A stretch of DNA of 64,000 nucleotides from contig NZ_CXOP01000002.1 in NCBI RefSeq assembly GCF_001269345.1, positions 372,853 through 436,852 of the forward strand. The letters are read 5' to 3'. Under the pieces are notes generated by a model that saw only the letters and a list, made by a program, of their open reading frames with translations, searched no databases and had not been told where the DNA came from. The first letter of the stretch is position 1. Every line of letters starts with the position of its first letter. This document shows positions 1 to 64,000 of the stretch, piece by piece. A program made the translations under genes and the position numbers. This DNA comes from Limnohabitans sp. 2KL-27 (lineage in GTDB: Bacteria > Pseudomonadota > Gammaproteobacteria > Burkholderiales > Burkholderiaceae_C).

Positions 1-129
1 CAGCAGGGCAAACCCACCTGGGCCACAGGTTTGCGCACCAGCATCTTGCCCAAGCTGCAGCTGGACACCAGCATCGGCCGTCAAGGCGGACAAAACCTGT
101 TGACGCTCGGAACCAAGTGGATGTTTTGA
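1..129 (+). CDS. C-terminal end of an outer-membrane-type protein (partial)
   Basis: Only the last 42 codons are in the window; the gene starts upstream. The reading frame is open from base 1 to the TGA at 127-129. The tail alternates polar and hydrophobic residues and ends LTLGTKWMF, with a C-terminal Phe, which is typical of the last strand of outer-membrane beta-barrels recognised by the Bam machinery. It is followed by a convergent hairpin and copA on the other strand. The specific family cannot be named from this fragment; a metal-related porin or transporter is possible given the copper genes next to it, but that is inference. Confidence 0.55.
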   Translation, partial: QQGKPTWATGLRTSILPKLQLDTSIGRQGGQNLLTLGTKWMF

Positions 130-130
130 C

Positions 131-154
131 AAGCGCGCAGCTTGTGCGCGCTTT
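131..154. terminator. Hairpin between convergent genes
   Basis: A 9-bp perfect stem (131-139 with 145-153, loop GCTTG) sits in the 24-bp gap between the upstream partial gene and the copA stop codon. Only a short T run follows on the + strand, so termination strength is uncertain. Confidence 0.45.
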
Positions 155-2361
155 CAGGGTTTCCAGCGCTTGAGCAACAAGGCATTGGCCATGACGCTGA
201 CCGAGCTGAGCGCCATGGCCGCACCCGCCATCATGGGGTTGAGGTAGCCCAAAGCGGCCAAGGGAATGCCCGCCACGTTGTAGGCAAAGGCCCAAAACAG
301 GTTCTGCCGGATCTTGGCCACGGTGCGGGCCGAGATGTCGAGCGCCGCGCCCACCAAAGCCACATCGCCGCGCATGAGGGTGATGCCGGCTGCGTGCATG
401 GCCACATCGGTGCCATTGCCCATGGCCATGCCCACATCGGCCGCGGCCAAGGCGGGTGCATCGTTCACCCCATCGCCCACCATGGCCACCACCTGGCCAC
501 CCGCGCGCAGTTTTTGCACCTGCGCCGACTTGTCGCCGGGCAGCACATCGGCCAGCACCTCTCCTGCTTCGGGGCGCAAGCCCAGTCGGCGCGCCATGGC
601 TTCGGCGGCGGCTTGGTTGTCACCGGAAATCATCACCAGCTTCAGGCCCCGCTCGCGCAATGCGGTCAAGGCTTGAGCAGCGCCCGCTTTGGGCTCATCG
701 CCAAAGCCCATGAGCAACAGGCCGCGCAAGCCCACGTCGGTGCGCTCGGCCAAGGCCGACAGGCTGGCGCCTTGTGCCCGCAAGGCTTCGATGTCGTGCA
801 GCCAAACGCCGATGTCCAAACCTTCTTCTTGCAGCCAGCGCAAGCTGCCCAACAACAACTGCCGACCATCCACCGTGGCCAGCACGCCTTTGCCGGGCAC
901 CGCCTGCAGGTCTTGGGCAACGGGGCCTGCCAGGCCCTGCTGTTCAGCCGCGCTCACCACCGCACGGGCCAAGGGGTGTTCGCTGCCGCTTTGCACGCGT
1001 GCGGCCAATGCCAGCGCCATGTGCGCATCGTGTCCGGGCGCGGCCACATGGGCCAGCAAGCGCGGTTGGCCCACAGTGAGCGTGCCGGTTTTGTCAAAGG
1101 CCACGGTTTGCACGCGGTGCGCCAACTCCAGCGCCTGCACGTCCTTGATCAAGATGCCGTGCTTGGCCGCCACGCCCGTGCCCGCCATGATGGCCACGGG
1201 CGTGGCCAAGCCGAGGGCGCAGGGGCAAGCAATCACGAGCACGGCCACCGCATGAATGAGCGCCGTTTCAAAATCGGCCCCCGTCGCCATCCACGCACCC
1301 AAAGTGAGCAAGGCGATCAACAGCACCACGGGCACAAACACTTCGGCCACTTTGTCCACCAAACGCTGAATGGGTGCTTTGGCCGCTTGCGCGTCTTCCA
1401 CCAAGCGGATGATGTGCGAGAGCACAGTTTCATGCCCCACGGCTGTCACGCGCATGAGCACACGGCCTTCGCCATTGATGGAGCCGCCCGTCAAGGCCGC
1501 GCCCAGCGCCTTGGCTACGGGCAAAGGCTCGCCGGTCAGCATGGATTCGTCCACCTGGGTTTGGCCTTCGACCAATTCGCCGTCCAGCGGAAAACGCTCG
1601 CCGGGCCGCACCACAATCCGGTCGCCCACCAGAATTTCGTCCACCGGCACATCGACTTCGCCGTCTTGGCTCATCCAATGCGCCTTGTCGGGGCGCAAGG
1701 CGTGCAGGGCGCGGATCGCCTCGGTGGTTTGACGCTTGGCACGTGTCTCCAGCCATTTGCCCAGCATCACCAAAGTGATGACGACGGCCGAGCCTTCAAA
1801 GTACAGGTGTGGCGCGTGCCCCTCGTGCGCTGTGAGCCACAGCCAGACGGACAAGGCCCAACCTGCGGTGGTGCCCAAGGACACCAGCAAATCCATATTG
1901 CCCGTGAGCGCCTTCAGCGCGTGCCAGCCGGCTTTGTAAAAACGGGCACCCAACACGAACTGCACAGGCGTGGCCAGCGCAAATTGCAACCAAGCGGGCA
2001 GCATCCAGTGCTGGCCCCACAACTCGGCCAGCATGGGCAGCACCAAGGGGGTGGTCAACAACAGGCCCACGCCAACCGGCATGAAGCCTGTCCACGGTGA
2101 ATCAGCGCCTGCATCGGCTTGTGCTTCGGGCGTGCGGGGCTCGTAACCGGCATCGCGCACAGCGCGGCGCAAACGTGCGTCGGTCACATCCAGCGATGCC
2201 ACTTCGATGCGGGCCGATTCGGTGGCGAGGTTGACCGTGGCACTGAGCACACCGGGTATTTTTTTCAACGCTTTTTCAACCCGCGCCACGCAAGATGCGC
2301 AGGTCATCCCACCGATGCCGATGTCGCAGGTGATGGCGGGTTCAGTCTTGATCTGTGTCAT
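154..2361 (-). CDS. copA: Copper-translocating P1B-type ATPase CopA
   Basis: This is an inner-membrane P1B-type ATPase that pumps Cu(I) out of the cytoplasm. The 735-aa product has one N-terminal heavy-metal-associated domain with GMTCASC at residues 18-24, then membrane segments, the actuator TGE at 276-278, the ion-channel motif CPC at 389-391, the phosphorylation site DKTGT with Asp423, and the hinge GDGVND near residue 645. The start is set at 2361 (MTQIKTEP), because the 14 extra codons upstream look non-coding and overlap the intergenic dyad. Length fits single-HMA CopA enzymes. It diverges from a small copper-chaperone gene at 2438. Cu(I) rather than another metal is inferred from the CPC motif and the neighbours. 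Confidence 0.95.
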
Positions 2362-2393
2362 GGCAAGAAGCCTTTTTTGGTCTATGCTCAGAC

Positions 2394-2411
2394 AAGACCC
2401 CAAGAGGTCGT
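2394..2411 (-). promoter_or_regulatory. Possible MerR/CueR-type operator upstream of copA
   Basis: The copA-chaperone intergenic region holds the interrupted palindrome GACC-N6-GGTC (2396-2409), extended to AAGACC/GGTCGT with one mismatch. CueR operators upstream of copA genes are dyads of the GACCT..AGGTC type lying in a long -35/-10 spacer, and this one has a plausible position. The arms are short and the flanking hexamers are poor, so this is a weak call. Confidence 0.3.
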
Positions 2412-2437
2412 GTGCAGTTCATTGAAGAGGATGCATC

Positions 2438-2635
2438 ATGAACCAAATTTTCACCGTTGAGGGCATGACGTGTGGCCATTGCGAAAAAGCAGTCACCCAA
2501 GCTTTGTTGACTTTGGACGCACAGGCCAAGGTCGTGATCGACCGCGCACACAACAGCGTGCAAGTGGATTCTGAAAAAAACCGCGAAGCTTTGGCACAAG
2601 CCATTGCCGACGAAGGTTACCGCGTTAGCGCTTGA
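2438..2635 (+). CDS. Small heavy-metal-associated (CopZ-like) copper chaperone
   Basis: This 65-aa protein is a single HMA domain, with the metal-binding loop GMTCGHC at residues 9-15 and the usual beta-alpha-beta-beta-alpha-beta length. Proteins of this kind carry Cu(I) to the HMA domain of CopA or store it in the cytoplasm. It is preceded by a purine-rich ribosome-binding stretch (GAAGAGG) and diverges from copA, which supports shared copper control. Mercury or another soft metal cannot be excluded from the motif alone, but there is no mer gene nearby. Confidence 0.9.
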   Translation: MNQIFTVEGMTCGHCEKAVTQALLTLDAQAKVVIDRAHNSVQVDSEKNREALAQAIADEGYRVSA

Positions 2636-2661
2636 ATTTTTTGATCCCCTAGGAGTTTCAC

Positions 2662-2856
2662 ATGACCCAAAACATTGGCAACATCGAACGTGTTATCCGC
2701 ATCGTGGGCGGTCTGGTCTTGATCGCACTGGCAGCCACAGGCACCGTGGGCGTTTGGGGCTGGCTGGGCCTGGTGCCTTTGGCCACAGGCTTGACGGGTT
2801 GGTGCCCGCCCTACAGCCTGCTGGGCATCAACACCTGCAAGAATAAAAATACCTGA
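2662..2856 (+). CDS. DUF2892 (YgaP-like) small membrane protein
   Basis: The 64-aa product begins with a short amphipathic stretch (NIGNIERVIRI), followed by two hydrophobic segments (about residues 14-29 and 32-46) and a conserved WCPPYSLLGINTC tail. This arrangement is typical of DUF2892 proteins, the same fold as the membrane part of YgaP sulfurtransferases. No rhodanese domain is present. An AGGAG ribosome-binding site lies 6 bases upstream. It sits between a copper chaperone and a Spy-like protein, so a role in metal or thiol stress is plausible. The biochemical function of stand-alone DUF2892 proteins is not established. Confidence 0.85.
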   Translation: MTQNIGNIERVIRIVGGLVLIALAATGTVGVWGWLGLVPLATGLTGWCPPYSLLGINTCKNKNT

Positions 2857-2942
2857 TCTTTACAAATCAGCAGCATCCGGGCACAACCCGGATACATGGG
2901 CGGATCAGACTGCATGCATCCCATCAACCAAAGGATGTTTCC

Positions 2943-3428
2943 ATGAAATCGATTCGCACCACCTTGATCGCCACGGCCTTGATGGCCGGTCTGAGCGGTC
3001 TGGCCTTGGCCCAAAATACCACGGCACCCACCGAAAACACCCGTGCTGGGCGCATGGAAAAAATGCACGCCAACCAAGCCGTGCGCCATGCCCAACACTT
3101 GGCCCAACTCAAGTCCAAACTGAACTTGCAAGCCACTCAAGAGCCCACGTGGAACAGTTTCACCCAGTCCATGCAGTACCCTGCCCACATGGCGCGGCCG
3201 GAACGTGCAAGCTTTGAAAAAATGACCACGCCCGAGCGCTTGGACCGCATGCAAGCCATGAAAACCGAACGCGATATTCACATGCAGCAACGCGCCGAAG
3301 CAACCAAGGCTTTTTACGCCAGCTTGAATGCCGATCAAAAACAGGTGTTTGACCAGGAAACTGCCCGCATGATGAACGGGGCTGGCATGCACGCGATGGG
3401 CCACCCACGAGGTCACGGTCACCATTGA
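2943..3428 (+). CDS. Spy/CpxP-family periplasmic chaperone-like protein
   Basis: The 161-aa product starts with a Sec signal peptide (MKSIRTTLIATALMAGLSGLALAQ). The mature part is helical, rich in Met, His, Gln and Arg, with two repeats resembling the LTxxQ motif of Spy/CpxP proteins (around WNSFTQSMQ, and TPERLDRMQAM near residue 98). The tail is His-rich (HAMGHPRGHGHH), which would suit metal binding. Spy and CpxP are periplasmic cradle-shaped chaperones and sensors induced by envelope and copper stress. Position in a copper cluster agrees with that. Chaperone activity is inferred from the family. Confidence 0.8.
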   Translation: MKSIRTTLIATALMAGLSGLALAQNTTAPTENTRAGRMEKMHANQAVRHAQHLAQLKSKLNLQATQEPTWNSFTQSMQYPAHMARPERASFEKMTTPERLDRMQAMKTERDIHMQQRAEATKAFYASLNADQKQVFDQETARMMNGAGMHAMGHPRGHGHH

Positions 3429-3465
3429 GCGCCACTGGGCCGGTTGATGACCGTCTCGGTTGAAT

Positions 3466-3492
3466 GCAAAAGGCTGCCTGGCAGCCTTTTGC
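3466..3492 (+). terminator. Perfect hairpin after the Spy-like gene
   Basis: Two 13-bp arms (3466-3478 and 3480-3492) form a perfect inverted repeat, GCAAAAGGCTGCC and its complement, 38 bases after the Spy-like stop codon. The T run is inside the 3' arm. It probably ends the upstream transcript. Confidence 0.7.
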
Positions 3493-3543
3493 CGTTTGAT
3501 GCAAGTCAAGTTCAACGGTGGCTTGGCAGGTAAGCTCGCTTGC

Positions 3544-4428
3544 ATGACACATGCCTCTCCTCCTCCTGATGATTCCTCTGACCCAGCACCGGATGATCCG
3601 CCAAGCCAACTTAAGCGTTTGAACTTACCTGCCGTTTTGCCCATCGACGGCAAGCAACCTTTGTATTGGCTCTCTCTGGGCCTGAAAGACATATTCCACG
3701 CCCCTTGGCTGAGCCTGGCCCATGGCTTGGTCATGGCCATCGGTGGCGGCTTGATCACTTGGCTGGCACACGATCGGTTCTGGTTGCTGGCCAGCGCGGT
3801 GTCGGGCTTCTTGGTTGTGGCACCGGTTTTGGCCACCAGCCTGTACGCGATGAGCCGCGCCATCGAAAGAAACGAGGCCGTGAACCTGCGACTTTTGTTC
3901 AAGACCTGGACGCAATGGCAAACACTGCAAAACAACGAAGCTGTGAGTTACTGGTGCCTGGTGCGTTTTGGTGTGTTGCTGGCTTTGGCGGGCACAGGTT
4001 GGGTCTTGACGTCATCGGCCCTGATCACCCTGCTGGCGCCAGTGCCGATTCACACCCCGATGGATTTCATTCACCATGTGGTGCTCAACACCGACAGCTA
4101 CCTGTTTGAGCTGTGGCTGATGCTGGGCGGTCTGATGGCGGCACCGGTTTTTGCTTCCAGTGTGGTGGCCATGCCTTTGTTGTTGGACCGCCAGCTCAAC
4201 ACCTTGCAAGCCGTGCTGACCAGCTGGAAGGTGGTCCTGACCCATCCCATGCCCATGGTGTTGTGGGCATTTTTGATCATGGGCTTGAGCCTGATGGGTA
4301 TTTTGAGTTTATTCATTGGCCTGATCGTGATCGTGCCTCTCTTGGGCCATGCATCCTGGCATGCCTACCGCGCCCTGGTGGACACCCGCGATGTGCCTGA
4401 GCGCATGCCCCGTCAGGAGGCTGTTTGA
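3544..4428 (+). CDS. DUF2189 integral membrane protein
   Basis: The 294-aa product has a Pro/Asp-rich cytoplasmic N-terminus followed by about six hydrophobic segments, beginning near LAHGLVMAIGGGLITWL. The pattern, including a conserved AxxVVAMPLLLDR segment near residue 210, matches DUF2189 proteins of betaproteobacteria, which are often encoded close to cytochrome oxidase genes. The open frame extends upstream to a TTG at 3460, but that would overlap the terminator hairpin, so the ATG at 3544 is preferred. The stop overlaps the start of the next gene by one base. Function is unknown. Confidence 0.8.
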   Translation: MTHASPPPDDSSDPAPDDPPSQLKRLNLPAVLPIDGKQPLYWLSLGLKDIFHAPWLSLAHGLVMAIGGGLITWLAHDRFWLLASAVSGFLVVAPVLATSLYAMSRAIERNEAVNLRLLFKTWTQWQTLQNNEAVSYWCLVRFGVLLALAGTGWVLTSSALITLLAPVPIHTPMDFIHHVVLNTDSYLFELWLMLGGLMAAPVFASSVVAMPLLLDRQLNTLQAVLTSWKVVLTHPMPMVLWAFLIMGLSLMGILSLFIGLIVIVPLLGHASWHAYRALVDTRDVPERMPRQEAV

Positions 4429-4637
4429 TGTGGCATTTCACAGAAGAACAGTTCGCCTGGTTTGGCCTGACCATTGGCGTGGGCGCTTTCATGCTCTACA
4501 TGCTGTTCATCGTCATGCAGCTGGCTTGGGAGTCCAAAGCTGGCAAATTTGGTACCTTTGTTATTTTCTTGGGTCTGGCTTTCGGCATGCTCGGTTTTGT
4601 GGCCAAAGGAGTCATTCAATGGTGGATCGATGGCTGA
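4428..4637 (+). CDS. DUF2788 small membrane protein
   Basis: This 69-aa protein begins MWHFTEEQFAWFGL and has two transmembrane segments separated by a short charged loop (WESKAGKFG), then ends with an amphipathic tail. It is the DUF2788 pattern found in beta- and gammaproteobacteria. Its ATG overlaps the stop of the DUF2189 gene (TGATG), and an AGGAGG ribosome-binding site lies at the end of that gene, so the two are translationally coupled. A TTG one codon upstream is an alternative start. Function is unknown. Confidence 0.8.
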   Translation: MWHFTEEQFAWFGLTIGVGAFMLYMLFIVMQLAWESKAGKFGTFVIFLGLAFGMLGFVAKGVIQWWIDG

Positions 4638-4656
4638 AAACCAACTGGGATAAATC

Positions 4657-4665
4657 TGTGGATAA
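4657..4665 (-). other. DnaA box (perfect, reverse orientation)
   Basis: TGTGGATAA is the exact complement of the high-affinity DnaA box TTATCCACA. It pairs with a second perfect box 19 bases further on. Confidence 0.6.
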
Positions 4666-4684
4666 AAAACATGGAATATGTCGG

Positions 4685-4693
4685 TTATCCACA
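4685..4693 (+). other. DnaA box (perfect, forward orientation)
   Basis: TTATCCACA is an exact high-affinity DnaA box, inverted relative to the box at 4657-4665; the shared arms extend to 10 bp. The surrounding 285-bp gap before minC also holds weaker look-alikes (TCACCCACA near 4748, TTGTACACA at 4804-4812) and an AT-rich block at 4826-4900. Confidence 0.6.
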
Positions 4694-4826
4694 GCTTGGT
4701 CTGTCTTGAGCAAGTTGTTCATTTTGTCGTGACAGCAAAATATCACACTCACCCACACCCTTGGAAATGCCATAAGTGACTGTCAATGCTGATGAAAAGG
4801 CAGTTGTACACAGAACAGCCCTGTGC

Positions 4827-4855
4827 TTACTACTACGACTATTTAAAGATATAAA
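4827..4855 (+). promoter_or_regulatory. Candidate minC promoter
   Basis: TTACTA (4827-4832), a 17-base spacer and TATAAA (4850-4855) lie in the AT-rich part of the gap, with a transcription start expected near 4862, about 60 bases before minC. The -35 match is weak and the -10 is good. Confidence 0.4.
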
Positions 4856-4922
4856 ACTATAGAGAGACAACAAGTAAGAAGTGCGCTGTTAAGATTTGTG
4901 TCTTTCCATCTCAAACTGCACC

Positions 4923-5693
4923 ATGGCGATCGTTTCAGAAGACCCTTCACTGCCCTGTTACGACATCAAAAGCGCTGATTTGTCTTTGTTGGCTTTGTTG
5001 CTCAAAACGACCAACATCCAAGCCGTCTCTGCTGCATTGAAGCAGCAGATGGCCGAAACCCCTGGCTTTTTTGACCAAGATCCTGTGGTTGTGGATGTGG
5101 GTGCTTTGGGTCTTGGACCGGATGAAACACTGGATTTGCAAGGACTGATGGCGGCACTGAGGGAACACCAATTGGTTCCCTTGGCCATCAAAGGCGCCCA
5201 TGAAGCGCTTTTGTTGAAAGCCAAGGGGATGGGCTTGGTGGACGCCTCGGATGCCCGTATTCGGCGTTCTTTGCCCGTTGAAGACCCATTGCCACAAGCC
5301 ATTGCACCTGTTCCTGCCGTCTCCACACCTGTCTTGGCTGCGCCACTGGGTGCGATGGTCATTGACAAGCCACTGCGTTCAGGTCAACAGGTGTACGCCA
5401 AAGGCCGGGATTTGATCGTGTTGGCGATGGTCAATGCGGGTGCCGAGGTGATTGCTGACGGGCATATCCATGTTTATGGTGCTTTGCGTGGCAAAGCCAT
5501 TGCGGGCGCTCGTGGCAACACGCAAGCCCAAATTTTTGCCCAGGTCATGGAGCCAGAATTGATCTCTATCGCGGGTGTTTACCGCACCAGCGAAAATGCC
5601 TTACCCAAAGATGTTTTGGGGCAAGTGGCCCAGGTGTGTTTGCAATCGGGCCCCGATGGGGACAAATTGCTGATCACTGCCCTCAAATGCTAA
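4923..5693 (+). CDS. minC: Septum site-determining protein MinC
   Basis: MinC is the FtsZ-assembly inhibitor of the Min system, recruited to the polar membrane by MinD. The 256-aa product has the N-terminal FtsZ-inhibiting domain (residues about 10-110), a Pro/Ala linker, and the C-terminal beta-helix with PLRSGQQVYAKGRDL and GALRGKAIAGARGN, where MinD and the FtsZ tail bind. The ATG at 4923 is chosen because upstream codons in frame do not resemble MinC; no strong ribosome-binding site is visible. It is first in a minCDE operon, with a long AT-rich leader containing DnaA boxes. Confidence 0.95.
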   Translation: MAIVSEDPSLPCYDIKSADLSLLALLLKTTNIQAVSAALKQQMAETPGFFDQDPVVVDVGALGLGPDETLDLQGLMAALREHQLVPLAIKGAHEALLLKAKGMGLVDASDARIRRSLPVEDPLPQAIAPVPAVSTPVLAAPLGAMVIDKPLRSGQQVYAKGRDLIVLAMVNAGAEVIADGHIHVYGALRGKAIAGARGNTQAQIFAQVMEPELISIAGVYRTSENALPKDVLGQVAQVCLQSGPDGDKLLITALKC

Positions 5694-5723
5694 TTTTTTA
5701 ATCGCGTCCAAGAAAGTTTTTCC

Positions 5724-6539
5724 ATGACAAAAATCGTTGTTGTGACCTCTGGCAAAGGCGGCGTGGGCAAAACCACGACCAGCGCCAGTTTCGCTACCGG
5801 CTTGGCCCTCAGGGGTTTCAAGACCGCTGTCATTGACTTTGATGTGGGTCTGCGCAATTTGGACCTGATCATGGGTTGTGAACGCCGTGTGGTGTACGAC
5901 CTGATCAACGTGATTCAGGGTGAAGCCAATTTGAACCAAGCCCTCATCAAAGACAAGCAGTGTGACAACCTGTTTGTGTTGGCGGCCTCACAAACCCGTG
6001 ACAAAGACGCTTTGTCACAAGAAGGCGTTGAAAAGGTTTTGACCGATTTGAGTGGCATGGGTTTTGATTACATCGTGTGTGATTCGCCTGCCGGTATTGA
6101 AACCGGTGCACTGATGGCCATGCACTTTGCCGATGAAGCCTTGGTGGTGACCAATCCCGAGGTGTCTTCGGTGCGCGATTCGGACCGTATTTTGGGCATG
6201 CTGGGCAGCAAGACCAAGCGTGCCATTGAAGGCTTAGAACCTATCAAAGAACACCTGTTGATCACCCGCTACAACCCCAATCGGGTGGAAGAAGGGCAGA
6301 TGTTGTCCTTGCAAGACATCCAAGATATTCTGCGCATCAAGTTGCTGGGTGTGATTCCCGAAAGTGAAAATGTCTTGCAGGCGTCCAACCAAGGCACACC
6401 GGCCATCCACATGGCCAACAGCGATGTGTCGGAGGCCTACAAAGATGTGATCGACCGTTTTTTAGGCGAAGACAAACCCATGCGCTTCATTGACGCCGAG
6501 AAACCCGGCTTCTTCAAACGTTTGTTTGGAGGCAAGTGA
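5724..6539 (+). CDS. minD: Septum site-determining ATPase MinD
   Basis: MinD is the membrane-associated ATPase that carries MinC to the poles. The 271-aa product has the deviant Walker A motif KGGVGKT at residues 11-17, with the signature lysine Lys11, the switch I region DVGLRNLDL, and switch II CDSPAGIE. It ends with the basic amphipathic membrane-targeting helix GFFKRLFGGK. Length matches the family. It lies 30 bases after minC with a GAAAG ribosome-binding site, and only 3 bases before minE. Confidence 0.97.
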   Translation: MTKIVVVTSGKGGVGKTTTSASFATGLALRGFKTAVIDFDVGLRNLDLIMGCERRVVYDLINVIQGEANLNQALIKDKQCDNLFVLAASQTRDKDALSQEGVEKVLTDLSGMGFDYIVCDSPAGIETGALMAMHFADEALVVTNPEVSSVRDSDRILGMLGSKTKRAIEGLEPIKEHLLITRYNPNRVEEGQMLSLQDIQDILRIKLLGVIPESENVLQASNQGTPAIHMANSDVSEAYKDVIDRFLGEDKPMRFIDAEKPGFFKRLFGGK

Positions 6540-6542
6540 GCC

Positions 6543-6803
6543 ATGTCTTTTCTTTCCTTCTTGTTGGGTGAAAAGAAGAAAACTGCGAGCGTGGCCAAAG
6601 AGCGCTTGCAGATCATCTTGGCCCATGAACGCAGTGGCCGCAATGTGGCCGAGCCTGATTATTTGCCCGACCTGCAACGTGAGTTGGTGGCGGTGATCAG
6701 CAAATACATCAAGATCAATCCCAACGACATCAAAGTCAATTTGGAGCGTCAAGACAACCTGGAAGTGTTGGAAGTCAAAATTGAATTGCCAGATGCACGT
6801 TGA
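6543..6803 (+). CDS. minE: Cell division topological specificity factor MinE
   Basis: MinE drives MinCD oscillation by stimulating MinD ATP hydrolysis. The 86-aa product starts with the hydrophobic membrane-binding helix [10 protein letters not shown], then the anti-MinCD segment ([13 protein letters not shown]), and a C-terminal topological-specificity domain ending VKIELPDAR. Spacing to minD is 3 bases. A strong terminator follows at 6859-6894. Confidence 0.97.
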
Positions 6804-6858
6804 AGTTTGACAACTGATTGACCCGCGCTCGATTTTCTAAATTGGCGCGCTCTTCAAG

Positions 6859-6894
6859 CCAGAAAGCCACCTGAAAAGGTGGCTTTCTGGTTTT
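6859..6894 (+). terminator. Rho-independent terminator of minCDE
   Basis: A perfect 14-bp stem (6859-6872 with 6877-6890), GAAA tetraloop, followed by TTTT. It separates minE from the convergent oxidoreductase gene. Confidence 0.9.
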
Positions 6895-9800
6895 CAATGT
6901 GCGTTCAGTGATGCCCACAATGCCCGAGCAGCACGGATGTTGCGCTCTTTGACATGGCCAAAACCCTTGATGGTTTCGGGCACACGGACCACATCCAGCG
7001 CATGCGCGTGAGTGCTGTCTGACAGCTTTTCCAGCACGAGGTCGATGTGCTGCACGTATTCGCGGATCAAGGCCCTCTCGGTCACACGTTCTTCGGTTTT
7101 GCCAAACACATCGAGCGCCGTGCCGCGCAGGCCTTTGAGCTTGGCCAGTAATTTGAAGCCGGTCAACATGATCGGGCCAAACTTGCGTTTGACCAATTCA
7201 CCCTTTGCATTGCGCTTGGACCAAATGGGTGGGGCCAAGTGGTAGTTCACCTTGAAGTCGCCTTCAAAGCTGTCGTTGATGCGTTCCAGAAAGCCGGTTT
7301 GGGTGTGCAGGCGGGCGACCTCGTACTCGTCTTTGTAGGCCATGAGCTTGTACAAATGGCGTGCCACGGTTTCAGCCAGGATGCTTTTGCCCAATGGGGC
7401 CTCGGTGGCCCGCACGCGTTCCACAATGCTTTGGTAAACCTGTGCGTAAGCTGCGTTTTGGTAGTCTGTCAAACGTGCCATGCGGTTGGCCACAATGTCT
7501 TCCAGGCTGTCGCGTTTTTTGAAGTGGATGGCCTGCGCTGGGCGAATTTGCTGCATCAGTGCATCAAGGTGTTGCGCGGCGTGGCGTCCCCACTCAAAAG
7601 CGGCCAAGTTGTTTTTGACTTGCACGTCGTTGAGCTCAATGGCACGCACCAATGACTCACGTCGCAAAGGCACCCAGCCTTTTTGCCAGGCGTAGCCGAG
7701 GATCATGGGATTCACATAGATGGTGTCGCCCATGAGTTGCTTGGCCAGGGCATCGGCATCAAAAGTGCCCATGCCCTCCACACCCACTTGCGCGGTGATT
7801 TCGGCCACGCATTGCTCGGCCGGGTTTTGCCAGTTGCCGTTTTTCACAAACGCCGCGGTGGGCGTGCTGTTGCTGTTCAAGGCCACGTGGGTTCGGCCTG
7901 CACGCATGCGCAAGGTGGTTTCCTTGGAGGCGCTCACGATGGGGTCGCAGCCGATGATCAGGTCCGCCGCGGCCATGCTCACGCGGGTGGTGCGGATCTC
8001 GTCTTGGCTGTTGGCCACCAGGATGTGGCTCCAGGTGGCACCGCCTTTTTGCGCCAGACCTGCAGAGTCCTGTGTGACGATCCCCTTGCCTTCGATGTGC
8101 GCAGCCATGCCCAGCAGCTGGCCGATGGTGATCACACCCGTGCCGCCCACACCGGCCACCACCATGCCCCAGGGCTGACCGATGAGTGGCAGTTCGGGTT
8201 CTGGCAATGCGCCCAAGCTGGCGGGGCTCAGGTTGATGGTGCTGGACGAGGCTTTCTTTTTGAAGGTGCCGCCTTCCACCGTGACAAAGCTGGGGCAAAA
8301 GCCTTTGAGGCAGCTGGTGTCCTTGTTGCAGGTGCTTTGGTTGATGGTGCGTTTTCGGCCGAGTTCTGTTTCCAGAGGTTCGACCGACAGGCAGTTCGAT
8401 TGCACGCCGCAGTCACCACAGCCTTCACACACTTCTTCGTTGATCATCACGCGCACCGCCGGATCGACCATGGTGCCGCGTTTGCGGCGGCGGCGTTTTT
8501 CGGTGGCGCAGGTCTGGTCGTAAATGATGACGGTGGTGCCTTTGATTTCTCGCATCTCGCGCTGGATGCGGTCGAGTTCGTCGCGGTGGAACACGCGCAC
8601 GCCTTCGGCCAAAGCCACGCCATCGTATTTTTCAGGCTCGTCGGTCACGACCACAATGCGCTGAGCGCCTTCGGCCTTCATGCTCATGGCAATTTGCACC
8701 ACGCTGTGGCCCTCGGGGCGCTCGCCGACTTGCTGGCCACCTGTCATGGCCACCGCGTCGTTGTACAAAATCTTGTAGGTGATGTTCACACCCGAGGCCA
8801 CGCTTTGGCGCACCGCCAAGATGCCGCTGTGGAAATAGGTGCCGTCGCCGATGTTGGCAAAGATGTGTGTGTCGGTGCAGAAGGGTTGTTGGCCGCTCCA
8901 TGGCACGCCTTCACCGCCCATCTGGGTGAAGCCCGTGGTGCTGCGGTCCATCCAGAGGCTCATGAAGTGGCAGCCAATGCCTGCCATGGCGCGCGAGCCT
9001 TCGGGCACCTTGGTGGAGGTGTTGTGTGGGCAGCCGGAGCAGAACCAGGGGGTGCGTTCGGCCGCGGCGCCCAGGGTCAGGCTTTGCAGGGCTTTTTCTT
9101 TGGCGTCCAGCACGCTCAGGTGCGCGTCAATGCGGGCCGTGGTGTCGGCGTCCACGCCCAGCTTTTTCAGGCGCTTGGCGATGGCCCGCGCAATCAAGGC
9201 GGGGGTCAGGTCGGCATTGGCCCGCAGCAAGGTGCGTTGGGTCGGGTTGGGTGTGGACCATTCGCCGCCCGAGGTGTCGCCATCGGCCTCGTCGAATTTG
9301 CCCACGATGGTGGGACGCACATCGTCGCGCCAGTTGTACAGCTCTTCTTTGAGTTGGTATTCGATGACCTGGCGTTTTTCTTCGACCACCAAAATTTCGC
9401 ACAGCCCGGTGGCGAACTCGCGGGTGGTGTGCGCTTCGAGGGGCCAGACCACGCCGACCTTGTGCACCCGAATGCCCAGGCGTTGGCAGCTGGCGTCGTC
9501 CAAGCCCAGGTCGAGCAGGGCTTGGCGTGTGTCGTTGTATGCCTTGCCGCTGGCGATCAGGCCAAAGCGGTCATGGGGTCCTTGGATGACGTTGTGGTTG
9601 AGTTTGTTGGCGCGGATGTAAGCCAGCGCCGCGTACCATTTGTAGTCGAACAGCCGCGCTTCTTGCTCCAGGGCCGTATCGGGCCAGCGGATGTGCACGC
9701 CGCCGGGGGGCATGACGAATTCGGGCAACACGATCTGTACGCGCTCGGGATCGATGAGCGCGGTGGCACTCGACTCGACGATTTCCTGGATGGTTTTCAT

Positions 9801-10430
9801 GCCGGACCAGATGCCGGCAAAGCGGCTCAGGGCCAGGGCATGCAAGCCTTGGTCCAAGATGTCTTGCACGCTGGCCGGGAAAAACACGGGCAGGCCGCAG
9901 GCCTTGAAGATGTGGTCGCTTTGGTGCGCGGCGGTGGAGCTTTTGGCCACATGGTCATCGCCCGCCACGGCCAGCACGCCGCCCCAGGGGGTGGTGCCCG
10001 CCATGTTGGCGTGCTTGAAGACGTCCGAGCAGCGGTCCACTCCCGGGCCCTTGCCATACCAGATGCCAAAAACCCCGTCGAATTTGTTCGTGCCGGGCGG
10101 TGCAAAGCCCAGTTGCTGTGTGCCCCACAAGGCGGTGGCCGCCAGCTCCTCGTTCACGCCGGGCTGGAAGACGATGTGTTGGGCCTTCAGGTGGTCCTTG
10201 GCCTTCCACAGGGATTGGTCGTAACTGCCCAGAGGCGAGCCCCGGTAGCCGCTGATGAAGCCCGCGGTGTTCTTGCCTTGCAAGGCGTCGCGCTGGCGTT
10301 GCAGCATGGGCAGCTTGACCAGCGCCTGCACGCCGCTCATGAAAGCGCGGCCGACATCGAGGCTGTACTTGTCGTCCAGCGTCACCGTCTCTAAAGCCTG
10401 ACGAATCGATTCGGGCAAGGGGGCGTTCAT
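6894..10430 (-). CDS. Single-chain indolepyruvate:ferredoxin oxidoreductase family protein
   Basis: This 1178-aa protein belongs to the thiamine-diphosphate 2-oxoacid:ferredoxin oxidoreductases, with the alpha and beta subunits fused. They oxidatively decarboxylate aryl- or branched-chain 2-oxoacids to acyl-CoA. Near residue 462 is CSGCPHNT, typical of the thiamine-diphosphate domain start. Around residues 665-700 lie CEGCGDC and the downstream cysteines CNKDTSCLKGFCP, which ligate [4Fe-4S] clusters. A Rossmann-like gamma domain with GVGGTGV begins near residue 750. The start MNAPLPES at 10430 is chosen, because the longer frame runs into the regulator gene. It diverges from an Lrp-type regulator, which fits amino-acid catabolism. 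Exact substrate is unknown. Confidence 0.9.
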   Translation of the reverse strand: MNAPLPESIRQALETVTLDDKYSLDVGRAFMSGVQALVKLPMLQRQRDALQGKNTAGFISGYRGSPLGSYDQSLWKAKDHLKAQHIVFQPGVNEELAATALWGTQQLGFAPPGTNKFDGVFGIWYGKGPGVDRCSDVFKHANMAGTTPWGGVLAVAGDDHVAKSSTAAHQSDHIFKACGLPVFFPASVQDILDQGLHALALSRFAGIWSGMKTIQEIVESSATALIDPERVQIVLPEFVMPPGGVHIRWPDTALEQEARLFDYKWYAALAYIRANKLNHNVIQGPHDRFGLIASGKAYNDTRQALLDLGLDDASCQRLGIRVHKVGVVWPLEAHTTREFATGLCEILVVEEKRQVIEYQLKEELYNWRDDVRPTIVGKFDEADGDTSGGEWSTPNPTQRTLLRANADLTPALIARAIAKRLKKLGVDADTTARIDAHLSVLDAKEKALQSLTLGAAAERTPWFCSGCPHNTSTKVPEGSRAMAGIGCHFMSLWMDRSTTGFTQMGGEGVPWSGQQPFCTDTHIFANIGDGTYFHSGILAVRQSVASGVNITYKILYNDAVAMTGGQQVGERPEGHSVVQIAMSMKAEGAQRIVVVTDEPEKYDGVALAEGVRVFHRDELDRIQREMREIKGTTVIIYDQTCATEKRRRRKRGTMVDPAVRVMINEEVCEGCGDCGVQSNCLSVEPLETELGRKRTINQSTCNKDTSCLKGFCPSFVTVEGGTFKKKASSSTINLSPASLGALPEPELPLIGQPWGMVVAGVGGTGVITIGQLLGMAAHIEGKGIVTQDSAGLAQKGGATWSHILVANSQDEIRTTRVSMAAADLIIGCDPIVSASKETTLRMRAGRTHVALNSNSTPTAAFVKNGNWQNPAEQCVAEITAQVGVEGMGTFDADALAKQLMGDTIYVNPMILGYAWQKGWVPLRRESLVRAIELNDVQVKNNLAAFEWGRHAAQHLDALMQQIRPAQAIHFKKRDSLEDIVANRMARLTDYQNAAYAQVYQSIVERVRATEAPLGKSILAETVARHLYKLMAYKDEYEVARLHTQTGFLERINDSFEGDFKVNYHLAPPIWSKRNAKGELVKRKFGPIMLTGFKLLAKLKGLRGTALDVFGKTEERVTERALIREYVQHIDLVLEKLSDSTHAHALDVVRVPETIKGFGHVKERNIRAARALWASLNAH

Positions 10431-10558
10431 GGTCTGTCCTGCTTCTGAAATGGATGACACAGTGTAGGACGCTGTGGCCGACAGGTGCTTGCTTTTGGCG
10501 ACAGGATTTGCCCTATGATTTGAAAGAGTCTTGCTTAAAGAGGCATATTTTGGAAACA

Positions 10559-11017
10559 ATGGACAAATTTGACTGGGCCATATTGAACGAACTGCAGACC
10601 AATGGCCGTCTGACCAACGCCGAGTTGGCGCAGCGGGTGGGTTTGTCGGCCGCGCCGTGTTGGCGGCGTGTGCGGGCACTCGAAGAGTCTGGCGTCATCA
10701 AAGGCTACCGCGCCGACATCGACCGCCAGAAGGTGGGCTTGGACGTGCTGGCCTTTGTGCGTCTGGACGCCGAGCGCAACCGGGGCGACATCACGCGCCA
10801 GCTGGAAGAGGCGATCCTCAAAATCCCCGAAGTGGTGTCGTGCCACTACATCAGTGGCACCGGCACCTTTGAGCTGCAGGTGGTGAGCAAGGACTTGAAC
10901 ACGTTCAGCCAGTTCGCCCGTGATGTGCTGATCAACTTGCCCAATGTGAAGGACCTGCACACCAGCTTCTCGCTGGGCGAGGTCAAGGCGGCAGGGGCCT
11001 TGCCGTTGAGGGCTTGA
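10559..11017 (+). CDS. Lrp/AsnC-family transcriptional regulator
   Basis: The 152-aa product has an N-terminal winged helix-turn-helix ([17 protein letters not shown], then [20 protein letters not shown]) and a C-terminal RAM/ACT-type ligand-binding domain with [17 protein letters not shown]. Members sense amino acids and control their metabolism. It is transcribed divergently from the 2-oxoacid:ferredoxin oxidoreductase, 128 bases away, and is likely its regulator. The ATG at 10559 follows an AAAGAGGC ribosome-binding stretch; a TTG at 10550 is possible but less likely. Confidence 0.9.
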
Positions 11018-11133
11018 GCTGGGCGCACGGATGGAGCCCTGCCTGTAAAATAAGCAGCTTCAGCCGACCCCTTCGCCGGGCGGCTCCGTGGCGCAGGCGG
11101 CGCCCCTTATTGGCCCGCAAAGGGCAGACTCTC

Positions 11134-13104
11134 ATGCTTTACCCTCAAGAATTCGATGTGATCGTGGTCGGTGGCGGCCATGCCGGAACCGAAGCGGCCT
11201 TGGCCGCGGCGCGCATGGGCTGCAAAACGCTCTTGCTCAGCCACAACATCGAGACCCTGGGGCAGATGAGCTGCAACCCCTCCATTGGCGGCATCGGCAA
11301 GGGCCATTTGGTCAAAGAGGTGGACGCCTTGGGCGGCGCGATGGCCCTGGCCACCGACGAGGGCGGTATCCAGTTCCGCATCCTCAACAGCTCCAAAGGC
11401 CCGGCGGTGCGCGCCACCCGCGCCCAGGCCGACCGCATTTTGTACAAAGCCGCCATTCGCCGCATGCTCGAAAACCAGCCCAATCTGTGGCTGTTCCAGC
11501 AAGCGGTGGACGACCTGATGGTGGAGGGTGACCGCGTGGTGGGCGCCGTCACGCAAGTGGGCATCCGTTTCCGTTCGCGCACGGTGGTGCTGACCGCCGG
11601 AACATTTTTGGACGGCAAGATCCATGTGGGCTTGCAAAACTACGCCGCGGGCAGGGCAGGCGACCCGCCCGCCGTCAGCCTGTCGGCTCGCCTGAAAGAG
11701 CTCCAGCTCCCGCAAGGGCGCCTGAAGACCGGCACACCACCACGGCTGGACGGACGCAGCATCGACTTTTCAAAGTGCTTGGAGCAGCCCGGCGACGGCG
11801 TGCCCGGCGGCATGAACCCCGACGGTGGGGTGCCGGTGTTCAGTTTCATGGGCCGCGCTGAGATGCACCCGCAGCAGGTGCCGTGCTGGATCACCCACAC
11901 CAACGAACGCACGCACGAGATCATCCGCTCTGGCTTTGACCGCAGCCCCATGTTCACCGGCAAGATCGAAGGCGTAGGGCCACGCTACTGCCCCAGCGTC
12001 GAGGACAAGATCAACCGTTTTGCCGACAAGGACAGCCACCAGATTTTTCTGGAGCCCGAGGGCCTGACCACGAACGAGTATTACCCCAACGGCATCTCGA
12101 CCAGCTTGCCTTTTGACATCCAGTACGAGCTGGTGCGCTCGATGAAGGGTCTGGAAAACTGCCACATCCTGCGGCCCGGTTACGCCATCGAATACGACTA
12201 CTTTGACCCACGCGCACTCAAAAACAGCTTTGAGACCCGGCAGATCAACGGCCTGTTTTTTGCCGGCCAGATCAACGGCACCACCGGCTACGAAGAGGCG
12301 GCGGCCCAGGGTTTGTTTGCGGGCATCAACGCTGCCCTGCAATGCCGGGGCGAAACGGCTTGGACCCCTGCACGCGACCAAGCCTATTTGGGCGTGCTGG
12401 TGGACGACCTGGTGACGCAAGGCGTGACCGAGCCTTACCGCATGTTCACCAGCCGCGCCGAGTTCCGCCTGCAGCTGCGCGAAGACAATGCCGACGCGCG
12501 CCTGACCGAAGTGGGGCGGCAGATGGGCCTGGTGGACGATGCGCGCTGGGACGCTTTCAGCCGCAAGCGCGATGCTGTTTCACGTGAAACAGAACGCCTG
12601 AAATCCACTTGGGTGAACCCACGCAATCTGCCCGCAGACGAATCGGTGCGGGTTTTGGGCAAGGCCATTGAGCACGAACACAACCTGTTTGACTTGCTGC
12701 GCCGCCCCAATGTGTCTTACCCGGCCCTCATGTCTTTGGACCAAGGCCGCATGGCCAGCGCCGATGTTTCACGTGAAACCTTGGGTGATTTGAGTGTGCC
12801 TGTCATTGAGCAGGTGGAGATTGCCGCCAAGTATTCGGGCTACATAGACCGCCAAAAAGGCGAGGTGGAGCGCGCGGCTTTTTACGAGCACCTGCGTTTG
12901 CCGGAAAGCCTGGACTATATGCAGGTGTCGGCCTTGTCGATCGAGGCCCGACAGAAGCTGGCGAAACACCGGCCTGAAACTTTGGGCCAGGCCTCGCGCA
13001 TTTCTGGCATCACGCCGGCCAGCGTGTCGCTGTTGTTGATCCACCTGAAAAAGGGCGGGTTCAAGGGCTTCATGCACGCGGCAGAGGAAGGCGTGCAGGC
13101 ATGA
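11134..13104 (+). CDS. mnmG: tRNA uridine-5-carboxymethylaminomethyl modification enzyme MnmG (GidA)
   Basis: MnmG is the FAD-binding subunit of the MnmE-MnmG complex, which makes cmnm5U at tRNA wobble uridines. The 656-aa product has the dinucleotide motif GGGHAG at residues 13-18, [17 protein letters not shown] near 50, and the [19 protein letters not shown] block near 440 typical of the family. The start at 11134 matches the MnmG N-terminus; the frame upstream to 11014 is not coding. It carries two parS-like sites inside its coding sequence (12576 and 12765). Its stop overlaps the rsmG start (ATGA). Confidence 0.97.
12576..12591. promoter_or_regulatory. parS site 1 (perfect)
   Basis: TGTTTCACGTGAAACA is the full 16-bp palindromic ParB-binding parS consensus, located inside mnmG about 3.3 kb before parB. 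Confidence 0.92.
12765..12780. promoter_or_regulatory. parS site 2 (15/16)
   Basis: TGTTTCACGTGAAACC matches the parS consensus except for the last base; it lies in mnmG, 189 bp from site 1. Confidence 0.88.
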
Positions 13105-13757
13105 GTCTGAATCTGGAGGCGGGCTTGCGCTCGGGGGCGCAAGCACTGGGCCTGAACTTGTCAGAGGCGCAAGTCCAGCACCTGCTGGACTACATGGCGC
13201 TGATCCAGAAGTGGAACAAGGTCTACAACCTGACCGCCTTGCGCGATCCGGCGGACATGCTCACGCACCACCTGCTGGACAGCCTCACGGCCATTGCCCC
13301 GTTGAAGCGCCACACCCAGGGCCAAGCGATCCGGGTGCTGGATGTGGGTTCGGGGGGTGGCTTGCCGGGCGTGGTGTTGGCCATTTGCATGCCCGAGTTG
13401 AACGTCACCTGTGTCGACACCGTGGCCAAAAAAGCCGCCTTTGTCCAGCAGGTCGCCGCCAGCCTGAAGCTGCCTAACTTGCGCGGCATCCATGCGCGGG
13501 TCGAGTCCTTGACCGAGCCTTATGCCGTGATTTGTTCTCGTGCCTTCGCGTCCTTGCCCGACTTCGTGACCTGGTCACGCTCAGCTTTGGCCGAGGGTGG
13601 GGTGTGGATGGCCATGAAAGGCAAGCATCCGCAAGACGAAATCACCGCCTTGCCGGCAGACGTCCATGTGTTTCACGTGGAACCCTTGGCGGTGCCGGGG
13701 CTGGACGTGGAGCGTTGCATGGTGTGGTTGAGGCCCGAAGTGTCCAGCCCCGCCTGA
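13101..13757 (+). CDS. rsmG: 16S rRNA (guanine527-N7)-methyltransferase RsmG (GidB)
   Basis: RsmG methylates N7 of G527 in 16S rRNA using S-adenosylmethionine. The 218-aa product has the characteristic N-terminal helix with [16 protein letters not shown], the HHLLDSL motif, and the SAM-binding motif [13 protein letters not shown] near residue 79, then [10 protein letters not shown]. Start overlaps the mnmG stop by 4 bases, so it is translationally coupled. A parS-like site is embedded near the 3' end (13669). Length is normal for the family. Confidence 0.95.
13669..13684. promoter_or_regulatory. parS-like site 3 (14/16)
   Basis: TGTTTCACGTGGAACC keeps the CACGTG core and differs from the consensus at two positions; it is inside rsmG. 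Confidence 0.75.
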
Positions 13758-13851
13758 TGGGGATGCGTGGGCTGACAAGCCCCGCGTGTTTTGCCCAAAA
13801 CCACCTTGGGGTTGCGCTTGTAAAAATGGCCCCTTGTGGGGGTCATGAAGG

Positions 13852-13867
13852 TGTTCCACGTGAAACG
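13852..13867. promoter_or_regulatory. parS-like site 4 (14/16)
   Basis: TGTTCCACGTGAAACG lies in the rsmG-LysE gap, the only one of the four outside a coding sequence; two bases differ from the consensus. Confidence 0.75.
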
Positions 13868-13936
13868 TGAGGGCATGTTTGGCCATTGTTGTGCAGGCAT
13901 CACTTACACTCAGACCCCTACTTTGTAAAGAAACCC

Positions 13937-14554
13937 ATGTTCTTTGGCATCTCTGACTATGGCGCTTTTGTGGCGGCGATTGTTGTGTTTCTGGCGATTC
14001 CCGGTCCGGGCAATCTGGCCCTGATCACCTCCACCAGCAAGGGTGGTGTGGCTGGGGGCCTGATGGCCACCCTGGGCGTGATCGTGGGGGACCAGGTGCT
14101 CATGTGGCTGGCCGTGGCCGGTGTGGCGGCGGTGCTGGCCACTTACCCCACCGCCTTTGCCGCCATCCAGTGGTCGGGCGCGGTTTACCTGGCGTGGTTG
14201 GGTTGGAAGATGCTCTCGGCCAAACCGGGTGATGCGCCGGTGTTGAACATTCGACCCCGCCAATTCTTCCAGCAAGCGCTGGCGATCACGCTGCTCAACC
14301 CCAAGGCGATCGTTTTTTACATGGCTTTTTTCCCCTTGTTCGTGGACCCCGCCACCCATTTGGGTTGGGTCAGTTTTGGCGTCATGGCGGCTACCATCGC
14401 CGCGCTGACCTTTCTGTATGGCGTGGGCATGACCTTGCTGACCTACCACTTGGCCGAGCGCATGCGAGCGAACCCGGTGATCGGCCGTGTGCTCGAGAAA
14501 GTGGCGGGCCTTTTTCTGGTGGGCTTTGGCATCAAGCTGGCCATTTCCAAATAA
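13937..14554 (+). CDS. LysE/RhtB-family amino-acid exporter
   Basis: The 205-aa inner-membrane protein has about six hydrophobic segments and the family signature near its N-terminus (FLAIPGPGNLALITSTSKGG, residues about 18-37), plus LLNPKAIVFYMAFFP in the middle. LysE/RhtB proteins export amino acids such as lysine, homoserine or leucine by proton exchange. The ATG at 13937 is preferred, as the extra upstream codons overlap the intergenic parS region. It sits between rsmG and parA. The substrate is unknown. Confidence 0.88.
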   Translation: MFFGISDYGAFVAAIVVFLAIPGPGNLALITSTSKGGVAGGLMATLGVIVGDQVLMWLAVAGVAAVLATYPTAFAAIQWSGAVYLAWLGWKMLSAKPGDAPVLNIRPRQFFQQALAITLLNPKAIVFYMAFFPLFVDPATHLGWVSFGVMAATIAALTFLYGVGMTLLTYHLAERMRANPVIGRVLEKVAGLFLVGFGIKLAISK

Positions 14555-14569
14555 ACGGAGCGCACCGAC

Positions 14570-15340
14570 ATGGCCAAAATTTTCTGTGTTGCCAACCAAA
14601 AAGGTGGCGTTGGCAAAACCACCACCACCGTCAACCTGGCCGCTGGCTTGGCCAAGGTCGGGCAGCGTGTGCTGCTGGTGGACCTGGACCCGCAGGGCAA
14701 TGCCACCATGGGCTCGGGCATCGACAAACGTGCGGTGGAGTTGAGTGTCTATGACGTGCTGCTGGAGTCGGCCTCGATCGCCGAAGCCCTGATCCGGGCC
14801 GACCAGTGCGGCTACGACGTGTTGAGCGCCAACCGCGAATTGGCCGGCGCCGAGGTCGAGTTGGTGCAACTGGCGCACCGCGACCAGCGCCTGAAAAACG
14901 CGCTGGCGGTGGTCGATGGCGAATACGATTTTGTGCTCATTGATTGCCCTCCGTCGCTGTCCATGCTCACCTTGAATGGCCTGTGTTCGGCCCATGGCGT
15001 GATCGTGCCCATGCAGTGCGAATACTTTGCGCTGGAAGGCCTGACCGACTTGGTGAACACCATCAAGCAGGTGCACGCCAACCTGAACAAGGACCTCAAA
15101 ATCATCGGTTTGCTGCGTGTCATGTTCGATCCGCGCATCACCCTGCAGGTGCAGGTCAGTGAGCAGCTCAAGAACCACTTTGGAGACAAGGTGTTCAACA
15201 CCGTGATCCCGCGCAATGTGCGTCTGGCCGAAGCGCCCAGCTATGGTTTGCCCGGCGTGGTGTTTGACGCCTCGGCCAAGGGCAGCCAAGCCTATGTCGA
15301 ATTCGCACGCGAGTTGGTGCTGCGTGCGCCCACCCTCTGA
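14570..15340 (+). CDS. parA: Chromosome-partitioning ATPase ParA (Soj)
   Basis: ParA is the Walker-type ATPase that moves ParB-parS complexes during chromosome segregation. The 256-aa product has the deviant Walker A KGGVGKT at residues 11-17, VDLDPQGNATMG (A' motif) near 41, and the Walker B segment LIDCPPSL near 123. It lacks an N-terminal helix-turn-helix, so it is the small chromosomal type. It is 15 bases after the LysE-type gene with a CGGAGCG ribosome-binding stretch, and is separated from parB by a small hydrolase gene. Confidence 0.96.
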   Translation: MAKIFCVANQKGGVGKTTTTVNLAAGLAKVGQRVLLVDLDPQGNATMGSGIDKRAVELSVYDVLLESASIAEALIRADQCGYDVLSANRELAGAEVELVQLAHRDQRLKNALAVVDGEYDFVLIDCPPSLSMLTLNGLCSAHGVIVPMQCEYFALEGLTDLVNTIKQVHANLNKDLKIIGLLRVMFDPRITLQVQVSEQLKNHFGDKVFNTVIPRNVRLAEAPSYGLPGVVFDASAKGSQAYVEFARELVLRAPTL

Positions 15341-15341
15341 C

Positions 15342-15881
15342 ATGGCCGCTCCTTCGGTTTTGATCTTGCCCGGTTGGCAAGGCAGCGGCCCCTTGCATTG
15401 GCAAATGCACTGGGTGCGCCAGCATGGCTACACCGTGGTCGAGCAGGACGACTGGCTGCGCCCCCGACGTGGTGATTGGCTCGCGCGCCTGGACGAGGTG
15501 GTCATCGACACCCCGGGGCGTCTGCTGCTGGCCGCGCACAGCCTGGGCTGCATCCAGGTGGCCGCGTGGGCGTCGGTCTCGCGGCACACGGCGCGGGTGT
15601 CTGGGGCCTTGCTGGTCGCGCCCGGCGATGTAGAGGCCGGCCCTGTGCGCGAGCTGCTGCCGGGGTGGTCCCCCATCGTGCGGCAAAAGCTGCCATTTGA
15701 CTGCATTTTGGTGGGCAGCCAAAACGACCCTTATTGCGCTGCCGAGCGGGCTCAAGGTCTGGCCCGAGACTGGGGCGCCCGTTGGGTGGACTTGGGTGCG
15801 GCTGGGCACATCAATGCAGATTCATCGCTGGGCGATTGGCCGCAGGGCCACGCGCTGTTGCAAACATTACGGAAGGATTGA
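15342..15881 (+). CDS. RBBP9/YdeN-type serine hydrolase
   Basis: This 179-aa alpha/beta-hydrolase has the nucleophile elbow AHSLGC near residue 66, an acid in SQNDPYC near 128, and a histidine in GHIN near 150, so the Ser-Asp-His triad is complete. It opens with ILPGWQGSGPLHWQ, the RBBP9/YdeN family start. Natural substrates are unknown; carboxylesterase activity is likely. Its ATG begins one base after the parA stop, and it ends 2 bases before parB, so it is co-transcribed with the partitioning genes. The longer upstream frame overlaps parA and is rejected. Confidence 0.85.
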   Translation: MAAPSVLILPGWQGSGPLHWQMHWVRQHGYTVVEQDDWLRPRRGDWLARLDEVVIDTPGRLLLAAHSLGCIQVAAWASVSRHTARVSGALLVAPGDVEAGPVRELLPGWSPIVRQKLPFDCILVGSQNDPYCAAERAQGLARDWGARWVDLGAAGHINADSSLGDWPQGHALLQTLRKD

Positions 15882-15883
15882 CC

Positions 15884-16801
15884 ATGGTCACCAAAAAACC
15901 CAAAGGCCTTGGCCGCGGACTCGAAGCCCTGCTGGGCCCCAAAGTGCAGGAGGCCCCCCCCGCAGACATGCGCGCTGAAACGGGCGTGCCCACCCAACTC
16001 AAACTTGACCAAATGGTGGCCGGCATGTACCAGCCGCGCACCCGAATGGACGAAGGCGCTTTGTACGAGCTGGCCGAATCCATCAAGGCCCAAGGCATCA
16101 TGCAGCCGATTCTGGTGCGCCTGCTCACCGATGGTGACCACGCGGGCAAGTACGAGATCATCGCGGGCGAGCGGCGCTTTCGCGCCTCTCGTTTGGCGGG
16201 CTTGGAATCTGTCCCGGTTTTGGTGCGCGATGTGCCCAACGAGGCGGCCGCGGCCATGGCGCTCATCGAAAACATCCAGCGTGAAGACCTCAACCCGCTG
16301 GAAGAGGCTCAAGGCCTGCAACGCCTGATCAAAGAGTTTGGGCTCACTCACGAAGCTGCGGCGCAGGCTGTGGGCCGCTCGCGCAGTGCCGGCAGCAACT
16401 TGCTGCGCCTGCTCAACTTGGCCGAGCCCGTGCAAGCCATGCTGATGGCGGGCGACTTGGACATGGGCCACGCCCGTGCCTTGCTGTCTTTGGACAAAGC
16501 CACGCAGATCACGGCGGCCAACCAAATTGCCGGCAAAAAGCTGTCGGTGCGCGAAGCCGAAAGCCTGGCCAAAAAACTCGGCGCCGAGTTCAACTTGGTC
16601 ACGCAAAAGCCCAAAAAAGAAAAGTCGCGCGATGTGCGCCGGGTGGAAGAAGAACTGTCGGACCTGCTCATGGCCGAGGTGGAGGTGCGCGTCAAAAAAC
16701 GTGTCAAGCGTTTGGGCAAGATGGAAGAGATGGGCGAGTTGAGCATCCAGTTTGGTTCGCTCGACGAACTCAATGGCCTGATTGAAAAACTGCGTGGCTG
16801 A
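15884..16801 (+). CDS. parB: Chromosome-partitioning protein ParB (Spo0J)
   Basis: ParB is the CTPase that loads at parS, spreads, and interacts with ParA. The 305-aa product starts with KPKGLGRGLEALLG, a ParA-interacting motif, followed by the ParB/Srx domain with QPRTRMDEGALYELAESI and the CTP-binding GERRFRAS near residue 98, a helix-turn-helix (LTHEAAAQAVGRSRSAGSNLLRLL) and a C-terminal dimerisation domain. Start at 15884 follows a GGAAGGA ribosome-binding site inside the hydrolase gene. The four parS-like sites lie 2-3.3 kb upstream. Confidence 0.97.
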   Translation: MVTKKPKGLGRGLEALLGPKVQEAPPADMRAETGVPTQLKLDQMVAGMYQPRTRMDEGALYELAESIKAQGIMQPILVRLLTDGDHAGKYEIIAGERRFRASRLAGLESVPVLVRDVPNEAAAAMALIENIQREDLNPLEEAQGLQRLIKEFGLTHEAAAQAVGRSRSAGSNLLRLLNLAEPVQAMLMAGDLDMGHARALLSLDKATQITAANQIAGKKLSVREAESLAKKLGAEFNLVTQKPKKEKSRDVRRVEEELSDLLMAEVEVRVKKRVKRLGKMEEMGELSIQFGSLDELNGLIEKLRG

Positions 16802-16809
16802 CAACGCCC

Positions 16810-18543
16810 ATGTCGGGTCTGTTTAAACGGTTCAGAAAAATCTGGCGAGGCCTGTTTCGTCTGAATGGTTTTTTGCGGCAGCAGGTGCTCACTGTTTACC
16901 TGTTGCTGGTGAGCCTGACCACCTTGCTCGGCTTTGTGTTCACGCCGGTCGAGCGCGTGGCGCACGCCAACTTGCTCGTTTGCGTGCTGTCTGCCGTTTT
17001 GTTGTGGGGGGTGCGTGTGCGGGCGTTTTTTGGCGTCACCGTGCACACGCTCACGGCGCTCACGGTGTTGCTGACGGTTTACACCGCGGCCCAGACGGGG
17101 GGCATCCATTCCACCGCCGTGGTTTGGCTCCATGTCTTGTCCGTGCCGGTGTTGCTGTTGCTGGGGCATGCGGCCACGCTGGCCTGGATGGGCATGGTGC
17201 TGGCCTTGACCGTGGGCCTGGCCTGGGTCACGGCCATGGGTTGGGTCAGCGGCCAGGCCCCGGCCGCCTCCTCGCTGGTGACTTGGGCCTGGCTCCACCA
17301 CCTGCTGGCGCTCTTGAACCTGATGATGGGGGTTCGCATTTATGAACACCTGCACCAGGCGCAGCTGCGCAAGATTCAGCGGCGCAACGACGAACTCCAA
17401 CGCACCCACAGCGCCTTGATCAAGGCGCAAGGGCACGCGGACGAATTTGTGGCGGCCGTCGGCCATGAGTTGCGCACACCAATGAATGCCATCTTGGGCT
17501 TCAATGGCGCACTGCGCAGCGCTTTGAGGGCCGACCCCGAACAGGTGGTGGTGGTCGACCACATCCGCACCTCGACCGAGCACCTGCTTCAGGTGGTCAA
17601 TGACCTGCTGGATTTTTCGCAGTGGCAAGCGGGGAAACTGCGCCCGAACCCCGTGGATTTCGCCTTGCGCGCCTTGCTGGATGGCGTGCAAGAACGTCAC
17701 GGACAGGCTGCCCGCGACAAAGGCTTGGCATTGCACCTGCACTGTGACGCCGCCTTGCCTGGCCATGTGCATGGCGACCGCAAGCGCTTGCTGCAGATCC
17801 TGAACCAACTCGTGGGCAATGCCATCCAGTTCACCGACACGGGGGGGGTGCAGGTGAGGTTGATGGCCCAGGGCGGTGCCTTGCGCCTGGAGGTTCAGGA
17901 CACCGGGCCCGGCATCGCTGCAGATCGGCAGCCCCAGCTTTTCAGCCGCTTTGAACACGCCCAGGCGCAGACCCTGCGGGCCCATGGCGCCACGGGCCTG
18001 GCGCTGTGCGACAAACTGGTGACGTTGCTTGGCGGGCGCATCGGCGTACAAAGCCAGCTGGGCCAAGGGGCGCTGTTTTGGCTGCAGGTCCCTTTACAAG
18101 CCGCGTCAGCCCCTGATCCGGTCCCCGATGACGGGTTGGCAGGTGACGCCCTGCGCATGCTGGTGGTGGACGACAACACGCTGAACCTGATGGTGGCCCG
18201 GTTGCAGTTGCAAGCATGCTGGCCCGAGGCGCACATCGTGACGGTGGACAGCGCCGCCAAAGCCTTGGCCATCCTGAACTCCCAAGTGTTTGACATCGCC
18301 TTGGTGGACATGGTCATGCCGGACATGGATGGCTTGCAGCTCACGCAGCACATTCGGCAGCATCACCACGCAGGTTTGGCGCGCATGCCGATTTTGGCTT
18401 TGACCGCCAACACCCAGCCGCAGGACCGCGAGCGCTGCCTGGCTGCTGGCATGGACGAGGTCTTGGGCAAGCCCATGGACACGGCCACGCTGGTGCAGAC
18501 CGTGGGGCGCTTTGTCCGCCAGGCGCGGGAGGCGACAACATGA
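16810..18543 (+). CDS. Hybrid sensor histidine kinase/response regulator (first of a tandem pair)
   Basis: The 577-aa protein has about five transmembrane segments (residues about 20-175), a short coiled linker, a HisKA domain with VGHELRTPMNAILGF and phospho-acceptor His219, a HATPase domain with degenerate glycine boxes (DTGPGIA), and a C-terminal receiver domain with VVDDN, phospho-acceptor Asp500 in LVDMVMPD, and LTAN. There is no large periplasmic sensor, so the membrane domain is probably the sensor. It starts 9 bases after parB, so it may be partly co-transcribed, and overlaps the next kinase by 4 bases. Signal and output are unknown. Confidence 0.9.
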   Translation: MSGLFKRFRKIWRGLFRLNGFLRQQVLTVYLLLVSLTTLLGFVFTPVERVAHANLLVCVLSAVLLWGVRVRAFFGVTVHTLTALTVLLTVYTAAQTGGIHSTAVVWLHVLSVPVLLLLGHAATLAWMGMVLALTVGLAWVTAMGWVSGQAPAASSLVTWAWLHHLLALLNLMMGVRIYEHLHQAQLRKIQRRNDELQRTHSALIKAQGHADEFVAAVGHELRTPMNAILGFNGALRSALRADPEQVVVVDHIRTSTEHLLQVVNDLLDFSQWQAGKLRPNPVDFALRALLDGVQERHGQAARDKGLALHLHCDAALPGHVHGDRKRLLQILNQLVGNAIQFTDTGGVQVRLMAQGGALRLEVQDTGPGIAADRQPQLFSRFEHAQAQTLRAHGATGLALCDKLVTLLGGRIGVQSQLGQGALFWLQVPLQAASAPDPVPDDGLAGDALRMLVVDDNTLNLMVARLQLQACWPEAHIVTVDSAAKALAILNSQVFDIALVDMVMPDMDGLQLTQHIRQHHHAGLARMPILALTANTQPQDRERCLAAGMDEVLGKPMDTATLVQTVGRFVRQAREATT

Positions 18544-20135
18544 TGCGCCCACACCGCTCAGGAGGGCCGCGCCTGGCCGCGCAGGCCCGGCGTGCCCTGT
18601 CGTCGCCTTGGGCGATCCACTTGGCCACCTGTTTGGGGGCGGCCGTGCTGATGCACAGCGTGTGGCATTCCGGTGGCATTTATTCACCCTGGATGGCGTG
18701 GCTGCTGGTTTTGCCCCTGACGCCGTTTTATGCCATCCACCGACAAGCCGGTGTGGTGTGGCTGTGGCTGGTCCTGCTTTTGCAGTTGGCCATGGCGGTG
18801 TCCAGTGGCCTGGGTTGGGTGCCTGCACGCGAGGTGGCCGAGCCGCCGGTGATGCCCTCACTTTTGTCGGCTGTCTGCGTCACCTGTGCGCTCATCGTGG
18901 TGCCCTGGCTGTACGACCGGCTGTACCGCCGGGCGCTGGCGCAAGGCCGCCGCCACCAGCGCGAGCTGGAGGCCAGACGCCAAGCGCTGGAGCAGGCCAC
19001 CGCCATGCGCGAGCAGTTCATGGCCACCGTCAGCCACGAACTGCGCACCACCATGAACACCATTTTGGGCTTCAATGCGCTGCTGCTGACCCGCGTGCAA
19101 GACCAGCCCGAGGCCCTGAAGGTGCTCCACCACACGCGCCAGTCGGCCGAGCACCTGATGACGGTGATCAACGACATCCTCGACCACTCGCAACTGCAAA
19201 CCGGGCAACTGGTGATCCAGGCCGAGACCTTTGAGTTGCGCCAGACCCTGGCGCACGCCTTCGAGATGTTTGAGCCGCGGGTCAAGAGCACCCAGCTCGC
19301 CTACCGTCTGGAGCTAGACCCGGATTTGCCCACCTGGGTGCACACCGATCGCCATCGGCTCATGCAGGTGCTGGTCAATTTGCTGGGCAATGCGCTGAAA
19401 TTCACCCACCAGGGCGAGGTTGTGCTGCGTGTGCAATGGGGCCCCTCGGGCGCGCTGTTTTCCGTCACCGACACCGGCATTGGCATCGCGCCCGAGCGTC
19501 AGGCGCAGATCTTCAGCCCCTTCAGCCAAGCCGGCAACGACATCCAGGCGCGCTACGGCGGCCACGGTTTGGGTTTGGCCATTTCCCAAAAACTGGCCCA
19601 GCTGATGGGGGGGGACATCGGCTTTGACAGCACGCTGGGACACGGCTCGCGGTTTTGGCTGCGCTTGCCCCTGACGGCCGTGCCCGCACCCTCGGCCTTG
19701 CCCACGCGCCCCACCGATGCGCACGGGCCAGCGCTTCAGAGCCGAGCCCGGGCCTGGCGTTTTCTGATCGCCGACGACCACGCCATCAGCCGCTTGTTGG
19801 TCAAACAGGTGCTGCAAAACGCCTGGCCCCACTGCGAGATTTTGGAGGCGCACGATGGCCAGCAAGCGCTGCAATGCCTGCGTGAGAACCCGGTGGACCT
19901 GGTGCTGATGGACATGGTCATGCCCGTGGTGGACGGCCTGGTGGCCACCCGGACGGTGCGCGAGACTTGGGGCAACCCGGCCCACAAGGTGCCGATTTTG
20001 GGCTTGACCGCCAACGTCCATCCGGTGGATTTGGACGCCTTCAGGCAATCGGGATTGAGCGCGCTCATGCTCAAACCCTTTGAGCCCGCCCAGCTGTGCG
20101 CGCAAGTGGAGCAGTTGCTGCTCGAGGCCCGCTGA
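18540..20135 (+). CDS. Hybrid sensor histidine kinase/response regulator (second of a tandem pair)
   Basis: The 531-aa protein is a paralogue of the preceding kinase, with the same order: about four membrane segments (residues about 20-135), a coiled linker, HisKA with VSHELRTTMNTILGF and His166, HATPase with DTGIGIAPERQAQIF and GGHGLGLAI, and a receiver domain with ADDHA, Asp458 in LMDMVMP, LTAN and LKPF. The H-box has Thr where nearly all have Pro (RTTMN instead of RTPMN). The start codon overlaps the stop of the first kinase (ATGATG), so the two are made together and may heterodimerise. No separate DNA-binding regulator is adjacent. Confidence 0.9.
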   Translation: MMRPHRSGGPRLAAQARRALSSPWAIHLATCLGAAVLMHSVWHSGGIYSPWMAWLLVLPLTPFYAIHRQAGVVWLWLVLLLQLAMAVSSGLGWVPAREVAEPPVMPSLLSAVCVTCALIVVPWLYDRLYRRALAQGRRHQRELEARRQALEQATAMREQFMATVSHELRTTMNTILGFNALLLTRVQDQPEALKVLHHTRQSAEHLMTVINDILDHSQLQTGQLVIQAETFELRQTLAHAFEMFEPRVKSTQLAYRLELDPDLPTWVHTDRHRLMQVLVNLLGNALKFTHQGEVVLRVQWGPSGALFSVTDTGIGIAPERQAQIFSPFSQAGNDIQARYGGHGLGLAISQKLAQLMGGDIGFDSTLGHGSRFWLRLPLTAVPAPSALPTRPTDAHGPALQSRARAWRFLIADDHAISRLLVKQVLQNAWPHCEILEAHDGQQALQCLRENPVDLVLMDMVMPVVDGLVATRTVRETWGNPAHKVPILGLTANVHPVDLDAFRQSGLSALMLKPFEPAQLCAQVEQLLLEAR

Positions 20136-20166
20136 GCGGTGCCCGGCGCTGTGGCGCCGGTCGGGT

Positions 20167-21594
20167 TCACATCGAGAAAATCTTGCCCGGATTCATGATG
20201 TTGAGCGGGTCTAGCGCCCGCTTGATGGTGCGCATCATGTCCACCGCGCCTTCGCCGGTTTCGGTGCGCAAAAAGTCCATCTTGTGCAGGCCAATGCCGT
20301 GCTCACCTGTGCAGGTTCCCCCTAAGCGCAGGGCGCGGCTGACCAGCTGCTGATTCAGGGCTTCGGCTGTTTCGCACTCTTGCGCGTTGTTGGGGTCGAT
20401 CAAATAGCCAAAGTGGAAGTTGCCGTCGCCCACGTGGCCGACCAAAAAGTAAGGCAGGCCGCTGGCATCGGTTTCGGTGATGGAGTCGAGCAAGCAGTCC
20501 GCCAAGCGGCTGATGGGTACGCAGGTGTCGGTGCTGATGGCGCGGCAGCCGGGTTTGCTCTGGATGGCCGCAAAGTAGGCGTTGTGCCGCGCAGTCCACA
20601 GGCGCGTGCGCTCTTCGGGTGTGACGGCCCACTCAAACGCGTTGCCGCCCATGTCACTGGCCAACTCCTGGACGGTTTCGGCCTGTTCTTTCACGCCCGC
20701 AGGCGAGCCGTGAAACTCCATGAGCAGCAGGGGCTCTTCGCGCAGGTTCAGCTTGGCGTAGGCATTGACCATGCGCACAGCGTTGTGATCGATCAACTCC
20801 ACGCGGGCAATGGGCACGCCCAGTTGGATGGTTTGGATCACGGTGTGCACCGCGGCCTCGATGCTCGGGAAGGAGCAAATGGCGGCCGAAATCGCTTCGG
20901 GCAAGGGGTACAGGCGCACCGTGATTTCGGTGATCACGCCCAGCGTGCCTTCGCTGCCCACCATCAGGCGGGTCAGGTCGTAACCGGCGCTCGACTTCTT
21001 GGCGCGGGTGCCGGTGCGGATGACTTCGCCCTGGGCGGTCACCACTTCCATGGCCAGCACGTTCTCGCGCATGGTGCCGTAGCGCACGGCGTTGGTGCCG
21101 CTGGCGCGCGTGGCGCTCATGCCGCCGATGGTGGCGTCTGCGCCGGGATCGATCGGGAAAAACAAGCCGGTGGACTTGATCTCTTCATTGAGCTGCTTGC
21201 GCGTCACGCCGGGCTGCACCGTCACGGTGAGGTCTTCGGCGTTGATGGCCAGCACCTTGTTCATGCGCATCAGGTCGATGCTGATGCCGCCCTGCACGGC
21301 CAGCAAATGGCCTTCGAGCGAGGAACCCACGCCAAAGGGGATGACGGGCACTTTGAACTCGGCGCACAGCCGCACCGCGTCCTGCACGTCCTGGGTGCAC
21401 TCGGCAAACACCACCGCGGCCGGTGGCGGCACGTGCGTGAAAGCCGATTCGTCGCGGCCGTGCTGCTCGCGCACCACCAAGGCGGTCGAGCAGTTGTCGC
21501 CAAAGCGGGCCTTGAGGGCCGTCAAAAAGGCTTCGGGCACGGCGCGCTGCGCGATTTCAGGGGCCAGATGGGCCGCGGGGGTGGGGGCGTTCAT
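20167..21594 (-). CDS. FAD-linked oxidase (D-lactate dehydrogenase/glycolate oxidase GlcD type)
   Basis: This 475-aa flavoprotein belongs to the VAO/PCMH family. The FAD-binding half contains PVIPFGVGSSLEGH near residue 85 and PGADATIGGM near 145. The C-terminal cap has HVGDGNFHFGYLI and ends with GTCTGEHGIGLHK and ALDPLNIMNPGKIF, diagnostic of D-lactate dehydrogenases (cytochrome) and GlcD-like 2-hydroxyacid dehydrogenases. The start MNAPTPAA at 21594 is chosen; the frame runs on upstream but overlaps the divergent gene's leader. Which 2-hydroxyacid is used cannot be told. Confidence 0.88.
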   Translation of the reverse strand: MNAPTPAAHLAPEIAQRAVPEAFLTALKARFGDNCSTALVVREQHGRDESAFTHVPPPAAVVFAECTQDVQDAVRLCAEFKVPVIPFGVGSSLEGHLLAVQGGISIDLMRMNKVLAINAEDLTVTVQPGVTRKQLNEEIKSTGLFFPIDPGADATIGGMSATRASGTNAVRYGTMRENVLAMEVVTAQGEVIRTGTRAKKSSAGYDLTRLMVGSEGTLGVITEITVRLYPLPEAISAAICSFPSIEAAVHTVIQTIQLGVPIARVELIDHNAVRMVNAYAKLNLREEPLLLMEFHGSPAGVKEQAETVQELASDMGGNAFEWAVTPEERTRLWTARHNAYFAAIQSKPGCRAISTDTCVPISRLADCLLDSITETDASGLPYFLVGHVGDGNFHFGYLIDPNNAQECETAEALNQQLVSRALRLGGTCTGEHGIGLHKMDFLRTETGEGAVDMMRTIKRALDPLNIMNPGKIFSM

Positions 21595-21794
21595 GGGGGT
21601 CTCCAGTGGTGGCGGGCCAGACCCGCCAGACATGCGAAAACGCAGTTTACGCCGCAAATCCCGGTCTTGCTGTCCACTGTCAGACAGGCTGCAGCCAGTT
21701 GGCCGACAATCGAGCCTTTCTGCAGGTGCCCACTTTTGTGGGCGATGATGGCAAAACCTGCACGCTTGAGCGAACAAAAACAGAGAGCAAGACC

Positions 21795-22361
21795 ATGGGC
21801 AACCGACTCACACAAATCGCCACCCGCACCGGTGACAACGGCACCACCGGACTGGGCAACAACCAGCGCGTTTCCAAAAACAGCCTGCGCGTGCATGCCA
21901 TGGGCGAGGTGGACGAACTGAACTCGCACATCGGTTTGCTCTTGTGCGAAGCCATGCCCACCGATGTGCGCGAGGTGCTGGTCGAGGTGCAGCACCAGCT
22001 GTTCAATTTGGGCGGCGAGTTGTCGATTCCTGGTTTTGAATTGCTCAAGGAGGAGGCCGTGGCGGCACTCGACGAGGCGCTGGAACGCTACAACGCCCAA
22101 CTGCCCAAACTCGAAGAGTTCATCTTGCCCGCCGGCACACGGGGCGCGTCGCAAGCCCATGTGTGCCGCACCGTGGCCCGCCGCGCCGAACGCGCTTGCG
22201 TGGCCTTGGGCAACGAAGAGGCCATCAATGAAACCCCGCGTCAATACCTCAATCGCCTGTCGGATTTGATGTTTGTGCTGGCCCGCGTGCTCAATCGCAT
22301 GAACGGGGGCGATGACGTGTATTGGAAGAGTGCGCGCATGAACAAAGACACGGCGGCCTGA
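21795..22361 (+). CDS. Cob(I)yrinic acid a,c-diamide adenosyltransferase, PduO type
   Basis: The 188-aa enzyme transfers the adenosyl group of ATP to cob(I)alamin. It opens with the ATP-binding motif TRTGDNGTTGLGNN (residues about 10-23; the P-loop-like segment of PduO ATRs), has the AMGEVDELNSHIG block, and AHVCRTVARRAERACVAL with the conserved RRAER. Start ATG at 21795. It is divergent from the FAD oxidase gene. It implies that the cell uses or salvages adenosylcobalamin; other cobalamin genes are not in the window. Confidence 0.93.
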   Translation: MGNRLTQIATRTGDNGTTGLGNNQRVSKNSLRVHAMGEVDELNSHIGLLLCEAMPTDVREVLVEVQHQLFNLGGELSIPGFELLKEEAVAALDEALERYNAQLPKLEEFILPAGTRGASQAHVCRTVARRAERACVALGNEEAINETPRQYLNRLSDLMFVLARVLNRMNGGDDVYWKSARMNKDTAA

Positions 22362-22371
22362 CATCGTGCGC

Positions 22372-22707
22372 ATGCCATGGCGTGCTGTGGGATGGGCGAC
22401 GCTCAGTTGGGTCGCGCTTTGCCCTGCCGTGGCCGCGCCGTCTTCTGTGGTTTTGAGTTGCGCCGTGGCCTACCTGCCGCAGCGCAGCACCTGGGTGCGC
22501 GAGGTGCGCATCGATTGGGACAAACAAACTATTCGCCGTTTGCGCATCGACGGCGTGGAGCCTTATGGCTTTTCGCTCTGGTCGGGTGGCGTGATGACGG
22601 CGATCGACAACGAGCGCATACAGATCGATCTGGTGGGGCGTCAGTGGCAAAGTGATTTTCGGGGCCAGGCCACGGGGCAGGGCCGCTGCGAAACCTTGCC
22701 CGGCTAA
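22372..22707 (+). CDS. Small exported hypothetical protein
   Basis: The 111-aa product has a Sec-type signal (MPWRAVGWATLSWVALCPAVAA) and a short mature domain rich in beta strand, with two cysteines in the mature region that could form a disulfide (Cys of VLSCAVA and of GRCETLPG). It follows the adenosyltransferase by 10 bases and is probably co-transcribed. A GTG two codons earlier (22366) is an alternative start. I do not recognise the family. Confidence 0.65.
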   Translation: MPWRAVGWATLSWVALCPAVAAPSSVVLSCAVAYLPQRSTWVREVRIDWDKQTIRRLRIDGVEPYGFSLWSGGVMTAIDNERIQIDLVGRQWQSDFRGQATGQGRCETLPG

Positions 22708-22791
22708 GTCCGGCCGTTGCTGTCACCTACGCGCATGTTTCAGGGTTGTTGCGCGTGACAGCGGTGCATGGCCACTGATACGCTGTAAACC

Positions 22792-24888
22792 ATGAACCAT
22801 GTGACACCACCCCACCCTGCAGCGCCTCAGCTCCCCCAAATTCGGCTGTACCAAAACTGGCTGCGCGATGAGCGCGGGCTGAGTTTTGCCAACTACAACG
22901 ACCTTTGGCTTTGGTCGGTGACCGAGCTCGATGCGTTCTGGCAAAGCATCTGGGATTATTTTGATCTGCGCTCGCCCACGCCACACACCGCTGTGCTGGC
23001 CCACAATGTCATGCCCGGCGCCAAGTGGTTCCCCGGAGCCCAGACCAACTACGCGCACCAGGTGCTGCGGCATGCGCAGCCTGCGCACGAGGCCGGTTTT
23101 TTGGCCGTCATCAGCCACAACGAAAAAGGCCTGCGACGCGAGTTGACTTGGCCCGAGTTGCGCCGCCAGGTGGCCGCCATGGCGCTGCACCTGCAAGCGC
23201 AAGGTGTGCAGCCCGGTGACCGGGTGGCAGCGTATTTGCCCAACATCCCCGAGGCCATGGTGGCGTTTTTGGCCACCGCCAGTGTGGGTGGGGTGTGGAG
23301 CATTTGCGCGCCCGACATGGGCACCAACGCGGTGCTCGACCGTTTCAAACAGATCGAGCCCAAGGTGCTGATCGCCGTGGATGGTGTCAGCTATGGCGGG
23401 CGCGACTTTGACCGCATGGCCGTGGTGCAGGAGCTGCGCGACGCGCTGCCCAGCGTGCAGCACGTCATCGTTCACGAGAATTTGGGCACCCTTGATCTGG
23501 CCAGTTGCGACGTGGCCGCCAGCGTGCAAATGTCCGCCATCACCGCGCGAGACGATGCCCAGGTGCAGGCCTTCGAGCCGCTGTGGCTGCCCTTTGACCA
23601 CCCGCTGTGGATTGTTTACTCAAGCGGCACCACCGGTTTGCCCAAGCCCATCGTGCACGGCCACGGCGGCACCGTGATCGTGGCCTTGGCCAACAAAATC
23701 TTGCACAACGACGTGGGCTGCAGCTACCACCCCAACAGCTTTGGCGAACGCTTTCATTGGTACAGCTCCACCGGCTGGGTCATGTGGAATGCGCAAGTGG
23801 CGGGCCTGCTCAACGGCGTGACCTGCGTGATCTACGACGGCAACCCCGGCGGCAGCAAAGACAACCCGGACTGGGGCATTTTGTGGCGCATGGCCGCCGA
23901 AGAAAACGTCACCTTCTTCGGTGCGGGCGCCGCCTTTTTTGCCAACTGCCAAAAGGTGGGGGTTGATATCTCGCGTTGCGGCGACTTGTCGGGGGTTCGT
24001 GCGCTGGGCACCACCGGTTCGCCCCTGTCGGCCGATACCCAAATCTGGGGGGTGGAGCAGTTCAAGGCCATCGGCACCGACATTTGGTGGTGCAACCTTT
24101 CGGGCGGCACCGACTTCGCGGGCGCTTTTGTCGGCGGGCATCGCGAGCTGCTGCAGGAGCCGGGCGTGATGCAGTGCCGCATGCTGGGCGCGGCGGTCGA
24201 ATCGTGGAACGAAGCGGGCGAGCCCGTCAAAGGCGAAGTGGGCGAGCTGGTGTGCACCCAGCCCATCCCGTCCATGCCGCTGTTCTTTTGGGGCGACCAG
24301 GACAACGCCCGCTACCTAGCCAGCTATTTTGAGATGTACCCCGCCGGCCACGGCCGCATACCTGGCGGCGGCAACGGCCCCGCCAGCATGGGCGGCGTCT
24401 GGCGCCACGGCGACTGGCTGCGCATCGGCAACGCCCAAGGCGAGGGCGAAGGCTGCGTGATCTTTGGCCGCAGCGACGCCACCATCAACCGCCACGGCCT
24501 GCGCATGGGCACCAGCGAGCTCTACAGCGCGGTTGAAGCGCTGTCCGAGGTGACGGACTCGATGGTGGTGGACCTGGAGTACCTGGGCAAAGAAAGTTAT
24601 ATGCCGCTTTTCGTGGTGTTGCGCCCGGGCACCACGCTCGACGACGCGCTCAAGGCCAAGCTCAACAACGCCATCAAGGTGGCGCTCAGCCCGCGCTTCA
24701 TTCCGAACGACATCTTCCAGGTCGCCGAGATCCCGCGCACCTTGTCGGGCAAAAAGCAGGAGCTGCCGATCAAGAAACTGATGCTGGGTCAGCCGCTGGA
24801 AAAAGTGGTCAACAAAGACGCCATGGCCAATCCGGGGTGTCTGGACTGGTATGTGGATCTGGCCCAGCGGCATTTGGCCAAGTTGTGA
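22792..24888 (+). CDS. Acetoacetate-CoA ligase (acetoacetyl-CoA synthetase)
   Basis: The 698-aa protein is an ATP-dependent acyl-CoA synthetase that activates acetoacetate, linking ketone-body or PHB-derived acetoacetate to acetyl-CoA metabolism. It has the ANL-superfamily AMP-binding motif YSSGTTGLPKPIVHGHGG (residues about 280-297), the N-terminal WFPGAQTNYA block typical of acetoacetyl/acetyl-CoA synthetases, the hinge DATINRHGLRMGTSELY, and a C-terminal GKKQELPIKKLM with the catalytic Lys. A decayed copy of its C-terminal region lies 3.2 kb downstream at 28060-28245. Confidence 0.92.
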   Translation: MNHVTPPHPAAPQLPQIRLYQNWLRDERGLSFANYNDLWLWSVTELDAFWQSIWDYFDLRSPTPHTAVLAHNVMPGAKWFPGAQTNYAHQVLRHAQPAHEAGFLAVISHNEKGLRRELTWPELRRQVAAMALHLQAQGVQPGDRVAAYLPNIPEAMVAFLATASVGGVWSICAPDMGTNAVLDRFKQIEPKVLIAVDGVSYGGRDFDRMAVVQELRDALPSVQHVIVHENLGTLDLASCDVAASVQMSAITARDDAQVQAFEPLWLPFDHPLWIVYSSGTTGLPKPIVHGHGGTVIVALANKILHNDVGCSYHPNSFGERFHWYSSTGWVMWNAQVAGLLNGVTCVIYDGNPGGSKDNPDWGILWRMAAEENVTFFGAGAAFFANCQKVGVDISRCGDLSGVRALGTTGSPLSADTQIWGVEQFKAIGTDIWWCNLSGGTDFAGAFVGGHRELLQEPGVMQCRMLGAAVESWNEAGEPVKGEVGELVCTQPIPSMPLFFWGDQDNARYLASYFEMYPAGHGRIPGGGNGPASMGGVWRHGDWLRIGNAQGEGEGCVIFGRSDATINRHGLRMGTSELYSAVEALSEVTDSMVVDLEYLGKESYMPLFVVLRPGTTLDDALKAKLNNAIKVALSPRFIPNDIFQVAEIPRTLSGKKQELPIKKLMLGQPLEKVVNKDAMANPGCLDWYVDLAQRHLAKL

Positions 24889-24909
24889 AACAGCTGAGCT
24901 GGCGGTTAC

Positions 24910-26226
24910 TTAAAACCTCAACACAAATAAAGTGATGGACGGAAAGGCCACCAGCAAGGCTGTGCGCAAGAGGTCGCTCAGCACAAAGGGCATGATGGCG
25001 CGGTAAGTCTGGGTGATGGGCGTGTCGCGAGCGAGCGAGTTGATGACGAACAGGTTCATGCCTACTGGGGGCGTGATCAAGCCGACTTCCACCACGATCA
25101 GCACCAAGATACCGAACCAGATGGCCAGTTCATCGGGGGGCAGGCCAAAGTCCAAGGCCGAGACGATCGGAAAGAACACTGGAATCGTCAGCAAGATCAT
25201 GGACAGCGAGTCCATGAAGCAACCCAAAATCACGTAGAGCACCAAAATTGCCGTCATCACCAGCAAGGGGCTGACTCCCCAAGAGGCCACGGCCGCTGCG
25301 GCTTCTTGGGGCAATTGCGACAAGGCCAAAAAGGTGTTGTAGACGCCTGCGCCCAGCACGATCATGAAAATCATGGCCGTGGCCACGGCGGTGCCCAGCA
25401 AGGCCCCGCCCAGCGTTTTGCGGTTCAGGCCGCCATTGAGCCAGGCTGCTACGCCTGTGCCGAAAGCGCCCACAGCCGCACCCTCTGTGGGCGTGAAAAT
25501 GCCGCCATAAATACCGCCGACCACCAGCAAGAAAATCAGCACCACAGGCCAAACGCGGGCGGTCGCTTGCAGGCGCTCTTTCATGGGTGCTGGCGGCAGT
25601 GTGCCCATGTCTTGCGGGCGCACCCGGGCATAAATGGCGATCACGATCACATAGCCCACTGCAGCCAGAATGCCGGGAACGAAGGCTGCCAAAAAGAGCT
25701 TGGCGATGTTCTGTTCCGTCAAGATGGCGTAGATGACCAGCACCACGGAGGGGGGGATCAAGATGCCCAGCGTGCCACCAGCGGCCAGACAGGCCGTGGA
25801 GATGCCGCCCGCATAACCGGCTCGCTTGAGCTCAGGCAGGGCCACCTGACCCATGGTCGCGGCGGTGGCCAAAGATGAGCCGCAAATCGACCCGAAACCC
25901 GCACAGGCACCAATAGCAGCCATGGCCACACCGCCTTTGCGGTGCCCAACCCAGACTTCAGCAGCCTTGAACAAGGCCTTGGACAGACCCCCCAAAGCAG
26001 CAAACTGACCCATCAGTAAAAACAATGGAATGACCGACAGCGAGTAGCTGGAAAAGGTGCTGTAGGTAACCTGCTTGAGCTGGTTAACGATGGGCGTGAT
26101 GTTCCCAAAAATGAAGTAAGCCCCGCCTAAGCCGCACAGCATCATCGACAAGCCGATCGGGATGCGCACAAAAATCAACAGCAGCAAAACCGGGAACGAC
26201 CACAGCGCCAGTTCAATCGTGTTCAT
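24910..26226 (-). CDS. TRAP transporter large permease (DctM family)
   Basis: The 438-aa membrane protein has about 12 hydrophobic segments and the DctM signatures GLSMMLCGLGGAYF near the N-terminus, GACAGFGSICGSSLATAATMG, and GGTLGILIPPS. It is the large subunit of a sodium-driven tripartite (TRAP) importer, with the small subunit and periplasmic receptor encoded upstream on the same strand. The start MNTIELAL at 26226 is preferred over the longer frame. The substrate is unknown; the family takes up C4-dicarboxylates, other carboxylic acids and related compounds. Confidence 0.92.
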   Translation of the reverse strand: MNTIELALWSFPVLLLLIFVRIPIGLSMMLCGLGGAYFIFGNITPIVNQLKQVTYSTFSSYSLSVIPLFLLMGQFAALGGLSKALFKAAEVWVGHRKGGVAMAAIGACAGFGSICGSSLATAATMGQVALPELKRAGYAGGISTACLAAGGTLGILIPPSVVLVIYAILTEQNIAKLFLAAFVPGILAAVGYVIVIAIYARVRPQDMGTLPPAPMKERLQATARVWPVVLIFLLVVGGIYGGIFTPTEGAAVGAFGTGVAAWLNGGLNRKTLGGALLGTAVATAMIFMIVLGAGVYNTFLALSQLPQEAAAAVASWGVSPLLVMTAILVLYVILGCFMDSLSMILLTIPVFFPIVSALDFGLPPDELAIWFGILVLIVVEVGLITPPVGMNLFVINSLARDTPITQTYRAIMPFVLSDLLRTALLVAFPSITLFVLRF

Positions 26227-26249
26227 GAGCAAAACCCCCCTGCTTGGTA

Positions 26250-26771
26250 TCAATGGCCGATGGGGCCGGAAACATGCAGGCTTTCATCGGGCTTGGCCAG
26301 CCCCAGCTGCATCAGGATATGGCCCAAATAAGTAACGCAGCCCAGCACCGCACCCAGCAGGCACAAAGCAAAACCCCACCACAGGGGCATTTGCAAGATG
26401 AAGGTGGTTTCCTGGTTGGCGTATTTGTCCACCAGACCGGCCCACAAACGCCATGTCAGCAGCAGCCATACCGCCAGCATCAGCACATCACTGAGCAAGC
26501 GGATGAAGCGTTGCAGCCCGGCAGACATGTGTGAATACAGCAAGTCCACGGTGGCGTGCCCACCTTGCAGGTAGCACCAGGGCATGAAAAAGAAAATGGC
26601 CACGCCCACCCCCACTTCCACCAGCTCATAGTCGCCGGGCACAGGGCCCAGGCCCACGCCACTGAAACTGCGCCCGATCACGCTGATCACCACCAGCAGC
26701 GTCAGCATTGTCAGCAACACACCGCCTGTCAAGGCGCTCCAGCGGGCCATATGGTGAATGAAGGTCATCAT
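26250..26771 (-). CDS. TRAP transporter small permease (DctQ family)
   Basis: The 173-aa protein has four hydrophobic segments in the DctQ pattern (GVLLTMLTLLVVISVIGRSF near residue 20, then VGVGVAIFFFMPWCYLQGGH near 55). A GGAAGA ribosome-binding site precedes a double ATG (26771 or 26768). It lies 23 bases before dctM and downstream of the receptor gene, from which it is separated by a terminator-like hairpin. Confidence 0.88.
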   Translation of the reverse strand: MMTFIHHMARWSALTGGVLLTMLTLLVVISVIGRSFSGVGLGPVPGDYELVEVGVGVAIFFFMPWCYLQGGHATVDLLYSHMSAGLQRFIRLLSDVLMLAVWLLLTWRLWAGLVDKYANQETTFILQMPLWWGFALCLLGAVLGCVTYLGHILMQLGLAKPDESLHVSGPIGH

Positions 26772-26814
26772 GGACAAAGTCTTCCGAATGCATGGGGGGG
26801 GCCCCACAGTGGAC

Positions 26815-26842
26815 AGAAAAAACCCGCCGACCAGCGGCGGGT
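26815..26842 (-). terminator. Intra-operon terminator between TRAP receptor and permeases
   Basis: Reading on the minus strand, an 8-bp GC stem (26835-26842 with 26822-26829) is followed by six T. It lies directly after the receptor gene and before the small permease, so it should lower permease expression relative to the receptor. Confidence 0.8.
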
Positions 26843-26872
26843 GCAATCCGTGCCAAAAGGCACAGCACTTAG

Positions 26873-27904
26873 TTACTTGCTGTGCTTAGCGATCAGCTCA
26901 CGGGCCTCGGACAACAACTTTTTGCCATCAATGCCCTTGGCGCTGACTTCCTTGACCCAGTCATCGGCCACCACGCTGGCCGTACGACGCCAGCGTTGGG
27001 TCTCGGCCGCGTCCAGAGCCACAATGTTGTTGCCCGCTTTTTCGGCAATGGCACGACCGGCCTTGTCGCCTTCGTCCATGGCGCGGCCAAAGAAAGCTGC
27101 GGTCTCCAGGCCCGAGTTCTTGTCAATCACCTGCTTCAAGTCTGCAGGCAGTTTGTCGTAGGAAGCCTTGTTCATCGACACCGCAAATGTCGAGTTGTAC
27201 AAGCCGTTGGGGCCGTAGAAGGTGGTGTGGTTCTTCACCAATTCATGCACTTTCAGCGAAGGTGCCACTTCCCAAGGGATGGTGGTACCTTGGATCACGC
27301 CCTTGGACAAAGCCTCGGTTACGGCCGGCACCGGCATGCCCACTGGGGTTGCACCCAGTTTGGTCAGCATGTTGTTGATGATGCGCGAGCCGCCGCGGAT
27401 CTTCATGCCTTGCAGACTCTCCAGCCCGGTTACGGGGGTCTTGGTGTGGAACAGGCCGGGGCCGTGGGTGTGAACAGCAATCAGTTTCACGTCCTTGAAC
27501 TCTTCGGGCGCATTCTTCTGCACGTATTCCCACAGGGCCTTGGATGAGGCTTCACCTGTGGTGGTCAGGAAAGGCACTTCAAACACTTCGGTCTTGGGAA
27601 AGCGGCCAGGGGTGTAACCCAGGACTGTCCAGGTGATGTCGACAACGCCGTCTTTGGCCTGGTCAAACAACTGGGGCGGCGTACCGCCGAGCTGCATGGT
27701 GTTGAAAATCTGCACCTTGATGCGACCACCGGATTCGGCTTCGACCTTTTTGGCCCAGGGCACGATGGCCTTGGCCGGGATGGTGGCCTGCGGCGGCAGC
27801 ATCTGGTGAAAGCGCAAAGTGACGTTTTGGGCCTGTGCGGCACCGGCAAACGCCGTAGCGCCCAAAATGGCCAACACGGCACGTCGAGGGGTCAGCTGAA
27901 ACAT
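26873..27904 (-). CDS. TRAP transporter substrate-binding protein (DctP family)
   Basis: The 343-aa periplasmic receptor begins with a signal peptide (MFQLTPRRAVLAILGATAFAGAAQA). The mature domain has the DctP fold markers: LRFHQMLPPQATIP at the start, and LQGMKIRGGSRIINNML, with the arginine that usually binds the ligand carboxylate, near residue 170. Start at 27904 removes an improbable N-terminal extension. It is the first gene of the TRAP operon. The ligand is unknown. Confidence 0.92.
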   Translation of the reverse strand: MFQLTPRRAVLAILGATAFAGAAQAQNVTLRFHQMLPPQATIPAKAIVPWAKKVEAESGGRIKVQIFNTMQLGGTPPQLFDQAKDGVVDITWTVLGYTPGRFPKTEVFEVPFLTTTGEASSKALWEYVQKNAPEEFKDVKLIAVHTHGPGLFHTKTPVTGLESLQGMKIRGGSRIINNMLTKLGATPVGMPVPAVTEALSKGVIQGTTIPWEVAPSLKVHELVKNHTTFYGPNGLYNSTFAVSMNKASYDKLPADLKQVIDKNSGLETAAFFGRAMDEGDKAGRAIAEKAGNNIVALDAAETQRWRRTASVVADDWVKEVSAKGIDGKKLLSEARELIAKHSK

Positions 27905-28059
27905 GGGTTGCTCCTGATTATGTTTTATAAACAAATGACAAGTTCTGATGCTACCCAAATCGGGTGCAATGCCTATCAGGGTTTTACCTTGATGGCGTCA
28001 ACAATTTTCTCCAAACACCCCCAAGTGTTTGCCTTGAAGTGCCAAGCCACCTGCTCATA

Positions 28060-28245
28060 TCCCGTACGAGCGGGCTGTCCAGCGTGGTCCAAGCCCGGCC
28101 CGCAGTCATGGACTCGATCGTGGTGGACTTCGATCACCTGGACAAAGAAAGCGTTTTGTCGCTGTTTGTTCTGCGGTGTCCGGGCACGGTACTGGATGAC
28201 ATGCTTCAAGCCAAACTCAACAACGCCTCAAGGCGCTTGGCGTTT
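28060..28245 (+). pseudogene. Decayed C-terminal fragment of an acetoacetate-CoA ligase
   Basis: Between the TRAP operon and the next gene lies a + strand fragment whose translation resembles the acetoacetate-CoA ligase encoded at 22792. Examples are MDSIVVDFDHLDKES versus TDSMVVDLEYLGKES, and RCPGTVLDDMLQAKLNNA versus RPGTTLDDALKAKLNNA. Similarity runs for about 60 residues (ligase residues about 573-635), including upstream TSxLxSxV. No catalytic core and no C-terminal Lys region remain, so it is a relic. The rest of the 323-bp gap 27905-28227 shows nothing else I recognise. Confidence 0.8.
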
Positions 28246-28572
28246 GCGCAAACGACCAAAGAGCACGTGCATGGCGCCTTGGGCACGGTGCAACATGGCC
28301 CGGGGTTTGGCCATGAGCGCGTCTCTTTTGACAAAGATGCGGCGCTGTGAATCAACCGACGGGCGGGGCAAGTTCCAACGGCTGCCGGGTCCCCAGATGC
28401 TGGTCAGCAACAACTGCAATGCCATCAACAGCATCAGTACTTGCAGGCCAAACAGCAAGAGAAAGCCCCATCCAATGTCTGGCCAAAGCGTGCGCATCAG
28501 CAGCATCACCAAGGGCAGCAACAAGCTGACCGCCAGGGTCAGCTTCAAGCTCAAGGGCAGGCGTTGCAGCAT
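28228..28572 (-). CDS. Small hypothetical membrane protein
   Basis: The 114-aa product has two hydrophobic segments (residues about 8-27 and 33-60) and a basic C-terminal tail (RRIFVKRD, FGRLRKRQAP). The start lies 3 bases after the dapD stop, so it is probably translated with dapD. Its last codons overlap the ligase relic by a few bases. No family is recognised; the coupling to dapD and two clear membrane segments support it as real, at moderate confidence. Confidence 0.55.
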   Translation of the reverse strand: MLQRLPLSLKLTLAVSLLLPLVMLLMRTLWPDIGWGFLLLFGLQVLMLLMALQLLLTSIWGPGSRWNLPRPSVDSQRRIFVKRDALMAKPRAMLHRAQGAMHVLFGRLRKRQAP

Positions 28573-28575
28573 GGC

Positions 28576-29553
28576 TCAGTTCTTGTGCAGCTCAGCGTTG
28601 AGTTCGCCCCAGCTCTTGTTGCGCGGGATCGCGTGCAAGGCGCCGGATTGCGAGTCGCGGCGGAACAGGATGCCGTTTTTGCCCGACAACTCTTTGGCTT
28701 TCATCAAGCTGCCGTCGGGCAGTTGCACGCGGCTACCACCGGTGATGTAGCAGCCAGCCTCGACCACGCAGTCGTCGCCCAGCGAGATGCCGATGCCGGC
28801 GTTGGCGCCCAACAGGCAGCGCTTGCCCACCTTGATGACTTCTTTTCCGCCACCCGAGAGCGTGCCCATGATGGACGCGCCGCCGCCGATGTCGCTGGCG
28901 TCATCGACCACCACGCCCGCGCTGATGCGGCCTTCGACCATGCTGGCGCCGAGCGTGCCGGCGTTGAAGTTGCAAAAGCCTTCGTGCATGACGGTGGTGC
29001 CGTTGGCCAGGTGTGCGCCCAGGCGCACGCGGTCGGCGTTGGCGATGCGCACGCCCGAGGGGATCACGTAATCGGTCATTTGCGGGAACTTGTCCACGCC
29101 TTTGACTTCCAGCACACGGCCAGAGGCGCGCGCCTTCATGCGGGCGGCGGGCACATCGGCCACGGCGCAAGGGCCCAGGTTGGTCCAGGCCACGTTGGCC
29201 AGCAGGCCAAAGATGCCCGTCACGTTGGCGCCGTGCGGTTGAACCAGGCGGTGGCTGAGCAGGTGCAGGCGCAGGTAGGCGTCGTGCGTGTCGGCGGGCG
29301 CGTCGGCCAGGCTTTTGATCTCGGTGCGCACAGCCACCACGGTGGTGCCGCGCACAGCGCAGGCACTCAGGGCCTTGGCCACGTCTGCGCCCAGAGCCGC
29401 CACGGCTTCGGCTTCGGACAGGCGTGTGCTGCCGCTGGCGGCCACATCGCCGGCCAGCTCGGGGGCTGGGAACCAGGTGTCCAGCACGGTGCCGTCAGCG
29501 GCCAGGGTGGCCAGGCCGGTGGCGCGTGCGCCGGTGGTTTGGAAAGTGCTCAT
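28576..29553 (-). CDS. dapD: 2,3,4,5-Tetrahydropyridine-2,6-dicarboxylate N-succinyltransferase, actinobacterial type
   Basis: DapD succinylates tetrahydrodipicolinate in the lysine/diaminopimelate pathway. The 325-aa protein has a left-handed beta-helix C-terminal half with the segments VHEGFCNFNAGTLGASMVEGR and GGGASIMGTLSGGG, then LLGANAGIGISLGDDC. The blocks DAYLRLHLLSHRLVQPHG and VAWTNLGPC match, from memory, the mycobacterial/corynebacterial DapD rather than the shorter (about 274-aa) enzyme usual in betaproteobacteria. Start ATG at 29553. It is preceded by the terminator of the upstream reductase gene, so it has its own promoter. Confidence 0.88.
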   Translation of the reverse strand: MSTFQTTGARATGLATLAADGTVLDTWFPAPELAGDVAASGSTRLSEAEAVAALGADVAKALSACAVRGTTVVAVRTEIKSLADAPADTHDAYLRLHLLSHRLVQPHGANVTGIFGLLANVAWTNLGPCAVADVPAARMKARASGRVLEVKGVDKFPQMTDYVIPSGVRIANADRVRLGAHLANGTTVMHEGFCNFNAGTLGASMVEGRISAGVVVDDASDIGGGASIMGTLSGGGKEVIKVGKRCLLGANAGIGISLGDDCVVEAGCYITGGSRVQLPDGSLMKAKELSGKNGILFRRDSQSGALHAIPRNKSWGELNAELHKN

Positions 29554-29564
29554 GGGGTGCTCCG

Positions 29565-29592
29565 AAAAAATGGCCCGCAGTGCCTGCGGGCC
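29565..29592 (-). terminator. Rho-independent terminator of the acrylyl-CoA reductase gene
   Basis: On the minus strand an 8-bp stem GGCCCGCA/TGCGGGCC (29585-29592 with 29572-29579) is followed by six T, 62 bases after the reductase stop codon and just before dapD. Confidence 0.85.
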
Positions 29593-29654
29593 GTTGGGAA
29601 TCTGAAGGCGTGATTATCGGGGATGACGGCTCAGGGTCTCGAGTGGCGGGCCCA

Positions 29655-30641
29655 TCAGCCGTTGACGTTCACCACCACCCGACCACGCACTTGCCCTGCC
29701 AAAATCTCTGCACCCAGCCCGATGGCGTCGGCCAGGCCCACTTCGCGGGTGATGCGTTCGAGCGGCGCGGCGTCCAGGTCTTGCGCCAGCCGCGCCCAAG
29801 CGGCTTCGCGAACGGCACGCGGGGCCATCACGCTGTCGATGCCGGCCAGCGTCACGCCGCGCAGGATGAAGGGCGCCACGCTCGATGGAAAGTCCATGCC
29901 CTGTGCCAAGCCACAGGCCGTGACCACGCCGCCGTATTTGGTGCTGGCGCAGGCGTTGGCTAGGGTGTGGCTGCCCACGGTGTCGACCACGCCGGCCCAG
30001 CGCTCTTTGGCCAGGGGTTTGCCGGGCGCGGACAGCTCGGCCCGGTCCATCACGTCGGCCGCGCCCAGCTGGCGCAGGTAGTCGGCTTCTTGTGGCCGGC
30101 CGGTGCTGGCCACCACGCGGTAGCCCAGCTTAGTCAGCAGGGCAATGGCCACACTGCCCACGCCGCCGCCCGCGCCGGTGACCAAAATGTCGCCCTTGTC
30201 CGGCGTGACGCCGTGCTTTTGCAAGGCCATCACGCACAGCATGGCGGTGTAGCCTGCGGTGCCAATGGCCATGGCTTGGCGCGGGGTGAAGGCGGCAGGC
30301 AGGTGCACCAGCCAGTCGCCTTTGAGGCGCGCCTTTTGCGCCAGACCGCCGCTGTGGCTCTCGCCCACGCCCCAGCCGTTGAGCACCACGCGGTCACCGG
30401 CCTTGAACAAAGGGTGCTGGCTGTCCGTTACGGTGCCCGACAAGTCGATGCCGGGCGTGAGCGGGAACTTGCGCACCACCGGGCTTTTGCCGGTGATGGC
30501 CAGGCCGTCTTTGTAGTTGATCGTGGCGTAATCCACTTGCACCGTGACGTCGCCTTCGGGCAAGGCGCTGTCGTCCAGCGTTTGCAGGGTGCAGCGGTAA
30601 CCGGCGTCGTCTTTTTGGATTTGCAAGGCTTGGTAGGTCAT
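29655..30641 (-). CDS. acuI: Acrylyl-CoA reductase (AcuI/YhdH) family oxidoreductase
   Basis: This 328-aa zinc-independent medium-chain reductase reduces acryloyl-CoA to propionyl-CoA with NADPH. Family marks are [15 protein letters not shown] near residue 40, [13 protein letters not shown], and the Rossmann motif [12 protein letters not shown] near 153, with no catalytic zinc ligands. The C-terminus holds [13 protein letters not shown], typical of AcuI/YhdH. Length equals the family norm. In this context it may detoxify acryloyl-CoA from propionate or DMSP breakdown; no dmd genes are seen nearby. Confidence 0.9.
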
Positions 30642-30729
30642 GCTTTTTTGTCAGATCAGGGTTTCAGGGGATGGGATCGCGGTGATCGATGGGGGGTGAG
30701 GGTTGGAGGGCGGGCGTGCCATGCAGTGC

Positions 30730-31635
30730 TCAGCCCGGCTTTCGGTTGACCAGCACAATGCCCGCGGCCACCAGCGCCAAGGACAGGGCCAGTGTCAGGG
30801 TCACGGCTTCGCCTAGCCAGAGCATGCCAAACAGCAGGGCGAACAGCGGTGTCAGGAAGACAAAGGCCGAAATTTTGGTGGCCGGGTAATGGCCCAGCAT
30901 CCACATCCAGGCCAGGTAACTGGCGAATGCGCCGACCACGCTTTGCACCGCCACCGAGCCCATGGCAAATCCGCTCCAGCGGCCATCCCAGGGCTCGCCC
31001 ATCCCGTATGACAGCAAGAGCAGCACCACCGTGCTCACAGCCAGTTGGTAAAACAGCAGTTTTTCGGCGGCCAAGCGTGTGAGGTTGGCGGCCCGAATGG
31101 CCACCGTTGTCAGGCCCCACAAGGCCCCAGCGGCCAGGCCCATCAGGTCGCCTTTGGCCCCGCCGCCGCCCAAACCTTCGCGCAGGGCAAAAACCACGGC
31201 GGCAAACGCGCAGGCCATGCCCAGCCACTGCACGGTTCGCAGCCGCTCGGTGCGGATGAACCAAGGCACCAGGGCCGCCACCCAAAAGGGCGAGGTGTAC
31301 AAGAACACCGTCAGCCGTGAGGCCGTGGTGTGCTGCAGGCCGATGTAGATGAAGGCAAATTCCGCCGCAAACAAGCAGCCCACCAGCAAACCCGCCCACA
31401 AACTGCCATCGCGCTCAAACAGCCGCACCCCGCGCCACTGGCACCACAGCCACAGCAGCAGCGTAGCGCCCACGCCACGCACCGCCGACTGGAACACGGG
31501 CGGCAATTCGGCCACGGTGGCTTTGACCAGCACTTGCTGAAAGCCCCAGAACATGCAGCACACCAGCAAGATGCCCACGGCCAGGGCGTCCAGGTGGTCT
31601 TGTCGGGGTCGGGTCGAAGCACTCATGGCAGCCAT
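30730..31635 (-). CDS. EamA/DMT-family transporter
   Basis: The 301-aa membrane protein has ten predicted hydrophobic segments in two EamA repeats, with WGFQQVLVK near residue 30 and a second repeat opening near AGALWGLTTVAIRAANL. Drug/metabolite exporters of this family move amino acids and other metabolites outward. The start may be 31635 (MAAMSAS) or 31626 (MSAS); neither has a strong ribosome-binding site. The substrate is unknown. Confidence 0.85.
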   Translation of the reverse strand: MAAMSASTRPRQDHLDALAVGILLVCCMFWGFQQVLVKATVAELPPVFQSAVRGVGATLLLWLWCQWRGVRLFERDGSLWAGLLVGCLFAAEFAFIYIGLQHTTASRLTVFLYTSPFWVAALVPWFIRTERLRTVQWLGMACAFAAVVFALREGLGGGGAKGDLMGLAAGALWGLTTVAIRAANLTRLAAEKLLFYQLAVSTVVLLLLSYGMGEPWDGRWSGFAMGSVAVQSVVGAFASYLAWMWMLGHYPATKISAFVFLTPLFALLFGMLWLGEAVTLTLALSLALVAAGIVLVNRKPG

Positions 31636-31760
31636 TGTGCCGCCGTCCAGCCTGAGCGCCTGTCGCCATCAGGCAACGGTCACTTCGGCAGCCCAACCAG
31701 GCGTGCCCGGTTAACATGCCGGCTGAACTTTGACCCATACCACCGCAACGCCTTGCCGAC

Positions 31761-33341
31761 ATGAACCGATCTTCAGTGACCCGCCGGGATGTGCAGCGCC
31801 GGGCCCTGGCACTGGCCTTGATGCCTTGGCTGGGCGCAGGAGCGCAAGCGCAGCTGTTGCAGGGTTTGGCTTGGGGCGCCGGGCCGCGTTGGCAGGCAGA
31901 TCCTTTCAGTTTGGGCGTGGCCAGTGGACAGCCCCAATCTGGCAGCGTGGTGCTGTGGACGCGCCTTCGCATCAGCGAGTCCGATGCGGCCTTGAAAGCC
32001 CAAAGCCTGGAGGTGGTGTGCGAGGTGTTTGCCGATGCCGCCTTGCGCCAACCCTTGCGCCAGTGGCGGGTGCACACCGATGCAGCCCGTGGCCACAGTG
32101 TCCATGTGGTGGCCCAGGGCTTGCAGCCTGGGCGGCCCTATTGGTACCGATTTGTCTGCGGCAATGCCATCAGCCCGGTGGGCCGTGCCCGCACCAGTCC
32201 GGCCGCCGATGAGGCCGTGGCACGTTTGCGCATGGGTCTGGCCTCGTGTCAGCACTATGAGCAGGGCTACTTTGCCGCCCACCGTGAGATGGCCCAAAGT
32301 GACCTGGACCTGGTGCTGTTTGTCGGGGACTACATTTATGAAAGCTCCAACCCGCAGTACATGCTGCGCAAGCACGCGGGCGGTGTGCCCAAGCTGCTGG
32401 ACGAGTACCGCGACCGCCATGCCCAGTACAAAAGCGATGCCGATTTGCGCGCCTGCCACGCCGCGCACACCTGGGTCATGACGTGGGACGACCACGAAGT
32501 GGTCAACGATTACGCCAACGACCTGGACCGCAACTTCACCGACCCGCAGACCTTTTTGCGCCGCCGGGCAGCGGCCTACCAAGCTTATTTTGAGCACATG
32601 CCGCTGCGCTTGGGCCCGGACCCGGTCAACCGCAGCCAGATGCGCATCCATGACCGCATGGCCTGGGGCAAGTTGGCCGACGTGTGGACGCTGGATTGCC
32701 GCCAGTACCGGGATCACCAGGCCTGTCTGGACCCGAATCGCGGCGGTGGTCGGGTGGTCATCGGGTGTGACGCCTTGACCGACGCATCCCGCACCATGCT
32801 GGGTGCGGCGCAAGAGAAGTGGTTCACCGAGGGCCTGACCCACAGCGCCCGGGGCTGGAAACTGGTGGCGCAGTCCACGCAAATGAGTTCGAGTGGCGTC
32901 AACACCCCCTTGGGACGCAGCGCCTTCACCGATGGTTGGGACGGTTATCCGCAAGCCCGCGCCAGGCTGTTGGGCACGGTGGCCCAGGCTGGGGTGAACA
33001 ACGTGGTGATGCTGGGCGGCGATGTGCACATGAATGTGGCCGCCCAGTTGCGCGTGCAGTCCAACGACGAGCGCTTGCCTGTGGTGGCCAGCGAGATCGT
33101 GACCACGTCCATCACGTCGCGGGGTCTGGGCGAGAAGCTGCTGGCCCAAATCCGCGACAGCAACCCCGACATCGTGCATGCCCGCTCAGACGAGCGCGGC
33201 TTCACCCTGCTGGATGTTCGCCCGGAGCGTGTCACAGCCGACTTCAGGACCACTGCCAATCCGGCCCAGGTCGACGGTGTATTCCGCTCACAGGGGCAGT
33301 GGGTCATCCGCTCGGGCGTGCCAGGCGTGCAAAAAGCCTGA
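31761..33341 (+). CDS. phoD: Alkaline phosphatase D (PhoD family), probably Tat-exported
   Basis: The 526-aa enzyme is a metal-dependent phosphomonoesterase/diesterase of the PhoD family. The N-terminus has a twin-arginine type signal (SVTRRDVQRRALALAL). A PhoD N-terminal domain starts at PFSLGVASGQPQSGSVVLWTRL. The metallophosphatase core has FVGDYIYES near residue 194, TWDDHEVVNDY near 240, and GGDVHMN near 420. PhoD enzymes are folded in the cytoplasm with their metals and exported by Tat. They are usually induced by phosphate limitation, but no Pho box was identified here. Confidence 0.9.
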   Translation: MNRSSVTRRDVQRRALALALMPWLGAGAQAQLLQGLAWGAGPRWQADPFSLGVASGQPQSGSVVLWTRLRISESDAALKAQSLEVVCEVFADAALRQPLRQWRVHTDAARGHSVHVVAQGLQPGRPYWYRFVCGNAISPVGRARTSPAADEAVARLRMGLASCQHYEQGYFAAHREMAQSDLDLVLFVGDYIYESSNPQYMLRKHAGGVPKLLDEYRDRHAQYKSDADLRACHAAHTWVMTWDDHEVVNDYANDLDRNFTDPQTFLRRRAAAYQAYFEHMPLRLGPDPVNRSQMRIHDRMAWGKLADVWTLDCRQYRDHQACLDPNRGGGRVVIGCDALTDASRTMLGAAQEKWFTEGLTHSARGWKLVAQSTQMSSSGVNTPLGRSAFTDGWDGYPQARARLLGTVAQAGVNNVVMLGGDVHMNVAAQLRVQSNDERLPVVASEIVTTSITSRGLGEKLLAQIRDSNPDIVHARSDERGFTLLDVRPERVTADFRTTANPAQVDGVFRSQGQWVIRSGVPGVQKA

Positions 33342-33402
33342 TTCGCAGGGCATTTTTCGGTAAACGGGGCTCTCACACTTTGAATGGCAAGGGCTCTGGT
33401 GT

Positions 33403-33421
33403 GACCACGGGGTCTTTTTTT
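33403..33421 (+). terminator. Weak terminator after phoD
   Basis: A short GACC/GGTC stem (33403-33406 with 33411-33414, with some register ambiguity) followed by seven T, just before the TetR gene. The stem is short, so efficiency is doubtful. Confidence 0.35.
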
Positions 33422-33445
33422 GGTCTGCCGGGCTAGAATCCGGCC

Positions 33446-34069
33446 ATGAATACCGAAGTCCATACACCGCCGAAAAAATCTTTCAAGATCCAGATGCTCG
33501 CTGCCCGTGAGACCGCCATCATCCAGTCGGTCAACCGATTGCTGGCCGAAAAGGGCTTTGACGCGATGACGGTGGATGAGGTGGCGGCCGAGGTGGGCAT
33601 CGCCAAGGCCAGCTTGTACAAACATTTCACCAGCAAGGAAGAGCTCGCCTGCGCCGCCATGGTGACAGCCATGCGCAAGGCGCAAGAGGTGATTCAGAGT
33701 ACAGACGCCCAATTGGCACCGCTGGACAAGATCAAGGCCGTCACCCGCTGGACCATGTCGCTCAAGCTTCAAGGCCTGATGCCGTCATTGCCCAGTCAGA
33801 ACTCCAGCCTGCGTGCCACCTTGATGGCCAGCAAGGAATACATGGACGGCTTGATGGAGGTCAGCGACGCCTTGGGCGGCTGGATCGAGGAGGCTCAGGC
33901 GCAAGGGCAAATAAACAAGGCCTTGCCCGCTGTCGCGGTGCTCTACACCTTGTTTGCGCGTGCCTGCGACCCGGTCCTGGAGTTTCTGAAAATGGGCGAG
34001 CAGCACAGCGAAGATCAGATCCTGGATCTGGTGATGAGCACTTGCTTTGAAGGACTCAACGCCCGCTGA
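33446..34069 (+). CDS. TetR-family transcriptional regulator
   Basis: The 207-aa protein has an N-terminal TetR DNA-binding domain with ETAIIQSVNRLLAEKGFDAMTVDEVAAEVGIAKASLYKHF (residues about 22-61; SLYKHFTSKEEL is the recognition-helix end), and a helical C-terminal ligand domain. It ends 2 bases before a convergent LysR gene. Target genes are not evident; phoD upstream is separated by a weak terminator and the genes behind are convergent. Confidence 0.88.
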   Translation: MNTEVHTPPKKSFKIQMLAARETAIIQSVNRLLAEKGFDAMTVDEVAAEVGIAKASLYKHFTSKEELACAAMVTAMRKAQEVIQSTDAQLAPLDKIKAVTRWTMSLKLQGLMPSLPSQNSSLRATLMASKEYMDGLMEVSDALGGWIEEAQAQGQINKALPAVAVLYTLFARACDPVLEFLKMGEQHSEDQILDLVMSTCFEGLNAR

Positions 34070-34071
34070 CA

Positions 34072-35025
34072 TCAGTTTGGGGCATTGAGGGGTTTTGACA
34101 AAACACCAAACCGTTCAGAAGCGCTTCGACGGATTTCATCTGACACCCTTTGCATCGACTCGGACGGTGGATGGTCAACGCGAAGGGTCAATCCGACAGG
34201 CCCTTCGGTGGCGCTGGTATCGATGTGCAGGCGCACCAGGGAAGCTTGTTGTAAATCGTTTTCGATGGCCCCCAGTGGGACAAACCATACCGCGTCGCTG
34301 TGCAGTACATAACTCCGACCGAAGGACAGATCGATGGTTTCGATGACGCGCAAAGGCAAGCCAGAGCCCACGGCCATGAAAAAACGATCAGCTGCTTCAC
34401 GCGCGCGCGTGCCAGCATCAGGCAGGACCAAACGATAGCCGTTCAATCGGGCGGGATCGATTTGGGGCAGCAAGGACAGTTCATGCCCAGGACGCACGAC
34501 CAGCAGCAGTGGCTCGCTGTAAAGGTGCTCAAAACTCAGGCCTTGCATGTCGGAGGGCTCTGCGAGACGTCCAACCACCATGTCCAAAACACCTTGTTTC
34601 AAGGCGGCAATGAGTTGCGCATTGCTGCCGGTTCGGACGGTCACCCGGGCTCGGGGCACGGAGGCTGCAAAACGAACCAGTGCGGGCGCCAGCACCGTTG
34701 CACCAACGTTGGGCAATGCACCAATGACCAGGGCCGGAGCCTCGCCCTCTTCTTCGGTCGACAGGCTGGACAGCCCATCCTGGATCGCGCGCAACCCGGA
34801 CCCCGTGTGCTTCACCAAAATTTGGCCGGCGGCGGTCAAAGTGACGCCTTTGGGTGTGCGTTCAAACAGCCGATGGCCTGCAATGTCTTCAAGCTCAGCC
34901 AGGGTTTTCGTGACAGCAGGTTGCGAAATGCTCAGGGCTTTCGCAGCGCGGACCAGGGAGCCATGTTCTGCAACGGCCACCAATGTGCGCAGGTGGCGCA
35001 TTTTGAGGCGGTCATTGAAGGGCAT
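34072..35025 (-). CDS. LysR-family transcriptional regulator
   Basis: The 317-aa regulator has the LysR helix-turn-helix at residues about 10-60 (MRHLRTLVAVAEHGSLVRAAKALSISQPAVTK) and a substrate-binding domain. The N-terminal MPFNDRLKMRHL spacing is like PcaQ/GbpR-type regulators of aromatic catabolism. It is the last gene of a co-directional TauD-Bug-amidohydrolase-LysR run, 65 bases after the amidohydrolase, and probably controls that operon. The inducer is unknown. Confidence 0.88.
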   Translation of the reverse strand: MPFNDRLKMRHLRTLVAVAEHGSLVRAAKALSISQPAVTKTLAELEDIAGHRLFERTPKGVTLTAAGQILVKHTGSGLRAIQDGLSSLSTEEEGEAPALVIGALPNVGATVLAPALVRFAASVPRARVTVRTGSNAQLIAALKQGVLDMVVGRLAEPSDMQGLSFEHLYSEPLLLVVRPGHELSLLPQIDPARLNGYRLVLPDAGTRAREAADRFFMAVGSGLPLRVIETIDLSFGRSYVLHSDAVWFVPLGAIENDLQQASLVRLHIDTSATEGPVGLTLRVDHPPSESMQRVSDEIRRSASERFGVLSKPLNAPN

Positions 35026-35090
35026 TGGTCAAGCATAACCTGCCAACAAACCGGATGGCCATGGGTTGGGAGGCCAGGCCCCATGGCCAC

Positions 35091-36086
35091 TCAGCTCAGC
35101 CGTGCCAGCAATGCGGCAGCGTTGCCATGCAAGACCAGGGCCTGATCGGATGCCGAGAGACGAGATTGTTGGATGCCCGCGAGGGTTCTGGCGGTATCAA
35201 AAATAGGGCAATCGGTGCCCAGTACCACCCGGTCCGCACCGAACACCGACACGGCTTGCTCCAGTGCTTTTGCCCCGAGCGACGCGCAGTCTACCCACAC
35301 ACCGCGTGTCTGGCTCGACGGCATGGCGCGGCCCGGGTCGCGGAGGGCCAACATGTGGTCCATCCGTTCAACCACAGCCGCAAAGGTGCCGCCCAGATTG
35401 GCCACTTGGACGGTGATGTTTTGCCACGGTTGAAGGAAGTCGGAAAGCAGCAGCGTCACCATGGCCTCGCCCACCTCGTGCTGAACGGCCAGCGCACGGC
35501 GTGCCAGATCGTTGTCTGGGGGCAGATGGGGCAAGGCACCACTGTCGGGCATTCGCCCAGGGTGAACAAAGAAGTGTGCCCCCAGGGCTTCGGCCGCTTC
35601 AAATACGGGCCTGATCCGCGCTGCAGTTTCTTGGCTGCGAAAGGCGTCCACCGGCAAAATGGCGCCGAGCAGCCCCAACTCAAGTCTGGCCCGGCGCAGT
35701 TCTGCCACAGCAGCATCCATGTTGGCCCAGGGCAGTGCAGCGAGCCCACAAAAACATTCAGGATGCGTTTGGCATAACTGGGCACAAGCGTCATTGAAAC
35801 CGCGCACCAAGGGTGCAGATTGTTCAAAAGGCAAACTGTCGATGCCAAATAAACCGGGCAATGACAGCATTTGCCGGGTGATGCCCTGTTGCGACATGAG
35901 TTCGAGCCGCAAGTCGATGTCGGTGTGCGCTTGGCTGAAGCTCAATGTGCCGATGGGCATGATCAAGCGTTCGGCCCCATCTGTCAAAACATCCAGACGG
36001 GGCACCTGACCTTGGCGTTGGCGCAGGGCCTGGGCCAGTTGTGGCGGCACCCAGTGCGCATGCAGGTCGATGGCTTGGGCGTGCAT
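35091..36086 (-). CDS. Amidohydrolase family protein (ACMSD-like)
   Basis: The 331-aa protein is an amidohydrolase-2 TIM barrel. Metal ligands are visible as HAH (His9, His11), a central His in HFFVHPGRMP (near 168), and a late Asp in GTDCPIFDT (near 285). The family includes aminocarboxymuconate-semialdehyde decarboxylase, gamma-resorcylate decarboxylase and PDC hydrolases. The gene begins 2 bases after the Bug-receptor stop, so the two are co-translated. The substrate is unknown; a carboxylated aromatic or lactone is plausible from the context. Confidence 0.82.
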   Translation of the reverse strand: MHAQAIDLHAHWVPPQLAQALRQRQGQVPRLDVLTDGAERLIMPIGTLSFSQAHTDIDLRLELMSQQGITRQMLSLPGLFGIDSLPFEQSAPLVRGFNDACAQLCQTHPECFCGLAALPWANMDAAVAELRRARLELGLLGAILPVDAFRSQETAARIRPVFEAAEALGAHFFVHPGRMPDSGALPHLPPDNDLARRALAVQHEVGEAMVTLLLSDFLQPWQNITVQVANLGGTFAAVVERMDHMLALRDPGRAMPSSQTRGVWVDCASLGAKALEQAVSVFGADRVVLGTDCPIFDTARTLAGIQQSRLSASDQALVLHGNAAALLARLS

Positions 36087-36088
36087 GC

Positions 36089-37063
36089 TCAGTCGGCTTT
36101 GGCCCCGGAAGCCTTGACGACTTCAGCCCAGCGGCTGATCTCGCTGTCGATGAATTTGCCAAATTCTTGTGGTGTGGAGATCGAGGGTGCCGCGCCAACG
36201 CTGGCCAGCGTGTCCTTCACATCGTTTTGCTGCATGATTTTGCTGATCTCTGCATTCAGTCGGTTGACGATGACCGCTGGGGTGCCGGCTGGCGCCACGA
36301 TACCGAACCAGGGTTCGACATCGAAGCCGGGCAGGCCACTTTCGGCGATGGTGGGGACCTCAGGTATGGCTTGTGAGCGTTTGCCGCTGGGTGTGGCCAG
36401 CATCACGAGTTTGCCGCCTGCCACATGGGGTTTGGCAACGGCGTATTGCAAAAACATGGCCGAGACTTGACCGCCCAGAAGGTCTGATGTGGCAGGGCCG
36501 TTGCCTTTATAGGGCACGTGCGTCAGGTCCACGCCGGCGCGAGTCTTGAAAAGCTCCAGCGCCAGATGGGCGCCGGTCCCGATCCCGCCAGAGGCAAAGT
36601 TGATCTTGCCGGGCCGGGCCTTGGCCAGAGCCAGAAACTCACTCACATTTTTCGCAGGAACAGAGGGGTGGGTGACCAGAACCATGGGTGACCAAGCTGC
36701 GCGGATCACGGGGCTGAAGTCTTTGCGTGCGTCGTAGCTAAGACGCGTCGCCATGAGGCTTTCGTTGATGGCCAAATCGGGTGCAACCAAAAGCAAGGTG
36801 TAGCCATCGGCTGGCGCCCGCGCCACCATCGCACTGCCAATGGTGCTGCCGCCGCCGCCTTTGTTGTCCACGATGACATTCTGGCCCAGCCGGGTTTGAA
36901 GTTGGGTGGCAAGTTGCCGACCCAAAATATCCGTGAACCCACCAGGTGGATACGGCACCACCAAGCGGATGGGCTTGTCAGGGTAAGAAGCCTGGCTGAA
37001 AACAGCAGAGCAGGCGCTCAAAGCAAGTGCAGCAAAAATGGCACGCCGAGAAAAACGAAACAT
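36089..37063 (-). CDS. Bug-family (TctC) periplasmic solute receptor
   Basis: The 324-aa receptor has a signal peptide (MFRFSRRAIFAALALSACSAVFSQA), followed by YPDKPIRLVVPYPPGGFTD, the near-invariant start of mature Bug receptors, and later NKGGGGSTIGSAMVA. Bug proteins bind carboxylates for TctAB-type importers, but no TctA or TctB gene is adjacent, so this is an orphan receptor. It is sandwiched between a TauD-type dioxygenase and an amidohydrolase. The ligand is unknown. Confidence 0.9.
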   Translation of the reverse strand: MFRFSRRAIFAALALSACSAVFSQASYPDKPIRLVVPYPPGGFTDILGRQLATQLQTRLGQNVIVDNKGGGGSTIGSAMVARAPADGYTLLLVAPDLAINESLMATRLSYDARKDFSPVIRAAWSPMVLVTHPSVPAKNVSEFLALAKARPGKINFASGGIGTGAHLALELFKTRAGVDLTHVPYKGNGPATSDLLGGQVSAMFLQYAVAKPHVAGGKLVMLATPSGKRSQAIPEVPTIAESGLPGFDVEPWFGIVAPAGTPAVIVNRLNAEISKIMQQNDVKDTLASVGAAPSISTPQEFGKFIDSEISRWAEVVKASGAKAD

Positions 37064-37135
37064 AGCAGTCTCCTCATTTGAATGGCCAACCAGTATGCGG
37101 ACATTTAACCGGATTGGCTTTGGGTTTGAAAAAAT

Positions 37136-38113
37136 TCAGAGATCCAATTGCCGCTTTTGGGCGGTCCCCGCTTGACGGAATTGAGACAAGGGCGGCATCA
37201 AATAACGCCGCAAGTCGCTCGGGTCGGCGGCTGGATCTGCACCGACAGGCCTTGTGCCCGCGATGGTCACGCGCTCCATCAGGCGTCGCTGAGGGTAGTA
37301 ATCGTGCAAAGCGGAGTGTTGCACATGACGGTTGTCCCAGAACACCACCATGTTGGGCTCCCAGCAGTGACGGTACTGGTACTCGTGAATCAGCGTTTTC
37401 CGGTAAAGCATCTCAAGGATCATCCGGCTTTCGTCTTCGGCCATGCCCTTGATGTACAGCGTGAACTGAGGGTTGACAAAAATGACCTTTTTGCCTGTGA
37501 TGGGGTGTACCGACACCACCGGATGGGTGACCGCAGGATAGCGGTCTTCAAAGCGACGCAACTTTTCGATGCCGTCTGCGTCAGTGGGAAACAAGCTGCG
37601 AAATGGCTTGAAGTCATGGACAGCCTCAAGACCCGACAAGAAGCGCTGCCAGCGATCAGACAGGCCTTCATAGACGGCCGACATGCTGGCAAAAGCGGTG
37701 TTGCCACCGTATTCGGGAATGATCTTTGAGCACAGTGCCGTCCCCATGGGCGGAGCCTCACGAAAAGTTTCGTCGGTGTGCCAGATGTCGGTGGGCGCGG
37801 GGGGATTGCCCTCTTTGTTGTCGTAGACGATCAACTCAGGCGCGTTTGCGCTGCTGGTCGAAAAAGGGTGAACGCTCAGACTCCCGAAATAGCGGCCAAA
37901 GCGGCGCAGGTCTTCTGAGGAAATGACCTGATCTGGAAAGACCAGCACCCCATGTTGGGCATGTGCCAATTTGAGGGCTTCGACGGTGGTTTCGTCCAGA
38001 GCCTGAGTCAGGTCGACCCCGGTCACGCGAGCGCCCAAGAAAACCCCCACTCGACGTATTTCAAGATTCGCCGCAATCGCCGAATGAGGAACCTGCTGGG
38101 TGTCAATGACCAT
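37136..38113 (-). CDS. TauD/TfdA-family Fe(II)/2-oxoglutarate dioxygenase
   Basis: This 325-aa enzyme belongs to the TauD/TfdA family, which hydroxylates substrates such as taurine, 2,4-D or other sulfonates and ethers to release their side group. The iron ligands His112 and Asp114 are in DIWHTDETF, and the distal His is in RHVQHSALHDY (near 273), followed by the conserved Arg in RRLMERVTIAG that binds 2-oxoglutarate. It is the first gene of the TauD-Bug-amidohydrolase-LysR run. The substrate is not predictable from sequence alone. Confidence 0.88.
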   Translation of the reverse strand: MVIDTQQVPHSAIAANLEIRRVGVFLGARVTGVDLTQALDETTVEALKLAHAQHGVLVFPDQVISSEDLRRFGRYFGSLSVHPFSTSSANAPELIVYDNKEGNPPAPTDIWHTDETFREAPPMGTALCSKIIPEYGGNTAFASMSAVYEGLSDRWQRFLSGLEAVHDFKPFRSLFPTDADGIEKLRRFEDRYPAVTHPVVSVHPITGKKVIFVNPQFTLYIKGMAEDESRMILEMLYRKTLIHEYQYRHCWEPNMVVFWDNRHVQHSALHDYYPQRRLMERVTIAGTRPVGADPAADPSDLRRYLMPPLSQFRQAGTAQKRQLDL

Positions 38114-38228
38114 GACCTATAACTCCTTGTGGTGCTGGAAAAGTAGCCAACGCCCGAATATAGGGTCAGGAATGGTTCAGGGAAATTGAAATTGCAGGGG
38201 TATTGGTATTACCTGTGGTTATGGCGTG

Positions 38229-38267
38229 GCCACCCTCTGGGCAGGTGTCCCGGCCCAGAGGGCGGCT
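38229..38267 (-). terminator. Hairpin downstream of the UspA gene
   Basis: A 9-bp stem CCCTCTGGG/CCCAGAGGG (38233-38241 with 38254-38262), with further GCC/GGC pairing after a mismatch, begins 14 bases after the stop. There is no T run, so intrinsic termination is uncertain. Confidence 0.35.
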
Positions 38268-38280
38268 TGGTCAAGCACCT

Positions 38281-38703
38281 TCAGCGAACAAGCAGCACAG
38301 GCACTTTGCAGTGCGCCAACACCTGTGTCGCGACCGAGCCCATGACCAGGTTGCCCAGGGTGCCGTGGCCGTGCGAGCCCATCACCACCAGGTCAAATTT
38401 GCCGCTGTCGGCGGTTTTGGAAATGGTTTCGCCCGCATGGCCCACTTTGGCCACGGTTTTGGCGTCGATGCCGTGGCGCAGCAAAAACTTGGTCACCGGG
38501 CTGAGCACTTTTTCGGCCTCGTCGCGGTGGTAGGCCTCGACCATGTCTTTGCCCACGGCAGCGCGTGCGCGGGGGGGCAGTTGGGGGCTCACCGTCAGCA
38601 GGGTGTAGCTGTTGCTGGCACTGAACAACTCGTCGTGCGTGGTCAGGTAAGCCAGCATTTTTTTGGTGTAGTCACTGCCATCAACGGCCAATAAGATTTT
38701 CAT
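38281..38703 (-). CDS. Universal stress protein (UspA family)
   Basis: The 140-aa protein starts MKILLAVDGSDYTKK and has the ATP-binding signature GSHGHGTLGNLVMGSVATQVL (G-x2-G-x9-GS type) near residue 110. It is therefore the nucleotide-binding class of Usp. The ATG at 38703 is preferred over the ORF start at 38730. A dyad resembling an FNR/ANR site lies about 68 bases upstream, which suggests induction under low oxygen, as known for several usp genes in other proteobacteria. Confidence 0.92.
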   Translation of the reverse strand: MKILLAVDGSDYTKKMLAYLTTHDELFSASNSYTLLTVSPQLPPRARAAVGKDMVEAYHRDEAEKVLSPVTKFLLRHGIDAKTVAKVGHAGETISKTADSGKFDLVVMGSHGHGTLGNLVMGSVATQVLAHCKVPVLLVR

Positions 38704-38764
38704 GAGGGGCTCCTGTTGCGGATCAAACAAGTCTTCACTCTATGCCGCGCAGGGTCGTGAGGTC

Positions 38765-38778
38765 TTGACCTAGGTCAT
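38765..38778 (-). promoter_or_regulatory. FNR/ANR-like site upstream of the UspA gene
   Basis: TTGACCTAGGTCAT contains a perfect 12-bp palindrome TGACCTAGGTCA (38766-38777). It matches TTGAT-N4-ATCAA except for the inner T-to-C/A-to-G pair and the last base. The centre is 41.5 bases before a plausible start near 38730, with a -10-like CATAGAG (38738-38744) in the right place. Confidence 0.5.
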
Positions 38779-38823
38779 GAAATCAGGCGGTTGCGCGTGC
38801 CTTCACGTTGGGGCAATGCGGAC

Positions 38824-39705
38824 TCATGTGCCCCGGACCTCCAGCAGGCATTGCGGCTTGAACAGCACTTGCTCGTTTTTGCGCGCATAACCCAGTGGGT
38901 TGGCCACCACGCGGCAGCCGTTTTGGGTGTAGTCGCTGGCGCAGTGCAAATGGCCGTGCAGCCACAACTGAGCGTGGGGCAGCCAGTGGTCGAGCGCGTT
39001 GCAAAACCCCGCTGTGCCTGGCACCCGGCCATAGCGCGGGTCGGCGCTGGCCAGGCTGGGCGCAAAGTGCGTGATGACCACCGTGGGGCCTGCAAAAGGC
39101 GCGCGCAGTGCAGCGTTCAGCCAGTCCTGGCATTGCAGGGCTTGCTCGCGCAGGCCCTCGGCCAGCCAGGGCTCACCTTGGCGCGTGGTCAGGGTTTTGC
39201 GCAGGTAATAGTTGGCCGCGCGAAAGGCCTTGTCACGGGCTTTGAGCTGGCGTGTGTATTGGCTGTTGGGGTGGCTGAAGTGCGCCGGGATTTTGTCGGT
39301 CAGTGGGTCGGGAATCGGCTGCCCGGCCAGCGGCCCCAGTGCGTCAAAGTCGGTCCACAGCGTGGTGCCCACAAAGCGTACGCCCCCTAGCTGCACCACT
39401 TCGCGCTCCAGCCAGGTGATGCCCAGCCGCTCGCAGGTGTGGCGCAGTCGGGTGTGGGCGGAGTCAAAGTCCAGCCCGTCGTACTCGTGGTTGCCGGGCA
39501 CAAACAGCACGGGTGTGGGCCAGCCGTGCAGCGGCGAAAACCGCGCCAGGCCAAAGTCGCTGTCGCCTGCGCTGGCCAGGGCCGAGCCCGCCTGATACGA
39601 GCCAATGTCGCCCGCGAGCACCAGCACATCGGCACCTGAGGCCGGGCTGGGCACAAAGTCGGGGTTGGACTCCAGGTGCAGGTCGGAAAGGAGCTGGATG
39701 TTCAT
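38824..39705 (-). CDS. Metallophosphoesterase of the calcineurin superfamily
   Basis: The 293-aa protein has the metallophosphatase motifs DLHLES (Asp-x-His, near residue 8), GDIG (near 38), GNHEYD (near 75), an ITHFAPS (near 205), and GHLH (near 240), so the dimetal site looks complete. It lacks a signal peptide and is cytoplasmic. The start at 39705 overlaps the LysR stop by 4 bases (ATGA), so it is translated together with that regulator. The substrate is unknown. Confidence 0.88.
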   Translation of the reverse strand: MNIQLLSDLHLESNPDFVPSPASGADVLVLAGDIGSYQAGSALASAGDSDFGLARFSPLHGWPTPVLFVPGNHEYDGLDFDSAHTRLRHTCERLGITWLEREVVQLGGVRFVGTTLWTDFDALGPLAGQPIPDPLTDKIPAHFSHPNSQYTRQLKARDKAFRAANYYLRKTLTTRQGEPWLAEGLREQALQCQDWLNAALRAPFAGPTVVITHFAPSLASADPRYGRVPGTAGFCNALDHWLPHAQLWLHGHLHCASDYTQNGCRVVANPLGYARKNEQVLFKPQCLLEVRGT

Positions 39706-40688
39706 GTCGGGATGTCGCTGCTTGCTACACCGCTGGCAAATGCGTGCCGGGCGACTTGTTGCAGTTGGGTGCGCAGCCATTGGTGCGGGCTGTCTTGTTG
39801 GCGCTTGCGGTGCCACAGGGCGTGCACTTGCACGGGCGGCACGTCAAAGGGCAATTCGTGCAGCACCAATTCATGGGCCATGCCGGTGGTCCGCACAAAG
39901 TGGCGCGGCAGCACCGTGAGCAAATCGGAGTTCACCACCACCCGCCCGGCCGTGAAAAACTGGTTGACCGTGAGCACGATGCGCCTGTGGTGTCCGATGG
40001 TGGCCAGGGCTTCGTCGACAAAACCATAGGCGCGCCCGGAAAAACTCACCAGCAAATGCCGGGCCGCGCAATAGGCCGCCAAGCTGAGGGGACGTTTGGC
40101 CAGCGGATGGCCCTTGCGCATCACGCACACATATTCGCCCGAATACAAGCGTTGGTGTTCAAAGGGAATGGCCTCGCCCGATTGGGCGCGTGCTGTCAGG
40201 TCGGCCAGCACCGCCGGAAAGTAGCCCAAAGCGATGTCGGCGCTGTCTTCGTTCAGCAACTTGCGCGGGTCACGCGTGGTCAGAGGCACCACGCGCAAGG
40301 ACACGCCAGGGGCCTGCAGCTCCAGTTCGCGGGCCAGCCCGCCCATGAGTTCTGCCGCCGTGGCGTCGGCCATGGCCAGCACAAAGGTGCTGTTGGCTTG
40401 CTGCGGCTCGAAAGCGCTGGGCACGATGGCCGCTTGCAATTGGCGCAGGGCCTCGCGCACGCTGGGCCACAAGGCCAGCGCCCGGGGTGTGGGCTCGATG
40501 CCGTGGCCATGGCGACGCACCAGTTCATCGCCCAAGGCCTCGCGCAACCGGCGCAAGGCATTGCTCACGGCCGGTTGGGTCAGCGCCAGGTTGTGTGCGG
40601 CCCGGGTCAGGCTGCGCTCGGCCATGACCTCGTCGAACACCCGCAGCAAGTTCAGGTCGAGGGTGCGAAAAGAGGCGGGGTTGGGCAT
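39702..40688 (-). CDS. LysR-family transcriptional regulator (NodD-like)
   Basis: The 328-aa regulator has the helix-turn-helix at residues about 8-65 (LDLNLLRVFDEVMAERSLTRAAHNLALTQPAVSNALRRLRE), with the opening typical of NodD/LeuO/SyrM-type LysR proteins, followed by a substrate-binding domain. The start MPNPASF at 40688 is likely; an ATG 8 codons earlier (40712) is also possible. It overlaps the metallophosphoesterase by 4 bases, an unusual coupling of regulator and enzyme. Confidence 0.88.
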   Translation of the reverse strand: MPNPASFRTLDLNLLRVFDEVMAERSLTRAAHNLALTQPAVSNALRRLREALGDELVRRHGHGIEPTPRALALWPSVREALRQLQAAIVPSAFEPQQANSTFVLAMADATAAELMGGLARELELQAPGVSLRVVPLTTRDPRKLLNEDSADIALGYFPAVLADLTARAQSGEAIPFEHQRLYSGEYVCVMRKGHPLAKRPLSLAAYCAARHLLVSFSGRAYGFVDEALATIGHHRRIVLTVNQFFTAGRVVVNSDLLTVLPRHFVRTTGMAHELVLHELPFDVPPVQVHALWHRKRQQDSPHQWLRTQLQQVARHAFASGVASSDIPT

Positions 40689-40834
40689 GGCAATGTCTTC
40701 AACTATCACCATTATGAATGAGGGGCATTAAGAAGATAAAGTTGAGCAGCATTGGTAAAAACCCTATGATTCATCCAATAAGTTTGTCAATTTGGATTTC
40801 CAAAGAAAACAAAACTGAATCAAGGGAAAACAAA

Positions 40835-41305
40835 ATGAACATCTCTACCAAACCTGTCCTGGGCAACATGTCCGTGATTTCTGCTGAACCAGCAGCCAAC
40901 ACCACTTCCAGCAAAACCCTCGCGAACCTGATGCTGGCTGCAGGTGTGGCCGCCACCGTCGTGGTGGTCGATCAGATGATTGACCACTGGGCTGAATCCC
41001 ATGTGGTGGCCGCTTGGTTGGCCTTGTGGGCCGTGGCTGTGTTGAGCATTGTCTTGCTGCGCGGCCTGACGCGCCTCTTGGCGCAACACCTGATGACCGG
41101 TCTGGACGCCTGGTCGGCCCATGTGGCCCGCAGCCGCGCGGATGAGCGTTTGTGGTCCATGGCGCAGTCCGACCCGCGTTTGATGACTGACCTGCAAGTG
41201 GCCATGGACCGCAACAGTGAGCGCCAAGGCCCCGTCCGTGATCTGGAAAATTTGATGACCCGCCGCGCGGCCCGCTTGGTGCGTGACCGCTTGTATTACG
41301 TCTGA
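40835..41305 (+). CDS. Hypothetical membrane protein
   Basis: The 156-aa product has two transmembrane segments (residues about 30-48 and 60-80) and a charged cytoplasmic C-terminal helix (ADERLWSMAQSDPRLMTDLQ). The start at 40835 follows AAGGGA; the 117 bases before it are AT-rich and probably hold the promoter and leader. It diverges from the LysR gene. I do not recognise a family of known function. Confidence 0.7.
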   Translation: MNISTKPVLGNMSVISAEPAANTTSSKTLANLMLAAGVAATVVVVDQMIDHWAESHVVAAWLALWAVAVLSIVLLRGLTRLLAQHLMTGLDAWSAHVARSRADERLWSMAQSDPRLMTDLQVAMDRNSERQGPVRDLENLMTRRAARLVRDRLYYV

Positions 41306-41371
41306 GCGCCCAGCGGGTCCAGCGCCCCCCTTTTTCAAGGGCTTGCGGCCAAGCCTTTGAAAAGCCCGGTC

Positions 41372-42271
41372 TCAGCGTCTGGATGCCATGTAGATGCCCG
41401 GCAAGATCAGGGCAGCACCCCAAACGTGGTGCCAGCCCATGGCTTCGCCCAAAACCAGCCAAGCGGCCAAGCCGCCATACAAAGGCCCGAGGTACAAACT
41501 GGCGGCCACGCGGCTGGCCCCCAAAACCTTCTGGCTGAAGCCATAAGCCCAATACGCACCAATGCCCGGCAACAGGCCTGCAGCCACCACCAGCACCGTG
41601 GCCTGAACGCTCCAGGCCGGGCGATCGGCTTGCCAGTACTCCCACACACTGAAGGGCAGCAAAATCACCACGCCGCCCATGCAAATCGCAGCCAGGCGTG
41701 CGGTGGAGCCCAAGGGGGTTGACCATTTTTTCTGCAGCAAAGCAAATGCGGCCCAGGACACCATGGCGAGCACGATCCAGCCATCACCGGCGACCCATTG
41801 CACTTGGCCTAAGGCCAGCCATTGGCCTTTGACCACCACATGGAACACGCCCGCCATGGCCACCACCACGCCCAAGCCTTGTCGCCACGAAAACCGTTCG
41901 CCCAGCCACACCACGGCACCGAGCGCGATCAGCACGGGCGAAGCGGCATAAATCAGGGCGATGTTCATGGCCGATGTGGTTTGAGCGCCCTCGTAAACCC
42001 AGGCCCCACAAATGAGCATGCCCAAAGCACCCAAGGCCAAGTAACGCCAGCCATGCTGCAAGGTGCTGCGGCGTTCACGCCACAGCTCGCTGCGCGCAAT
42101 CACGGCCAAGATGACGCCCGCCAATGCCCACCGCCCCAGTGCCAGCATGTGCGGCTCCACCACCCCCGGTGCCGTGCGGGCCACGATGTAATTGACAGAC
42201 CACAAGGCGGGTGTGACCCAGAGGAGCCAAAGGGCCAGGCGTTCGCGGGATTGAGGGGTGTTCAAAATCAA
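41372..42271 (-). CDS. EamA/DMT-family transporter
   Basis: The 299-aa membrane protein has ten hydrophobic segments in two EamA repeats, opening with LWLLWVTPALWSVNYIVAR and with PGIGAYWAYGFSQKVLGASRVA in the second repeat. No ATG lies near the family start, so a TTG at 42271 (or 42265) is used. It is distinct from the other EamA protein in the window (30730), which has low overall similarity. The gene ends 66 bases after the convergent membrane protein. Substrate unknown. Confidence 0.85.
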   Translation of the reverse strand: MILNTPQSRERLALWLLWVTPALWSVNYIVARTAPGVVEPHMLALGRWALAGVILAVIARSELWRERRSTLQHGWRYLALGALGMLICGAWVYEGAQTTSAMNIALIYAASPVLIALGAVVWLGERFSWRQGLGVVVAMAGVFHVVVKGQWLALGQVQWVAGDGWIVLAMVSWAAFALLQKKWSTPLGSTARLAAICMGGVVILLPFSVWEYWQADRPAWSVQATVLVVAAGLLPGIGAYWAYGFSQKVLGASRVAASLYLGPLYGGLAAWLVLGEAMGWHHVWGAALILPGIYMASRR

Positions 42272-42308
42272 CTCAGTTCAGGGTGTTGCGCCAGCAGTCG
42301 GTCAAACA

Positions 42309-42770
42309 TCATTTGATTTCGAAATCCAATGCTTTGACGCCTTGGCGGCCTTGCAGATCCTCAATGCTGATCAGAAGACGGTGCGAACCTTTGGGCAGGC
42401 TGGCTTCCTTGACGTTGATGCCCTCGGCAGTGACCTTGGCCGCGTTGATCAAGCGTTGCGTGATGTCAATGCGCAAACGACCGTACAAGACTTTGAATGT
42501 CTCTGGACGGACAACGCTGGAGGCCGCAGGCACAAACATCAACTGGATGGCCGTTGGAGAGACCACGGGCGTATCCAGTCTGGGGTGCACGATCTCGATT
42601 TGAGGTGCACCCGGCACGGCAGCCGTTTTGGCGGTCAATGGTTCTGCCGCACCCAAAGACGCCTGCATTTCCTGGACCGAGACGAGATCAAAAGCCTGTA
42701 CATGGAAGACCGATGCACACAGTCCCCAAGCCAGGACGGACGTTTGCAGCCATGAGCCCCAATGCATCAT
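42309..42770 (-). CDS. Small exported protein of the caspase cluster (paralogue of 45947-46381)
   Basis: The 153-aa product has a signal peptide ending near HVQAF, then a single domain of about 110 residues whose second half aligns with the gene product at 45947. Shared features are SPT at the domain start, an internal ID.A.IKFEYL / ..FKVLYGRL strand, then KGSH and a C-terminal GRxGxKxxxxxxK (EDLQGRQGVKALDFEIK versus RDSEGREGKTIIHLNAK). This looks like an Ig-like or cadherin-like fold. The start overlaps the OmpA gene's stop by 4 bases. It is the last gene of the operon. Function unknown. Confidence 0.8.
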   Translation of the reverse strand: MMHWGSWLQTSVLAWGLCASVFHVQAFDLVSVQEMQASLGAAEPLTAKTAAVPGAPQIEIVHPRLDTPVVSPTAIQLMFVPAASSVVRPETFKVLYGRLRIDITQRLINAAKVTAEGINVKEASLPKGSHRLLISIEDLQGRQGVKALDFEIK

Positions 42771-43258
42771 GGCAACAGGCTGATCCGCACGCGGCGGTTT
42801 TCGCTGGCCAGTGGCTTTTCGGGCACGAGCAATTCGCTGGCCCCTTTGCCTTCGGCTTGCAGGCGTTCGGCGGGCACGTTTTGACCCACCAGGTAGGCCT
42901 GCACCTCTGCCGCTCGGCGTGCCGACAGTTCTTGGTTGTAGTCGTTTTTGCCTTTGGCATCGGTGTGGCCTTCCACCTTGAATTTCAGCTGGGACAGGCG
43001 CTCGCTGTTCATGGCTTGTGCGAGGTTGTCCAGCAAAGACTTGCTGCTGGCCTGCAACCGGGCAGAGTCAAAGTCAAAGTTGATCGACAGATCCACATTG
43101 ACCGGTTTGGGCACCAGGTTGCGCAGACTGCGCGTGGTGGGTGGCGCAGGGGGGGTGAGCTTTTCGATGAGGTCTTCTTTGGAGGCCTGCTGAACCAGTT
43201 GGGCCGATGCGGATGACCCCATCAAGACGAATGCCAAAGCCAGGGTAAACCGTTTCAT
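42767..43258 (-). CDS. OmpA-family peptidoglycan-binding protein
   Basis: The 163-aa protein has a signal peptide (MKRFTLALAFVLMGSSASA) and a C-terminal OmpA domain with FDFDSARLQASSKSLLDNLA, the VEGHTDAKGKNDYNQELSARRA signature (near residue 93) and ENRRVRISLLP. This domain binds diaminopimelate in peptidoglycan. No beta-barrel or lipobox is present, so it is a periplasmic or wall-bound protein. The start overlaps the caspase stop (4 bases) and its stop overlaps the next start. It probably ties the caspase cluster to the cell wall. Confidence 0.88.
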   Translation of the reverse strand: MKRFTLALAFVLMGSSASAQLVQQASKEDLIEKLTPPAPPTTRSLRNLVPKPVNVDLSINFDFDSARLQASSKSLLDNLAQAMNSERLSQLKFKVEGHTDAKGKNDYNQELSARRAAEVQAYLVGQNVPAERLQAEGKGASELLVPEKPLASENRRVRISLLP

Positions 43259-45090
43259 AGAACTTCCTTCAGGGTGAGCAGTTTGGCACCAAAGCGTTCG
43301 GAGCCCTGCCCATCCTTGTTGTGAACCAAAAAGTTGATCAGCGCGGCGCGGCCACCGATTTCATTGAGGGCAAAAGTGAACGGGTTGGTGGCCGAGGGTT
43401 CGGCCATGGTCAAACGGTCAATCTGCCGTGGGCTTGAAGACACCATGACCAACAAATGGTCGGTGCCGGGGGGGCCTGCCGCTTCGAGTTGCCAGTCAGG
43501 TCGGGGCAGCTTGCGTGTTTGACCGGCCTTGATCCTGTTGTCTTTGTCGAGTCCATTGGGATAGAGCACGTAGAAACTCTTGCGGTCACTGCCCAACAAG
43601 ACCATATAAATGAACCCATCGTGGCTGGACTTGATGCTGAGGTCCAACGCGTCCTTGCCAATTTTCAGCACAGACTTGCTCAGTTTCACATCCAGCACGA
43701 TGCGGGGATCGCGTTGTTGTTCAATGTCGGCCAATGTGGCCAGTGACGCCAGCATTGGCTCGGGTGCCGGTGTTACAGGTGCCACACTTGCGGGAGCAGG
43801 GGCGGGAGCAGGTGCAGGTGCAGGTGCAGGTGCCGACTGGACCACCGGTGGTGTGGGTGGCTTGGCGGGTGCGGGCTCAGGAAGTTGGGCAGCTGGCGCA
43901 GCAGCGACGGGTCGTGGAGTTGACGGGTTGCTTGAGGGCGCTGGGCTGGCTGTAGATGGGGTAACAGGTGCGGTGGGTGTTGGCGGTGGCCGTGATGCGC
44001 TGGCGGATGTGGATGCAGGTGCGTTGGCGGTTGCAGTCGGTGCCGTGTTGGTCACCATCGCCATGGTCAAGGGCTGTGGCGGTGTGGGCGCAGGCACTGC
44101 GGCCGTGGGCGTTGGCGTGGCTGCAACAGGTGGGGCGGGCTGAGGTGCAGGTGCGGCGACCTGCGTTGGTGCGGGACGCTGCAATGCCACAGGAATCAGG
44201 TTCCGGTTGCCCGACACCGACACATGGTGCGGCGTCAGGTCTTTCACGCCCTTGAGTCTCAAGTCAATGAAGGCTTGAGCACACTGCTGGATTTCTGCGA
44301 GGGAGACTGCGCCCGATCCGTCCTTGTCAACCGCTTTGCCAAGCAGGCAGTCACGGACACCCTGGGTCGCCAGGCCCCCTTTGCCCGGTTCGTCAAAGCT
44401 GACCTCATCGGGCCGAGAGGAGGTGATTTGAACCACGTTTTCCTGCAAGGCACCCAAGCGTGTGGCCTCCCCCAGCAGACTTCGGGTTTTGAGGTTGGAG
44501 GGTTGGCTGCAGGCATCTGCGGCACTGCTGGCCTTGAACGTGAATTTGGGTTTGAATTCAATGCCGCCGATCGATCGAGTGGCCGCCTTGTTGGTGGTCA
44601 CGCCGCCAGAGTGACAGGCATCGATCATGGTGATGACTTTGTCTGCACTCGCGGTGATTTTTTGTGTGGCTTGTGCCAACTCGGCGTTGGTGATGGCTTG
44701 ACCGTCGTGGGTCAACAGGCCTTCGACGCACCCGTTGACTGTCGGGTCCCAATACCGGGTGCCGTGTCCAGAGAAGTAGATGAACGTGCGCCCACCATCG
44801 CGTGTGCGTTCACCCAATTGCCGAATTTCTTTCAGGATGTTTTCTTTGGTGGCGTCTTGGTCTCGCATCAAACGGATCTGATGGCCAGGAATGCCCATGG
44901 CCATGGCCATGCGTTTGGCGCTTTCCACATCGTGTGGCACACCTTCCAGCGTGGCTGCGCCAGTGCTTGGACTGTATTGACTCAGGCCAATGACCAGCGC
45001 AGAACGCAAAGCTGGCGTCTGCGTCTGAGATTGTGCGGGCCATGCCGTGAACAAGGCCAAGGCCAGCAAGAGGGAGTGGGGGTTTTTCAT
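43255..45090 (-). CDS. Exported caspase-fold (peptidase C14) protein with EF-hand and DUF4384
   Basis: The 611-aa protein has a Sec signal (MKNPHSLLLALALFTAWPAQS), then a caspase p20-like domain with catalytic His109 in YFSGHGTR and Cys159 in DACHSGG. A canonical EF-hand loop DKDGSGAVSLAE spans residues 255-266. A Pro/Ala linker of about 130 residues (about 304-440) contains PA repeats, and the C-terminal part (about 455-611) has the DUF4384 pattern (SSHDGFIYMVLLGSDRKSF, YVLYPNG). The start at 45090 removes a non-coding extension. Such proteins belong to the bacterial orthocaspases, cysteine proteases cutting after basic residues, often Ca2+-dependent. Periplasmic location and Ca2+ control are inferred. 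Confidence 0.88.
   Translation of the reverse strand: MKNPHSLLLALALFTAWPAQSQTQTPALRSALVIGLSQYSPSTGAATLEGVPHDVESAKRMAMAMGIPGHQIRLMRDQDATKENILKEIRQLGERTRDGGRTFIYFSGHGTRYWDPTVNGCVEGLLTHDGQAITNAELAQATQKITASADKVITMIDACHSGGVTTNKAATRSIGGIEFKPKFTFKASSAADACSQPSNLKTRSLLGEATRLGALQENVVQITSSRPDEVSFDEPGKGGLATQGVRDCLLGKAVDKDGSGAVSLAEIQQCAQAFIDLRLKGVKDLTPHHVSVSGNRNLIPVALQRPAPTQVAAPAPQPAPPVAATPTPTAAVPAPTPPQPLTMAMVTNTAPTATANAPASTSASASRPPPTPTAPVTPSTASPAPSSNPSTPRPVAAAPAAQLPEPAPAKPPTPPVVQSAPAPAPAPAPAPAPASVAPVTPAPEPMLASLATLADIEQQRDPRIVLDVKLSKSVLKIGKDALDLSIKSSHDGFIYMVLLGSDRKSFYVLYPNGLDKDNRIKAGQTRKLPRPDWQLEAAGPPGTDHLLVMVSSSPRQIDRLTMAEPSATNPFTFALNEIGGRAALINFLVHNKDGQGSERFGAKLLTLKEVL
43808..43831 (-). repeat. Hexanucleotide repeat in the Pro/Ala linker
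   Basis: Four exact copies of GCAGGT (on the + strand) occur in a row and encode Ala-Pro dipeptides in the caspase linker, with less perfect copies on both sides. Its length could vary by slippage without breaking the frame. Confidence 0.85.
44293..44328 (-). other. EF-hand calcium-binding loop coding segment
   Basis: Residues 255-266 of the caspase-DUF4384 protein read DKDGSGAVSLAE, with Asp, Asp, Ser, Ser and Glu at EF-hand positions 1, 3, 5, 9 and 12, Gly at 6 and Val at 8: a full match to the canonical Ca2+ loop. A helix follows (IQQCAQAFI); the preceding residues (TQGVRDCLLGKAV) suit an E-helix. No second EF-hand was found. Confidence 0.8.
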
Positions 45091-45119
45091 GAGATCAAGC
45101 GCATTCAAATGGGAGCATC

Positions 45120-45950
45120 TCATGGGCCTGTGAAAGCTTTGAGTCCGGAATAAAGGGCCGCACCAGCAGAGACCAGTGGCGCTGTGGCGGTGATCAGGCT
45201 TTGCACTTGGTTGGAGATTTCCGTGATCTTGAATTTTCCGGATGCATCGCGCGCCAGCAAAACCCGCAGGCTGATTTTGTTGCGCTGTTGGCGCGCCCAC
45301 CGGGCCATCAGATGGTGGGTCAAAAAGCCAGTGAAAAATGACAAACCAATGGCAGCGGTGTATTCCAGCGTTTCGCGCCAGTCTCGGGCGTTCTCGGGCC
45401 ACAGGGGCACGCCATCAAGCCGGGCCGTGATGGCCAGCATCAAGCCGACAGACAAAGCACCCACCAGCAAAGCGGCCAAGAGATGTGTGAACCCACCGAA
45501 GCCACTGCGACGCGCACATCCGAAGCCGGTGACTGCGGGCAGTGTGATGGTCAAGACACGCAGAAACAAAGGCGGGGCGTCGTAGACAAACAGCAAAATC
45601 CAGTGACAAAGACCCATGGTGGCGATGGTCAGGACGACCATGCCCAGCCAATGGGGCCAAGATCGACGGGGCGTGTCGGCTAGCGCATCATGCGGCGTTA
45701 AGGCTGAGGTGTTGTGAGTTTCAGCATAGCTCAGGGCAGCCGCCTGAATGTCTTGTGATTGCAGTTGGGTGAGCGCATGTGCTTGTTGCTGTGCCATGGA
45801 TTTGAGTTGCGCCACTTCATCGGCCAGCGTTTGCAACTGGAGCGCCAGAGGCTTGAACAGCACCAAATCCCGCGTGCAGTGGCTGCACACCGATGCCTGC
45901 ACTGGAACATCGCTCCAGCAATAGGGACAGTTGAACGTGGTGTGGCTCAC
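45120..45950 (-). CDS. Zinc-ribbon, coiled-coil membrane protein of the caspase cluster
   Basis: The 276-aa protein has an N-terminal zinc ribbon (Cys8-x2-Cys11-x10-Cys22-x2-Cys25: CPYC and CSHC), a coiled-coil stretch (LQTLADEVAQLKSMAQQQ, residues about 38-65), about five hydrophobic segments (100-225) and a cytoplasmic C-terminus. The start is GTG and overlaps the stop of the preceding gene (GTGA), giving translational coupling. No known enzymatic motif is seen. It may be the inner-membrane anchor or sensor of the cluster, but this is inference. Confidence 0.8.
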   Translation of the reverse strand: MSHTTFNCPYCWSDVPVQASVCSHCTRDLVLFKPLALQLQTLADEVAQLKSMAQQQAHALTQLQSQDIQAAALSYAETHNTSALTPHDALADTPRRSWPHWLGMVVLTIATMGLCHWILLFVYDAPPLFLRVLTITLPAVTGFGCARRSGFGGFTHLLAALLVGALSVGLMLAITARLDGVPLWPENARDWRETLEYTAAIGLSFFTGFLTHHLMARWARQQRNKISLRVLLARDASGKFKITEISNQVQSLITATAPLVSAGAALYSGLKAFTGP

Positions 45951-46381
45951 TTGGCGTTCAAGTGGATGATGGTCTTGCCTTCTCGACCTTCGCTGTCGCG
46001 CACCGTTACCCGGATCGGGTGCGTGCCAGCGGGCACGCTCGCCTGAGGCAATTCAAGCTGGTTGCCGCTCAAACCTGTTTTGAATCGGGCCGTCAGGTCG
46101 ACAAGGGGTTGTTTTAAGTATTCAAATTTGATGGAGGCGGGGTCGATTTTGGCGCCGCCTCGGGGCTCGAAATTCATTTTGAATGCAAAAGATTTGCCCG
46201 TCACTTCCGTTGGCGACAACAAGCTGATGCCGGGGCCCCGCGTGATGGCCCGCGTGGCAGGCACTTGGAGATTGGGGGCTTGTGACTCGGCCTCCGTGAT
46301 CAATGGGGTCTGCGCCATGGCACCCCAAGACAAGAGGGTCAGCATCAGGGCCATGACCGAGGTCGAGACAATGGAGCGCAT
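45947..46381 (-). CDS. Small exported protein, first gene of the caspase operon
   Basis: The 144-aa product has a Sec signal (MRSIVSTSVMALMLTLLSWGAMAQ), then a domain of about 100 residues rich in beta strands (SPTEVTGKSFAFKMNFEPRGGAKIDPASIKFEYL) and an ending VRDSEGREGKTIIHLNAK, likely Ig-like. It is a paralogue of the last gene of the operon (42309). The start is set at 46381 because the longer frame runs through the divergent promoter region. Function unknown; the two copies may be periplasmic ligands or adaptors. Confidence 0.8.
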   Translation of the reverse strand: MRSIVSTSVMALMLTLLSWGAMAQTPLITEAESQAPNLQVPATRAITRGPGISLLSPTEVTGKSFAFKMNFEPRGGAKIDPASIKFEYLKQPLVDLTARFKTGLSGNQLELPQASVPAGTHPIRVTVRDSEGREGKTIIHLNAK

Positions 46382-46508
46382 GTTGGGTGTTTCTCGTCTT
46401 CGAGTGGTGTATACCGGATCATCAGTGTAACAATTGGTACGGTTGATGCGCAGACGTGCTTTGCCGAGTCTGCCAAACCATGAGTGCCAAGAGATTTCAG
46501 GAATAAAC

Positions 46509-48494
46509 ATGCCGACCATTTGTTGTGCCAAGCCAGCTGCTTTCACACCCACCCATTTGACTTTCAAATCCATACGCCGTTTGTTCTGGGTGTTCCTTGG
46601 GCTGATGGTTTGTGGGGCGCTTCCTGCGATGGCCCAGCCTGTCAAGGGTTCTGTCTACAAGGACTTCTTGCCCATGGGGTCGGGTGCCAGTGTGGCTTTG
46701 CCAGAGGGTGCATGGGAAACGACCCACATCAGTTCGTTGGATTATCCAGGAACCAATTGGGAGGTTTACACACTCAAAAACCAACAAGCCGACGCGAAAG
46801 TGCCTTTTTTGGTCGTTCGCCAAACAACCACAACGGGGCGGTGGGGCAATACGAATTGTTTGTCAGCTGCGCCAACTCAATTCATGGTCAATGAGCATGG
46901 CACCACCAGCAGCCAGACCTTGAATAAATGCTCCAGGATGTTTGCATTCAACTTCGACAACTGGAGGACATTGAACTGGGCTGATCAAAATGGCAAAAAA
47001 TGGTGGTCAGGCGCACTGCAGGGCCTTCCGGAAAAACTGGGCAGATCCGGGTCCAGCATTTTTCAAGTGGAGTTGACCGTTCAGCAATTCAATGGAAAGA
47101 ACCTGCGCATCGATGCATTTGTTTTGCCACCCAAAGGCATGACGGCGGGCAAATTCAGGGACGATTTCAGAGCCGGTCAGGTTTTGGCTGAGCATCAGAT
47201 CTTGTCGGGCTGGACCTCGATTTACATCGAGTCCATGCAGCAAAGTTTTTTCAACAAAAAACCGCAAGCCATCATGGCATTGGCCTATCCGGTCAACACT
47301 GGAAGTCCCAATCCAGCGGTAGTCTCCGACACCCAAATGGCAGCAGCCATGCCTGCCACCGAAAACACAGACTGGGACCTCATAGACAAAGAGCGCGATC
47401 AACGTACTCGGGAAATTCTTCGCGAAATGGAAACTGCAAGCAACAAGCCACCTGCAGCCCAGCCTACCGCCTCGACACGCCCTCCGGTTGTTGCCGCTCT
47501 GGATTCGGTGAAGCCCGCACCTTTGCCCCCGTCTAAGCCCGCTGCAGCCTTGCCTGCAGCGGCTCAGGCCCCCGTTGCTGTGGCAGACAACTCTGCCCAG
47601 CTGCGTCTTGAGCAAGAACGCCGCGCCATGGATGAGGAAAAGCGCAAGATGGCGCAGCAGCTGGAAGCCATGACCCAGATGCTGGCCAAACTCCAACAAG
47701 AAAATGCGGCCGCCGTTGCTGCAGCAAAAGCCAAGGAGGTGGCCGCTGCAAAGCCTGAGCCACCAGCCCAACCCCGTGAGCCGGTGACCTATGCCAACCG
47801 CAAGGCCTTGGTGATTGGCAACGATCTTTACACGCATGTGCCCAAGTTGAACAACGCAGGCGCTGATGCCGATGCCATGGCCAAGTCCCTGGAGGCGGTC
47901 GGTTACAAGGTCTTCAAGCACCTGAACTTGGACGAAAAGAAATTCAAGCAGGCCATTCGGGACTTTCGTCAAAACCTCAGTGGCGGCGACGAGGTGCTCT
48001 TTTTCTACGCCGGTCATGGCGTGCAACTGGGCAATGCCAACTACTTGTTGCCCACCGATGTGCAAGGCGACCAGGAAGACCAAGTCAAAGACGATGCCAT
48101 CTTGCTGCAAAAGGTGCTTGACGATTTGGAAGAGAAAAAAACCAAGTTTGCCTTGGCCGTGATCGATGCTTGCCGCGACAACCCTTTCAAGAGCAAAGGC
48201 CGCGCCATCGGTGGACGGGGCTTGGCACCCACTTCGGCTGCGACCGGTCAGATGATCATGTTCTCAGCGGGCTCCGGCCAGCAGGCACTTGACCGATTGG
48301 GTGACAACGACAAAGAGAAAAATGGTCTTTTCACTCGGATTTTTGTCAAAGAAATGATCAAGCCCGGTCTTTCGGTGGACCGTGTCTTGCGCAATGTCCG
48401 CAATGAGGTGGTTCGTTTGGCCCGTTCGGTGGGACACGAGCAAACGCCTGCGCTCTATGACCAGGCCATTGGCGAGTTTTATTTCCGACAGTGA
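46509..48494 (+). CDS. Exported caspase-fold protein with novel N-terminal domain and coiled coil
   Basis: The 661-aa protein has a long N-terminal signal (RRLFWVFLGLMVCGALPAMAQ, cut near residue 42). An N-terminal domain of about 210 residues (45-255) with tryptophans and four cysteines matches no family I know. A Pro/Ala linker and a coiled coil (LRLEQERRAMDEEKRKMAQQLE, about 355-400) follow. The C-terminal caspase p20 domain has NRKALVIGNDLY, His503 in FFYAGHGVQ and Cys555 in VIDACRDNPF. It diverges from the five-gene operon, 127 bases away. Both active-site residues are present, so it is predicted active. Confidence 0.86.
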   Translation: MPTICCAKPAAFTPTHLTFKSIRRLFWVFLGLMVCGALPAMAQPVKGSVYKDFLPMGSGASVALPEGAWETTHISSLDYPGTNWEVYTLKNQQADAKVPFLVVRQTTTTGRWGNTNCLSAAPTQFMVNEHGTTSSQTLNKCSRMFAFNFDNWRTLNWADQNGKKWWSGALQGLPEKLGRSGSSIFQVELTVQQFNGKNLRIDAFVLPPKGMTAGKFRDDFRAGQVLAEHQILSGWTSIYIESMQQSFFNKKPQAIMALAYPVNTGSPNPAVVSDTQMAAAMPATENTDWDLIDKERDQRTREILREMETASNKPPAAQPTASTRPPVVAALDSVKPAPLPPSKPAAALPAAAQAPVAVADNSAQLRLEQERRAMDEEKRKMAQQLEAMTQMLAKLQQENAAAVAAAKAKEVAAAKPEPPAQPREPVTYANRKALVIGNDLYTHVPKLNNAGADADAMAKSLEAVGYKVFKHLNLDEKKFKQAIRDFRQNLSGGDEVLFFYAGHGVQLGNANYLLPTDVQGDQEDQVKDDAILLQKVLDDLEEKKTKFALAVIDACRDNPFKSKGRAIGGRGLAPTSAATGQMIMFSAGSGQQALDRLGDNDKEKNGLFTRIFVKEMIKPGLSVDRVLRNVRNEVVRLARSVGHEQTPALYDQAIGEFYFRQ

Positions 48495-48510
48495 TGCAGC
48501 CAGTCCTCTG

Positions 48511-48546
48511 AAATAAAAAACCGCCCCGGTTTGTGCCGGGGCGGTT
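48511..48546 (-). terminator. Rho-independent terminator of pckG
   Basis: On the minus strand, an 11-bp stem (48536-48546 with 48519-48529), a 6-base loop and T6-A-T3 follow the pckG stop by 36 bases. The mirror side lacks T runs, so the caspase gene on the + strand is not obviously served by it. Confidence 0.9.
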
Positions 48547-48582
48547 GGAAGACTCGGCGCCCCCGATGGGCGCAGAAGCTGA

Positions 48583-50451
<1,869 letters not shown>

Positions 50452-50473
50452 GACTGGCTCCAAGTTTAAAAAT

Positions 50474-50513
50474 CGTTTTTTCAAAGTCCCTGTGCAGGGA
50501 CTTTGAAAAAACG
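50474..50513. repeat. Perfect 19-bp inverted repeat in the pckG leader
   Basis: Arms 50474-50492 and 50495-50513 are exact complements with a 2-base centre. In the pckG direction the hairpin is followed by ATTTTT and then the ribosome-binding region (TTGGAG) and ATG 22 bases on. It could be an operator, a cruciform or an RNA attenuator/stability hairpin. Confidence 0.85.
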
Positions 50514-50670
50514 GCTGTAGGGCTGAGATACTGAGGGTCATGGCCGCACAAAAAGGACGGCTGTAACCACGTGGTAACTGGCGGGTCTCGATTTTAGGGA
50601 GACTGCTGCTTGTGTGCCTGTCAGCTGGCTTGAAAACCCCTTTATATCTATGCAAAAGATGCATGACGTT

Positions 50671-51474
50671 ATGCGAATCCTGAGGGGTGGTGCACTCGGC
50701 GCAGGTCGGCGTCATTGGATGATGGCAGTGGGGGCTCTTTCTTTGGCGGCTGCCTGGAAGACGCAGGCGCAAGCTCCGGTGCGCATCAAAATAGCCGCCG
50801 CCAGCAATCTGAAGTTTGTACTGGCTGACTTGGCGAGCCAGTACAGGCAACAAACTGGAGTTCAGGTGGATGTGAATCTGGGCGCATCGGGCAATCTGGC
50901 GCGGCAGATCTTGCAGGGCCTGCCGGTCGAGCAATTCATCTCGGCCGACGAGGCTTGGGTGGCCGAGTTGGCCAAAACCGGACGCACCCTGGACGCAGGG
51001 CAACGCTACGCCACGGGGCGCTTGGCCCTGATCGTGCCCAAAAATTCAGCACTGCCGCTGGCCCAAGGCTTGGCGGCGGTGGTGCGCGCCATGAAGCCGG
51101 GCGACAAATTCGCCATCGCCAACCCGGCTTTGGCCCCGTATGGCGTGGCGGCCGTTGAGGCTTTGCTGCGCGCAGGGGTTGGGCCGCTGCCGGCCGATCG
51201 CCAAGTGCTGGGTGACCACATTGGTCAGGCCACCCAGTTTGTGGCCACCGGTGCGGCGCAGGCAGGACTGACTGCGCTGGCGCTGGCCCAAGCCCCCGAC
51301 TTCGCCCGAAGCTTGCAGGTCTTGCCCTTGTCCGCCCACTTGCACGCCCCCCTGCACCAGCGCATGGCGCTGCTCAAGGGCGCAAGCGTGACGGCCGCAG
51401 ATTGGCACCGGTTTTTGCTCAGCCCGCCAGCGCAAGCGGTGTTTGTGCAGCACGGTTACGCCTTGCCGCAATAA
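50671..51474 (+). CDS. modA: Molybdate ABC transporter, periplasmic binding protein ModA
   Basis: The 267-aa protein has an export signal with RR ([17 protein letters not shown], cut near AQA), followed by the ModA start [30 protein letters not shown] (oxyanion-binding serines) and [12 protein letters not shown]. ModA binds molybdate or tungstate for ModBC. Starts at 50650 or 50614 are also in frame; none has a clear ribosome-binding site, so the N-terminus is uncertain. It is first in modABC. Confidence 0.9.
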
Positions 51475-51520
51475 TCCAGCCCAACACCTGGCCCTCACTT
51501 TCGACGACAGAACCCGCACC

Positions 51521-52198
51521 ATGGATTGGTCCGCCCTTCACGTATCGCTCACCTTGGCCGCCCTCACCACCTTGGCGCTGCTGCCGGTGGGGCTGGCCCT
51601 GGCCCGTTGGCTGGCCGTGACCGCTTGGGCCGGGCGGCCCGTGGTCGAGGCTTTGCTGCTGCTGCCCTTGTTGCTGCCGCCCACCGTGATCGGGTTTTAC
51701 TTTCTGGTCGCCTTTGGTCAAGGCAGTGCCTTGGGCGCTTGGCTGGCGGCATCAGGCGTTCGGCTGGTGTTCACCCTCGAAGGCCTGCTGCTGGTGAGCG
51801 TCTTGGTCAACCTGCCCTTCATGGTGCAACCCATCCAGCGGGCGTTTGCGGCCGTGCCGCACAGCCTGCGCGAGGCGGCCTGGGTTTCGGGCTTGTCCAC
51901 TTGGCAAACTTTTTGGCGCATCGAATTGCCCTTGGCCTGGCCCGGTTTGCTGGCCGGCATGGCGCTCACGGTGGCGCACACCTTGGGCGAATTTGGTGTG
52001 GTGCTCATGGTGGGCGGCAACATCGAAGGCGAAACCCGCACCCTGTCGGTGTCACTCTACGACAAGGTGCAGGGCATGGATTTGCAGTCGGCCCATGTGA
52101 TGGCGCTGGCGCTGGTGGGCGTGTCGTTGCTGGCGCTGACGCTGGTGTTGGCCTTTGACCGGGTGGGCCAGCGTGGCCGCGCCCTGCAGGAGCGCTGA
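51521..52198 (+). CDS. modB: Molybdate ABC transporter permease ModB
   Basis: The 225-aa inner-membrane permease has about five to six hydrophobic segments and the binding-protein-dependent EAA loop REAAWVSGLSTWQTFWRIELPLAWPGLLAG, where it meets ModC. LPPTVIGFYFL and HTLGEFGVVLMVGG are ModB hallmarks. It starts 46 bases after modA and its stop overlaps the modC start by one base. Confidence 0.94.
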   Translation: MDWSALHVSLTLAALTTLALLPVGLALARWLAVTAWAGRPVVEALLLLPLLLPPTVIGFYFLVAFGQGSALGAWLAASGVRLVFTLEGLLLVSVLVNLPFMVQPIQRAFAAVPHSLREAAWVSGLSTWQTFWRIELPLAWPGLLAGMALTVAHTLGEFGVVLMVGGNIEGETRTLSVSLYDKVQGMDLQSAHVMALALVGVSLLALTLVLAFDRVGQRGRALQER

Positions 52199-53361
52199 TG
52201 CACGGCTTGCAAGTACAACTGCGCTCGGCCAGCCCGATTCGGCTGGAGGCCGAGTTCGACTGCGGCGCTGGCGAACTGGTGGCCTTGGTCGGGCCGTCAG
52301 GCAGTGGCAAAACCAGCATGCTGCGCGCCATCGCGGGGCTGTGGACGCCCGCCGATGTGCAGGGCCACATTCGGGTGGCGGGCCAGGCTTGGCTGGACAC
52401 GGCGGCGCGTGTGCAGCTCAGCCCGCAAGAGCGCCGCGCGGGCCTGGTGTTCCAGCATTACGCCTTGTTTCCACACATGACGGCGCAGGCCAATGTGGCG
52501 CTGGCCGCAGGGCCGGGCTGGTCGGGCGCGGATGTTCAGACTTTGCTCGCCCGCTTGGGGCTGGCCTTGCTGAGCCAGCGCAGGCCATCGCAACTGTCCG
52601 GCGGGCAGCAGCAGCGCGTGGCGCTGGCACGGGCCTTGGTGCGCGTCATGCCGACACCCTCTTTGACGTCAACCCCAGCCAGCTTGCCCGGGGTGTTGTT
52701 GCTGGACGAGCCCTTTTCTGCGGTGGATGCACCGACGCGCCAGACGCTGTACCGCGAGTTGGCCGCTTTGCGCCAAAAGGTGTCGGTGCCCATGGTGCTG
52801 GTCACGCACGACTTGGCAGAAGCGCGCCGCTTGGCCGACCGCGTGGTGATCATGGACGCGGGCCAGACCCTGCAAACGGGCGAGCCTGCCCGCGTGTTTG
52901 CCAGCCCGCGCAACGCCCGGGTGGCCGAACTGGTGGGCATTCAAAACCACTTCGAGGGGCGCTTTTTCAAGGACCACGCCGACTGGGGGCGCTTGCGCTG
53001 GACCCATGCGGCACCATCAGACGCCGGCTTGGACTTGGCGGTGTTCGACAAACACAAGATCGACGATGGCACGCGCGTGACCTGGGTGCTGAACGGGGAA
53101 CAGGTGGACGTGATGGCCGATGGCGAAGCGATGAGGGTTGCGCCGCCCGGCCACACCCGCTTGCGCTGCCAGTTGTTGGAGGTTTTGTCCTTGGGAGAAA
53201 TCAGCCTGTGCACGCTCCGACCCGAAGCCTTGCCCAGCCAAACCATCACCCTGAACCTGACCAGCCGCCTGTTGGGGCGTTTGGATGCGGGCGCTGGTGC
53301 CTGGGTTCAGCTGCTGATCGCGCCAGAGGCGCTGCACATCATGCCCGTGCGCACAAAATAA
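52198..53361 (+). CDS. modC: Molybdate ABC transporter ATPase ModC
   Basis: The 387-aa ATPase has Walker A VGPSGSGKTSM near residue 31, the Q-loop in LVFQHYALFPHM, the ABC signature LSGGQQQRVALARAL near 130, Walker B VLLLDEPFSAVD near 165 and the switch His in VTHDL. The C-terminal 130 residues form a TOBE-type domain that may bind molybdate. About 15 extra residues (TPSLTSTPASLPGV) sit between the signature and Walker B, longer than usual. It overlaps modB by one base, so it is coupled. Confidence 0.93.
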   Translation: MHGLQVQLRSASPIRLEAEFDCGAGELVALVGPSGSGKTSMLRAIAGLWTPADVQGHIRVAGQAWLDTAARVQLSPQERRAGLVFQHYALFPHMTAQANVALAAGPGWSGADVQTLLARLGLALLSQRRPSQLSGGQQQRVALARALVRVMPTPSLTSTPASLPGVLLLDEPFSAVDAPTRQTLYRELAALRQKVSVPMVLVTHDLAEARRLADRVVIMDAGQTLQTGEPARVFASPRNARVAELVGIQNHFEGRFFKDHADWGRLRWTHAAPSDAGLDLAVFDKHKIDDGTRVTWVLNGEQVDVMADGEAMRVAPPGHTRLRCQLLEVLSLGEISLCTLRPEALPSQTITLNLTSRLLGRLDAGAGAWVQLLIAPEALHIMPVRTK

Positions 53362-53390
53362 AACCCGCAAAGCGCAAGCTGTTGCGGGTT
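53353..53390 (-). terminator. Terminator of the 44-aa membrane peptide gene (possibly bidirectional)
   Basis: A 9-bp stem AACCCGCAA/TTGCGGGTT (53362-53370 with 53382-53390) is followed on the minus strand by TTTTATTTTG. It lies after the small minus-strand gene at 53434 and after modC on the + strand. Confidence 0.75.
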
Positions 53391-53433
53391 GGGCGGGTGC
53401 TGCCAAGGTGGCGCACCCGAGGGCGGAAAAGCC

Positions 53434-53568
53434 TCAGGCCATGAACACAGCGATGAAGGCCAGCAGGAAAATCAGCACGGCACCAGCGGCGGGAATGATC
53501 ACGGGAATGTGCTTGACCACGTTTTCCACGGGATCGTCGGATGTGTGAGAGTCGTTGTGAGCAGACAT
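53434..53568 (-). CDS. 44-aa single-span membrane peptide
   Basis: A short frame encodes a 44-aa product starting MSAHNDSHTSDDPVENV, then a hydrophobic segment (IPVIIPAAGAVLIFLLAFIAVFMA) running to the C-terminus, so it is tail-anchored or N-in. A GGGGT stretch precedes the ATG, and a terminator with a T run follows in the right direction, which supports a real transcript. It lies between modC and the aldehyde dehydrogenase. Function unknown. Confidence 0.65.
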   Translation of the reverse strand: MSAHNDSHTSDDPVENVVKHIPVIIPAAGAVLIFLLAFIAVFMA

Positions 53569-53692
53569 GAGATACCCCAAAACAAGAATGCGCGTATTGT
53601 AGCCAAGCCAAGCGGGTCAATTGATCCAGACTAAGTGCCGCACCCAAGGACGTGAGGGCGGCACCTTGCCCGGATATCTGGCGTCGGACCCT

Positions 53693-55147
53693 TCAGAACG
53701 GGTAGTGGCGGGGGGTGGTTTGAATCGTGACCCAGCGCAGTTCCGTGAATTCGTTGATGCCCGCTTTGCCTCCAAAGCGGCCGTAGCCACTGCCTTTGAC
53801 GCCGCCAAAAGGCATTTGTGCTTCATCGTGCACGGTGGGGCCGTTGACATGGCAAATGCCGGAGTCGATTTTTCGGGCCACGTTGAACGCACGCGCAATG
53901 TCTTTGCCAAACACCGATGAGGACAAACCGTATTCGTTGTCATTGGCGCAAGCAATGGCTTCGTCAACGCCCTTGACGCGGACGATGGCTTTGACGGGCG
54001 CAAAACTCTCTTCGCGGTAAATCCGCATGGCAGGCGTCACATGATCGAGGAGCGTCGCGGGCATCAGCGTGTCGGTAGATTTTCCGCCGCAAACCAGCTT
54101 GGCACCTTTGGCCAAAGCATCGTCGATCAAGCCGTTGCAATGCTCCACCGTGCCCATGCCAATCACGCTGCCCAAGACCACGGGCTCTGGTTTGCGTGGG
54201 TCACCCAAGGGCAGGTTGCGGGCTTTGTTGGCAAAGCGTTTGACGAATTCGTCGGCGATTTTTTCGTCCACGATGATGCGTTCGGTGCTCATGCAAATTT
54301 GACCGCTGTTGGCAAAACTGCCAAAGGTCGCGCCATTGACGGCATCGTCGATGTCGGCGTCATCCAGGATCACCATGGGCGCCTTGCCCCCCAGCTCAAG
54401 GATCGCGGGCTTGAGGTATTTGGCGCAGGTTTGCGCGATGATTTTCCCCACCTTGGTCGACCCCGTGAAATTCACGCGGCGAACCGCTGGGTGAGAAATC
54501 ATGGCCTCGACAACGGCACCGGCATCTGCAGGCGCGTTGGTGATGTAGTTCACCACGCCCGCAGGAAAGCCGGCCTCTTGAAAGGCTTCCACAATCAGTT
54601 GGTGTGTTTTGGGGCAGTTTTCAGACCCTTTGAGAATGACCGTGTTGCCACAGGCCAAGGGTGTGGCGATGGCGCGCACACCCAAGATCACAGGGGCGTT
54701 CCAGGGTGCAATGCCCAGCACCACGCCCGCCGGTTGACGAATGCCCATGGCCAAACTGCCTGGCACATCCGATGGAATGACTTCACCCGAGACCTGGGTG
54801 GTCAGTGATGCGGCTTCGCGGATCATGCCCGCAGCCAAGAACACATTGAAGCCTGCCCACATGCCTGTGGCCCCCGTTTCGGCGGGAACCGCTTCGATGA
54901 AATCCGGTGTTTTCGCTTCCAGTTTGTCGGCGGCTTTGAGCAACAGGGCTCTTCTTTCGTTGGGCCCTGTTTCGCTCCAGGTCTTGAATGCTTCGGCAGC
55001 CGCTTCGACCGCCAAAATCGCGTCGGCTGTGGACGCGGCAGGTGCACGGGTGGCCACTGTGCCATCCAGAGGATTGCGCCGTTCAAAGGTGGCGTTGTTT
55101 TCGGCAGTGACCTTGAGGCCATTGATGAGCATGGACATATCGGACAT
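53693..55147 (-). CDS. Aldehyde dehydrogenase (salicylaldehyde/vanillin dehydrogenase-like)
   Basis: The 484-aa NAD(P)-dependent enzyme has the catalytic Cys in SGQICMSTERI (near residue 285), the general base Glu in LELGGKAPM (near 252), the nucleotide-binding NFTGSTKVGK (near 225), and PFGGVKGSGYGRFGG near the C-terminus. Overall it resembles the benzaldehyde/salicylaldehyde/vanillin dehydrogenase group. It lies 27 bases downstream of the Liv-type transporter operon, on the same strand, next to a FeaR-like activator. This suggests oxidation of an imported aromatic aldehyde. Confidence 0.9.
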   Translation of the reverse strand: MSDMSMLINGLKVTAENNATFERRNPLDGTVATRAPAASTADAILAVEAAAEAFKTWSETGPNERRALLLKAADKLEAKTPDFIEAVPAETGATGMWAGFNVFLAAGMIREAASLTTQVSGEVIPSDVPGSLAMGIRQPAGVVLGIAPWNAPVILGVRAIATPLACGNTVILKGSENCPKTHQLIVEAFQEAGFPAGVVNYITNAPADAGAVVEAMISHPAVRRVNFTGSTKVGKIIAQTCAKYLKPAILELGGKAPMVILDDADIDDAVNGATFGSFANSGQICMSTERIIVDEKIADEFVKRFANKARNLPLGDPRKPEPVVLGSVIGMGTVEHCNGLIDDALAKGAKLVCGGKSTDTLMPATLLDHVTPAMRIYREESFAPVKAIVRVKGVDEAIACANDNEYGLSSSVFGKDIARAFNVARKIDSGICHVNGPTVHDEAQMPFGGVKGSGYGRFGGKAGINEFTELRWVTIQTTPRHYPF

Positions 55148-55174
55148 GGGATTGCACTCCTGGAAAATGAAGAA

Positions 55175-55975
55175 TCAAATGGATCGAACAGTTTTTTCTA
55201 GCGCTTGCGATGCAGAGCGTGTGTCGCTCGATGCAGCGCCCAAATAAGCTTCGCGGATGACACTGGAGCGCACCAGCAATTGCGATGAACCGTGCGCGAC
55301 CAAACTGCCGCGCTCGAGGACGTAACCCCGGTCTGCAACCGCCAGTGCTTTTCTGACGTTTTGCTCCACCATCAAAACCGTGGTGCCGCTGTCGGCGATG
55401 CGCCGTGTCATTTGCAGCAACTCATCGACCATGCGGGGCGCCAAGCCCAAAGAAGGTTCGTCCAGCATCAAGAGCTTGGGCGCGGACATCATGGCGCGGG
55501 CAATCGCCACCATTTGCTGTTCGCCGCCACTCATCGTGCCGGCCAGTTGGTTGAACCGTTCGCGCAGTTTGGGAAAGTCATCCATCACCGCATGCATGCG
55601 GGCCTGACGGTCCGCAGCCGACTGCAGCCAACCGCCCAGTTCAAGATTTTCTTGAACGGTCATCTGGGGGAAAAGCTGCCGGCCCTCGGGCACCAAGGCC
55701 ATGCCGGCTTGAACGATCTCGTGGGCCTTTTCAGGCAAGTCATCGCCATTGAACAAGACCTCGCCGCGCAGCGGTATTTGGCCGGACAGGGCGCGCAACA
55801 AGGTGGTTTTGCCTGCGCCATTCGGACCCAAAATGACCGTCAATCCGGGCAAGACGTCAAAGTTCAAATTGCGAACCACTTCAAAGGGGCCATACCCTGC
55901 GGACAAGCCGCGCACCTTGAGCTGGGCTTTTCCTGACCCACCCAACACAAAGGGTTGAGGGCGATACCACATCAT
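55175..55975 (-). CDS. livF: Branched-chain-amino-acid-type ABC transporter ATPase, LivF family
   Basis: The 266-aa ATPase has Walker A LGPNGAGKTTLLRAL, the Q-loop EGRQLFPQMTVQENL, signature MSGGEQQMVAIARAMM and Walker B LLMLDEPSLGLAP. It starts MMWYRPQPF with an N-terminal extension of about 20 residues relative to typical LivF. It overlaps livG by 4 bases. Although named after leucine transport, the substrate in this operon is more likely aromatic, judging from the neighbours. Confidence 0.9.
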   Translation of the reverse strand: MMWYRPQPFVLGGSGKAQLKVRGLSAGYGPFEVVRNLNFDVLPGLTVILGPNGAGKTTLLRALSGQIPLRGEVLFNGDDLPEKAHEIVQAGMALVPEGRQLFPQMTVQENLELGGWLQSAADRQARMHAVMDDFPKLRERFNQLAGTMSGGEQQMVAIARAMMSAPKLLMLDEPSLGLAPRMVDELLQMTRRIADSGTTVLMVEQNVRKALAVADRGYVLERGSLVAHGSSQLLVRSSVIREAYLGAASSDTRSASQALEKTVRSI

Positions 55976-56766
55976 GTCAATCCCTCCGAAGCGTTGACCA
56001 TTTCGTCACCCAAATAAGCCTCGATGACTTCCTTGTTCCGCACCACTTCCGAGGGTTTGGCGTCGGCAATTTTTTTGCCCTGGTGGAGAACGATCACCCG
56101 CTCGACATGCTTGAGCAATATCTTCACAGCATGTTCGATCCAGATGACCGACAAATCGAGCTCATCGCGCAGTCGGCGAATGAGTCTGGCCATCTCTTCC
56201 ACTTCAATTTCGGTCAAGCCTGCGGCCACTTCATCGAGCAGCAAAATTTTGGGCCGTGTCGACAAGGCCATGCCGATCTCCAAGATGCGCTGCTGCGATG
56301 GGGTGATGGCGGCAGCCGGCAAATCGGCCAGGTGCGACAGACCAATCACCGACAAAATGCTGCCGACGTCACGCAGTGCCCATGGCACGCCTTTCTCTTC
56401 ACCCCAAAAGATGTATTTGCGCGGTCTGCGGCCTGCAAACTGCAAGCCAAAACGGATGTTTTCACCGACACTCAAGTCGGCAAAAACGCGCGGTGTCTGA
56501 AAGGTCCTGGCCAGCCCACGCGCAGCAAAGCTGTGCGCAGTGGCACCGGCCAGAGATTTGCCCTCGATGGCCAGCTGTCCGCTGGTCAGCGGCGTGACCC
56601 CCGAAATCGCATTGAAGAACGTGGTTTTGCCAGCGCCATTGGGCCCCATGATGCCCACCAATTCGCCGGCTTGTATGTCCACACTCACCGCATCCACAGC
56701 GGTCAGCCCGCCAAAACGCACGGTGATGTCTTGGGCCCGCAGCAGGATGTTTTTAGGCGCCGACAA
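55972..56766 (-). CDS. livG: Branched-chain-amino-acid-type ABC transporter ATPase, LivG family
   Basis: The 264-aa ATPase has Walker A MGPNGAGKTTFFNAI, a long insert after Walker A (GLARTFQTPRVFADL), a variant ABC signature ITPSQQRILEIGMAL (no LSGGQ, unlike LivF; TPSQQR replaces it), and Walker B ILLLDEVAAGLTEIE. The degenerate signature is worth noting but occurs in this subfamily. It overlaps livM by 14 bases and livF by 4. Confidence 0.9.
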   Translation of the reverse strand: MSAPKNILLRAQDITVRFGGLTAVDAVSVDIQAGELVGIMGPNGAGKTTFFNAISGVTPLTSGQLAIEGKSLAGATAHSFAARGLARTFQTPRVFADLSVGENIRFGLQFAGRRPRKYIFWGEEKGVPWALRDVGSILSVIGLSHLADLPAAAITPSQQRILEIGMALSTRPKILLLDEVAAGLTEIEVEEMARLIRRLRDELDLSVIWIEHAVKILLKHVERVIVLHQGKKIADAKPSEVVRNKEVIEAYLGDEMVNASEGLT

Positions 56767-57775
56767 TGCGTCTCTCCTTGGCGCGCTTTTTGTCGCGCGC
56801 TTTGTCCCCGCTCAAATCGTAGCGAAGATCTTTCCACCATTGGCGCGTATCTGTGCGCCAGTCTTTGAAGGTTTGCCAGCGCAGGGAAGCCAGACCGCCG
56901 GGCAAATACAGCACACTGAGGATCAACAAAAACCCGAGTGTCATCATGTAAATCTGAGGTGCTTGCAGGCGCAATGTTTCGGCCAAGATGCTGAAAACAA
57001 TCGCCGCAATCAAGGGCCCCCAGATGGTCATAGCCCCGCCGATCAGGGCAATCAAAACCGTCTGAAATCCGATGAAGGGGTTGAACGCCGTGTGCGGGTC
57101 AATGTAGGTCCAACGCACCGCCATTGCGGCACCTACGCCCCCCGCCACCGCTGCGGTAAAGGCAAAACCGGCCACTTTGATCCAACGGGTGTTGACCCCC
57201 AAGGTTTGGGCGCGTTGCTCGTCCCCGCCAATGCCCAGCAGCGCCAAGCCAAAGCGGGTGCGGCGCAGACCGATCGACAGGCCCACCGAAATCACCGCCA
57301 GCAACAAAACGGTGTGGTAAATGGTGTTCATGTCAGGCACGGTGGTCAGCACCCGGCCCACGGTGCCATGCACCGACTTTTCGTAATAGCTGATGGCGTG
57401 GCGAATCAACTCGGCCATGCCGAAGGTCAGCACAGCAAAATATGTCCCCCGAAGGTGCAACACCCCCAAACCCATCACCACAGCCACGGCCGCTGCCACG
57501 CCAGAACCCAGCGCGATGGCGCTGGTCCATGGCAAGCTGTCCAGGTTCATGGCCGTGGTGTAGGCGCCCAGACCAAAAAAAGCCGAGGTGGCCAAAGACA
57601 AATAGCGTGAGGCGCCACAAAAGAACCCCCAACTGGTCGACAAGGCCACGTACATCAGGCACGTCAGCGCCATCGACATCGCAAATTCGCTGCCATACCC
57701 TGGCAGTGCCAATGCCCAGCCGGTCAGGCCAAACAGCACCAGCACATCACGCCACAACAAGTTCTTGGAGTTCAT
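56753..57775 (-). CDS. livM: Branched-chain-amino-acid-type ABC transporter permease, LivM family
   Basis: The 340-aa permease has about nine hydrophobic segments and the LivM signature GLGAYTTAMNLDSLPW and HLRGTYFAVLTFGMAEL. The C-terminal tail is basic and cytoplasmic (LRYDLSGDKARDKKRAKERR). It overlaps livG by 14 bases and livH by 4, so translation is tightly coupled. Confidence 0.9.
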   Translation of the reverse strand: MNSKNLLWRDVLVLFGLTGWALALPGYGSEFAMSMALTCLMYVALSTSWGFFCGASRYLSLATSAFFGLGAYTTAMNLDSLPWTSAIALGSGVAAAVAVVMGLGVLHLRGTYFAVLTFGMAELIRHAISYYEKSVHGTVGRVLTTVPDMNTIYHTVLLLAVISVGLSIGLRRTRFGLALLGIGGDEQRAQTLGVNTRWIKVAGFAFTAAVAGGVGAAMAVRWTYIDPHTAFNPFIGFQTVLIALIGGAMTIWGPLIAAIVFSILAETLRLQAPQIYMMTLGFLLILSVLYLPGGLASLRWQTFKDWRTDTRQWWKDLRYDLSGDKARDKKRAKERRIVGA

Positions 57776-58647
57776 TTTGCAAAAAGCCCTCTTGGACGGA
57801 ACAACAACACGCCAATGAAGACGACATACGACAGCAGCGCCTTGAGCGAGGGGTTGGTGAAGTGCATGCCCAGTGCTTCAATCACGCCCAACATGAGCCC
57901 ACCTGCCAGTGCGCCGCCCATGCTGCCAAAACCGCCCAGCGTGATGACGATCAAGGCCGTCACGGTGTAGGGCTCGCCCATCGATGGGGAGATGGTGTAG
58001 GCCATCGACAGCAAACACCCAGCCAATCCGGACAGGCCCAGGCCGATGCCAAACATCAAAGGGTGCAAGGTGCGCGTGTTGATGCCCACCAATTGCGCGC
58101 CCACTTGCGACTGCATGAGCGCCCGGACGCCTTTGCCCAGCAAGGTTTTTCGCAAAACGATCATCAAGCCCAGGCTGAACACCAAGGCCATGGCAAACAC
58201 CAACAATTTGTTGCCCGCGAACTGTGCGCCCCCCATGGCGACGGGGTCGGTCATGAAGTCATAGCCCCGAAGCTCCCCTCCCCAAATGGCCGACACCATG
58301 TTTTGGATCAGGAACATCAGGCCAAAGGCGACCATCAAACCGCGCGCCTCGAAGATGTCCAGGGTGGGCGATGTCGCATTGAGCCGCCTGAAGCACAGCC
58401 AGTGGATCACCAAGCCCAGCAGCATCAGCACCCCAAAGGACACGGGCAACATGAGCAGAGGCGATAAACCGAATTGGGTCTGGACCATCCAGGTGAGGTA
58501 AGCCCCCACCATCAAAAATTCACCGTGCGCGATGTTGAGGATGCGCATGAGGCCGTATTGCAAATTCAGCCCCAGCGCGACCAACGCGTAGATGCCGCCA
58601 GTGATCAAGCCACTGGCAATGAGCTCCATCCAGGCGGTCACCGACAC
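57772..58647 (-). CDS. livH: Branched-chain-amino-acid-type ABC transporter permease, LivH family
   Basis: The 291-aa permease has about eight hydrophobic segments and the LivH hallmarks GLITGGIYALVALGLNLQYG (near residue 13), LNIAHGEFLMVGAYL, and LGGFGSMGGALAGGLMLGVIEALG near residue 250. It starts 3 bases after the binding protein's stop and overlaps livM by 4 bases. Confidence 0.92.
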   Translation of the reverse strand: MSVTAWMELIASGLITGGIYALVALGLNLQYGLMRILNIAHGEFLMVGAYLTWMVQTQFGLSPLLMLPVSFGVLMLLGLVIHWLCFRRLNATSPTLDIFEARGLMVAFGLMFLIQNMVSAIWGGELRGYDFMTDPVAMGGAQFAGNKLLVFAMALVFSLGLMIVLRKTLLGKGVRALMQSQVGAQLVGINTRTLHPLMFGIGLGLSGLAGCLLSMAYTISPSMGEPYTVTALIVITLGGFGSMGGALAGGLMLGVIEALGMHFTNPSLKALLSYVVFIGVLLFRPRGLFAK

Positions 58648-58650
58648 GGC

Positions 58651-59841
58651 TTACTTCCAGGTGGGTTTGTTGGTGTTGAGCTTGGCGGTGGCCAATTTGG
58701 GTGGCCAGACCACTTCAAACTCGCCGTTCTGCCATTGACTCACGGTGCCAGGTGTCGCGGTGTTTTCACTGCCCGTGAATTTGACGTCACCAATGATGGT
58801 CTTGTGGTTGGTGTTGGCGATGTAATCGCGCAAGGCCTTTTTATCGAGGCCCACTTGCTTGACGCCTGCCGTCAGGATCTCCAAGCCAGCCCATGTGTGG
58901 CCACTGGCCCAACGGTCGGGTTCTTTGCCCGCAAATTTCTTGGTGTGTGCGTCAAAGTAAGCCTTGGCACCGGGGCTGGTTTTGGCGTTCCAAGAGCCCA
59001 TGCCCATGACACCTTCGGCGCCGGCAGGGGTCATGACGTTGCGGTACAACTGGAAGGCCGTGCCCACCGAGGCGTAGAAAAACTTGGGGTTGAAGCCCAC
59101 TTCTTTGGACTGGCGGCTGGCCAAGATGGTGTCGGGTGGGTAGGTGAAGCCCACGAATGCATCCGGGTTCTTGTCTTTGATGGAGCGCAAAACAGGCGAC
59201 AAGTCTTTCACGCCACCGGGGTAGCTTTTTTCTTCGACCATTTGAATGCCGCTGCCTTGCAACGCCACTTTCAAGGCGGCGTAGTTTTCGAGGCCAAACA
59301 GATCGTCCACATAAATGCAGGCAATGGTTTTGACGCCGTTGGCCTTGAACATCTCGACCAAGGCATTGGTCATGGGGGCAGGTTGCTGCAGCAGCAAGAA
59401 GAAGTAAGGCAACTTCATCTCGACCAGTTTTCGGCTCAAGGCCGTGGGCGCCAAAAATGGGTAACCAAAACGGTTGGCCAGGGGTGCCACGGCAAAGTTG
59501 GCGTTGCTGCCCCAAGGTGGCAAGACCAGATCGACTTTGTCGGAGCCCATGAGCTTTTCATAAGTTCTGACACAGGTTTCCACATCGCTGCGGTCATCGG
59601 AGCTGATCAGCTCGATTGGGCGTTTGACGCCTTTGACATCCAAACCACCTGCCGCATTGACCTGTTCTGCCCAGAGCAAGTAATTGGGTTCTTGACTAAC
59701 TTGCGCGCCCCCGGTCCATGGGCCGGTGCGGGCCATGGCGTAACCGATGCGCACAGGCTTGACCTGAGCACGCAGGGCGGGTGCCAGCGAAGCAGCTCCC
59801 AAGGCTGCGGCACCTTGAATCATTTGTCGACGTGTCGTCAT
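58651..59841 (-). CDS. Liv-type ABC transporter periplasmic binding protein
   Basis: The 396-aa receptor has a Tat-like signal (TTRRQMIQGAAALGAASLAPALRA) with a twin-arginine, then IRIGYAMARTGPWTGGAQ, the family opening, and LISSDDRSDVETCVRTYEKLM. It is the first gene of the Liv-type operon and has a good AGGAG ribosome-binding site. The ligand is unknown. The company of an aldehyde dehydrogenase and a FeaR-like regulator suggests an aromatic or amine-derived compound rather than leucine. Confidence 0.92.
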   Translation of the reverse strand: MTTRRQMIQGAAALGAASLAPALRAQVKPVRIGYAMARTGPWTGGAQVSQEPNYLLWAEQVNAAGGLDVKGVKRPIELISSDDRSDVETCVRTYEKLMGSDKVDLVLPPWGSNANFAVAPLANRFGYPFLAPTALSRKLVEMKLPYFFLLLQQPAPMTNALVEMFKANGVKTIACIYVDDLFGLENYAALKVALQGSGIQMVEEKSYPGGVKDLSPVLRSIKDKNPDAFVGFTYPPDTILASRQSKEVGFNPKFFYASVGTAFQLYRNVMTPAGAEGVMGMGSWNAKTSPGAKAYFDAHTKKFAGKEPDRWASGHTWAGLEILTAGVKQVGLDKKALRDYIANTNHKTIIGDVKFTGSENTATPGTVSQWQNGEFEVVWPPKLATAKLNTNKPTWK

Positions 59842-60048
59842 GTCTTGTCTCCTGTTGGTGGATCTGCGCAGACCCAGTTGTGTGAAAGAAAACCAACCCG
59901 TAACTTACTTGCAAAATGCCCAGCCTGCTGTGCAATTTGTGCACTGTTTCAAGCCCGACACCCCCATGGACATGCGGGTAATCCCTCGGTCTTGCCCGTT
60001 GAGGGGGATTTCGGGCGTGTCCATAATGGTTGTTTAAGCAAAAGTCCC

Positions 60049-61008
60049 ATGTCCGAAACCCTGTCCCTGTCCACCGATGCGCTGCCTGTCAAAGACAGGA
60101 TGGGCCAGTGGTCGGAATGGATCACGCAGCAATTCGGAGGCTTGCAATCCGATCTTTACGGCGACACGGTTTTCGATGGCCACATGCATACCTCCCGTGC
60201 GGGCCAGGTCATCTTGACCAAGCTCGAGGCGTCTCGGCACCGGGTGGTCAGAACCCCACAGATGGCCCGAACCAGTGAAGTGCCCTATTTGAAAATCGTG
60301 GCACCTTGGCATGGCCAAGCGCAAGTGCATCAAATGCAGCGTGAAGCCAAGGCCGACGTGGGTGGCTGGGTAATTTACGACACCACCACCGCCTATGAAG
60401 TGGCCAATCCCAGCCGCGTTGAGCACTTGATCGTCATGGTCCCCAAAGACCAAGCCGCCCAAAGAGGTTTGCGGCTGGAGGGTTTGATGGCCCGGCGTCT
60501 GGGTGCGGGGGGCATATCGCGGGTGGCCTTGGAGGCGATGCGCAACACCTACCTGGAGCTGCCTTACATGAGTGACAGCGCCGCGCAAGGTGCGGGCGAC
60601 TTGATCATTGATCTCGTCAAACTCTCTTTGTCCGAATTGGCGGGCCAAGAAACCGCCATGACCCAGCGCGAGGCTTTGCGCGACAGGATCAGACACCATG
60701 TTCACAAGTGCCTCAGAGATCCTGAGCTGAGTGTGGACGGCATAGCGCGAGCCCTCAATTGCAGCCGCAGACATTTGTACAACGCCTTTGAGGGCGAGGG
60801 CGAATCGGTGGCGGCTTACATCCAGCGCATGCGCCTTGAGGCTTGTATCAAAGACCTGCAAGCCAGTGCAACCAAGACCCGCGCCATCACCGATATTGCG
60901 GTGTCATGGGGGTTTGGCAATCCATCCCACTTCAGTCGTGTTTTCAAAGAGCACACCGGTGCAAGTCCAAGCGACTTTCGAAATCAAAAGACGCCCGTCA
61001 AAAACTGA
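60049..61008 (+). CDS. AraC-family regulator (FeaR-like)
   Basis: The 319-aa protein has an N-terminal AraC-binding-2 domain with VTFDGHMHTSRAG-type features (FDGHMHTSRAGQVILTKLE), and a C-terminal AraC helix-turn-helix pair (LSVDGIARALNCSRRHLYNAF, then ITDIAVSWGFGNPSHFSRVFKEHTG). FeaR, of the same family, activates phenylacetaldehyde dehydrogenase and tyramine oxidase genes. It is divergent from the Liv-type/aldehyde dehydrogenase operon, 207 bases away, and probably activates it. Confidence 0.9.
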   Translation: MSETLSLSTDALPVKDRMGQWSEWITQQFGGLQSDLYGDTVFDGHMHTSRAGQVILTKLEASRHRVVRTPQMARTSEVPYLKIVAPWHGQAQVHQMQREAKADVGGWVIYDTTTAYEVANPSRVEHLIVMVPKDQAAQRGLRLEGLMARRLGAGGISRVALEAMRNTYLELPYMSDSAAQGAGDLIIDLVKLSLSELAGQETAMTQREALRDRIRHHVHKCLRDPELSVDGIARALNCSRRHLYNAFEGEGESVAAYIQRMRLEACIKDLQASATKTRAITDIAVSWGFGNPSHFSRVFKEHTGASPSDFRNQKTPVKN

Positions 61009-61029
61009 CGGCTTTTGTCCTGCCCCAAG

Positions 61030-61440
61030 TCACATCAGCGCGTAAGTGGTGCTGGCCCGGAAAACGCTTTTGCCATCGTCGGCCCCGGCCAGGTCGATCT
61101 CGCCAAAAGCCATGGCCTTGCCTGCCCGCAGCACCCGGGCGGTGACCAGCGCGTCCTGCCCAGACAGTGGTTTCATGAAACTGCTGGACAGCTGCACAGT
61201 GCTGCAGGGCCTGAACTGCCCAAAGTGGCTGATGAGTGCCAGCACCATGGCCGTGTCGGCCGCGGCCATCATGGCCTGGCCGCACAGCATGCCCCCCACC
61301 CGCGAGAGCTGCTCGCTTTGCGGCAAACGCAGGGTCACGCTGTCGGCGTCAAAGCGCTCGACCTTCAGGTTCAGCGCTTGCACCCAAGGGGCAAACAAAT
61401 CGGTCAGCGATTGCTGCAAGGTTTCAGTGGTGGTGCTCAT
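61030..61440 (-). CDS. PaaI-family thioesterase (hotdog fold)
   Basis: The 136-aa protein has the hotdog fold markers RVGGMLCGQAMMAAADTAMVLAL (the helix with a catalytic Asp, near residue 62) and TVQLSSSFMKPLSG. PaaI-type enzymes hydrolyse CoA thioesters, often aryl-CoA. The conserved His-Gly-Gly of PaaI is replaced here by VGGMLCG with no His before the helix, so the exact subfamily is uncertain. Confidence 0.8.
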   Translation of the reverse strand: MSTTTETLQQSLTDLFAPWVQALNLKVERFDADSVTLRLPQSEQLSRVGGMLCGQAMMAAADTAMVLALISHFGQFRPCSTVQLSSSFMKPLSGQDALVTARVLRAGKAMAFGEIDLAGADDGKSVFRASTTYALM

Positions 61441-61519
61441 GGCAGAAGTTTAAACAGTGCGAAGACGTCGCCCCAACACGGGGGCCCGGCAGCCCTTGCA
61501 CCCTTTCTGTACTGCGCGC

Positions 61520-61810
61520 ATGGCTGCTTCCCTCCTTGTTCTGGGCGCCGGCATGGTCGGCACCTGCACTGCTTTGCATTTGCCCCATGCCTTTCCACGC
61601 GAGCCGGGCTTTTTGCTGAACGTGGCTTTGCGACGTGGCGCCGAAGTGCATTGGCATGCCCGGGGTTTGTGGCAGATGGCCGGGGCGCTGCTGCGCTATC
61701 TGCGCCATTCACACCCTCAGCGCCATGCCCAGGCCACCGAGGCCTACAGCCAGCTGATCGCCCACGCCACGGACGAGCACGACCTGCTGATCGCCGCTGC
61801 TGGCCATTGA
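61520..61810 (+). pseudogene. Internally deleted remnant of a DadA-like FAD oxidoreductase
   Basis: The frame begins MAASLLVLGAGMVGTCTALHL, the FAD-binding start of the DadA/glycine-oxidase family, then jumps at once to PREPGFLLNVALRRGAEVHWHARGLW, which in intact relatives follows about 45 residues later. It ends at AAAGH, about 96 aa total, against more than 400 for the family. A missing part of the dinucleotide fold and no C-terminal half show a relic with an internal deletion and a truncation. Confidence 0.7.
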
Positions 61811-61817
61811 GGCCCGT

Positions 61818-62285
61818 TCAAAGCACCCGGTAAAAACTCAGATACACCCCATCGGGCGCACGCCGCCCAGTGCCGATGAACTGGCTCTCGCTGAGCCAGG
61901 CCCACGTGGGCGTAGTGGCTTCCAGCTTGGGCTGGCAGCGGAAGTAAATCTCGTCAGGGTTGACCGGCTGGCCGTTCATGATGCGTTGGGAGTTTTCCAG
62001 CGAGGCCACGCGCAAGGCGGTGTTTTGCACAAACACCCGGCTGCCGTCGTCCAGCTCCATCACGTAACGCGCGTCCAGGTGCGCCTGGGTGCCGCCGTCC
62101 AAAATCAGCTGAAAGTCGGCACCACCCGCCAGCACCTTGCCGTTCAGCCGTGGGCCGGTCACGGTGCCACCGGTGATCGGGATCATGCGGCGCAGGCCCG
62201 CGGGGGTGTGGCCGACTTCAACGGGCGGGGCAATGGTCACGGCCAAGTCGCAAACGTGTTCGAGTTGGGGTGGGGGCAGCGTCAT
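61818..62285 (-). CDS. DUF3237 family protein
   Basis: The 155-aa protein has the DUF3237 pattern: LEHVCDLAVTIAPPVEVG, then GGTVTGPRLNGKVLAGGADFQL, LDARYVMELDDGSRVFVQN, and YFRCQPKLEATTPTWAWLSESQFIGTGRR near the end. It is soluble, with no signal peptide. The biochemical function of the family is unknown. It diverges from the DAHP synthase gene with a 46-base gap. Confidence 0.88.
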   Translation of the reverse strand: MTLPPPQLEHVCDLAVTIAPPVEVGHTPAGLRRMIPITGGTVTGPRLNGKVLAGGADFQLILDGGTQAHLDARYVMELDDGSRVFVQNTALRVASLENSQRIMNGQPVNPDEIYFRCQPKLEATTPTWAWLSESQFIGTGRRAPDGVYLSFYRVL

Positions 62286-62331
62286 GGGGGTTCCCTTTAA
62301 ACTTGGTTTGAATTATCAGGTCACTTCACCC

Positions 62332-63405
62332 ATGCTATCCACCCAAGACAAAACCCGCATCGACGACACCCGCATTGCTTCGGTGCGCCCCCTCATGACG
62401 CCTGCGCTGCTCGAAGAGCGGCTGCCCGCATCGCCCGCGCACTTGGCACTGGTGGAGCGCTCGCGGCAAGACATCTCGCATGTGCTGCAAGGCCAGGACG
62501 ACCGTTTGGTGGTGGTGGTGGGCCCGTGCTCGATCCACGACCACGAGCAGGCGATTGCCTACGCCCGGCTGCTCAAGGCCGAAGCCGACAAACACGCCCA
62601 AGACCTGCACATCGTCATGCGCGTGTATTTTGAAAAACCCCGTACCACCGTGGGCTGGAAGGGCTATATCAATGACCCGCACCTGGACGGCAGCTTCGCC
62701 ATGAACCAGGGGCTGGAGATGGCGCGCAAGCTGTTGCTGGAGATCATTGATCTGGGCTTGCCTGTGGCGACGGAATTTTTGGATTTGCTCAGCCCGCAGT
62801 ACATCAGTGACCTGGTCACCTGGGGCGCGATCGGTGCGCGCACCACCGAAAGCCAAAGCCACCGCCAGCTGGCCAGCGGCCTGTCGTGCCCGGTGGGTTT
62901 CAAGAATGGCACGGATGGCGGCATCAAGGTGGCGGCCGATGCGGTGGTGGCGGCCAAGGCGCCCCATGCCTTCATGGGCATGACCAAGATGGGGCAGGCG
63001 GCGATTTTCGAGACACGCGGCAACCAGGACGTGCACACCATCCTGCGCGGCGGCAAAGCGCCCAACTACTCGGCCGCCGATGTCGATGCGGCTTGCAAGG
63101 TGCTGGCCGCTTCAGGCATCGCGCCGCAGGTCATGGTCGACGTCTCGCACGCCAACAGCAGCAAGCAGCACGCCAAACAGATCGAGGTAGCGCTCGATGT
63201 GGCCGCGCAAGTGGCAGGCGGTGACCGCCGAATCATGGGCCTCATGATCGAAAGCCACCTGAGCGAAGGCCGCCAAGACCTGAAAGAAGGTCAACCCCTT
63301 GCCTACGGCGTGTCCATCACCGACGCCTGCATCAGCTTTGCGCAAACCGTGCCGGTGCTGGATGCGTTGGCGCAAGCGGTGCGGCAGCGCCGAAGCCGCC
63401 CTTGA
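62332..63405 (+). CDS. aroG: 3-Deoxy-7-phosphoheptulonate (DAHP) synthase, class I (AroG/AroF type)
   Basis: The enzyme condenses phosphoenolpyruvate and erythrose 4-phosphate in the first step of the shikimate pathway. The 357-aa protein has VVVVGPCSIHDHEQA (near residue 59), FEKPRTTVGWKG (near 99), WGAIGARTTESQSHRQL (near 164), and VMVDVSHANSSKQ (near 265), all class-I hallmarks with metal ligands. The start MLSTQDK at 62332 is chosen over a frame that extends into the divergent gene. Which aromatic amino acid regulates it cannot be read. Confidence 0.95.
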   Translation: MLSTQDKTRIDDTRIASVRPLMTPALLEERLPASPAHLALVERSRQDISHVLQGQDDRLVVVVGPCSIHDHEQAIAYARLLKAEADKHAQDLHIVMRVYFEKPRTTVGWKGYINDPHLDGSFAMNQGLEMARKLLLEIIDLGLPVATEFLDLLSPQYISDLVTWGAIGARTTESQSHRQLASGLSCPVGFKNGTDGGIKVAADAVVAAKAPHAFMGMTKMGQAAIFETRGNQDVHTILRGGKAPNYSAADVDAACKVLAASGIAPQVMVDVSHANSSKQHAKQIEVALDVAAQVAGGDRRIMGLMIESHLSEGRQDLKEGQPLAYGVSITDACISFAQTVPVLDALAQAVRQRRSRP

Positions 63406-63431
63406 TCTGCTGCAAAACACGTCACAGTGTC

Positions 63432-63461
63432 TTGACCACCCTCGCCCGTTGGGCGTAAAGT
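63432..63461 (+). promoter_or_regulatory. Candidate sigma-70 promoter of an sRNA
   Basis: TTGACC (63432-63437), an 18-base spacer and TAAAGT (63456-63461) lie 26 bases after the DAHP synthase stop. The predicted start is near 63468. Confidence 0.5.
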
Positions 63462-63467
63462 GGTGTT

Positions 63468-63619
63468 GCTGACATCGGGAAACCGATCGAAGCATCCTCT
63501 GGGGTGCATCCATGCACCCCGCCCATCAGAACGACAACGCTTCTTTTGGGCAAACCTTGGGACGATCCTCTCGTGACGCCCCATCGGCCCGACCAGTTCG
63601 CTGGTCGGGTTTGTTTTTT
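63468..63619 (+). ncRNA. Candidate structured small RNA
   Basis: About 152 nt lie between a good promoter and a strong terminator. Visible structure: a 5-bp hairpin with a GAAA tetraloop (63474-63487), an 8-bp hairpin GGGGTGCA/TGCACCCC with a 4-base loop (63501-63520), then a single-stranded stretch and a terminal hairpin. No conserved open frame is seen. It may be an independent sRNA or a structured 3' UTR of aroG. No known family is recognised. Confidence 0.45.
63588..63619 (+). terminator. Rho-independent terminator
   Basis: A perfect 9-bp stem (63588-63596 with 63601-63609), UUCG tetraloop and TTTGTTTTTT run. Confidence 0.92.
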
Positions 63620-63649
63620 CTGGGGCTTGGGTTTTCGGCAGCCAGCGTC

Positions 63650-64000
63650 TCATGGCTCGTGCTGCGCCAGATACAGGTGCGTGGGCCATTCGTCCGGCCG
63701 AAACATCGGTGTGGTGCGCACGCTTTCCATGTCGACGCCAAAGCGCAAAGCCTCGGACAGGCCGCTCAGGTCATCGGCCAGGGTGGCCAGCAAATCATCG
63801 AGTGACAGCAAGCCCATCAAGCGGCCATCGGGCTCGGTGACGAATACGCGCCGCACGCCGTGGTGGTGCATGGCCTGGATGGCTTCGTGTACCGTGGCCG
63901 AGCCAGGCACCCGCACCAGGCGCACGCTGCTGTAGGCCCCCACCGCTTGCTCGTCCGGCGCTCGGCCTTGCGCCAACAAATTCACCACCAGATCACGGTC
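63650..64000 (-). CDS. CBS-domain protein (partial, N-terminus beyond window)
   Basis: The frame runs off the right edge. The 116 residues visible start DRDLVVNLLAQGRAPDEQ, the end of one CBS motif, and contain a second CBS motif (VPGSATVHEAIQAMHHHGVRRVFVTEPDGRLMGLLSLDDLL). CBS pairs bind adenosine nucleotides and regulate attached or partner proteins. It is convergent with the candidate sRNA terminator. Confidence 0.85.
   Translation of the reverse strand, partial: DRDLVVNLLAQGRAPDEQAVGAYSSVRLVRVPGSATVHEAIQAMHHHGVRRVFVTEPDGRLMGLLSLDDLLATLADDLSGLSEALRFGVDMESVRTTPMFRPDEWPTHLYLAQHEP

Follow-up and report, generated by a model that had tools for sequence, protein, structure and literature searches.

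Prokaryotic metacaspases and orthocaspases have in common a C14 peptidase domain with a His/Cys dyad, and to our knowledge the natural substrates of the bacterial orthocaspases are mostly unknown. In the accessible portion of a survey from 2012, OmpA was recorded in 14 of 217 metacaspase operons and Sel1 and CHASE2 were recorded in metacaspase proteins, with multi-metacaspase operons found only in Alphaproteobacteria, Bacteroidetes, Cyanobacteria and Deltaproteobacteria (PMC3501461). In the excerpt of PMC6426788 used here, archaeal orthocaspases are described with EF-hand and Ig-like domains, and an alphaproteobacterial clade with DUF4384; related literature, also used in excerpt, includes PMC2853523 and PMC7475262. 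The BiofilmReg operon offers another likeness, as in Burkholderiales it has a CHASE2 sensor beside a peptidoglycan-binding protein. It differs in having a histidine kinase and a response regulator, and caspase and OmpA do not appear in the main text of the source (PMC5192318). As the operon is defined in that text, its response regulator, LysM-FecR protein and CHASE2 histidine kinase were absent among the six proteins described below.

Here we describe a cluster of six genes in a 64,000-nucleotide stretch (the window) of the genome of Limnohabitans sp. 2KL-27. An earlier note on this DNA knew of no described system with the complete set, and we likewise found no description of it among the papers listed by our literature searches; metacaspase-OmpA operons were, as above, already tallied in 2012, and a related operon may be contained in the tables of PMC3501461. 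The Ig-like X proteins, two-unit layout, exchange with CHAT proteases and linker motif described below are not mentioned in the accessible portion of that survey.

Organization of the Gene Cluster

The six reading frames are open at the coordinates given here. Five genes lie on the minus strand and encode X1, an exported-looking, Ig-like protein (42309..42770); an exported-looking OmpA-domain protein (42767..43258; PF00691, E 1.9e-22); the exported-looking protease CASA (43255..45090); the membrane protein ZR (45120..45950); and X5, an exported-looking paralogue of X1 (45947..46381). The sixth gene, on the plus strand, encodes a second exported-looking protease, CASB (46509..48494). The minus-strand genes are joined by three 4-base overlaps and one 29-base gap, between ZR and CASA, and CASB is 127 bases from X5 if its start is the ATG at 46509. 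The reading frames, overlaps and gaps are as the earlier note had them. No sigma-70-like promoter site was found in the 127-base divergent region (46382..46508). This cluster contains both of the Peptidase_C14 genes in the 2.97 Mb genome. The flanking genes that were scanned with Pfam are metabolic, transport and regulatory. Signal peptides were called by eye, and export of the proteins other than ZR is predicted.

Pfam agrees with the earlier assignments of C14 to both proteases, of DUF4384 to CASA and of the OmpA domain. ZR has an N-terminal zinc ribbon, a coiled segment, about three hydrophobic segments and a C-terminal tail. The zinc ribbon, which the earlier note had proposed, is below the Pfam cut-off, but its four Cys are invariant in 9/9 sequences.

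Recurrence of the Gene Set and Exchange of Its Parts

The six-gene divergent layout was observed in 6/36 same-genus genomes (G000-G035), the window included, within the regions that were fetched and mapped. The other five are L066-L070; pieces or variants occur in further genomes of the genus (e.g., G033 and, on separate contigs, G008). L066, L067 and L068 retain the EamA flank, and in L069 and L070 both EamA and LysR flanks were looked for and not found. A wider survey used the CASA alignment as its query. It confirmed 178 stretches, of which the best 80 were retained, corresponding to 79 loci (L101-L179), so that its counts lean to close relatives of the window CASA. For 46 of the 79 loci each flank is 5 kb or longer, and the 33 with too little flank were left out of the neighborhood counts. 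Among these 46 loci from the best 80 of 178, OmpA is present in 42 and X in 37, while a second C14 protease occurs in 29, CHAT in 13 and either of them in 39; conversely, 9 loci have no X, 4 no OmpA and 7 no second protease. ZR was found in 15 and CHASE2 in 17 of the same loci, and in none were the two together.

The full set of CASB, two X proteins, ZR, CASA and OmpA was found by manual reading in 14/79 CASA loci, and repetition in relatives, which the earlier note had asked about, is borne out. Five of the 14 have non-Limnohabitans titles (L106, L114, L122, L160, L165), and of these only L122 is in the divergent order, the other four being rearranged. Limnohabitans strains are the closest named relatives at this locus among the best 80 of 178, and the survey titles also include Polynucleobacter, Rhodoferax, Curvibacter, Polaromonas, Rubrivivax and a Nevskiaceae MAG. 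Because the set and its parts recur together, their clustering is beyond chance. The earlier note had held that a single-strain arrangement, independently scattered families or inactive dyads would count against it; these are contradicted, respectively, by the 6/36 genomes and 14/79 loci, by the 42 OmpA and 37 X among 46 loci, and by the conservation of the dyad motifs (below).

X genes are narrowly distributed. Strong X matches occur in 15/399 genomes of the order and, among 369 of the class, in one genome besides that of the window. In the order-wide search, 18/19 strong X genes have a C14 or CHAT gene at most 7 kb away, with L190 judged from a fragment of the CASB N-terminus where a contig ends and L181 from a weaker CHAT match; the sole exception, L183, comes from a contig of 7 kb. 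We relied on this count since the higher one, 105/108 X genes near a protease, comes mostly from CASA-fetched loci that were not dereplicated. A weak X match was also seen in G365 (E 2.9e-4).

In other families of the order, X-ZR pairs without CASA adjoin a TPR-CHAT protease (L180, L184, L185, L186). Pfam confirmed CHAT and TPR in L185, and by eye L180, L184 and L185 seem to carry signal peptides. TPR-CHAT proteases also occur beside CASA, joining its unit in L105 and L120 and accompanying a C14 protease in L106; the six genes of the cluster studied here include none. In a quickly built CASA tree (86 rows), the second protease shows no fewer than 7 switches between C14 and CHAT, with rows that have both left out, and on the same tree ZR versus CHASE2 is one deep split. 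The second clan-CD protease is exchangeable, being either C14 or TPR-CHAT, and CHASE2 replaces ZR in another branch. Among distinct X sequences in the loci, 52/55 of the X1 type are beside CASA or OmpA and 33/35 of the X5 type are beside ZR. The cluster is present as the earlier note read it, and it consists of two separable units, one of CASA, OmpA and X1 and one of X5, ZR and the divergent CASB.

An anti-phage or programmed-death role is favored by patchy presence across the genomes searched and by the part that clan-CD proteases play in conflict systems of other kinds in bacteria. When PADLOC was applied to the six cluster proteins, its generic caspase model matched both proteases. The remaining matches argue against defence: ZorB matched OmpA through the MotB/OmpA domain that they have in common, and LmuB matched ZR weakly (E 0.018). 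Zorya itself was rejected, with no ZorA match in the six proteins. No defence-like protein was seen among the Pfam-scanned flanking genes, the EamA side is kept in 3/5 other six-gene genomes, and the components look exported, all of which makes a defence role very improbable.

Two Caspase-Type Proteases of Different Kinds

CASA is metacaspase-like, with a C14 domain, an EF-hand-like loop, a Pro/Ala linker and DUF4384 (43429..43668, minus strand; Pfam E 3.6e-14). Its dyad is His109 (codon 44764..44766) and Cys159 (44614..44616), and the His motif was found in 86/86 CASA sequences and the Cys motif in 81/86. The EF-hand of the earlier note is below the Pfam cut-off (E 0.067), but a 12-residue EF-like pattern, DKDGSGAVSLAE at residues 255-266 (44293..44328, minus strand), is present in 80/86 sequences. 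The p20 region is alike in CASA and in the plant metacaspases AtMC4 and AtMC9. However, the acidic EDDD stretch of AtMC4, its Ca2+ site, has no counterpart at the aligned place in CASA, where the EF-hand-like loop comes later, and CASA was for this reason not classed as a type II metacaspase. Asp54 and Asp157, candidate acidic S1 residues by alignment, are invariant in 14/14 sequences. With these residues CASA resembles the C14B peptidases, and a specificity for basic residues is predicted.

CASB is a different kind of caspase. It has an N-terminal domain (NTB), a coiled coil and a C14 domain that is the only one over the Pfam cut-off. The dyad residues are His503 (48015..48017, plus strand) and Cys555 (48171..48173), as the earlier note had identified for this protein and for CASA, and both motifs are present in 81/83 CASB ORFs, a set that was not dereplicated. 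By both sequence and fold, the nearest solved structure to the C14 domain is MALT1, and CASB Asp434 and Asp534 align with the acidic S1 residues Asp365 and Asp462 of MALT1. CASB may thus be termed a paracaspase in the sense of having a MALT1-nearest C14 domain. It differs from MALT1 in being bacterial, exported-looking and fused to NTB and a coiled coil, and Pfam showed neither a death domain nor an Ig domain in the CASB chain. Across loci the N-terminal part of the second C14 protein is variable, consisting of NTB, Sel1 repeats or M23-type domains. The only NCBIfam match of both proteases was NF047832 (EACC1-associated caspases), and this family was rejected because the scores, 44.0 and 48.9 bits, are far below its cut-off of 140.

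These properties bear on whether the cluster might serve digestion in the envelope or outside the cell, for the use of freshwater proteins or polymers, with OmpA as an anchor. The available part of PMC4933709 offers the speculation that metacaspases of betaproteobacteria degrade proteins outside the cell, and the metabolic, transport and regulatory flanking genes are in keeping with this. Yet C14B peptidases cut after basic residues, according to the portion of PMC4357240 consulted, which we infer to be ill suited to broad digestion, and the X, ZR or CHASE2 partners and the variable N-terminal parts look regulatory. We consider a digestive role improbable.

Basic Motifs in the Protease Loops and Partner Linkers

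The loop 8-15 residues past the catalytic Cys of CASA carries TR[SGA]-hydrophobic, here TRSI at residues 171-174 (44569..44580, minus strand), a candidate self-processing site. After 5/86 rows without the Cys pattern were dropped, the strict form [TS]R[SG][LIMVF] was found within the 24-residue loop in 60/81 sequences, compared to 0.03 expected per loop from the rest of the proteins, and a loose form was found in 79/81. CASB has a similarly placed RAIGGRG (48201..48221, plus strand), in which both Arg are invariant in the 54 rows of alignment A6; a wider loop pattern is present in 46/83 CASB ORFs.

A similar motif occurs in the cluster OmpA. This protein has a short N-terminal segment, then TR[SG]-hydrophobic..RN, a variable-length linker and the domain, and in the window the motif is TRSLRN (residues 42-47; 43118..43135, minus strand). 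R[SG]-hydrophobic..RN was present in 57/60 OmpAs within 3 kb of CASA. In a control of 37 loci, made up of 7/7 OmpA matches of the window genome and 30/88 from 12 other genomes, it was found in 7/7 cluster OmpAs versus 0/30 other OmpA proteins. A looser pattern on a shorter stretch was found in 60/69 OmpAs near CASA versus 4/9 far from it, where some of those with the pattern are cluster-type OmpAs. The residue after the Arg may co-vary between the CASA loop and OmpA linker (Fisher p 0.0007), but only three independent pairs remain on the tree when descent is taken into account, and R-[SGA]-hydrophobic is a short motif that was picked after inspecting the data. With those limits, the basic linker motif of OmpA resembles the post-Cys loop of CASA.

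X1 and X5 are distant paralogues, and a search with either finds the other, which upholds the paralogy in the earlier note. Neither had a Pfam or NCBIfam match at E 0.1, and no solved-structure sequence relative of the X proteins was found. In the X1 model (mean pLDDT 87), a signal peptide is followed by a short helix and, past a linker of lower certainty, by a beta sandwich; the cluster OmpA is built in a similar way. Among 187 distinct X sequences (from the 120 listed of 436 database matches plus the X sequences in loci), a linker Lys/Arg is kept in 120/120 X1-like sequences, represented in the window by Lys48 (codon 42627-42629, minus strand), and Arg-Gly-Pro is kept in 67/67 X5-like sequences, mostly as TR[AG]ITRGP. 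In X5 of the window the motif is TRAITRGP (residues 43-50; 46232..46255, minus strand). The X1 site does not have the TR[SG] form, and further conserved basic residues lie inside the X Ig domain.

If these motifs are docking sites rather than cut sites, the main rival explanation is that the X proteins are Ig-like trans regulators (inhibitor, chaperone or activator) of clan-CD proteases, in a role comparable to that of MALT1 Ig3, with the basic linker residues as docking or pseudo-substrate contacts. We regard this as rather unlikely, since it leaves the CASA-like linker motif of OmpA unexplained and X has no solved-structure sequence relative. Overall, the earlier note is partly supported; it had missed the two units, the C14/TPR-CHAT alternation, CHASE2 in place of ZR, the unlikeness of the two caspases and the basic linker residues.

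A Model for an Envelope Protein-Cutting Module

We tentatively propose, with somewhat less than even confidence, that the cluster encodes a cell-envelope, basic-specific, caspase-type module of two units that self-processes and cuts its co-encoded partners after Arg/Lys. Of the accounts that cover the co-conservation, the protease exchange and the basic linker motifs, this is the simplest. The first unit would comprise CASA, OmpA with its peptidoglycan-type domain, and X1; the second X5, ZR as a membrane protein and a further clan-CD protease, which is CASB in this cluster and TPR-CHAT elsewhere; and all products except ZR would be exported. An envelope signal would activate a protease; the signal might be Ca2+ for CASA and, for CASB or CHAT, a ligand that their variable N-terminal part recognizes. 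Self-processing would then occur at R-[SGA]-hydrophobic in the loop after the catalytic Cys, followed by cuts after Arg/Lys in the linkers: OmpA at TR|SL.RN, X5 at TR|AI or ITR|GP and X1 at AK|. Such cuts would part the N-terminal helices from the OmpA domain or the Ig-like domains, which may alter tethering or signalling at the envelope.

The MALT1 consensus is LXP/SR|G, and an Arg-Gly bond outside that context was not cut, in the data presented in the consulted portion of PMC4659944. The Arg-Gly part agrees in X5, a further likeness to MALT1, but X5 is without the Leu and the Pro/Ser before the Arg, which slightly lowers our confidence in the cutting model.

A more elaborate form of the proposal is a periplasmic caspase cascade, in which a Ca2+-responsive metacaspase-type protease and a paracaspase- or CHAT-type protease are genetically bound to their own substrates. 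OmpA and X would carry the self-processing signal, and cutting would release conserved N-terminal peptides and free or tie the peptidoglycan link. We consider this form doubtful. If it is true, the orthocaspases would have an initiator/executor-like pair and a defined substrate set in the envelope.

The repeated finding of related sets, with these same partners, in many relatives suggests an undescribed envelope protein-cutting system, one that brings metacaspase-like, MALT1-like and CHAT proteases into a single module, either as partners or as parts that can replace each other. Candidate substrates are co-encoded in the cluster, the precise cut sites predicted in them are found again in related genera, and the question of what an orthocaspase cuts thereby becomes a simple in vitro cleavage test.

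The open reading frame adjoining CASB, the MALT1-like C14 protease of the window, encodes a GTP-dependent PEPCK (window 48583-51003). This frame exceeds the family model by ~190 residues at its 5' end, and its true start is probably internal.

Other neighbors were observed at the loci of relatives. Two units of CASA, the metacaspase-like C14 protease, were each adjoined by a gene for a small, exported-looking protein (L161, 6829-7359; L194, 6623-7231). These proteins, of ~180-200 aa, appeared similar to each other by eye, and their lineages are distant. In L076 (1492-9673) and L077, a cluster of CASA, OmpA and an Ig-like X protein was accompanied by C14 proteins having M23-type N-terminal domains; a Pfam scan gave an M23 match (E 2.3e-17) in one of the two L076 proteins scanned.

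An OmpA-CHASE2-C14-CASA set was present in a Cytophagales MAG (L128), whose sequence groups among those of Burkholderiales in the CASA tree. This locus represents either a transfer or a mis-binned contig.

Protease genes were repeated in some relatives. In L139 and L140, CASA-X is followed by two to three consecutive genes of the TPR-CHAT type, another clan-CD protease, which suggests that these rows arose by local expansion. The search of same-genus genomes found seven CASB matches in one genome (G007), a sign that C14 proteins have expanded there.
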